Positions 1 through 24,474 of a stretch of DNA of 24,474 nt are shown here, one piece after another. Each line of letters starts with the position of its first letter. Position 1 is the stretch's first letter. Location: positions 1 to 24,474 of the IMG/VR virus record IMGVR_UViG_3300049728_000074, one strand, 5' to 3'. Both the position numbers and the translations under genes were made by a program. Source of the DNA: a virus. The notes under the pieces are model-generated. The model worked only from the letters and a program-made list of their open reading frames with translations, made no database searches and was not told the DNA's origin.

Positions 1-124
1 GAGAGGTCGCGACCAGAGCGAACGTCCCTGGGCCCGTAGCTGTCGGTTTGCTAAACAGAATAGGCGAGAGAATCTGCGCCTGAGCGGCAACACAAAACGC
101 GAGAATGACAATCAGCTTTTTCAT
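1..124 (-). CDS. Secreted protein, 5' part only (cut by window edge)
   Basis: The frame opens at an ATG whose first base overlaps the stop of the upstream fibre gene (TAATG), so the two are probably translationally coupled. About 41 codons are present. The N-terminus reads MKKLIVILAFCVAAQAQ: two lysines, a hydrophobic core and an AQA-Q cleavage site, a textbook Sec signal peptide. The remainder after the signal is too short to classify. The preceding gene also begins with a signal peptide, so the left end of the virion operon may end in a pair of exported proteins. That the frame is real is fairly sure from the coupling and signal; its function is unknown. Confidence 0.7.
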   Translation of the reverse strand, partial: MKKLIVILAFCVAAQAQILSPILFSKPTATGPGTFALVATS

Positions 125-2115
125 TAGTTGGCCGTCCATGTTCCGACGTAATTTGTCGTCAGATAGTGTGTCGAGTCGCGGCCCACAATGCACACCATGT
201 TGCCCGCCGCCGCGGTTGCCGCAAGCGTTCCCGTTCCAGCCGTGCCGTAGGCGGTTCGGGTGGTGTTCTCATACCTCGCCGACGAACCAAGCGCCGATAG
301 GGTGATCGCCGTGCTTACGTTGTCATCGTTCATGATGCAGAACTGATAGCCCGCTGCTGGGACCGGAATCGATACCGTGCAGGTGCCAGTACAGATAGCG
401 AAGCCGCTGGGAGCAGCGAGGGTAATTGAAGTGCCGGGAGTCGGGACCGCAACCGCAGGGATTACCGTCGCGGTCAAATCAGCAGCGGCAATAGAGGCGC
501 ATGTTGGTACAGCGGAAGAACTGATTGACCGCGCAAATTGATTGGTGCAGGCTCCTCCCGGCGTGATGCCGTTGACCTTCACTACAGACGTAGCCAAAGA
601 TCCCGCCGAATTGGTCATGTCTCCAGTGTGAGCAGGCTCCGCAGATGCAGGCAGAGTGCCAGTGGTCAGGTCCGAAGCGCTCACCACCACGGGCGCGGAG
701 AGAGCGTGACCGTTCACGGTCTGCGTGGTCGGAACCATCGCGTTCAACTGAGTCTGCACGCTGGACGTTGGGTCGAGGTAGCCAAACACTGTAGGTGTCA
801 CGCCGTCAACAGTCTTATTGGTCAGCGTCTGTGTTGCCGAATCCAAGACCACATTGCCCGTAGCATCCGGGTATGTGTATGTACGATTCGCACCTAAGTA
901 AGGGATATGGAAGGTCGCAGAGTAAGAAGGGTTCAAACTCGAAACAAAGGCTACGTCCTGTGAAAAAGTATGCAGTCCAGTTGAGTAGTTGTAGTTAAAT
1001 GTTAAATCTGGCGCCATGGTAGTGGCACTCGTGGCGTAGTACATCGGATAACTCGCACTATAAGTGCCAGTCAACGTCACACCGCCGCCGCTCGGAAGGT
1101 TAGTAAGTAGCGATCCATCTACCGCAGGAAGTTTTGCTCCACTCGTCATCTGCACAAGTTGAGAAGCGCCGTTGAAGGTGTTGCCCTGCGTGGTCGGGTT
1201 GGTAAGTGCTGCCTGCTTGCCGTTGAACGTATTCCAATCCGTGTGCGATAGGTAGCCATCTGCCGAAGTCGTCGCCTGGGGAATGGAAATTTGCGGAGTT
1301 GTGCCGCCCGTCGATGCCACCGGAGCCGTCGCAGTAACGCTAGTCACCGTGCCACCACTGCCTATCGTGTGCCACGCTCCATCGGCTCCGCAGTATTGCG
1401 TAGATGTTCCGCCGGGAGGACAGGTCACAATCTGAGAGTTTGCGCTGCTCTGCGAAGTCATCGGCGTGCCGCCCACCAATGTAAATGAACCAGTGACGGA
1501 GATTTGGTTAAATGTGTTGGTCCCGCCCGCAGTGATACCGTTGGGTGCGTTGATTGGATTGCTGACGGTGGATCCGAAGTAGATTGGTGCTAACACATAC
1601 TGATCCGCACTTATGAACCCACCAGTTGACACAATAGGTCCGCTCACGGTGGCTGTGATTGCAGTCACCGTCGTCGCATTTACTGTGCTCGGGGTGGTCC
1701 CGCCGATGGGGCCGGGAGAGGCAGGGTCAAAAACTTGGCTACTTATCCCATCTACTGCTACCACTCTCTGCAATGCCGAAGTATATCCCAGGGCACTAAT
1801 GGAAACAACATAATTCCCTACTGGAACGAAGAAGCTATAATTTCCATTGGCATCTGCGGTAACAGAGGTGATAGGCGGAGTTGTCGGGGTAAGTGCCATG
1901 TCTAAATAAAGTGTAACAGGGGTGATGCAAACAGGTACCACTCCTCCTGCATCCATGCAGACCTGAACAGTCGCCCCAGGTAGAACCTTTGCATAATTAT
2001 TCGTTCCATTCCCAAGGGCGATATTCGAGATCACCCCGCCAGTAGAACCCCTTACCTGTGATGTCTGCATCAACAGGAGAATTGTTCCCAATGTAAACAA
2101 TAAAATCTTTTTCAT
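124..2115 (-). CDS. Exported fibre-like protein with carboxypeptidase-regulatory-like domain
   Basis: 663 residues, with AAGGAG about 5 bases before the ATG. Residues 1-23 form a Sec-type signal peptide (KK, a long Leu/Ile core, then QVRG-S). Residues about 25-115 look like a beta-sandwich of the carboxypeptidase-regulatory or SpaA-like kind, with a DANGNYSFFVPVGNYVVSI core. The middle is Ser/Thr/Gly-rich, low in charge and repetitive, with a DGYLSHTDWNTFNGK segment typical of phage tail fibres. The C-terminus (about 560-663) is a Cys-containing beta domain with GYQFCIMNDD and ending in GTW, as seen at the tips of many phage fibre-like proteins. Position after the nozzle and tail genes fits a receptor-binding or fibre role. 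The signal peptide is odd for a virion protein; a secreted or surface-displayed protein is the alternative. Confidence 0.75.
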   Translation of the reverse strand: MKKILLFTLGTILLLMQTSQVRGSTGGVISNIALGNGTNNYAKVLPGATVQVCMDAGGVVPVCITPVTLYLDMALTPTTPPITSVTADANGNYSFFVPVGNYVVSISALGYTSALQRVVAVDGISSQVFDPASPGPIGGTTPSTVNATTVTAITATVSGPIVSTGGFISADQYVLAPIYFGSTVSNPINAPNGITAGGTNTFNQISVTGSFTLVGGTPMTSQSSANSQIVTCPPGGTSTQYCGADGAWHTIGSGGTVTSVTATAPVASTGGTTPQISIPQATTSADGYLSHTDWNTFNGKQAALTNPTTQGNTFNGASQLVQMTSGAKLPAVDGSLLTNLPSGGGVTLTGTYSASYPMYYATSATTMAPDLTFNYNYSTGLHTFSQDVAFVSSLNPSYSATFHIPYLGANRTYTYPDATGNVVLDSATQTLTNKTVDGVTPTVFGYLDPTSSVQTQLNAMVPTTQTVNGHALSAPVVVSASDLTTGTLPASAEPAHTGDMTNSAGSLATSVVKVNGITPGGACTNQFARSISSSAVPTCASIAAADLTATVIPAVAVPTPGTSITLAAPSGFAICTGTCTVSIPVPAAGYQFCIMNDDNVSTAITLSALGSSARYENTTRTAYGTAGTGTLAATAAAGNMVCIVGRDSTHYLTTNYVGTWTAN

Positions 2116-2148
2116 CTCGCTCCTTCTTCCAACATAACAGTCTCAGGC

Positions 2149-2535
2149 CTAGTGAATAAATAGGGACAACTTAGCATTCGCCGCTGTCGACTTCAGTGTG
2201 ATTTGGGAATCAGTTGCAGGTTGGGTGCCAATGTAAACATCCGCCGGGGCACTCTTCTGCTTTATATCAGTCCCAACTGGAACCGTTCCCAAGTTATGAT
2301 CAATCACAAAGTCGGTATCCGGCTCCGATGGAGTAGTTACGGTAACCCAAGTTCCTTTTATGTTTCCCACTGATCCCGGATTCTCCGCAGTGGCAGAGAA
2401 TGGAGTCGCCCCCTTAGGCTGACCAAACTCAATTCCATTATTAACCACTGTCTCAAGATCAGCAAATCTCTTACGTGTGTGAATATCAATCTGCTTCCCT
2501 TGGTTCCCAAGGGCAAGATTAGCCTTAAATTGCAT
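2149..2535 (-). CDS. Small tail protein, beta-rich
   Basis: 128 residues, with SD GGGAGG before the ATG; the start lies inside the end of the nozzle gene (11-base overlap). The N-terminal 30 residues are polar and helical. The rest is beta-rich and contains DTDFVIDHNLGTVPVG, a pattern (F.I.HNLG..P.G) that recurs in small phage tail and fibre-associated proteins. Between nozzle and fibre it is probably a minor virion component at the tail tip. No enzymatic motif is visible. Confidence 0.7.
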   Translation of the reverse strand: MQFKANLALGNQGKQIDIHTRKRFADLETVVNNGIEFGQPKGATPFSATAENPGSVGNIKGTWVTVTTPSEPDTDFVIDHNLGTVPVGTDIKQKSAPADVYIGTQPATDSQITLKSTAANAKLSLFIH

Positions 2536-4357
2536 TCTTAACCTCCCCGCTCTGCGAGTAGATCGGAGCGTAGCTGCTCATTTCAAACGGAACCCCTGCC
2601 TCTCCGCTGATTTTCATAGTAGCATAAATCGACGGCAGGTTTACCGGAAGCACAATTTTCTGTGTCGTCCCAGCACCCTTCCCAGGAAGGATAATTCCAT
2701 CAGGTGAGGTAGGGGCATTCAACGAAATCTGACCCTCCTCATTAGTAAATAAAACTTGAACCACCGCAGGGCCGTTGTCCTTATAAGTAAGCCTGAGCTT
2801 CTTGGTAGAATTCTCATGCCTCGGATCGCCGTAGTCCATCTGTCCTGTTGTAATAGACCAGGGCTCCTCACTCCATCCAGTGAAGTCAAATAGAAGGGAG
2901 GTTCCATCGTAGCAGCCAATCATGATCGATGGAAATGGATTCCCATTTGTTAGGGTGGCTGGGGACCAATTCTGCTGTGCAATCGTCCCGATCAAGTCCT
3001 CAATTCGGATAATCGAGTTGGTTAGAAAATTCCCAATCACATTGGGAGTTTCCATGGTGCTCCACTTCGTCCAGGTCATATCGTCGATATGATAAATCCA
3101 GATCGAGACGTTTGGAATCACGAGCCAATAGGCATTGTATGGATTTCCATTCACCGTCGTCGAGACGAAACCAAAAATTGTTCCAACATCTCCTACCGAA
3201 ATATCGCCAAAGATTAGGGACCGGGCACCCAGTCTGGTCCTTCCCTGCAAGGGCGCATCTCCGATGGACTGGCTTGTGGTCCCATCGAATGAATACACAT
3301 TATCTTGCCCAACATAATACCCGGTGCTCTCCCCATTCGCTGCAAGACTTCTAGGAATTACCAACCCCTTCGATCTAGCAGAGAGGGCATTGAATGAAAA
3401 TGGGGCTGCGGCATTTCCAGTCAAAGTAAGCTGATTTACCCCAAATTGTTGCCAGATATATCCATACTGGAACAGCTTGATACATCCGGTGATCGGCCCC
3501 AGATCATTGTAAAGATCAGTCTGCCCGGAATCAAATGAGGTCCAGTCTCTTCCATCGCCAGCCCCGCTCCATTGCACCCTCTGATAGGCATGTGATCCTT
3601 GGGTAATTAGATTACAAGCAACTAAATGATTCCCCATCTCAAATAGATATGCCGCCGCAGGCGCGTTCAAAAGGGGATTTGCCTGATTCTCATAAGCATA
3701 AACTGGCCCTACCAGAAGTCCATCCCATACCCAGATGGAGTCAATTCCTTGGGAGAAATAGAGTTTCTCCCCAACCACCGCATAACTCATATAGCTAGAA
3801 TCAGTTCCATGCTGAGGACCAAACAAACGAACCCACCCCCCATTAGTATAATAGTACATCTGAGTAGGTGTGTTAGCAACTTGCCAATAATCCCCAAATG
3901 TGTCGTAGAATCCATAGACTCCTATCCAAGGCTCATAGATTCCGGTGCTCTGCCCATAAATTGGGGCAGGATTCGTTCCCAGACTCTCAATACTTCCGAT
4001 AAGATCACCAATCGTTCCCTGCAACATACCAATAGTAACTAAATAAGGAGAGGGGGGAATCCCGATGGAATTGGGAGGAGTTCCACCCAAGTTAGCGATC
4101 GAGCCAGTAAGGTTTCCAATAGTACCAACCAACTCCCCAATCGTAACTAAGATTGGAACTCCGCCTCCATCTCCCGGAACAAAAGAGACAAACTCAGGTC
4201 GGACCCTGGCTCTGCCAAGCCGGAACATCATATTCGATGCGTCGGCAAAGCCAATCTGCCCAATCATCTCAGGTGGGAGCTCACTCTGAATTCCACCGAA
4301 TGGCCCCGGAACTGGATACTCAGGCAGCTCGCCGTTCTTCATTCCCTGCTGATCCAT
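2525..4357 (-). CDS. Tail nozzle / DNA-stabilisation protein, beta-propeller type
   Basis: 610 residues from the ATG at 4357 (AAGGTG about 9 bases upstream). A TTG-initiated frame reaches 4381, but no SD supports it. The protein is rich in Trp, Tyr and Gly with repeated four-strand-like blades (for example AVVGEKLYFSQG, IWVWDG, YGYIWQQFGVNQLTLTG, AYWLVIPNVSIWIYHIDDMTWTKW), as in the nozzle proteins that close the short tail of podoviruses (P22 gp10 or T7 gp12-like role). C-terminal to the propeller is a beta domain (about 500-600). Near the N-terminus are two copies of an IG.L.GTIG.L.GSI..LG repeat (residues about 70-92 and 106-127), with a related segment later (IEDLIGTIAQQ). Function is inferred from fold-like pattern and position. 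Confidence 0.75.
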   Translation of the reverse strand: MDQQGMKNGELPEYPVPGPFGGIQSELPPEMIGQIGFADASNMMFRLGRARVRPEFVSFVPGDGGGVPILVTIGELVGTIGNLTGSIANLGGTPPNSIGIPPSPYLVTIGMLQGTIGDLIGSIESLGTNPAPIYGQSTGIYEPWIGVYGFYDTFGDYWQVANTPTQMYYYTNGGWVRLFGPQHGTDSSYMSYAVVGEKLYFSQGIDSIWVWDGLLVGPVYAYENQANPLLNAPAAAYLFEMGNHLVACNLITQGSHAYQRVQWSGAGDGRDWTSFDSGQTDLYNDLGPITGCIKLFQYGYIWQQFGVNQLTLTGNAAAPFSFNALSARSKGLVIPRSLAANGESTGYYVGQDNVYSFDGTTSQSIGDAPLQGRTRLGARSLIFGDISVGDVGTIFGFVSTTVNGNPYNAYWLVIPNVSIWIYHIDDMTWTKWSTMETPNVIGNFLTNSIIRIEDLIGTIAQQNWSPATLTNGNPFPSIMIGCYDGTSLLFDFTGWSEEPWSITTGQMDYGDPRHENSTKKLRLTYKDNGPAVVQVLFTNEEGQISLNAPTSPDGIILPGKGAGTTQKIVLPVNLPSIYATMKISGEAGVPFEMSSYAPIYSQSGEVKNAI

Positions 4358-4389
4358 AGTACACACCTTAACTAAAAACAAGAATCTAG

Positions 4390-5172
4390 CTAGTTAGTAA
4401 CCCCGAAGGCAATCCAACATATTCCAGTTGCTCCACTTCCAACAGCAACTACCGCCTGAGTAGGACCAACCGATTTAATTGTAGATGAACCGGAGCCACT
4501 AGTGCTATAATTGGCAGCCACAAATCCGGGGGTGCTTAAATATGCAGGAGTAAACGGAACTGTGATGTCGCTTGGACCAGAAGTCAGGCCTCCCTGAATC
4601 GTAAGATAGGTCACGACCGCCCCACCAGGGCTGGCAACGAATGTTAGGGGAATCTTGGCAACTACAATTGAGCCCGTATTAGTAACAATCGGGGCTGTGT
4701 TTGCTAAAACCCAGGCAGTGTTTGGTATCTGGTTCGAGTTAGCATACGCCGGAGGAGTAACAACAGTAGGAATGTCCGTCCCAGGACCAGCTGTAATCTG
4801 GGGTGACTGGATCCCCACCAAGGCCGGAAGTGTTAATGGTCCGGGACTCGTCGCAGGAATTCCTGCAATCGCCGCCACGATAGCAGCCTGCAGGGTGGTG
4901 TTAGGCTCCGATAGATTCGCTAAAATCAGCGGGGTGATCTCAGAGAAGGTCCCCCCAATATTATAAACCTTCCCAGTAGAGGAATCGATAAAAGGCGCCC
5001 CATAGAAGTTAGTCTCGAAGCCAAGAGCCTCCGCCGCTGCCACTGTCGTCCCCGAGAGATTGGCAACCCTCTGCGCAATATCATTCTTGAAATTCCTAAT
5101 ATCAAGCCCAAGCTGATTTGCTGCTTGAGTATCCGGTGGAAATGTGATGTCGTAAATTTCACTAAAGGCCAT
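4390..5172 (-). CDS. Tail fibre / tail-attachment protein
   Basis: 260 residues; the ATG overlaps the stop of the ATP-grasp gene by one base (TAATG), with GGAGAG about 9 bases upstream inside that gene. The N-terminus (PPDTQAANQLGLDIRNFKNDIAQR) matches the general pattern of short helical regions that anchor phage fibres to the tail. The middle (about 75-150) is Pro/Ala/Thr-rich. The C-terminal 110 residues are beta-rich, and the last about 50 are Gly/Ser-rich and end in GICWIAFGV, resembling the trimeric tips of phage fibres. Likely a virion surface protein. No catalytic motif seen. Confidence 0.7.
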   Translation of the reverse strand: MAFSEIYDITFPPDTQAANQLGLDIRNFKNDIAQRVANLSGTTVAAAEALGFETNFYGAPFIDSSTGKVYNIGGTFSEITPLILANLSEPNTTLQAAIVAAIAGIPATSPGPLTLPALVGIQSPQITAGPGTDIPTVVTPPAYANSNQIPNTAWVLANTAPIVTNTGSIVVAKIPLTFVASPGGAVVTYLTIQGGLTSGPSDITVPFTPAYLSTPGFVAANYSTSGSGSSTIKSVGPTQAVVAVGSGATGICWIAFGVTN

Positions 5173-6560
5173 TAGAGTAAGCTCTCCTCTTGTTCTTCAA
5201 TCCTGCCTCCAACGTCGGTACGATACTTCATCCCGCTTAGGTACAAATTGTCCTTGATGTATTCAATGAGATTCTTACGAACCTGTTTTATCGAGCTACC
5301 ATCCTGGCCGGTCACGGTGAGGAGGTAGCCATTCTTTGTCACTACCTTATAACAGGACTCGCCAGAACCTTCAGGTCCATTATCAACACTGTGCTCGAAA
5401 TTGTAGAGGTGAATATGCTCCCGCTGATCTTCGGAGAATCCCTCGGTAGAGGGTTGTCCATCCTTCGGATTCAGAATCCACAATCGCTCCCCCAACGAAG
5501 TTGCCTTCTCCTCAACGTCCATCTCGCAAGGGAATGGCTTTGCCACTACACACATTACCATTCCAATTCCCTCATGCAACTGGAGTCCTTCCGGTAGCGA
5601 AGTTCCCCTAGCACAAGCCTCAATCACCTCTGCCGGATCGCTCACCATCCCCTCGATCATTTCATACGAAGTGGCTGGAATTCCAAACCTCATCGTCGGC
5701 TCAAGCGCCACTATTCCCTTGGGGTCGTCCATATCCACAATACAGTTAATATCAAAAACCCCATGAAAACCAATATCGCGGAGCTTTTCCACGATTCCAG
5801 GTCTCCCGATAATAGAATTGAAAAGGCGATGGCTATCATTAGTGCCAATAAAGGTAGTCCCCATCTCACCGCAGGTCTCTCCGGTTCCACCATTCGCCTC
5901 CTTCTTCTCTTCAAAGTTTAGGTAGCCTGCTATTCTTCCATCTCCATCGCGAAGAAAATCACTGCCGTTAAAAAAAGCAGAAGCAGCAACTTCAAGCCCC
6001 TCGACCACCTCCATAAGATCGAAGTCAATCGGCCCGTACTCTTGAACATTCCAGCTTTTCTCCAGTTCATCCAAATGGAAGAGCATATCAATCCCACCGT
6101 CAAACTTTCCAAGATGGTTGATTGACTTCGGGGCATCCCCATTTTGCTTCATTATGTATCTCTTGCCATCGGAGGAATGCTTCTCGATGAACTTACGGGC
6201 AGACTGAAGGGAGGTAAAGTTCTTTGAGAACGGCTGTTTGAATCCAAGCTCTTTGAACCATTCCTGGTTTAGCTGCCTGTTATTCTCAAGCTCGTCCCCA
6301 TCTTCGCACCCACCAAACACCAACTCTCCCCGCGAGCGAAGCCAATCCTGCAAGCGGCCGAAGGTGCAGGAGTCGAAGACCCACACGAGGCCCTTTCCAA
6401 GGAAATCAAACCACTCCTCAGTATGGGTAACGATCCCCTTCCCAATCGACCGACTCGCCTTATCTTGGATGTACATGACCACATAGTGCTGACGCACGTT
6501 TGCCAGATAAGAGGCCAGATCGAGGGCCTCACCGAATTCGCTGTAGAAAATGAAGTCCAT
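5172..6560 (-). CDS. ATP-grasp enzyme, PurD-like, within the virion operon
   Basis: 462 residues; SD AGGGA upstream of the ATG. Residues 1-100 resemble a pre-ATP-grasp domain, ending in segments like LVWVFDSCTFGRLQDWLRSRG and a following Gly-Gly turn. A candidate ATP-binding lysine lies in RYIMKQNGD (about 135-141). Residues 185-240 (VEGLEVAASAFFNG, a Gly/Thr-rich loop, GEMGTTFIG) and 265-295 (FHGVFDINCIVD, then ALEPTMRFG) follow the layout of phosphoribosylamine-glycine ligase, where metal-binding Glu/Asn precede RFG; here the Asn position reads Thr. ATP-grasp enzymes join a carboxylate to an amine or similar nucleophile using ATP. No other purine gene is nearby; neighbours are lysozyme and fibre. 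It could be a diverged purine enzyme or a ligase modifying a virion or host component. Family fairly sure; substrate unknown. Confidence 0.75.
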   Translation of the reverse strand: MDFIFYSEFGEALDLASYLANVRQHYVVMYIQDKASRSIGKGIVTHTEEWFDFLGKGLVWVFDSCTFGRLQDWLRSRGELVFGGCEDGDELENNRQLNQEWFKELGFKQPFSKNFTSLQSARKFIEKHSSDGKRYIMKQNGDAPKSINHLGKFDGGIDMLFHLDELEKSWNVQEYGPIDFDLMEVVEGLEVAASAFFNGSDFLRDGDGRIAGYLNFEEKKEANGGTGETCGEMGTTFIGTNDSHRLFNSIIGRPGIVEKLRDIGFHGVFDINCIVDMDDPKGIVALEPTMRFGIPATSYEMIEGMVSDPAEVIEACARGTSLPEGLQLHEGIGMVMCVVAKPFPCEMDVEEKATSLGERLWILNPKDGQPSTEGFSEDQREHIHLYNFEHSVDNGPEGSGESCYKVVTKNGYLLTVTGQDGSSIKQVRKNLIEYIKDNLYLSGMKYRTDVGGRIEEQEESLL

Positions 6561-6564
6561 TTCT

Positions 6565-6954
6565 CTATCCCTGACTCAAAACTTGAGAAACAAGATCAGT
6601 TGGTTGGCAGCCGACATTATGACAAACGAACTCAATGTAGTTTGTGGTGTTATTCTCCGACGGAGGGGCGTAGCGATTTATCGCCTGTTCCACCGTGAGA
6701 TTAGAATAATGGGGTCCGGCAAGCAGATCGTGAAGTGCCTGAAATCCAATCGAGATTGAGGGAAAGTGGGCAAAGCGGGGATGAGGAGTACACTCCTCCA
6801 ACTTTGCCCTATACTTCTCCACCATCCAAGACTCAAAGTCTAGGTTGCCTGGATTATTATTCCTCTGCGGCCGATTGGGTTCCCCATCTGCCCCAAGGGG
6901 GGCATAGAATCCTTCGATATGCGCGATTGCTTCGATTAGTTTCATTAGGCTCAC
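6565..6954 (-). CDS. Phage lysozyme / virion transglycosylase-like protein
   Basis: 129 residues from a GTG that overlaps the upstream stop (GTGA); an ATG nine bases further in (6945) is an equally possible start and neither has a strong SD. The sequence IAHIEGFY followed by RNNNPGNL is the signature of phage peptidoglycan hydrolases of the transglycosylase-like kind, the Glu being the expected catalytic acid. Later features (FAHFPSISIGFQALHDLL and INRYAPPSENNTTNYI) also follow the family. No signal peptide or membrane segment. Its place among tail genes, far from the membrane-protein cassette near the terminase, suggests a virion-associated lysin used at entry, though a role in release is possible. 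Confidence 0.85.
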   Translation of the reverse strand: MSLMKLIEAIAHIEGFYAPLGADGEPNRPQRNNNPGNLDFESWMVEKYRAKLEECTPHPRFAHFPSISIGFQALHDLLAGPHYSNLTVEQAINRYAPPSENNTTNYIEFVCHNVGCQPTDLVSQVLSQG

Positions 6955-7238
6955 TTAATATAAACCAAAACCTTCCCGGTCGAGCCAGTGGTTAGCTGGG
7001 AGAGATAGAGCCCGTTGAGGATCCAATTGACCTTCCCACTCCGAACCTCCTCATTATCAGAGGCTCCATGCGCCTGCCAGATAACCTTCCCCACGCCATT
7101 CGAGACTGTGCAGGTATCCGTGACGTTGGTATATCCAACAAACTCGAAATGCTCCACCTGGACATTATTCCTGCCCAATACGGGGGTAGTGGTTACTGTG
7201 TCAAGAATCCAAGGATTTGTAGATGGATCGTTTGCCAT
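6951..7238 (-). CDS. Small beta-rich virion protein, unknown
   Basis: 95 residues, ATG with AGGAG nine bases upstream. Composition is beta-strand rich (Val, Thr, Gly; VIWQAHGASDNEEVRSGKVNWILNGLYLSQL) with no charged catalytic clusters. It sits between the HE-motif protein and the lysozyme in a tightly packed operon, so a minor virion or tail role is likely. I do not recognise the family. Confidence 0.65.
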   Translation of the reverse strand: MANDPSTNPWILDTVTTTPVLGRNNVQVEHFEFVGYTNVTDTCTVSNGVGKVIWQAHGASDNEEVRSGKVNWILNGLYLSQLTTGSTGKVLVYIK

Positions 7239-7248
7239 TGCTTCGCTC

Positions 7249-7632
7249 CTATAACTCAGTTACCGCCTTGTCATACTCTGCCCAATCAACTCCCAATCTC
7301 ATCGCCAGGACCGATTCAAGATCAGTTGCCACCAAATGCGCCTTGTGATAAGGTGCGAGAGGGGAGTCTCCTGGCTCACTAAAATCTCCCTCCCCTCTGG
7401 ACGCCTCATAGTCAATATCGAATCTATCAATCTCCTCGATTGAGATGCCTTGATGGGTGATCTGAAGATACTCAGCAAGCTCATGAAAAGCCACAAGTGC
7501 TTCATACCGCCAGTCTCCCATCTCACTCACCCTGATCTGGAGCTTTCCACTTTTAGGGTCAATCCAGTAATCACCAACAGTCGGATACCGCTGCTGATCA
7601 TGAGGAATCGTTTTGATTTCGATATTGAGCAT
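7249..7632 (-). CDS. Conserved phage-type protein with HExxE...H motif
   Basis: 127 residues, SD GGGAGATGG before the ATG. The core VAFHELAEYLQITHQGIS places His50, Glu51, Glu54 and His60 on a probable helix, and a later stretch SPLAPYHKAHLVATDLE adds two more His and a Glu. The pattern (HE..E, then D.FD, then PY..H..A...E) resembles a recurrent family of phage proteins of unknown function. The His/Glu/Asp spacing could bind a metal, but it is not the classical HExxH zincin motif. It may be a metallohydrolase or only a structural metal site. Confidence 0.65.
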   Translation of the reverse strand: MLNIEIKTIPHDQQRYPTVGDYWIDPKSGKLQIRVSEMGDWRYEALVAFHELAEYLQITHQGISIEEIDRFDIDYEASRGEGDFSEPGDSPLAPYHKAHLVATDLESVLAMRLGVDWAEYDKAVTEL

Positions 7633-7656
7633 TTTCCATCTCCCATGTCAGGCAGG

Positions 7657-8118
7657 TTAGGTTCCTGAAAGAGTCCCACCTGTATTCCCAAGGACATACC
7701 AAATTCCATTGTATGCCTCAAGGATAATGTAGTTTCCGATCGCAGCGGTAAACGTGATCACATTCTTCGACCCGTTGACATAGCCATGTCCCGCAGTTCC
7801 GACCGTAATCACGGCAGCCTGAGCAGTAGTCAGAAGGATCGTAAGAACCTTCCCATCATCTCCACCCTGCATGGTCTGCCCACCAAGACCAGTCGGAAAT
7901 TGGGTTGCCTGGGCAGTAGTTGGAACTGGAGAGCCGGCAATCGGGGGAGCCAGAGTGTAGGCTCCTGATGCGGTGTTGGCAAGAACCTGAAGTCCGCCAG
8001 GAGCCGCGGAGGGGAGTGAGGCATCAGAAGAAGTAATCGCTCCAATTGCTGCTGTGATCAGGGCTAAGACCTGATCCATAAATACCGACCTAACCCCTCT
8101 AAACGATGAAACTGCCAT
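7657..8118 (-). CDS. Virion protein, unknown, hydrophobic beta-rich
   Basis: 153 residues; AGGAG eight bases before the ATG. After a short helical N-terminus (VFMDQVLALITAAIGAI) the protein is Ala/Gly/Thr-rich and beta-prone, ending in a compact segment (NYIILEAYNGIWYVLGNTGG) like those in small phage head or tail decoration proteins. Upstream on the same strand lies the structured non-coding segment 8170-8306 plus two small hairpins (8131-8143 and about 8150-8164), so translation may be affected by RNA structure. Function not recognised. Confidence 0.65.
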   Translation of the reverse strand: MAVSSFRGVRSVFMDQVLALITAAIGAITSSDASLPSAAPGGLQVLANTASGAYTLAPPIAGSPVPTTAQATQFPTGLGGQTMQGGDDGKVLTILLTTAQAAVITVGTAGHGYVNGSKNVITFTAAIGNYIILEAYNGIWYVLGNTGGTLSGT

Positions 8119-8169
8119 CTCAATTCTCCTGCGCCCTCGGCGCCATCATCTCCTCCAAAGGAGGGTTAA

Positions 8170-8306
8170 AATCGTGTCACTAGCCCTGATCGGGCACCTA
8201 CCTACTTGGCGGCGGTAAGACTAGGTACCCAGAATCAGGTCCGACGGGTGAGCCTGATTGCCAAAACCCAGACCCCACCGCAATTGATGGGGCTTATGAC
8301 ACGATT
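8170..8306 (-). ncRNA. Candidate structured RNA element closed by a 10-bp stem
   Basis: The spacer has no supported gene but folds strikingly. Positions 8170-8179 are the exact reverse complement of 8297-8306. On the minus strand the helix continues through a U-G pair and one A-A mismatch into five more pairs (8182-8186 with 8290-8294). Enclosed are a 6-bp hairpin (8199-8204/8222-8227), a perfect 7-bp hairpin (8233-8239/8253-8259), and two hairpins that would compete with the inner part of the closing stem (8183-8186/8192-8195 and 8273-8277/8288-8292). The loops of the 6-bp hairpin (GCGG, 8212-8215) and of the last one (CCGC, 8278-8281) are complementary. The wobble pair favours minus-strand RNA, co-directional with the genes. 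The helix begins at the stop codon of the upstream gene. I do not recognise a known RNA class; it could be a cis-regulator, a processing or stability element, or a free RNA. Confidence 0.55.
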
Positions 8307-8562
8307 ATGGAATAGGTGGTTCCGGTTCATTCGTGCTCCCTCGGAGTTTTTCTGCTACCTGCGCCTCTTCTGGGCTATCAGTAAGGGCGTCTTGGATCTG
8401 GGTGGTGCGTGCCCATGCCTGTGGATTATCCCAGCACTTAGGGCAGAGTAAGAGTCCATTCTGCCAGGTAAGCTGGGAAATCCTAGTCTCGCAGTCGCAC
8501 CTCTGACAGCGATGCCAGGGGTCACCCATGATAGCGGAATGTCTGCGATAACCCCTTGACAC
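8305..8562 (-). CDS. Zinc-ribbon-like small phage protein
   Basis: 85 residues from a GTG preceded by AAGGGG at suitable distance; the internal ATG at 8529 has no SD. Two Cys pairs, CQRC (19-22) and CPKC (40-43), flank a segment with ..L.W..GLL, followed by Trp and a Pro/Glu-rich tail. This 'HRC..C......L..Q/W.GL.LC..CW' layout is common in small phage proteins encoded near capsid genes and is expected to bind one zinc. Its exact role in the virion is not known. The stop codon lies in the first helix strand of the downstream structured element. Confidence 0.75.
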   Translation of the reverse strand: MSRGYRRHSAIMGDPWHRCQRCDCETRISQLTWQNGLLLCPKCWDNPQAWARTTQIQDALTDSPEEAQVAEKLRGSTNEPEPPIP

Positions 8563-8572
8563 TTTGATCCCC

Positions 8573-8884
8573 TTACTTTACGACGGTCTGAGCAGTCTGA
8601 GCGACCTGAGTAGACTGAGCAGTCTGAACCGTAACGCCATCCTTTGCCTTAGTCTTGTCTGTAGATGAGGCCGAGGCCACAGTCTCTGCCGGACTCGCAA
8701 TCTGCGGAGCCACGTTACCAAACTGACTCTGATGGCTCGCGCCGATAGCCACCGCACTCGCCTTAGTTTCCTGGTAGGACTGCCAGTGGCACTTAGTGCA
8801 GGTGAACTTCCATCTATACGCAGGCAGATTCATTGGAAACTCTTCTACCGTTCCAACGTGCTCTGATACTTGATCTATTGCCAT
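8573..8884 (-). CDS. Small protein with one CxxC pair and Gln/Thr/Ala-rich tail
   Basis: 103 residues from the ATG at 8884; the frame stays open upstream to a GTG at 8902, and the best SD (GGAGG, 8902-8906) is too close for the GTG and rather far (17 bases) for the ATG, so the start is uncertain. The N-terminal half contains WKFTCTKCHW, a single Cys pair with flanking aromatics. The C-terminal half is low complexity with repeated TAQ/TQ units (QTAQSTQVAQTAQT), probably unstructured. It follows the capsid gene after a terminator-like double hairpin, so it may be expressed less than the capsid protein. Function unknown. Confidence 0.6.
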   Translation of the reverse strand: MAIDQVSEHVGTVEEFPMNLPAYRWKFTCTKCHWQSYQETKASAVAIGASHQSQFGNVAPQIASPAETVASASSTDKTKAKDGVTVQTAQSTQVAQTAQTVVK

Positions 8885-8940
8885 CTCATTGCTCGATTCC
8901 ACCTCCCCCAGAAAGGGAAGGTATTGTTCACAGCGGAAAC

Positions 8941-8990
8941 AATTAAAAGAATAAATCCAAAGGATTAGGAGAGGGAGGGTTTCCCCTCCC
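8941..8990 (-). terminator. Double-hairpin terminator or attenuator after the capsid gene
   Basis: On the minus strand a perfect 7-bp stem GGGAGGG/CCCTCCC closed by a GAAA tetraloop (8973-8990) is followed by a second hairpin AATCC-TTT-GGATT (8954-8966) and then TATTCTTTT. Placement just after the major capsid gene matches the usual phage arrangement in which partial termination raises capsid over downstream products. The U-run is interrupted, so read-through is likely. Confidence 0.6.
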
Positions 8991-9005
8991 CCACTACCCT
9001 AATCT

Positions 9006-9977
9006 CTACGGTCCGTTACTCCCCCAGGTTCCGATCCAATGGAATGCCCCGACTCCATACCGTTCCATCGTTACCTGCTTGATGGACATGGTATCGAAGT
9101 CATCCGAGAACATCTCGTCAATCGGCTCACGAGTGATATGCTTGAGGGAATGCTCGCTCTTGTCAGCCAGCAAATACCAAGCCGACAGGCTGGGAGAATA
9201 AGAATAGGAGAAGTAATCCAGGTTCTCATTCAGCAGGCTGTTGACTTCGTTATCCGCCGTGTAGGGCTTATGCGGAGAGCCGAGAATTTCCCTGGCAATC
9301 CAGATAAGTTCCGGCGGAATCAGCAGAGTCCGAGGGCGGACCTTGATCGGCATTCCAACTCCATCCGGCATCCTGCGAAAGTTATTCAGGGCAAGCTGGA
9401 GTGCGGTGAAGGAAAGATCAACGTCGGTGGCAGGTCGATTCGGCCACGTACCGGGGGAGGTGTAGTACGAAGATGCCCCAGGAGCAATGGCAGTAGCCTC
9501 GGAGCCTCCGGGTAGGTTATGTGCCGTGTTGAACAGGTTGTTCCCATCCACCGTCACATAGCTATTCAGAATGTTCGTGCTCGACGTGAATCCTAGGTTG
9601 ATAACTCCCCAGGTATTGACCTCACGAGCAAACTGGGCACTACGCGCCAGCGCGGATGGAATCTTCTTTACCAACCCATACATATCATCTTTGTAGAGTT
9701 CGTAAGAAGAGCGCACGCCGAGTGCGTAGGTAAACATCTGGAACCGTTTCGTTCCGCCCTGCGCTGCGTCACGATATGTCGTCGGCTCGCCTTCGGGTTT
9801 CTGCACCAGCGGACCCACACCAACAAACTCGGCCTCATCCTCAAACGCCCGATCAGATGATTCCTTGTTAAAGATGTGAGGCCATTCCTCATCCTTCTGG
9901 TGCAACTTCTCCCATTGCACAAAGAGACCATGCAATCCGGGAGCTTGTAGCTGCGAAAATTGACCACGTACCTGCAT
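9006..9977 (-). CDS. Major capsid protein (HK97-fold type)
   Basis: 323 residues with a strong SD (AAGGAGGAG) close to the ATG. The N-terminal region (LFVQWEKLHQKDEEWPHIFNK) and the following segment (KRFQMFTYALGVRSSYELYKDD) resemble Mu gpT-like and related HK97-fold capsid proteins. The middle has an asparagine-rich beta region (NLFNTAHNLPGG) and a helix, then RPRTLLIPPELIWIAREILGS, a typical phage capsid segment, and a C-terminal EMFSDDFDTMSIKQVTMERYGVGAFHW beta region. No delta-domain or protease was identified. It would form the icosahedral head shell. Strong SD, size and position between scaffold-like and minor virion genes support the call. Confidence 0.85.
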   Translation of the reverse strand: MQVRGQFSQLQAPGLHGLFVQWEKLHQKDEEWPHIFNKESSDRAFEDEAEFVGVGPLVQKPEGEPTTYRDAAQGGTKRFQMFTYALGVRSSYELYKDDMYGLVKKIPSALARSAQFAREVNTWGVINLGFTSSTNILNSYVTVDGNNLFNTAHNLPGGSEATAIAPGASSYYTSPGTWPNRPATDVDLSFTALQLALNNFRRMPDGVGMPIKVRPRTLLIPPELIWIAREILGSPHKPYTADNEVNSLLNENLDYFSYSYSPSLSAWYLLADKSEHSLKHITREPIDEMFSDDFDTMSIKQVTMERYGVGAFHWIGTWGSNGP

Positions 9978-9986
9978 TGCTCCTCC

Positions 9987-10541
9987 TTATGCCTGCTGCT
10001 GAGCGCCAGTTGTGAACTGATAGTAAACGCCGCGCGGGTCCCAATCATCAAGACCGACGATGGTTACTACAGTGTTAGTACCGACAGTAGTTTTGGATGT
10101 GTCAACATACCAGTGATTGTCGGTATCCTTGGTAAGTCCATACTGAACACCAACCATCGCCTGCGCAGCCGTGGCTACTCCGACCTGGCCGAAGAAGTAG
10201 GTATCATTCTCTGATTGATAAATATTCAGCTTCCCGTCGTCAAACGGTGGAACCTGAATCACCACCGCATTCGGCTCGTTTGCAACTGCGGGAGGGGTGT
10301 TAATAATCTGAGCAGCCCCGGCAGCCGATCTATTCCTTGCCGCCTCCATCGAGATTCCGACAATTCCAAAAGCAACTGTCGCTCCATCCCACTCTTGCAG
10401 ATAGCCTGCAACCAACTGAACAGGTACGCCCTGTAGGAAGGTCTTGGAAGCTGCCTCAGCCAATCGACGAACGGTAGGCTGATTTCCAGAACCACTACGA
10501 GAGCCATACATGACAGCTGATACACCAGTAACACTGGCCAT
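9987..10541 (-). CDS. Capsid-associated protein, possible decoration protein
   Basis: 184 residues from the ATG at 10541, preceded by AGGAGG with a 6-base gap; a GTG lies one codon earlier. The start overlaps the stop of the upstream gene (TGATG). The core FLQGVPVQLVAGYLQEWDGAT followed by VAFGIVGISMEAARN resembles beta-barrel head-decoration or stabilisation proteins, and the C-terminal half (YWVDTSK-like beta strands, VVTIVGLDDWDPRGVYYQF) is also beta-rich. It is encoded immediately upstream of the capsid gene. The role is inferred from pattern and place only. Confidence 0.65.
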   Translation of the reverse strand: MASVTGVSAVMYGSRSGSGNQPTVRRLAEAASKTFLQGVPVQLVAGYLQEWDGATVAFGIVGISMEAARNRSAAGAAQIINTPPAVANEPNAVVIQVPPFDDGKLNIYQSENDTYFFGQVGVATAAQAMVGVQYGLTKDTDNHWYVDTSKTTVGTNTVVTIVGLDDWDPRGVYYQFTTGAQQQA

Positions 10542-11125
10542 CACATACCTCCTAGGGGCGATGCCCCTTCATTTGGATCAGCACTTACGAAGTTTTCAAG
10601 CTCTGTCTGGGTAGGGACATAAGTTTGAATCTTTCCTCCTGCCGACCTTCCAACTTGCTTCTGGACCTCTCCAGCCGCATTTCTTCCCGACGCCGCTAAC
10701 ATCTGCTTTGCCGCCTGCTGATCTTTCCACAGCAGAGCTCCCTCGTAGGTTCTACGAGGAATTTTCATCAAGATGAGATCACCATTGATAAACTTAATCC
10801 CGTTGTCAACGGCATAGGCCATTGGGGGATTCTTGATGTCCTGCTTGCGGGCGATCTCGAACCCCTGGCTCTTGGCCTCTTCATACCGGATCGAGTTCTG
10901 AGAGCCATCCTGCTTATAGAGGGTATGCATAACCCACCGGAATGAAACCCCGGGATTTACCGGCTGTAGATTGGTAAAATCCGGCGCATTCAGCGGAGCG
11001 GCTATAATTGTATCAAGGGAGGCCTCGACAGCGGCTTGGGCCACCGATCTAACCTCCTGCGGAAGCTGCACAGGCCGCGGAGCCGAAGCTGATGTAATTG
11101 CCGGACCTCTCTGAGTATCAGTCAT
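10541..11125 (-). CDS. Head-module protein, unknown
   Basis: 194 residues from the ATG at 11125, which overlaps the end of the scaffold-like gene by eight bases; the longer frame to 11179 would lie deep inside that gene. The central part contains FRWVMHTLYKQDGSQNSIRYEEAKSQGF and FINGDLILMKIPRRTYEGALLWKD, giving a mixed alpha/beta domain, with a flexible Gly/Ser-rich C-terminus (SADPNEGASPLGG). A similar SPLGG tract occurs in the preceding scaffold-like protein. Probably a virion or assembly protein. Family not recognised. Confidence 0.6.
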   Translation of the reverse strand: MTDTQRGPAITSASAPRPVQLPQEVRSVAQAAVEASLDTIIAAPLNAPDFTNLQPVNPGVSFRWVMHTLYKQDGSQNSIRYEEAKSQGFEIARKQDIKNPPMAYAVDNGIKFINGDLILMKIPRRTYEGALLWKDQQAAKQMLAASGRNAAGEVQKQVGRSAGGKIQTYVPTQTELENFVSADPNEGASPLGGM

Positions 11126-11789
11126 GGTAAACCTGCATAGTCTTTCTCTGGGCAAGGAAATCAGCCTCAGGAATTCCATACTTCTTGGCAGTTTTCAGCT
11201 CCTCATCGGTGAGTCGATCATCAGGTAGGATGGTACGACCTGGACCGCCAAGAGGAGAACCAGAGGAAACCTCCGCAAAGAACTCGCTCCGATCCTGAGC
11301 CGCCTTTGTAATATCATCCAGATGCTCGCCCTTAACCATATTCCACGCCTGTTTCCAGGCAGCAGGATTAGCGCGAGTCGCGGCATCAACCTCGTTCATC
11401 CTAGTTTGAACCTCAGCGCCATACTTAGAAAACATCGCCTGCTCAATCCCATGAAGTGAACTCTCAAATTGCCCCTTTGCCGCTGTCGCTCCCATCGTGT
11501 AAACAGCGGCTACAATCGGTGCACTGCGCTGTTGGAATGCCAGGTCCTCATCCTCCAGAAAAGAGACAATCCGATTCTTATCCTCCGGCTTTTCAACCGG
11601 ACGATTATTCGGGTTCGCCTCAAGCGAGGCCAGCCGATCCACGATCTTCTGATTCTCAGTTTTCTGAGCCACAAGATCAGCCTTGAGCTGTTGAGACTCT
11701 CGCACCGCCGCTGCGATCTGCTCCGGGGTTAGGTCCTTCAACTCCGGCGGTCCTTCATCCTTTGGATCTTTACTCCCCCACCATGCCAT
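11118..11789 (-). CDS. Scaffold-like head assembly protein
   Basis: 223 residues from the ATG at 11789; a TTG four codons earlier is possible but less likely. The N-terminal 60 residues are charged and coiled-coil-like (LTPEQIAAAVRESQQLKADLVAQKTENQKIVDRLASLE), followed by a helical acidic region. The C-terminus has DDRLTDEELKTAKKYGIPEADFLAQR. Highly helical, charged composition and position between portal and capsid genes fit a capsid scaffold that is removed during head maturation. No protease motif is visible, so this is by analogy. Confidence 0.6.
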   Translation of the reverse strand: MAWWGSKDPKDEGPPELKDLTPEQIAAAVRESQQLKADLVAQKTENQKIVDRLASLEANPNNRPVEKPEDKNRIVSFLEDEDLAFQQRSAPIVAAVYTMGATAAKGQFESSLHGIEQAMFSKYGAEVQTRMNEVDAATRANPAAWKQAWNMVKGEHLDDITKAAQDRSEFFAEVSSGSPLGGPGRTILPDDRLTDEELKTAKKYGIPEADFLAQRKTMQVYHD

Positions 11790-11824
11790 AAATCCATCCA
11801 ATCTCGCCGCTAGGCGCCCGTCTT

Positions 11825-12097
11825 TTATTTTCCAACCCTCTTCGAGTTCGAGTTCGAGGGTGGTTGTTTCTGAACCACAATCCGATCTAGGACGGACGGC
11901 AGTTCGAGAATCTTATCAATCCTGCGGAGTTCACCAGCCAACCCGCAAAGCAAATTTGGATCAGTGGTCTGACTGATTCTATCAATCAGGGAATCACGAT
12001 CAGCCCGAAGGTAATCAAAGAACTTCTTAGTTATGAAATTCTTTGCCCACGAAGCTGCAGCCTCTGGCTGCTCGATCAGTGTGTCGAGGTTGGTCAT
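11825..12097 (-). CDS. Small helical protein downstream of portal, unknown
   Basis: 90 residues; the ATG overlaps the portal stop codon by one base (TAATG) and GGAGG lies just upstream inside the portal gene, so it is probably translationally coupled. The sequence is helical and charged (FDYLRADRDSLIDRISQTTDP and LAGELRRIDKILELPSVLDRI) with a short basic, Asn/Ser-rich tail. A minor head or assembly role is likely from context. Family not recognised. Confidence 0.65.
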   Translation of the reverse strand: MTNLDTLIEQPEAAASWAKNFITKKFFDYLRADRDSLIDRISQTTDPNLLCGLAGELRRIDKILELPSVLDRIVVQKQPPSNSNSKRVGK

Positions 12098-14019
12098 TAT
12101 CTACCTCCACCTTGCTGTCCGCCCTGACCAGCCGCCAAGAGCTGCTGCAAGGCAGGAGGCAAGCCGTCCAGACCCTGCGCCTGGGACTGCTGAGGCTGCC
12201 CCCCACCTTGCTGTTGATCACCAGGAGCAGCAGGCGATCCCGCTTGCGGGGGCTGCTGAGACGGCAACTCAACATCTGTTACAAATCTTTCAGTCTCATC
12301 GTAGCCGAAGTGCTTGAACACCAGCTTCATTAGGGTGTTGGAGTTCTCAATCGCACCGTAGAGGTATTTTTTCTGCTCTGTCGGGGCAAATTGATTTCCA
12401 GCTGCCTGTAACATCTGTCCAATCATCTGGTGATGCTTCTGCATTACCCCAGTCAACATCAAGTCTGACTGCTTCTCAACCTCCCGATTAACAGAGGCAG
12501 TTGCCGCGGCGATTGGGAGGCAGAGGGTATTCCCACGAATCGCCTCGAATGCCTTATCTATATTCTCTTTATCCCCACCAAACTGACTCGATCTTCCACC
12601 AGTGCCAAACTCCGCATACAACTTCGACAGGAGCCTCCCAAGTTTGGTATGAGCGTACCTAATGTCGGTGACGTTGAGATCAGTCCTAGTATTCCCCTCC
12701 TGCAACAGGGAGAGGGTTCCCATCGAAGAATAAACTCCCCGTTTAGACATCGTGCCAGAGCCCATACCCTGCATGGGTGCGCTAACGCCGCTTCGCTTTT
12801 CTGCAAGCTCAAGGGTGAGCCGCTCTGCGTCGATGGTCATTGGAGAGGGCTGCCCTGCCTGCAAAGCCTCTAGCTCATCCTTCTGGGCAGGGATCATTGC
12901 CGATGGGAAGAGTCGATAGCCCTTGTTCAAAAGGGAATCGTTCCCTACCCTCCATACCACAGTATTCGAAACGGTCATGTTGTCGCCGCGACCGTTATGA
13001 ATCTGAGAAAGCTCCTCTTGGAAGGTGGCTAAGGTTTCGCAGAACCCGTATCCGTAGAAGTAATCATCCCGATAGAACAGGCGATTTGCTATAAAGATTT
13101 CTTCGGGGTAGTAGTTGTAGTAGGCCCGGAGAATCTTGTTATTGAGCAGATTGTACCAAACAATGCACTTTGCAAACCTGCCCCGCTGAATTCTGTATTT
13201 AAAATGGCACTCATATACGTGGTATTCTTCATACAAGCCATCGTTAGACGGACTGACGCCGGCATCGCTGAGCTGAGTAGTAGTGACTTGATCAGGAGCA
13301 GTGGAATCAGGATGCCCGATTATCGAACGCACCGCCTCCTTATCATAAGTCCCCCTCCACCCGAGTTCCTCAAGAGCCTGTCTGGAGGTGTAGCGAATTC
13401 GGTGGGCCTTAAAATCAGCCATCTCGATTGTCTTAAAGGTCGGGTCCATGAAGAAGTCATTGAAGGGGAGCTTCTCCGGCCTCGGACCTTCATACGAGAT
13501 CGTGGGATAAAAACCACCAAGCGATCCGTCGCTTGCGGCGTAAGGAATATCTTCCTTTACCACCACGTGCGGACACTTCAAGATCGAAGTTCCGAGCTTG
13601 ATTCCTTCACCCAACCACTCGTGGTAAACTCGGTAAAGGTCAAGCTCGGAAGGTTCCATGCCTACATAATTCATGAACTCTTCATAGGCAAGTTTATAAT
13701 CCATCGCCTCCTTGGGATGCTTCCCGATCAGGCGGGATGCCCACAACGGCGATGTCTTAAAAATCGCCGCCATAACCCTCGCCAGGAGTGTGTCAGCATG
13801 AATGGCAATAATCGGAACTACAAGATTGGATGCTCCATGCCAGGGGAACTCGCGGATAGTCTCAGCGGGGACTGCCTCATAGGCGCGGCGCCACAGCGGC
13901 AGTCGAGTCTCATGAAGCTCCGCTAGAGAGAACTTCAAAGACCGTAGCTTCTTCCCTAAAAAGCGGCAGAGCCTCTCCTGTCCATCCCCTGACATCCCGA
14001 GTTTGATTGGCTGGATCAT
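12097..14019 (-). CDS. Portal protein
   Basis: 640 residues. The N-terminal half contains FPWHGASNLVVPIIAIHADTLLAR and PFNDFFMDPTFKTIEMADFKAHR, a pattern characteristic of portal proteins of P22-like and related podoviruses. Later segments (FYRDDYFYGYGFCETLATFQEELSQIHN and the helical ASVNREVEKQSDLMLTGVM region) fit the stem and wing of the portal. The last about 70 residues are Gln/Gly/Pro-rich and low complexity. The portal forms the dodecameric DNA gate at one head vertex and binds the terminase. Start at the ATG just after the stop of the 61-residue gene. Order terminase, portal, scaffold-like, capsid supports the call. Confidence 0.88.
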   Translation of the reverse strand: MIQPIKLGMSGDGQERLCRFLGKKLRSLKFSLAELHETRLPLWRRAYEAVPAETIREFPWHGASNLVVPIIAIHADTLLARVMAAIFKTSPLWASRLIGKHPKEAMDYKLAYEEFMNYVGMEPSELDLYRVYHEWLGEGIKLGTSILKCPHVVVKEDIPYAASDGSLGGFYPTISYEGPRPEKLPFNDFFMDPTFKTIEMADFKAHRIRYTSRQALEELGWRGTYDKEAVRSIIGHPDSTAPDQVTTTQLSDAGVSPSNDGLYEEYHVYECHFKYRIQRGRFAKCIVWYNLLNNKILRAYYNYYPEEIFIANRLFYRDDYFYGYGFCETLATFQEELSQIHNGRGDNMTVSNTVVWRVGNDSLLNKGYRLFPSAMIPAQKDELEALQAGQPSPMTIDAERLTLELAEKRSGVSAPMQGMGSGTMSKRGVYSSMGTLSLLQEGNTRTDLNVTDIRYAHTKLGRLLSKLYAEFGTGGRSSQFGGDKENIDKAFEAIRGNTLCLPIAAATASVNREVEKQSDLMLTGVMQKHHQMIGQMLQAAGNQFAPTEQKKYLYGAIENSNTLMKLVFKHFGYDETERFVTDVELPSQQPPQAGSPAAPGDQQQGGGQPQQSQAQGLDGLPPALQQLLAAGQGGQQGGGR

Positions 14020-14020
14020 C

Positions 14021-14206
14021 TTACCACTGCGCCTTTACCCGAAGCCCTTCAAGCTGATCGAAGGTTACATCAGTTCCTTGGACCTTTTCAAGGGCCACCA
14101 CAGCAGACTCTAAATCCGCGATGAGGGTCGCGGCAAGTCCATTGATCTTAGCCGCGGCGAGTACCTGCTGTGCAAGGGCGAGAGCAAGTTCGATTGCTGA
14201 GATCAT
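14021..14206 (-). CDS. 61-residue helical protein, unknown
   Basis: ATG overlaps the stop of the lipoprotein gene (ATGA) and has AAGGGG upstream, so expression is probably coupled. The sequence is mostly hydrophobic helix (AIELALALAQQVLAAAKINGLAATLIADLE) and ends in VTFDQLEGLRVKAQW. The Ala/Leu-rich first half is amphipathic rather than a clear membrane span. Short proteins of this look occur near lysis cassettes in phages. Function unknown. Confidence 0.6.
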   Translation of the reverse strand: MISAIELALALAQQVLAAAKINGLAATLIADLESAVVALEKVQGTDVTFDQLEGLRVKAQW

Positions 14207-14580
14207 TTAATCACCCCTTTTATTTCCGTGATGATGAGGGAGGCATTTGAGATTGCCGAATTGAGTCCTGCGGTAGCAGATGCAACCGGAACGCACTTTG
14301 CCCCAGAGGCGGGGGGATTGGCCACTGTCCACCCACAGTAGGTCTCGGTGGCGGTGATTAAGACATTCTGAGCGGCGATGCCCCTGCTAATCAGAGCGCA
14401 GTTGGGACCAGTCGAGTCTTTGATACAGTCCTGATTCTGCGTCTGGGCCGAAATCAAAACACCACTCAATGCAGCGGCAGTATCGCGAGCGTCCCGCTCT
14501 ATCTGCGAGCAGCCCGCAAGCACTAATACCAGACAGGCCGATATAATCGGGAGGGCAAATCTACTTCGTGACTTTCGCAT
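14203..14580 (-). CDS. Phage-encoded lipoprotein, possibly in the lysis cassette
   Basis: 125 residues from the ATG at 14580, preceded by AAAGGAG; the longer frame to 14640 has no good SD and would hide the signal. Residues 1-24 are a lipoprotein signal: basic start, hydrophobic core and LAGC lipobox with Cys24 as the lipidation site. The mature part carries four further Cys (in NQDC, PNCAL, TYCGW and AKCVP), which could form disulfides in the periplasm. The gene overlaps the end of a small membrane-protein gene by 20 bases. An outer-membrane spanin-like role is possible from position, but the Cys-rich mature part is not typical of Rz1. Superinfection-exclusion is another option. Confidence 0.7.
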   Translation of the reverse strand: MRKSRSRFALPIISACLVLVLAGCSQIERDARDTAAALSGVLISAQTQNQDCIKDSTGPNCALISRGIAAQNVLITATETYCGWTVANPPASGAKCVPVASATAGLNSAISNASLIITEIKGVIK

Positions 14581-14872
14581 CAACGATCTCCTTTGTTGTG
14601 GGGGCTCCTGGCAGAGCCAGGATGCTCTCTGCGGTTGCAATCGTCCCTGCCGGGCTGGATGAGTGGGTGTATTTAAGAATCAACCCACAGAGCAGCAAGG
14701 TATCAGCCGGGATAGTAGGGTGATTCTTAAACAACTCAATACATAAGTCCCTAACCCCATACAGGTTAGACGAGTAGGCCGTGGCAAAAACAATCAAAAA
14801 AGCAGCGACAGTGTGGGAGGTGATATTCTTTGACTTGAACCACGCTATCATGTAAGTAACAAATCCCCTCAT
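14561..14872 (-). CDS. Small membrane protein, holin candidate
   Basis: 103 residues from the ATG at 14872, with GGGAG five bases upstream. Two hydrophobic stretches are visible (HTVAAFLIVFATAYSS, residues about 20-36, and ADTLLLCGLILKY, about 55-68), with a polar N-terminus and a helical, charged C-terminus ending in KVTK. Size, membrane segments and being next to a lipoprotein gene make a holin or other lysis membrane protein plausible. No sequence motif proves it. The peptidoglycan hydrolase is encoded 8 kb away in the tail module. Confidence 0.5.
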   Translation of the reverse strand: MRGFVTYMIAWFKSKNITSHTVAAFLIVFATAYSSNLYGVRDLCIELFKNHPTIPADTLLLCGLILKYTHSSSPAGTIATAESILALPGAPTTKEIVDAKVTK

Positions 14873-14888
14873 ATCATCTCCCACCTTT

Positions 14889-15389
14889 CTACGCCGTCTG
14901 TGCAACAGTAAAGCTGGTGATGTCCGACGGAGGAGCGGCTACGATGGTGAAGGCAGCCGATCCGGTAGCAGCCGTCCCGTCAGCATTCGTATAGCTGATC
15001 GACAGGGTTACTGAGGTTCCAACAACCGCAGTCGCAGGAATCGCCACCGTCGCCACAAGCCCCGTAGGGTCAATGACAATCGGAGCATTCAACGGATCGC
15101 TCGTGGTCCAGGTGGGAGGATTCCCAGTCGCTGGCAAAGTTCCCGCCGGAACTGGAGTCGCAGTAAATACTGGGCTATTGCCCGGAGACAGTGGTAACAT
15201 TGTAGTACCCCCTTGTTGCTTGATGATGAAGCTGGTTATTGTAGGTTGTGTCAACTCGACAAGCAGCATGTTTTGAATTGCCAGGACTGCTTCCGATAAT
15301 CTGGCAAGAGACCTCTCAATCAAATCAAGGTGTCTTTCTACATACCGCCCAAATTCTTTTTCTTCCTTATTCTCACCAAACAGTCTCAT
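14889..15389 (-). CDS. Protein with helical N-terminus and Ig-like domain
   Basis: 166 residues from the ATG at 15389, whose first base overlaps the terminase stop (TAATG); the longer frame to 15593 lies inside the terminase gene. Residues 1-45 are charged and helical (EFGRYVERHLDLIERSLARLSEAVLAIQNML), suited to oligomerisation. Residues about 60-150 have the pattern of bacterial Ig-like domains (GTLPATGNPPTWTTSDP, then GLVATVAIPATAVVGTSVTLSISYTNADGTA). Such domains often decorate phage capsids or fibres and bind surface sugars weakly. It may be a head-decoration or surface-display protein encoded next to the packaging genes. Confidence 0.65.
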   Translation of the reverse strand: MRLFGENKEEKEFGRYVERHLDLIERSLARLSEAVLAIQNMLLVELTQPTITSFIIKQQGGTTMLPLSPGNSPVFTATPVPAGTLPATGNPPTWTTSDPLNAPIVIDPTGLVATVAIPATAVVGTSVTLSISYTNADGTAATGSAAFTIVAAPPSDITSFTVAQTA

Positions 15390-17122
15390 TAGTATCCTCT
15401 TCCTGAAAACATAGAACGAAGTTGAGCAGAACGGTGAGAGCCAGGACCACCCTGTGAAATCAGGTTGGAATAAGGCTGAGCTATTTGTTTCTGTTGTAAC
15501 TGATTCATCCTTAAAAACTTGGCGTCGGCAACCTTGTTCGTAGGATTTCGAAGAATCTGCGGGATATAGGCAGTCGCGTCGATCTGGTCGCAATACTTCC
15601 CCCTGGGGAAGGTGACTATCTCATTGAGATAATCCTGCTGTTTCCGCCTCATGAAGAATCGCCCAAACTCGATAATCGGTCCTAGGGTGTTCCGAATGCG
15701 CCATTCCTTCTTCGTGGTGATCTCGCCGTCCGGCCCCTCAACTTCCCCTTTCAACGGGATGATTCTGAGCTTATTCGGTTTGACGGTATTGAGGTACGTA
15801 AAATGAGGGAGTGCCAGCGATTGCCCTGCACAAGTTTCAAACCCTACTCCAGTAACATGCCACCTGGCTGCAATCTCATAGATTTTGTTGAAGAAGGTCT
15901 CGTGGCTGGAAGCCTCTGCCCAGCTTTCGAGCAGATAGTAATTGTTATCTTGAGACATCCCAAGGACAACAATTGCATGGCGACAGCGACCTGTTGCGGT
16001 GTGAGTGGGATCGCACGCAATAACAACGTCGAGTTTTCTATAGTGTAGATCGGGTCGGATAATACCATTCTTAGCCTCATGCCGAATCATCAGGCTGCCT
16101 TCAGCAGAGTCGGAGACTTTGTAGAAGTCATACCAGTTTATATCCGATTCGTTGAACTCGGCATCCTCTGGGGCACAGGGATTATTTAAGTACTGGCAGC
16201 TAAAGAGGTAGTTACCGTAGCGTTCCTTAAGGGTCAGAAGCTTTTCTACCGACCATTCCTCTGGAAATATCGGGGTGTCGATTGGATGGGCAGGGCAGCA
16301 GCCCCCCATCGCCGAGTGGGACTGGATATTAAAATGCTCATGCTCCCGGATGTGGGAGTTGAGGTCCCGATATCCCCACCGATTCCCAATAACGAGTTCG
16401 TCGCCTTCGTGATCGGCATCTGTACTGTCGTAAAGAGAGGAGACCAGCTTGTGGTACTCGATCGTCTTCTCCATCACCGAGACAGATTCAATTGCCTTCC
16501 TGCCAACAAGATCATCCTGGATAATCAGTCCGTTATAATGGCGAGACTGAGTAGCTCCACCAACTCCGATAAAGTCAAAGGTTCCTTCCCCGTGAGGTGG
16601 CGCTCCATCAGGAGGGCGAACCTGCAAGCTAAAGTCTGTCCACCTTTGATTTGGGCCCGGGAGGGTTTCCGGGAAGAGCGTCCGGTAGATGTCATTGGAC
16701 TCATAATGCCGCCTGATCTTTGACCCGAGCTTTGCTGCATTTGTAATGTTCTCAGAGACCAGGAGATTTCTCTTGGTACAATCATGCATCCTCAGCATAT
16801 GCCGGATGAACTCATCATCATAGCCGAGAGCCTGAAAGTCGTCAATGTCTCGTGTCGCCAGGGGTAGGACTCGCCACATCGGCATCCCCTCACCAGAGCA
16901 GGTGCTCTTGAAGTGATCACGAGGCATTTCAATCACGTCATGGAGGTGGTCGCATTCCATCGAACGACAGAATGGCAGGTGGAGACTTTCAGTCAAGCGC
17001 CTCCGCTTGAGGGCGATCTTGATAAAGTAGTAGAGAGAACCGAGCGAATTCAACCGATGCATCCTCAGCATGGTTACAGGGTCCATGTCTTGAGTGATCG
17101 GGATTGGCTCGAAGTATTTCAC
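15389..17122 (-). CDS. Terminase large subunit
   Basis: 577 residues from a GTG at 17122 (no strong SD; no better start nearby). The ATPase half has a degenerate Walker A-like loop EMPRDHFKST (about 65-73) and a Walker B-like LIIQDD (about 199-204), with Asp in place of the usual catalytic Glu after the first Asp. The nuclease half shows VIACDPTHT (Asp371), GFETCAGQ (Glu429) and CDQIDATAY (Asp512/Asp515), the expected acidic residues of the RNase H-like terminase nuclease. The enzyme pumps DNA through the portal and cuts concatemers. The small subunit gene lies immediately upstream. The C-terminal tail is Gln/Ser/Gly-rich. Confidence 0.9.
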   Translation of the reverse strand: MKYFEPIPITQDMDPVTMLRMHRLNSLGSLYYFIKIALKRRRLTESLHLPFCRSMECDHLHDVIEMPRDHFKSTCSGEGMPMWRVLPLATRDIDDFQALGYDDEFIRHMLRMHDCTKRNLLVSENITNAAKLGSKIRRHYESNDIYRTLFPETLPGPNQRWTDFSLQVRPPDGAPPHGEGTFDFIGVGGATQSRHYNGLIIQDDLVGRKAIESVSVMEKTIEYHKLVSSLYDSTDADHEGDELVIGNRWGYRDLNSHIREHEHFNIQSHSAMGGCCPAHPIDTPIFPEEWSVEKLLTLKERYGNYLFSCQYLNNPCAPEDAEFNESDINWYDFYKVSDSAEGSLMIRHEAKNGIIRPDLHYRKLDVVIACDPTHTATGRCRHAIVVLGMSQDNNYYLLESWAEASSHETFFNKIYEIAARWHVTGVGFETCAGQSLALPHFTYLNTVKPNKLRIIPLKGEVEGPDGEITTKKEWRIRNTLGPIIEFGRFFMRRKQQDYLNEIVTFPRGKYCDQIDATAYIPQILRNPTNKVADAKFLRMNQLQQKQIAQPYSNLISQGGPGSHRSAQLRSMFSGRGY

Positions 17123-17146
17123 TCGCTGTGCTCGGCTAGCCTCTGG

Positions 17147-17911
17147 CTAAGCCTCTCCCTCTTCTTGCAGAACCATGGGAATAGGATTCGATGGAATAGA
17201 TGGAATAGATGGGCGCTGCGCTTGGGCGATCACATCCGCCTTTCCATCACAGTCGCCCACCTCGTTCGCGGTAGAATCAAGACCTTCGCCAGAGACCGAA
17301 ACGGAAGGATGGGATGAAGTCCTGATTTCTGCCACTACTTTATTTCCCTGAAGACTCAGATAGGCAATCACGTTCTCAGGAAGCTGGGGGCCTCCGCTTC
17401 GCGGATCATTATCGCCGAAGGCAGGTGCCTTCCCCTGCTCGGTCAGTGTCTTATTGGGGTCGAATTGGAGAATCGTTTTAGCCGCCACCAGTGCGGAGCG
17501 CAGGTCTCGCCTCTGGGTGACTCCCTCCACAAGTGCCCGGAGTGCGGCTGGAACTGCGGCGCGAGCCAAGTCTCGAATCTGTTCATCCTCACCAGCGAGT
17601 TGTTCGTCAATCTGGGTTAGGCGACCTTCCAGGAGGCCATCTTCGATTTCCTTATAGGTTGGGGTCTTAATCGCCAACGCCAGCGCCTGAGGTGTCAGCC
17701 CTACCATATCCGCAATCTTCTGATCCGACATCCGACCTGCAACGCGGTAGCGTGCGATCTGCTCGTACCTAATGATGGACTTTGTGTTAGGGGCTCCAGC
17801 AGGCCGACCGGCGCCACTTGGAATAGGAGAACCTGCGGCTGTCTGCCCCGATGGCTGCGAAGCAGTGGCAGGATTTATCGACGGGCTGGTCGGCTTGTCA
17901 TAGGTCGGCAT
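17147..17911 (-). CDS. Terminase small subunit-like DNA-binding protein
   Basis: 254 residues; SD GGGGAG upstream. The first 45 residues are Pro/Ser/Gly-rich. A helix-turn-helix is visible at about 55-85 (YRVAGRMSDQKIADMVGLTPQAL), followed by KTPTYKEIEDGLLEG, a layout typical of small terminase subunits and related phage recognition proteins. A helical oligomerisation region follows (LAGEDEQIRDLARAAVPAALRALVEG). The C-terminal part is polar and low complexity. Being the first gene of the leftward block, just before the large subunit, supports a role in recognising the packaging site. Confidence 0.75.
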   Translation of the reverse strand: MPTYDKPTSPSINPATASQPSGQTAAGSPIPSGAGRPAGAPNTKSIIRYEQIARYRVAGRMSDQKIADMVGLTPQALALAIKTPTYKEIEDGLLEGRLTQIDEQLAGEDEQIRDLARAAVPAALRALVEGVTQRRDLRSALVAAKTILQFDPNKTLTEQGKAPAFGDNDPRSGGPQLPENVIAYLSLQGNKVVAEIRTSSHPSVSVSGEGLDSTANEVGDCDGKADVIAQAQRPSIPSIPSNPIPMVLQEEGEA

Positions 17912-17956
17912 TACGGTAGAATCTCCCCAGCAAATACACTTTCGCTTACAAGAGAC

Positions 17957-17985
17957 AGTGTAACTCCAATCTCTGCGAAGCGCAA
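17957..17985 (-). promoter_or_regulatory. Possible sigma70 promoter for the leftward virion operon
   Basis: On the minus strand TTGCGC (17980-17985) and TACACT (17957-17962) are separated by exactly 17 bases, about 45 bases before the small terminase start. Match to consensus is moderate (three and four of six). The spacing and place are right, but late promoters may use phage-specific factors. Confidence 0.35.
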
Positions 17986-18308
17986 GATAAATCTAAACGA
18001 TAAACACGTTATGATTGTTGGGTTTGCAAATAGTGTGTCACAAAGTGTAACACAAACTTGGACGGAGGATTCTTCGCATCCAACCTACTCGCTCCGCTCG
18101 GAGCCTTCGGCTACTTCTGCCTACAAGCAATCACCTACGAAGTAGGATTTCTAAAAATGGCAAAAAATTATTTATGGGTGAAGAAGCACTAAATATCAAA
18201 TTGAAATTTTAGGCCATGTCGATCCTGGCGGGGCTGTGATTCTCAAGTCTTTGACTTGGCGGTTGAGGTGGGAAGTAAATCATTCGATTGATTAAATCAC
18301 CTGATAGG

Positions 18309-18496
18309 ATATGATAAATCATATTGCGAAGTGGCCTTGCACGTTTGATTCCATTCTGTGTTAAGATTGGTAAAGGAACTTCAGTAACATTTCCACAGTT
18401 ACTATTGGAAATAGAATATACAGGACATGCAATATGATTATTCATTCCTTTACTTTCAGTAACTTACGAGGAAATATGATTATCAGTGTATGATAA
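18309..18496. repeat. Repeated TATGATWA motifs with dyad symmetry
   Basis: Copies of ATATGAT[A/T]A or its core lie at 18309, 18432, 18474 and 18489 on the plus strand. The first is part of a perfect palindrome ATATGAT-AA-ATCATAT (18309-18324), and the third and fourth overlap an inverted pair TTATCA-N5-TGATAA (18480-18496). The region is AT-rich and non-coding. Repeats like this may bind a regulator or replication initiator; none is proven. Confidence 0.45.
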
Positions 18497-18683
18497 ACTA
18501 TATGTCATATACTATGGTAAGTAGTAAGTCCTTTAGAATCAATGGGATAGCTTGTGGAAATCGTTTGGAAGCTAGCTTGCTATATATAGTAGTGTAACAG
18601 TTCTACCTGCGCAGCACGCGCTCGACAATAACATCAAACGCGGCACAGAGTACGGGAGTACTCTAGAAAGTAGAGGATTCAAA

Positions 18684-19031
18684 ATGACTATTGAAACTTC
18701 AGAACTGAACGGAATGCGCGATGCATTTGCGCTCGCATCGGAAGACGGGCAGAGAATCAATGCCAGTGACTCACGCGCGGTTGTCGTGGTCCTGAGCGAA
18801 GCGCAACATACCAAGCTTCTGAATATCCTAGAGCACGACCACGCTGGGAAGGAAAAGCACCTTGACGAATTGTGCGAGTCGATGATGGTGCAAGGGATCA
18901 CGGCTCGCATTCGGTCGATCGAATACAGCGAGAAGACAAAAAAGAATGCGGAGCTAGCGCGGCTGGTCGCGGAATGCAGGAATCCAGAAGAACTAGCAAG
19001 CTTGCTCACCAAACTGAAGTCACGTTCCTAA
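18684..19031 (+). CDS. Small helical protein, first gene of the rightward block
   Basis: 115 residues, SD AGAGGA about six bases before the ATG. The sequence is charged and mostly helical (LSEAQHTKLLNILEHDHAGKEKHLDELCESMM, then SIEYSEKTKKNAELARLVAECRNPEELASLLTKL) with a beta segment SRAVVVVLS near residue 30. No catalytic motif or HTH is evident. It is followed by a strong intrinsic terminator, so it is probably a one-gene transcript, as expected for an early or regulatory phage gene. Function unknown. Confidence 0.7.
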   Translation: MTIETSELNGMRDAFALASEDGQRINASDSRAVVVVLSEAQHTKLLNILEHDHAGKEKHLDELCESMMVQGITARIRSIEYSEKTKKNAELARLVAECRNPEELASLLTKLKSRS

Positions 19032-19069
19032 CTGCTTCGCATCTGATAGGATGCGCGGTTCTAGCAAGA

Positions 19070-19100
19070 GTCCCACCCTAACAAGGTGGGACGTTCTTTT
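19070..19100 (+). terminator. Intrinsic terminator
   Basis: Perfect 8-bp stem GTCCCACC/GGTGGGAC (19070-19077 and 19085-19092) with a 7-base loop, followed by GTTCTTTT. It ends the transcript of the preceding 115-residue gene and is followed directly by a palindromic operator. Confidence 0.85.
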
Positions 19101-19104
19101 GCTC

Positions 19105-19127
19105 AATTGTTCACGCTGTGAACGATT
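19105..19127. promoter_or_regulatory. Palindromic operator, copy 1
   Basis: GTTCAC-GCT-GTGAAC (19109-19123) with further symmetric flanks (AAT...ATT). A near-identical site lies at 23839-23863 in opposite orientation, and both are placed between an intrinsic terminator and a gene start. A dimeric repressor is the likely ligand; the regulator is not identified in this window. Confidence 0.6.
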
Positions 19128-19170
19128 AATCAAGAGAATGTAAACAATAAGCTGAAGGGAATCTACGATT

Positions 19171-19623
19171 ATGAATCGACCAATTCACATCACAGCATCG
19201 AAGGATAACGATGGGCGACTACGATATGCGGTTGCGCCGACCATTACTGCAAAGCATCGGGAGGCAGAACGGGGCTATGCTCGCCTGGCCCTCTACAATC
19301 TAATGGGAAGCACAACCGACCCTCTATCACCTCCTTTGCCGCTGGCTCCGCCTCGCAATGAGTGTGATTGCGTGAGCTGTCCGCCTCCAGCCCGCGTGCG
19401 ATTGCAGGGCAACGGCGGATTGCAACCTTCCTCAGTTGTACCGAGACCGGTGCTGCGCACCCCCGCTAGGCAGGCTTCCAGCCTGTGCTCGCAATGGGTT
19501 CCCCCGCACTATCACAAGTTCTTCTGTGCCCACGACCGCTTCCGCGGGCTCCCTTGCCCTGCTTGCAGGCGCAGTGCGGGCGAGGCTCGTGAATGGTTGG
19601 AGGAGATGGACATTACCGTCTGA
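19171..19623 (+). CDS. Cys/His-rich protein, zinc-binding candidate
   Basis: 150 residues; AAGGGA lies 11 bases before the ATG. The first 45 residues form an ordinary mixed domain (DGRLRYAVAPTITAKHREAERGYARLALYNLMG). The middle is Pro-rich and low complexity. Cys cluster C65-x-C-x2-C70 and a second group with C106, HYH (113-115), C119, H121, C129 and C132 (PCPAC) suggest one or two zinc sites. The end is a short helix (AREWLEEMDI). GC content is higher than in the surrounding spacers. First of a run of Cys-rich proteins. Reality of the frame is likely but not certain because of its low complexity. Confidence 0.55.
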   Translation: MNRPIHITASKDNDGRLRYAVAPTITAKHREAERGYARLALYNLMGSTTDPLSPPLPLAPPRNECDCVSCPPPARVRLQGNGGLQPSSVVPRPVLRTPARQASSLCSQWVPPHYHKFFCAHDRFRGLPCPACRRSAGEAREWLEEMDITV

Positions 19624-19797
19624 GGCGGAGGGATAGCGTGTCCGCTCACACACAGAGGCTAATGAGTGGATTGACTCATTATAAAGGACTTAGGAATTGT
19701 GAGTTAGTGCACGTACACACGCTCTGGGAGATATTCTTTTTTTATTTTCCACAGCTATGTATTTTATACTCTCCTTAGGGACTAAATATGCTATTCC

Positions 19798-19830
19798 ATA
19801 TATATATATGTATATATATATATTATATAA
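19798..19830. repeat. Alternating AT tract
   Basis: About 33 bases of almost pure alternating A/T with a single G (19810). Such DNA melts easily and can extrude cruciforms, so it may serve as an unwinding element, but it may also be only a slippage-prone simple repeat. Confidence 0.7.
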
Positions 19831-19879
19831 TTAGACATATGGTAGATCCTACAAATTTATATCACACTACTTTACCATT

Positions 19880-19918
19880 CCTTCGGAATTGGTATCCTTC
19901 GGACCTTCGGAATTGGTA
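19880..19918. repeat. Direct repeats CCTTCGGA / CCTTCGGAATTGGTA
   Basis: The 15-mer CCTTCGGAATTGGTA is present at 19880-19894 and 19904-19918, with the octamer CCTTCGGA also at 19896-19903. The first copy pairs with upstream TACCATTCC to make a 9-bp hairpin with one bulge. The CCTTCGG core recurs in other spacers of the right block. Confidence 0.75.
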
Positions 19919-20062
19919 ATAGTCAGAGACTAAACCGTAATTATGACACTTTTTGTCACTCCTCTAAGGGACACATAAAACAAAAAACGCGTATAGGAAG
20001 CTGTGTACGTTCGCACACTCACATATTCTATCTCTTTTAGATTCAATAGCTTAGTAAAATAG

Positions 20063-20111
20063 AGCGTGTTTGTTCTTTTACTTGACAAAACACGCTGTAT
20101 CTTGCTAAACT
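20063..20111 (+). promoter_or_regulatory. Strong sigma70 promoter with dyad across the -35 box
   Basis: TTGACA (20082-20087), 18-base spacer, TAAACT (20106-20111) preceded by TG at extended -10 position. A perfect inverted repeat AGCGTGTTT/AAACACGCT (20063-20071 and 20088-20096) brackets the -35 hexamer, which suggests a repressor site. It lies 30-60 bases upstream of the first of two paralogous zinc-protein genes and probably drives the run of genes that follows. Confidence 0.75.
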
Positions 20112-20143
20112 GTTTCCAGCTTGCTTTTAGAAAGTCACTACCA

Positions 20144-20452
20144 ATGAGCAGGAAATACAACCCGGATAAAGAGCGGTTTAATGTAAGGCCGAGATTAAGG
20201 GAATGGGAACCGGAGAGTCCGGTTTGTATGTGCGGGAGAAGTACGAGACCGACACACTGCCGACACTGTGGGTCTATATCGGTGAGGAAGAGAATTACCG
20301 ACGTAATTAAAATCCCTTCCCTGACTAATGAGTTTGAGTATGTAGTATTCTCTTATCACTGCATTCTTTGCAAAAAAGACTTCTATGAGAATATCCCATG
20401 TTCTGCACCTAGAGTTGAAATAGGTAGTGGGATAGTCGGGAGAATGAGATGA
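20144..20452 (+). CDS. Zinc-ribbon-like protein, paralogue 1
   Basis: 102 residues from the ATG at 20144. A frame reaches back to 20066 but would begin upstream of the transcription start predicted from the promoter. Cys pattern C28-x-C30-x8-C39-x2-C42, then C73-x2-C76 and C86, with the shared blocks HCRHCGS, IKIPSL and IPCSAP. The next gene has the same blocks in the same order, so the pair is a tandem duplication. The N-terminus is basic and charged. Zinc binding is expected; DNA, RNA or protein targets are not known. The stop overlaps the next start (ATGA). Confidence 0.75.
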   Translation: MSRKYNPDKERFNVRPRLREWEPESPVCMCGRSTRPTHCRHCGSISVRKRITDVIKIPSLTNEFEYVVFSYHCILCKKDFYENIPCSAPRVEIGSGIVGRMR

Positions 20453-21006
20453 CTACCTTTTTCAACAGAAATCGGATTGAGGGCGAAGATTTTGTGCCAC
20501 AAGAGCAGATTTGCTCTTGCAATCGGAGAACTTCCCCACCCCATTGCCGCAAGTGCGGCTCGGCATTTAAGTATGTAAGGCTGAGCGAGAGTAAGGTAAT
20601 TACGATTCCCAGTCTTTCAAGTACCGAGCCTGAACGAAAGATTATCGTGAAACGGTTTGTTTGCCGTAACTGCGGCTCAGCTTATTTTGAAGACACCCCC
20701 TGCAATGCACCTGAGTTAGTCCACCTCCCATCTAGGGAGGAGCAAGCGGCAATACGCCGTAATATCAGGGAAAAGCTAGGTGGGTCTAAAAAGAGTAGTG
20801 TTTCATCTACCGGAAAAGATGTTCTGGATTTGGTGAGGCACCTACAAAAGCAATTTCCTGCCAATGAGAATCTAAAAAGAATGGCAGGCGAATCTGACCC
20901 AAAGCAATTAGCCGAATCGGCAGAGATTTCATCTATTCTTGATGACAAGCCGATTATATCACAGGAAGAACAGGAAGAGTTTGAGAAGTGGCAGAAAGGC
21001 GAATGA
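20449..21006 (+). CDS. Zinc-ribbon-like protein, paralogue 2 with helical extension
   Basis: 185 residues; ATG overlaps the stop of paralogue 1 and has GGGAG eight bases upstream. Residues 20-90 repeat the layout of paralogue 1: C22-x-C24-x8-C33-x2-C36, IPSL, C72-x2-C75, TPC85NAP. A C-terminal extension of about 95 residues is helical and acidic (SREEQAAIRRNIREKLGG, DVLDLVRHLQKQF, QEEQEEFEKWQKGE) and is absent from paralogue 1. Two zinc sites are expected. A DNA- or protein-binding adaptor is plausible; exact function unknown. Confidence 0.75.
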   Translation: MTTFFNRNRIEGEDFVPQEQICSCNRRTSPPHCRKCGSAFKYVRLSESKVITIPSLSSTEPERKIIVKRFVCRNCGSAYFEDTPCNAPELVHLPSREEQAAIRRNIREKLGGSKKSSVSSTGKDVLDLVRHLQKQFPANENLKRMAGESDPKQLAESAEISSILDDKPIISQEEQEEFEKWQKGE

Positions 21007-21035
21007 GCCGAAGGCTCAGAAAGGGGAATAACCAG

Positions 21036-21371
21036 ATGAACCTACAATCTTTCAATCCCAACGTATCGGATTGGATCTCGCAGTTGTTCTGCTCCCATCC
21101 GCACGAATTTTGGTCTACCGAGACCACCCTCATCCGTAACTGCAACGGCAGCACCGCTGCTGTCCAACGGAGGGTTTTGGTCTGTAATCGGTGTGGGAAG
21201 ATTCATCGTATCTCCCAAGAGTTCACCCTCCCTTCAGGAGTTTTCGCCAGAATCTCTACCGACCTTCGGTCGCAAGAGCATTGGAAGGAGCAAGAGGCCC
21301 AATATCGGGCAGTTGCGGCCTACACGGATGAGTTCTTACGCCAGTCGCAGCGGCAGGAGGAGAAGCAATGA
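21036..21371 (+). CDS. Small CxH / CxxC protein, zinc-binding candidate
   Basis: 111 residues from the ATG at 21036 (AAAGGGG about 10 bases upstream). The frame also contains an ATG at 21003 that overlaps the previous stop, but with weaker SD; an AGCC-GAA-GGCT hairpin lies between the two. Potential ligands are C19, H21, C50 and C53 (FCSHPHEF, then VLVCNRCGKIH), a common one-zinc ribbon layout, followed by a helical polar C-terminus (QEHWKEQEAQYRAVAAYTDEF). Function unknown. Confidence 0.65.
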   Translation: MNLQSFNPNVSDWISQLFCSHPHEFWSTETTLIRNCNGSTAAVQRRVLVCNRCGKIHRISQEFTLPSGVFARISTDLRSQEHWKEQEAQYRAVAAYTDEFLRQSQRQEEKQ

Positions 21372-21973
21372 AATGTGAAGCGTGTCAGGGTCGCGGAGCA
21401 GTTAGCACAATGGATGGCGACTTGTGCTGCACAGAATGCCTAGGGACAGGGAGTGCCAACCCAGCGCAGCGTGACGAATATGCACGGTGCAAGAAGTGTG
21501 GCGGGGCTCAAGGTTACGGCTCCGCAATGCAAGGCGGCGGATTATGCAATTGCCTTGACGTTCCAGCGCAGCCCACGAGCGATAACGACGAATTGCGTAG
21601 CGAGCAGTTAAGCCGTTGTGAGCACCGAATGCGAGAAGCTAACAGTCATGGCGAGTGGTGCAGGACATGTGGGGAGGTCCTAAGGGGAGTAAAACAGCCT
21701 ACTATAGAGCAGCCGAAAGCGAAGATCAAACGGTACAGAGTAATGGTGATTGAACCGTTAAAGGAAGTCCAAGCCTACGAGCATCCCGAAGGCGCGTTCG
21801 TCCTCTACTCGGACCATATTGGCGAACTATATGAGGCTTATTTACTTGGCTGTGAAGATGAGTGCATACCTGAGCCAAAAACCTTTGAGCAGTTCAAGTC
21901 GTCATGGGGAGACAAAATGACTGAGGAATCAGAATTACCTATCGCAGAACGTCAGCCCAAGAGGAGGGGATGA
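21368..21973 (+). CDS. Multi-zinc protein with DnaJ-type CxxCxGxG repeats
   Basis: 201 residues; AGGAGGAG before the ATG and a 4-base overlap with the previous gene. Two CxxCxGxG repeats (CEACQGRG at 3-10, CTECLGTG at 21-28) are the signature of the DnaJ central zinc domain. Further pairs are CKKCGG (41-46), C60-x-C62, and C84 with CRTC (98-101). Residues 118-201 are a different, Cys-poor region (KIKRYRVMVIEPLKEVQAYEHPEGAFVLYSDHIGELYEAYLLG) that may be a separate alpha/beta domain. No J-domain is present here; a J-domain-like protein is encoded about 2 kb downstream. Likely a zinc-dependent protein or nucleic-acid binder. Confidence 0.7.
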   Translation: MKCEACQGRGAVSTMDGDLCCTECLGTGSANPAQRDEYARCKKCGGAQGYGSAMQGGGLCNCLDVPAQPTSDNDELRSEQLSRCEHRMREANSHGEWCRTCGEVLRGVKQPTIEQPKAKIKRYRVMVIEPLKEVQAYEHPEGAFVLYSDHIGELYEAYLLGCEDECIPEPKTFEQFKSSWGDKMTEESELPIAERQPKRRG

Positions 21974-21975
21974 AG

Positions 21976-22188
21976 ATGGATTGCAATACGCAGAATCAAC
22001 CGCAACGGTGCGATTGCCATAAATGCACTCAGGCTCGCTGGAAAATGTCACTGCAAGGCCAGATTATGAGCGCCGTGACGGTAACTAATACCCCTGCTGA
22101 CCATTACTGTCTGTGCGGTGTAGATACCAACGTCAATACACAAGGTATTTGCCTAGGGTGCGGGAAACCAATATGGAGGAGGGGATAA
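21976..22188 (+). CDS. Small Cys-rich zinc-binding protein
   Basis: 70 residues from the ATG at 21976, eight bases after GGAGG; an ATG at 21970 overlaps the previous stop but is too near the SD. Cys ligands come in groups: C12-x-C14-x2-C17, C45-x-C47, C59-x2-C62 (GICLGCGKP). At least one and probably two zinc sites. A short Thr/Val-rich middle separates them. The stop overlaps the start of a 14-codon micro-ORF (TAATG). Confidence 0.7.
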   Translation: MDCNTQNQPQRCDCHKCTQARWKMSLQGQIMSAVTVTNTPADHYCLCGVDTNVNTQGICLGCGKPIWRRG

Positions 22189-22232
22189 TGCCTGCGAAGG
22201 ATTGCCCTACCTGTGGAGGAAGCGATGACTAG
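22188..22232 (+). CDS. 14-residue CxxC micro-ORF
   Basis: Reads MPAKDCPTCGGSDD and stops at TAG. It has one of the strongest SDs of the window (GGAGGAGGGG, ATG eight bases after GGAGG). It starts in the stop codon of the previous gene and overlaps the start of the next by eight bases. Its CPTCGG matches the Cys pattern of the neighbouring zinc proteins. It may be a coupling leader, a real micropeptide, or the remnant of a longer zinc protein. Confidence 0.45.
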   Translation: MPAKDCPTCGGSDD

Positions 22233-22836
22233 CGACACCCAGAAGGCGCGAGAGAAGTTATTCAAAGAGTTTTTCGAGAACGTGCAGGTCAACATCGGGC
22301 TGGAGCAGCAGGGCCACATTCCAACCGTAGAGAAGATGTTGGAAGATGGCATGTCGTGGGATGAGATCGGAAAGGCTATCGGATGGCACGGTCCTACAGC
22401 GAATCAGTGGTACATCGCGCATCTCCGCGCCCAAGCACAGAAGGACAAGGCAAAGATAGAGAGACTGACGAAAAAAGCCGATGATCGTGACAAGCTCATG
22501 CACGCTCTTGGATGGAAGGTGGAAGCTACTCTTGACGGCGTGATATTAGACGATGCTTCTGCATTACGCGGAGAGATGGTAAAGGCGCGACGTGAAGCGC
22601 AAAGCCGTGGCTCATATGACGAGATAGCCCAATGTTTTTGGGAAGAAAAATCAGAATGGGCCGTGAAATTGTGGAGATTGGCGCGGGGTGCCAACAAGCG
22701 CGCGGAGACTGCCGAGGCCGAGAAGTTAAGACGGCTGGTAGAAGCGTGGCAAGAAACCAATATCAGCTTTAAGTCGAATCTGCTGGACTGGTATCCAAAA
22801 CTGCATTCGGCTCTGGACGAACTGAAGGAGCCTTGA
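22225..22836 (+). CDS. HTH and coiled-coil protein, putative DNA binder
   Basis: 203 residues from the ATG at 22225 with GGAGGA four bases before; a GTG at 22213 is in frame. A helix-turn-helix-like segment is visible at about 40-70 (MSWDEIGKAIGWHGPTANQWY), within a helical N-terminus. It is followed by a long charged coiled-coil stretch (LRAQAQKDKAKIERLTKKADDRDKL) and, later, ARGANKRAETAEAEKLRRLVEAW. Such an arrangement suits a phage regulator or replication-associated DNA-binding protein. The gene ends in an 8-bp hairpin that overlaps its stop codon (22829-22847). Confidence 0.65.
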   Translation: MTSDTQKAREKLFKEFFENVQVNIGLEQQGHIPTVEKMLEDGMSWDEIGKAIGWHGPTANQWYIAHLRAQAQKDKAKIERLTKKADDRDKLMHALGWKVEATLDGVILDDASALRGEMVKARREAQSRGSYDEIAQCFWEEKSEWAVKLWRLARGANKRAETAEAEKLRRLVEAWQETNISFKSNLLDWYPKLHSALDELKEP

Positions 22837-22920
22837 TTATCAAGGCTGCTAAGTCCTTTACAAGCAATAAGTTAAGGCTACGCCTTTTATATGATTTTTC
22901 ATATTTCAAGCGTAGCTTTA
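22829..22920 (+). repeat. Two strong stem-loops at the end of the HTH gene
   Basis: The first is a perfect 8-bp hairpin AGCCTTGA-TTA-TCAAGGCT (22829-22847) that includes the stop codon of the HTH gene. The second is a compound stem: 11 paired bases (about 22873-22883 with 22910-22920, one G-U) enclosing an inner hairpin ATATGA-TTTT-TCATAT (22889-22904). There is no clean U-run, so they are likely RNA-stability, processing or weak termination signals, ahead of the next promoter. Confidence 0.6.
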
Positions 22921-22929
22921 CTTTAATGC

Positions 22930-22958
22930 TTGACATCCTGCTTCGCAGGAGTTAGTAT
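22930..22958 (+). promoter_or_regulatory. Sigma70 promoter before the hairpin leader
   Basis: TTGACA (22930-22935), 17-base spacer, TAGTAT (22953-22958). The spacer holds a perfect hairpin CCTGC-TTC-GCAGG (22937-22949). Transcription would begin near 22965, giving a 5' leader of about 110 bases before the ATG at 23074. Confidence 0.65.
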
Positions 22959-22991
22959 TAAGAATCTCCTCTATGGAGTGTAGTTAAACCC

Positions 22992-23056
22992 AGACTCCTT
23001 CGGAGTCTTAAAATAAGCCGAAGGCTTCCGCCGCGGCGGACCCGCTGATAAGCGGG
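22992..23056 (+). promoter_or_regulatory. 5' leader of four adjoining hairpins
   Basis: AGACTCC-TTC-GGAGTCT (22992-23008), AAGCC-GAA-GGCTT (23015-23027), the 14-bp palindrome TCCGCCGCGGCGGA (23027-23040) and CCCGCT-GATA-AGCGGG (23041-23056) follow each other almost without gaps; a fifth, CTCC-N5-GGAG, lies about 22966-22978. The SD (AAAAGG) starts immediately after. This leader must shape mRNA stability or translation of the 186-residue gene. Confidence 0.7.
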
Positions 23057-23073
23057 AGAAAAGGAAAACCCAG

Positions 23074-23634
23074 ATGTCTACTTACAACGATACACGAATC
23101 AACCTTCAGACCGTAGTATTCTCAACCGATGCATCCGGCGCAGCCGTTATCGAAGTTGATGAAAAGACCGGCGAGCAAGTGACCGAGCTTTTCGGAAAGG
23201 GGAACACCACCGAGAAGAAAGCGAACGCCACCATCGCTGAGTTCAAGACCAAAGGTCTGCCTGAGCCGGAGATTCTGAAAATCCAGACTTTCCAATACTC
23301 CGAGGTCGGCTCTTCGAGCGAGCTTGGTGCCCTGATCGCGGCCTACAACCCCGACCCTGAGCAGGCCGAGAAGGTCAAGATCGCCATTATCAATCGTGGC
23401 CTCGTGCTGGCGCAGCAGAACTTCGCGCGTGAATTCATGCTCGATTCGGATCAGGCCGGCGTTGAAGGAGTCTACGACCTGATGCTCGATGCCTCCAAAC
23501 CTGGTGAAGGCCGTCGGAAGGCCGATCCTGCTTCCAAGGCTGTCAAGGCCCTCTCCGAGCTGCTCGGACAGAGCATCACCGCGGACGACCTGGCTGCTCT
23601 TCTGGCCAGCTTCAAGTCCTCGGCGGCAGTCTAG
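23074..23634 (+). CDS. 186-residue protein, unknown, behind structured leader
   Basis: ATG preceded by AAAAGG. GC-rich codon use compared with its AT-rich neighbours. The N-terminal 60 residues look beta-rich (INLQTVVFSTDASGAAVIEVDEKTGEQVTELF), the rest alpha-helical (PEQAEKVKIAIINRGLVLAQQNFAREFMLD; DPASKAVKALSELLGQSITADDLAALLASF). No Cys at all, unlike the genes before it. No catalytic motif seen. The strong promoter and structured leader suggest high or controlled expression, for example an abundant DNA-binding protein. Family not recognised. Confidence 0.7.
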   Translation: MSTYNDTRINLQTVVFSTDASGAAVIEVDEKTGEQVTELFGKGNTTEKKANATIAEFKTKGLPEPEILKIQTFQYSEVGSSSELGALIAAYNPDPEQAEKVKIAIINRGLVLAQQNFAREFMLDSDQAGVEGVYDLMLDASKPGEGRRKADPASKAVKALSELLGQSITADDLAALLASFKSSAAV

Positions 23635-23640
23635 CCAACC

Positions 23641-23694
23641 TAGCCCCGCCGCTTCGCGGCCTTCGGCTACGATTCGCTGCGAAAGCGGCGGCTA
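23641..23694. repeat. Long imperfect inverted repeat after the 186-residue gene
   Basis: TAGCC...GCCGCTTCGC (23641-23657) pairs with GCGAAAGCGGCGGCTA (23679-23694) over 15 base pairs with a 2-base and a 1-base bulge. The inner part contains GCCTTCGGCTAC (23659-23670), exactly the 12-mer also found in the central spacer at 18103-18114. No U-run follows. Confidence 0.65.
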
Positions 23695-23762
23695 ACATAG
23701 TGGGAGACGGCGGAGTCCAAGGCCGCCGCCTTAAACGATACAATAAATACGTCCCACAAAGG

Positions 23763-23797
23763 AGAAACGCCATTCAGAAATGGGTGGCGTTTCTTTC
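23763..23797 (+). terminator. Intrinsic terminator
   Basis: Perfect 10-bp stem AGAAACGCCA/TGGCGTTTCT (23763-23772 and 23785-23794) followed by TTCC, with the stem's own T-rich 3' arm. It ends the transcript of the 186-residue gene and precedes the second operator copy. Confidence 0.75.
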
Positions 23798-23838
23798 CAT
23801 TGCTCCTACGGAGCATCTGCCGAAGGCAGCTATTGATT

Positions 23839-23863
23839 TAATCGTTCACGTTGTGAACAATTA
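23839..23863. promoter_or_regulatory. Palindromic operator, copy 2
   Basis: GTTCAC-GTT-GTGAAC (23844-23858) with symmetric flanks TAAT/ATTA. It is the near-exact reverse complement of the site at 19105-19127. It falls in the 17-base spacer of a possible weak promoter (TTGATT 23833-23838, AACAAT 23856-23861), where a bound repressor would block polymerase. The SD AAAGGAA of the next gene follows. Confidence 0.6.
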
Positions 23864-23886
23864 GCTGAATAGAAAGGAACCTGATA

Positions 23887-24354
23887 ATGCCTCCCCAATC
23901 CAGCACCACTAAGATCTGGTGGGATACCACCGTCGATGCCTACCGAGTTGTAACCCCCTACCGGCCTCAGTTCGTAGAACTGCTAAAGCAGCTCTTGCCC
24001 GCCTCAGATCGGGCATGGGATGCGGCGAGCAAGACTTGGACTATTACCGAGAAGTTCCTACCTTCAGTCAAGGACCTGACCGAGAGAATCTTCGGTGGGA
24101 CTGCCACTATCGTCTCGCGCCAGCAGGCGCAGGCAGCCCAGCAGCCCCCACCTCAGCGAGGTGGAGCAGCCACGCCGGTAGGGAAACTAATCGAAGAATG
24201 GTTCCAACTCCTCCCCTACTCTGCTGCACAGAAAGCCTATCGTTATGGAGCAATGGAATTGCACCCAGACAGAGGAGGCAGCATGGAAACCATGAGTAAA
24301 TTCAATGCCCTCTGGCAGCAGATTGAGAAACTTCACTTTCTAAAAGAAAAATAA
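23887..24354 (+). CDS. HARP-like domain fused to J-domain-like segment
   Basis: 155 residues; AAAGGAA before the ATG. Residues 17-70 (DAYRVVTPYRPQFVELLKQLLP, then RAWDAASKTWTI) follow the pattern of the HARP domain of SMARCAL1-type helicases: YxVxxPY, K..P and W...K.W. A Gln/Pro-rich linker (78-95) follows. Residues 100-153 contain AYRYGAMELHPDRGGSMETMSKFNALW, with the HPD triplet that J-domain proteins use to stimulate Hsp70 ATPase. The J-domain is shortened at its N-terminus. A replication-associated or chaperone-recruiting role is plausible, since HARP-type domains bind branched DNA. It is preceded by the operator copy 2. Confidence 0.65.
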   Translation: MPPQSSTTKIWWDTTVDAYRVVTPYRPQFVELLKQLLPASDRAWDAASKTWTITEKFLPSVKDLTERIFGGTATIVSRQQAQAAQQPPPQRGGAATPVGKLIEEWFQLLPYSAAQKAYRYGAMELHPDRGGSMETMSKFNALWQQIEKLHFLKEK

Positions 24355-24379
24355 AACCAACAAGGATGGAGATATAAAA

Positions 24380-24474
24380 ATGACCCAAATTGCTTACAAA
24401 ATAACAACAGCGAGAAATACCACCTATAAAGAGACAAAGTGGGGTGAGGGAGTATTACACACTACCTCCGGAGA
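24380..24474 (+). CDS. Protein start, cut by window edge
   Basis: ATG with GGATGGAG about 10 bases upstream, 26 bases after the previous stop. The 31 visible codons begin MTQIAYKITTARNTTYKE and are open to the edge. Polar, with a Thr-rich strand; too short to classify. Likely co-transcribed with the J-domain-like gene. Confidence 0.6.
   Translation, partial: MTQIAYKITTARNTTYKETKWGEGVLHTTSG

Follow-up and report, generated by a model that had tools for sequence, protein, structure and literature searches.

The locus examined here raises the question of what occupies a 137-nt spacer between two virion genes of an uncultured soil-type phage, and what it does there. The window, by which we mean the whole stretch of DNA analysed (a 24.5-kb virus contig of 24,474 nt), carries its virion genes on the minus strand (Table 1). 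The initial annotation had proposed a possible undescribed structured RNA in the spacer, which lies between the p85 and p153 genes, a proposal that is supported by sense-strand folding, by conservation, by the lack of an Rfam match and by covarying structured RNAs at this position in related phages; structured non-coding RNAs are rarely described in the virion operons of tailed phages. Beyond p153, the operon continues with p127, p95, an endolysin-like protein and others. On the capsid side of the spacer, homologues of p85 were present in 71 of the first 84 loci, with C19, C22, C40 and C43 invariant, and comparison with Pfam gave sub-threshold matches only. Most members of this phage group keep the protein close to their capsid gene; it has no assigned role.

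Table 1. Features of the window, in window coordinates and listed in operon order.
Feature	Position	Strand	Remark
Large terminase	15389-17122	-	PHROG 38 large-subunit type
Portal-type protein	12097-14019	-	
Major capsid protein gene	9006..9977	-	PHROG major head protein
p109	8573-8902	-	
p85, 85-aa four-cysteine zinc-ribbon-like protein	8305..8562	-	Conserved upstream neighbour of the slot (homologue comparison)
Type C structured RNA, 137 nt, virion-operon sense	8170..8306	-	First base within p85 TAA stop codon
Closing helix, 5' arm AAUCGUGUCAU	8296..8306	-	Pair probability 0.93-1.0, terminal pair 0.54
5' hairpin GCCCCAUC/GGUGGGGU	8272..8293	-	Two allele differences here
Possible pseudoknot stem 1, 5' strand UGGGU	8266..8270	-	Predicted by descriptor search
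Possible pseudoknot stem 2, 5' strand AAUCAGG	8253..8259	-	Predicted by descriptor search
Possible pseudoknot stem 1, 3' strand ACCCG	8245..8249	-	Predicted by descriptor search
CCUGAUU, possible pseudoknot stem 2, 3' strand, or outer part of 3' hairpin	8233..8239	-	
3' hairpin	8192..8230	-	Apical loop holds the other two allele differences
Closing helix, 3' arm GUGACACGAUU	8170..8180	-	Pair probability 0.93-1.0, terminal pair 0.54
p153, next gene after the RNA	7657..8118	-	

The spacer is a real structured RNA. Folded against dinucleotide-shuffled controls, a check suggested along with the original proposal, the minus strand of positions 8150-8320 reached -70.6 kcal/mol compared with -52.3 +/- 4.1 kcal/mol for the shuffles (z = -4.43), and none of 200 shuffles was as low. 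The exact 137 nt gave z scores of -4.8 in the sense and -3.5 in the antisense direction, and the only other known allele (L008) gave -5.8 and -3.2, respectively. A conserved reading frame would have spoken for protein instead; every minus-strand frame across the spacer is broken by stops and the sole open plus-strand frame is antisense to p85, so that a coding spacer was rejected.

Read in operon sense, the predicted fold is bounded by an 11-bp closing helix, within which a 5' hairpin is followed by a weak hairpin in the middle and a long one on the 3' side. The perfect 10-bp closing pair AATCGTGTCA/TGACACGATT is as first described, and its extension to 16 pairs on the minus strand runs through a U-G pair, one A-A mismatch and five more pairs. 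The inner hairpin at 8273-8292 also exists, with pair probabilities of 0.5-0.95; a second one, at 8183-8195, is possible, but its bases pair mostly elsewhere. A kissing interaction between GCGG and CCGC can form in the window but is lost in L008 (ACCGCCGCC to ACCATCGCC), and kissing loops are therefore unsupported. The two alternative partners noted for CCTGAT/ATCAGG are present (8185 and 8253, each with 8234). In the 137-nt RNA, AAUCAGG (8253..8259) competes with 8191-8185 for CCUGAUU (8233..8239), whose hairpin-fold probability is 0.77-0.93 in a model that leaves pseudoknots out. In both alleles, the fold with the 16-bp closing helix is 1.3 kcal/mol less stable than the best one, and the inner part of that helix has a pair probability of about 0.3. 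Such near-equal predicted folds are compatible with two conformations and are not evidence of regulation.

The two alleles, which we refer to as type C, are identical at 133 of 137 positions (97.1%, or 2.9% different), compared with differences of 31% and 36% at the four-fold degenerate sites of p85 and p153 in the same two genomes. Their closing helices are identical. Two of the four differences fall in the stem of the 5' hairpin, where both pairs are preserved (U-G to C-G and C-G to U-G); the other two lie in the loop at the tip of the 3' hairpin. Over its last 100 nt (window 8305-8400 versus L008), p85 is 99% identical, far above the remainder of that gene, so recent recombination could explain part of the conservation of the RNA; the tract at about 8150-8400 may reflect either recombination or an RNA-level constraint that extends into p85. 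Because the two alleles are nearly identical, the type C fold remains a modelled structure that has no covariation support of its own. A model of type C, the RNA carried by records L005 and L001, gave one match per phage record and none elsewhere among 49 records. The nearest sister phage by capsid protein (L010, 96% identical) lacks the RNA and has in its place a 35-nt spacer with a short hairpin, which indicates that the type C RNA is not essential.

Comparison with related phages shows that the position itself is recurrently occupied. Queries with the capsid protein and p85 returned more than 200 loci, many of which overlap as parts of the same contigs. Within this clade, p85 is followed by a short spacer of 5-73 nt, which lacks an RNA, or by a long one of 85-214 nt. 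Long spacers are of three recurring kinds, those with type A (spacer length 85-171 nt), type B (170-214 nt) and type C (184-186 nt), and a few are assigned to none of these. Among related phages, one genomic slot thus accommodates three or more different structured RNAs, and the search at the same locus proposed in the initial annotation brought to light extensive covariation in types A and B. The gene family in the p153 position varies among the phages with an RNA in the slot.

The 22 members of type A form an imperfect hairpin of roughly 58-81 nt, in which a helix of about 10 bp (mostly GGUGCC..GGCACC) encloses a CUCCUUU strand and a GGGGCUG apical loop. In its closing helix, 211 of 220 cells are paired, whereas exchanging the partner strands gives 161 on average and 185 at most, and positions 3 to 6 each show three or four Watson-Crick types. 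The sense fold is stabler than the antisense fold in 21 of the 22. On the capsid tree the carriers form one clade, in which all 22 have the hairpin. A search for type A by a loose DNA pattern was abandoned, as chance matches swamp the members listed. The window RNA is not of this type: the type A model has no match in L005 or L001, and GGGGCUG is absent from type C. Three further loci (L209, L142 and L166) have long post-p85 spacers with closed hairpins, some with a GGGCUG loop, that fall beyond the type A model and are probably type A-like outliers. In two others (L159, after 4741; L033, after 3773), a LAGLIDADG-like ORF (WLAGFFDGEG) follows p85 and the slot has no RNA. By eye, a linker composed of UAGU, a hairpin and GCRACCC AAGGAGGGUU precedes the next start codon in many loci, with or without type A (e.g. 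L174:1177-1217 and L163:5397-5440), and would place the ribosome site in a hairpin.

Type B has eight members (L012, L058, L144, L151, L176, L372, L387 and L404). It follows p85 in five of them (L012, L058, L151 and L176, with L144 more diverged), and the last three, located by pattern scan, are outside the p85 clade. Its architecture is a closing helix of 9-18 bp round a double-pseudoknot core. Stem 1 is CGGGA/UCCCG, and stem 2 is different in each member (UACGGU/ACCGUA, UGGGGC/GCCCCA, UCGGCUC/GAGUCGA, CUCCA/UGGAG, GCUAG/CUAGC, UCGUAG/CUACGA, AUGGU/ACCAU and AGGUGG/CCACUU). A third pair, CCYRUU/AAUYRGG, crosses stem 2 and covaries (CCCG/CGGG, CCUA/UAGG, CCCA/UGGG); the consensus reads CGGGAGAU / CCCGUCCYRUUGCA / AAUYRGGU. 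With helices picked by eye or by best score per sequence, which favours pairing, stem 2 has 40 of 40 cells paired in the eight sequences (permuted maximum 35) and the outer closing helix 72 of 72 (permuted maximum 60). The closing helix flanks all eight cores at similar distances; that of L404, taken alone, is within chance (55 of 300 shuffles).

The three members outside the clade occur in differing neighbourhoods. In a prophage-like region of a Chloroflexi MAG (L404), with an integrase and a primase-like gene nearby, the closing helix begins 20 nt beyond the stop codon of a Phage_capsid gene, a capsid family unrelated to that of the window. In L372 the RNA lies between two tRNA genes of a phage contig. 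In a bacterial MAG of candidate division B38 (L387:7695-7790, at about L407:9700) it stands upstream of UPF0758 and N6 DNA methylase genes, with an 18-bp closing helix that contains CGCCCGCCTTTT. Type B therefore appears to travel independently of its neighbours, p85 included. Scans of 400 genomes from the same phylum as the Chloroflexi MAG, and of 396 from that of an Acidobacteriaceae MAG, each returned just one genome, already known to carry it, and comparison with cultured phages gave chance-level pieces only. Type B is thus a covariation-supported double pseudoknot without an Rfam entry that also occurs after a capsid gene of a second family, beside phage tRNA genes and in a bacterial MAG. 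This gives a defined RNA class, with members of a length that allows transcription, probing and deletion.

Some details of individual type B loci deserve mention. In L012, a 9-bp helix AACGGGACG/CGTCCCGTT was considered as the closing helix and rejected, since its 3' strand belongs to the type B core and the true helix lies elsewhere around that core. At L012:5875-6003 the p85 stop-codon bases AACGGGACG are perfectly complementary to the conserved core strand CGUCCCGUU, and the RNA there could thus be masked by an alternative fold. Directly after the type B RNA of L404 (4160-4215), a second candidate H-type pseudoknot, GGGGCUAG/CUAGCCCC interleaved with GUUUGG/CCAAAC, was noted by eye.

The nearest relative of the window with an RNA in the slot, L012 (capsid 69% identical), carries type B, and type C shows the type B order of closing helix, 5' hairpin, a possible H-type pseudoknot of interleaved stems, and 3' hairpin. 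For both reasons, type C may plausibly be a diverged form of type B, judging from the sequences. The type C closing helix, at 11 bp, compares with 9-18 bp in all eight type B members, and the candidate interleaved stems of type C are UGGGU/ACCCG and AAUCAGG/CCUGAUU. A descriptor of the B-like order was found in both type C alleles and none of 300 shuffles scored as high, with ranges that were widened post hoc and a nested fold that competes; about 2% of shuffles contain any B-like arrangement by the same descriptor. It found L012 and missed three of the four type B members tried. Up to E = 1, the type B model matched neither the window nor the L005 and L001 records, and the type B consensus, including its most conserved strand, CCYRUUGCA, is absent from type C. 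Given the widened ranges, the missed members, the unmatched model and the absence of CCYRUUGCA, type C was not filed under type B. A broader reading would make types A, B and C versions of one undescribed phage RNA class, with the window RNA a fast-diverging member, a fixed slot after capsid-side genes in several lineages, a long closing helix round a pseudoknotted core, and a novel role in late infection or head assembly; we advance it only tentatively and think it rather unlikely as a whole.

No described family in the searched libraries corresponds, by sequence or structure model, to type A, B or C. Rfam 15 gave no match at the gathering threshold in the window or 13 related loci, nothing at E up to 10 over the 137-nt RNA, and nothing over type B in L372, L387 and L404, where the only matches were to tRNAs elsewhere. 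No tRNA or tmRNA was found in the window, and type C has no direct similarity to cultured phages. The three models each give one match per phage record, besides antisense echoes and weak chance-level matches. Searches of openly licensed papers turned up no description of A, B or C, which may have been described elsewhere. Among known systems, GOLLD and ROOL are large ornate phage RNAs of several hundred nucleotides that form cages (PMC12286853). Like the RNAs of this slot, they are phage-borne and structured, with covariation (here in types A and B), have no assigned function and often lie near tRNA genes (PMC12286853), as does type B in L372. In contrast, A, B and C measure about 60-190 nt, sit mostly in the slot after capsid-side genes and are without an Rfam match.

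We consider it an even prospect that the 137-nt spacer is a small RNA gene lying within the late capsid transcript and acting as RNA late in infection. In this scheme, the slot between the capsid-side genes (capsid, p109 and p85) and the next virion gene would hold an RNA gene transcribed together with the capsid genes; no promoter-like signal exceeds chance near the RNA in the virion cluster, which makes joint synthesis with the capsid mRNA probable. Processing would then release the RNA, whose ends the long closing helix would protect, and it would accumulate late in infection and act in trans or on virion mRNA. This reading is supported by sense folding, conservation, single copy, clean absence in the sister phage and replacement by other RNAs in the slot. 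The main competitor, for which we see a real if clearly smaller chance, is a cis element only, a fold that would set the highly expressed capsid mRNA apart from the virion genes downstream of it, through attenuation, as a processing site or by 3'-end protection. It would account for the fixed position right after p85 in the clade, for the fixation of the type A hairpin and for the variable family of the next gene, and T runs do occur a few bases past some closing helices (L012, L387; GATTTTAA in the window). However, a terminator scan of 7600-9100 (GC-rich hairpin followed directly by a T run) found 2 candidates against 1.2 expected, which is chance level; type B turns up between tRNA genes of a phage and in a bacterial MAG lacking such an operon, and its conserved unpaired bases and double pseudoknot exceed the needs of a stability hairpin. 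Because type B moves between neighbourhoods with its own closing helix, an embedded RNA gene is likelier than a purely cis element. This argument is carried to type C by analogy, through their common slot.

More specific functions seem improbable. A riboswitch-like switch between two exclusive folds, as the initial annotation proposed, would suit the alternative partners of CCUGAU and the small energy gap to the extended closing helix in both alleles; yet near-equal folds of this kind are common in stable RNAs, nothing covaries with the switch, the downstream gene differs between phages, and the type B RNA of the tRNA island is outside any evident 5' UTR, so that we regard a switch as unlikely. 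A self-cleaving ribozyme in the late transcript, HDV-like or new, appears equally doubtful. Gut phages carry HDV-like theta ribozymes, partly near tRNA genes (PMC10879173), and these are, like type B, compact pseudoknots in phage genomes (PMC10879173); the double pseudoknot of the type B core is compact and includes conserved unpaired bases, and the L372 copy is flanked by tRNA genes. Type B differs in having conserved helices upstream of stem 1 and the CCYRUU/AAUYRGG pair crossing stem 2, in lacking a P4 hairpin between the 3' strands of stems 1 and 2, and in not being directly tRNA-adjacent; the Rfam ribozyme models have no match, and type C lacks the conserved bases of type B. The packaging RNA (pRNA) of phage phi29 is a phage RNA closed by a long helix, similar in size to the window RNA, and an RNA part of head assembly or packaging would fit an element that follows capsid genes in two unrelated capsid families. 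The window RNA differs from pRNA in its terminase type, in lacking conserved kissing loops (L008 does not retain the only candidate pair, GCGG/CCGC) and in its place in the virion operon; PHROG 38-type terminases are not known to need an RNA, and sister phages lack the element, which makes such a role very improbable. Least credible is a MITE-like small inserted DNA element. Its terminal inverted repeats (10 bp perfect, 17 bp imperfect) and clean absence from L010 would fit; the sense strand folds better than the antisense strand, both arms occur at that spacing in this clade only, no target-site duplication was seen, and the single genomic copy led to its rejection.

Two further observations concern other parts of the window. 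A 462-aa protein of the virion operon (5172-6560) has weak, sub-threshold similarity to ATP-grasp (GARS) proteins. Between 18001 and 19000, the GC content drops to 0.43 where gene orientation switches from minus to plus, a possible early/late boundary.
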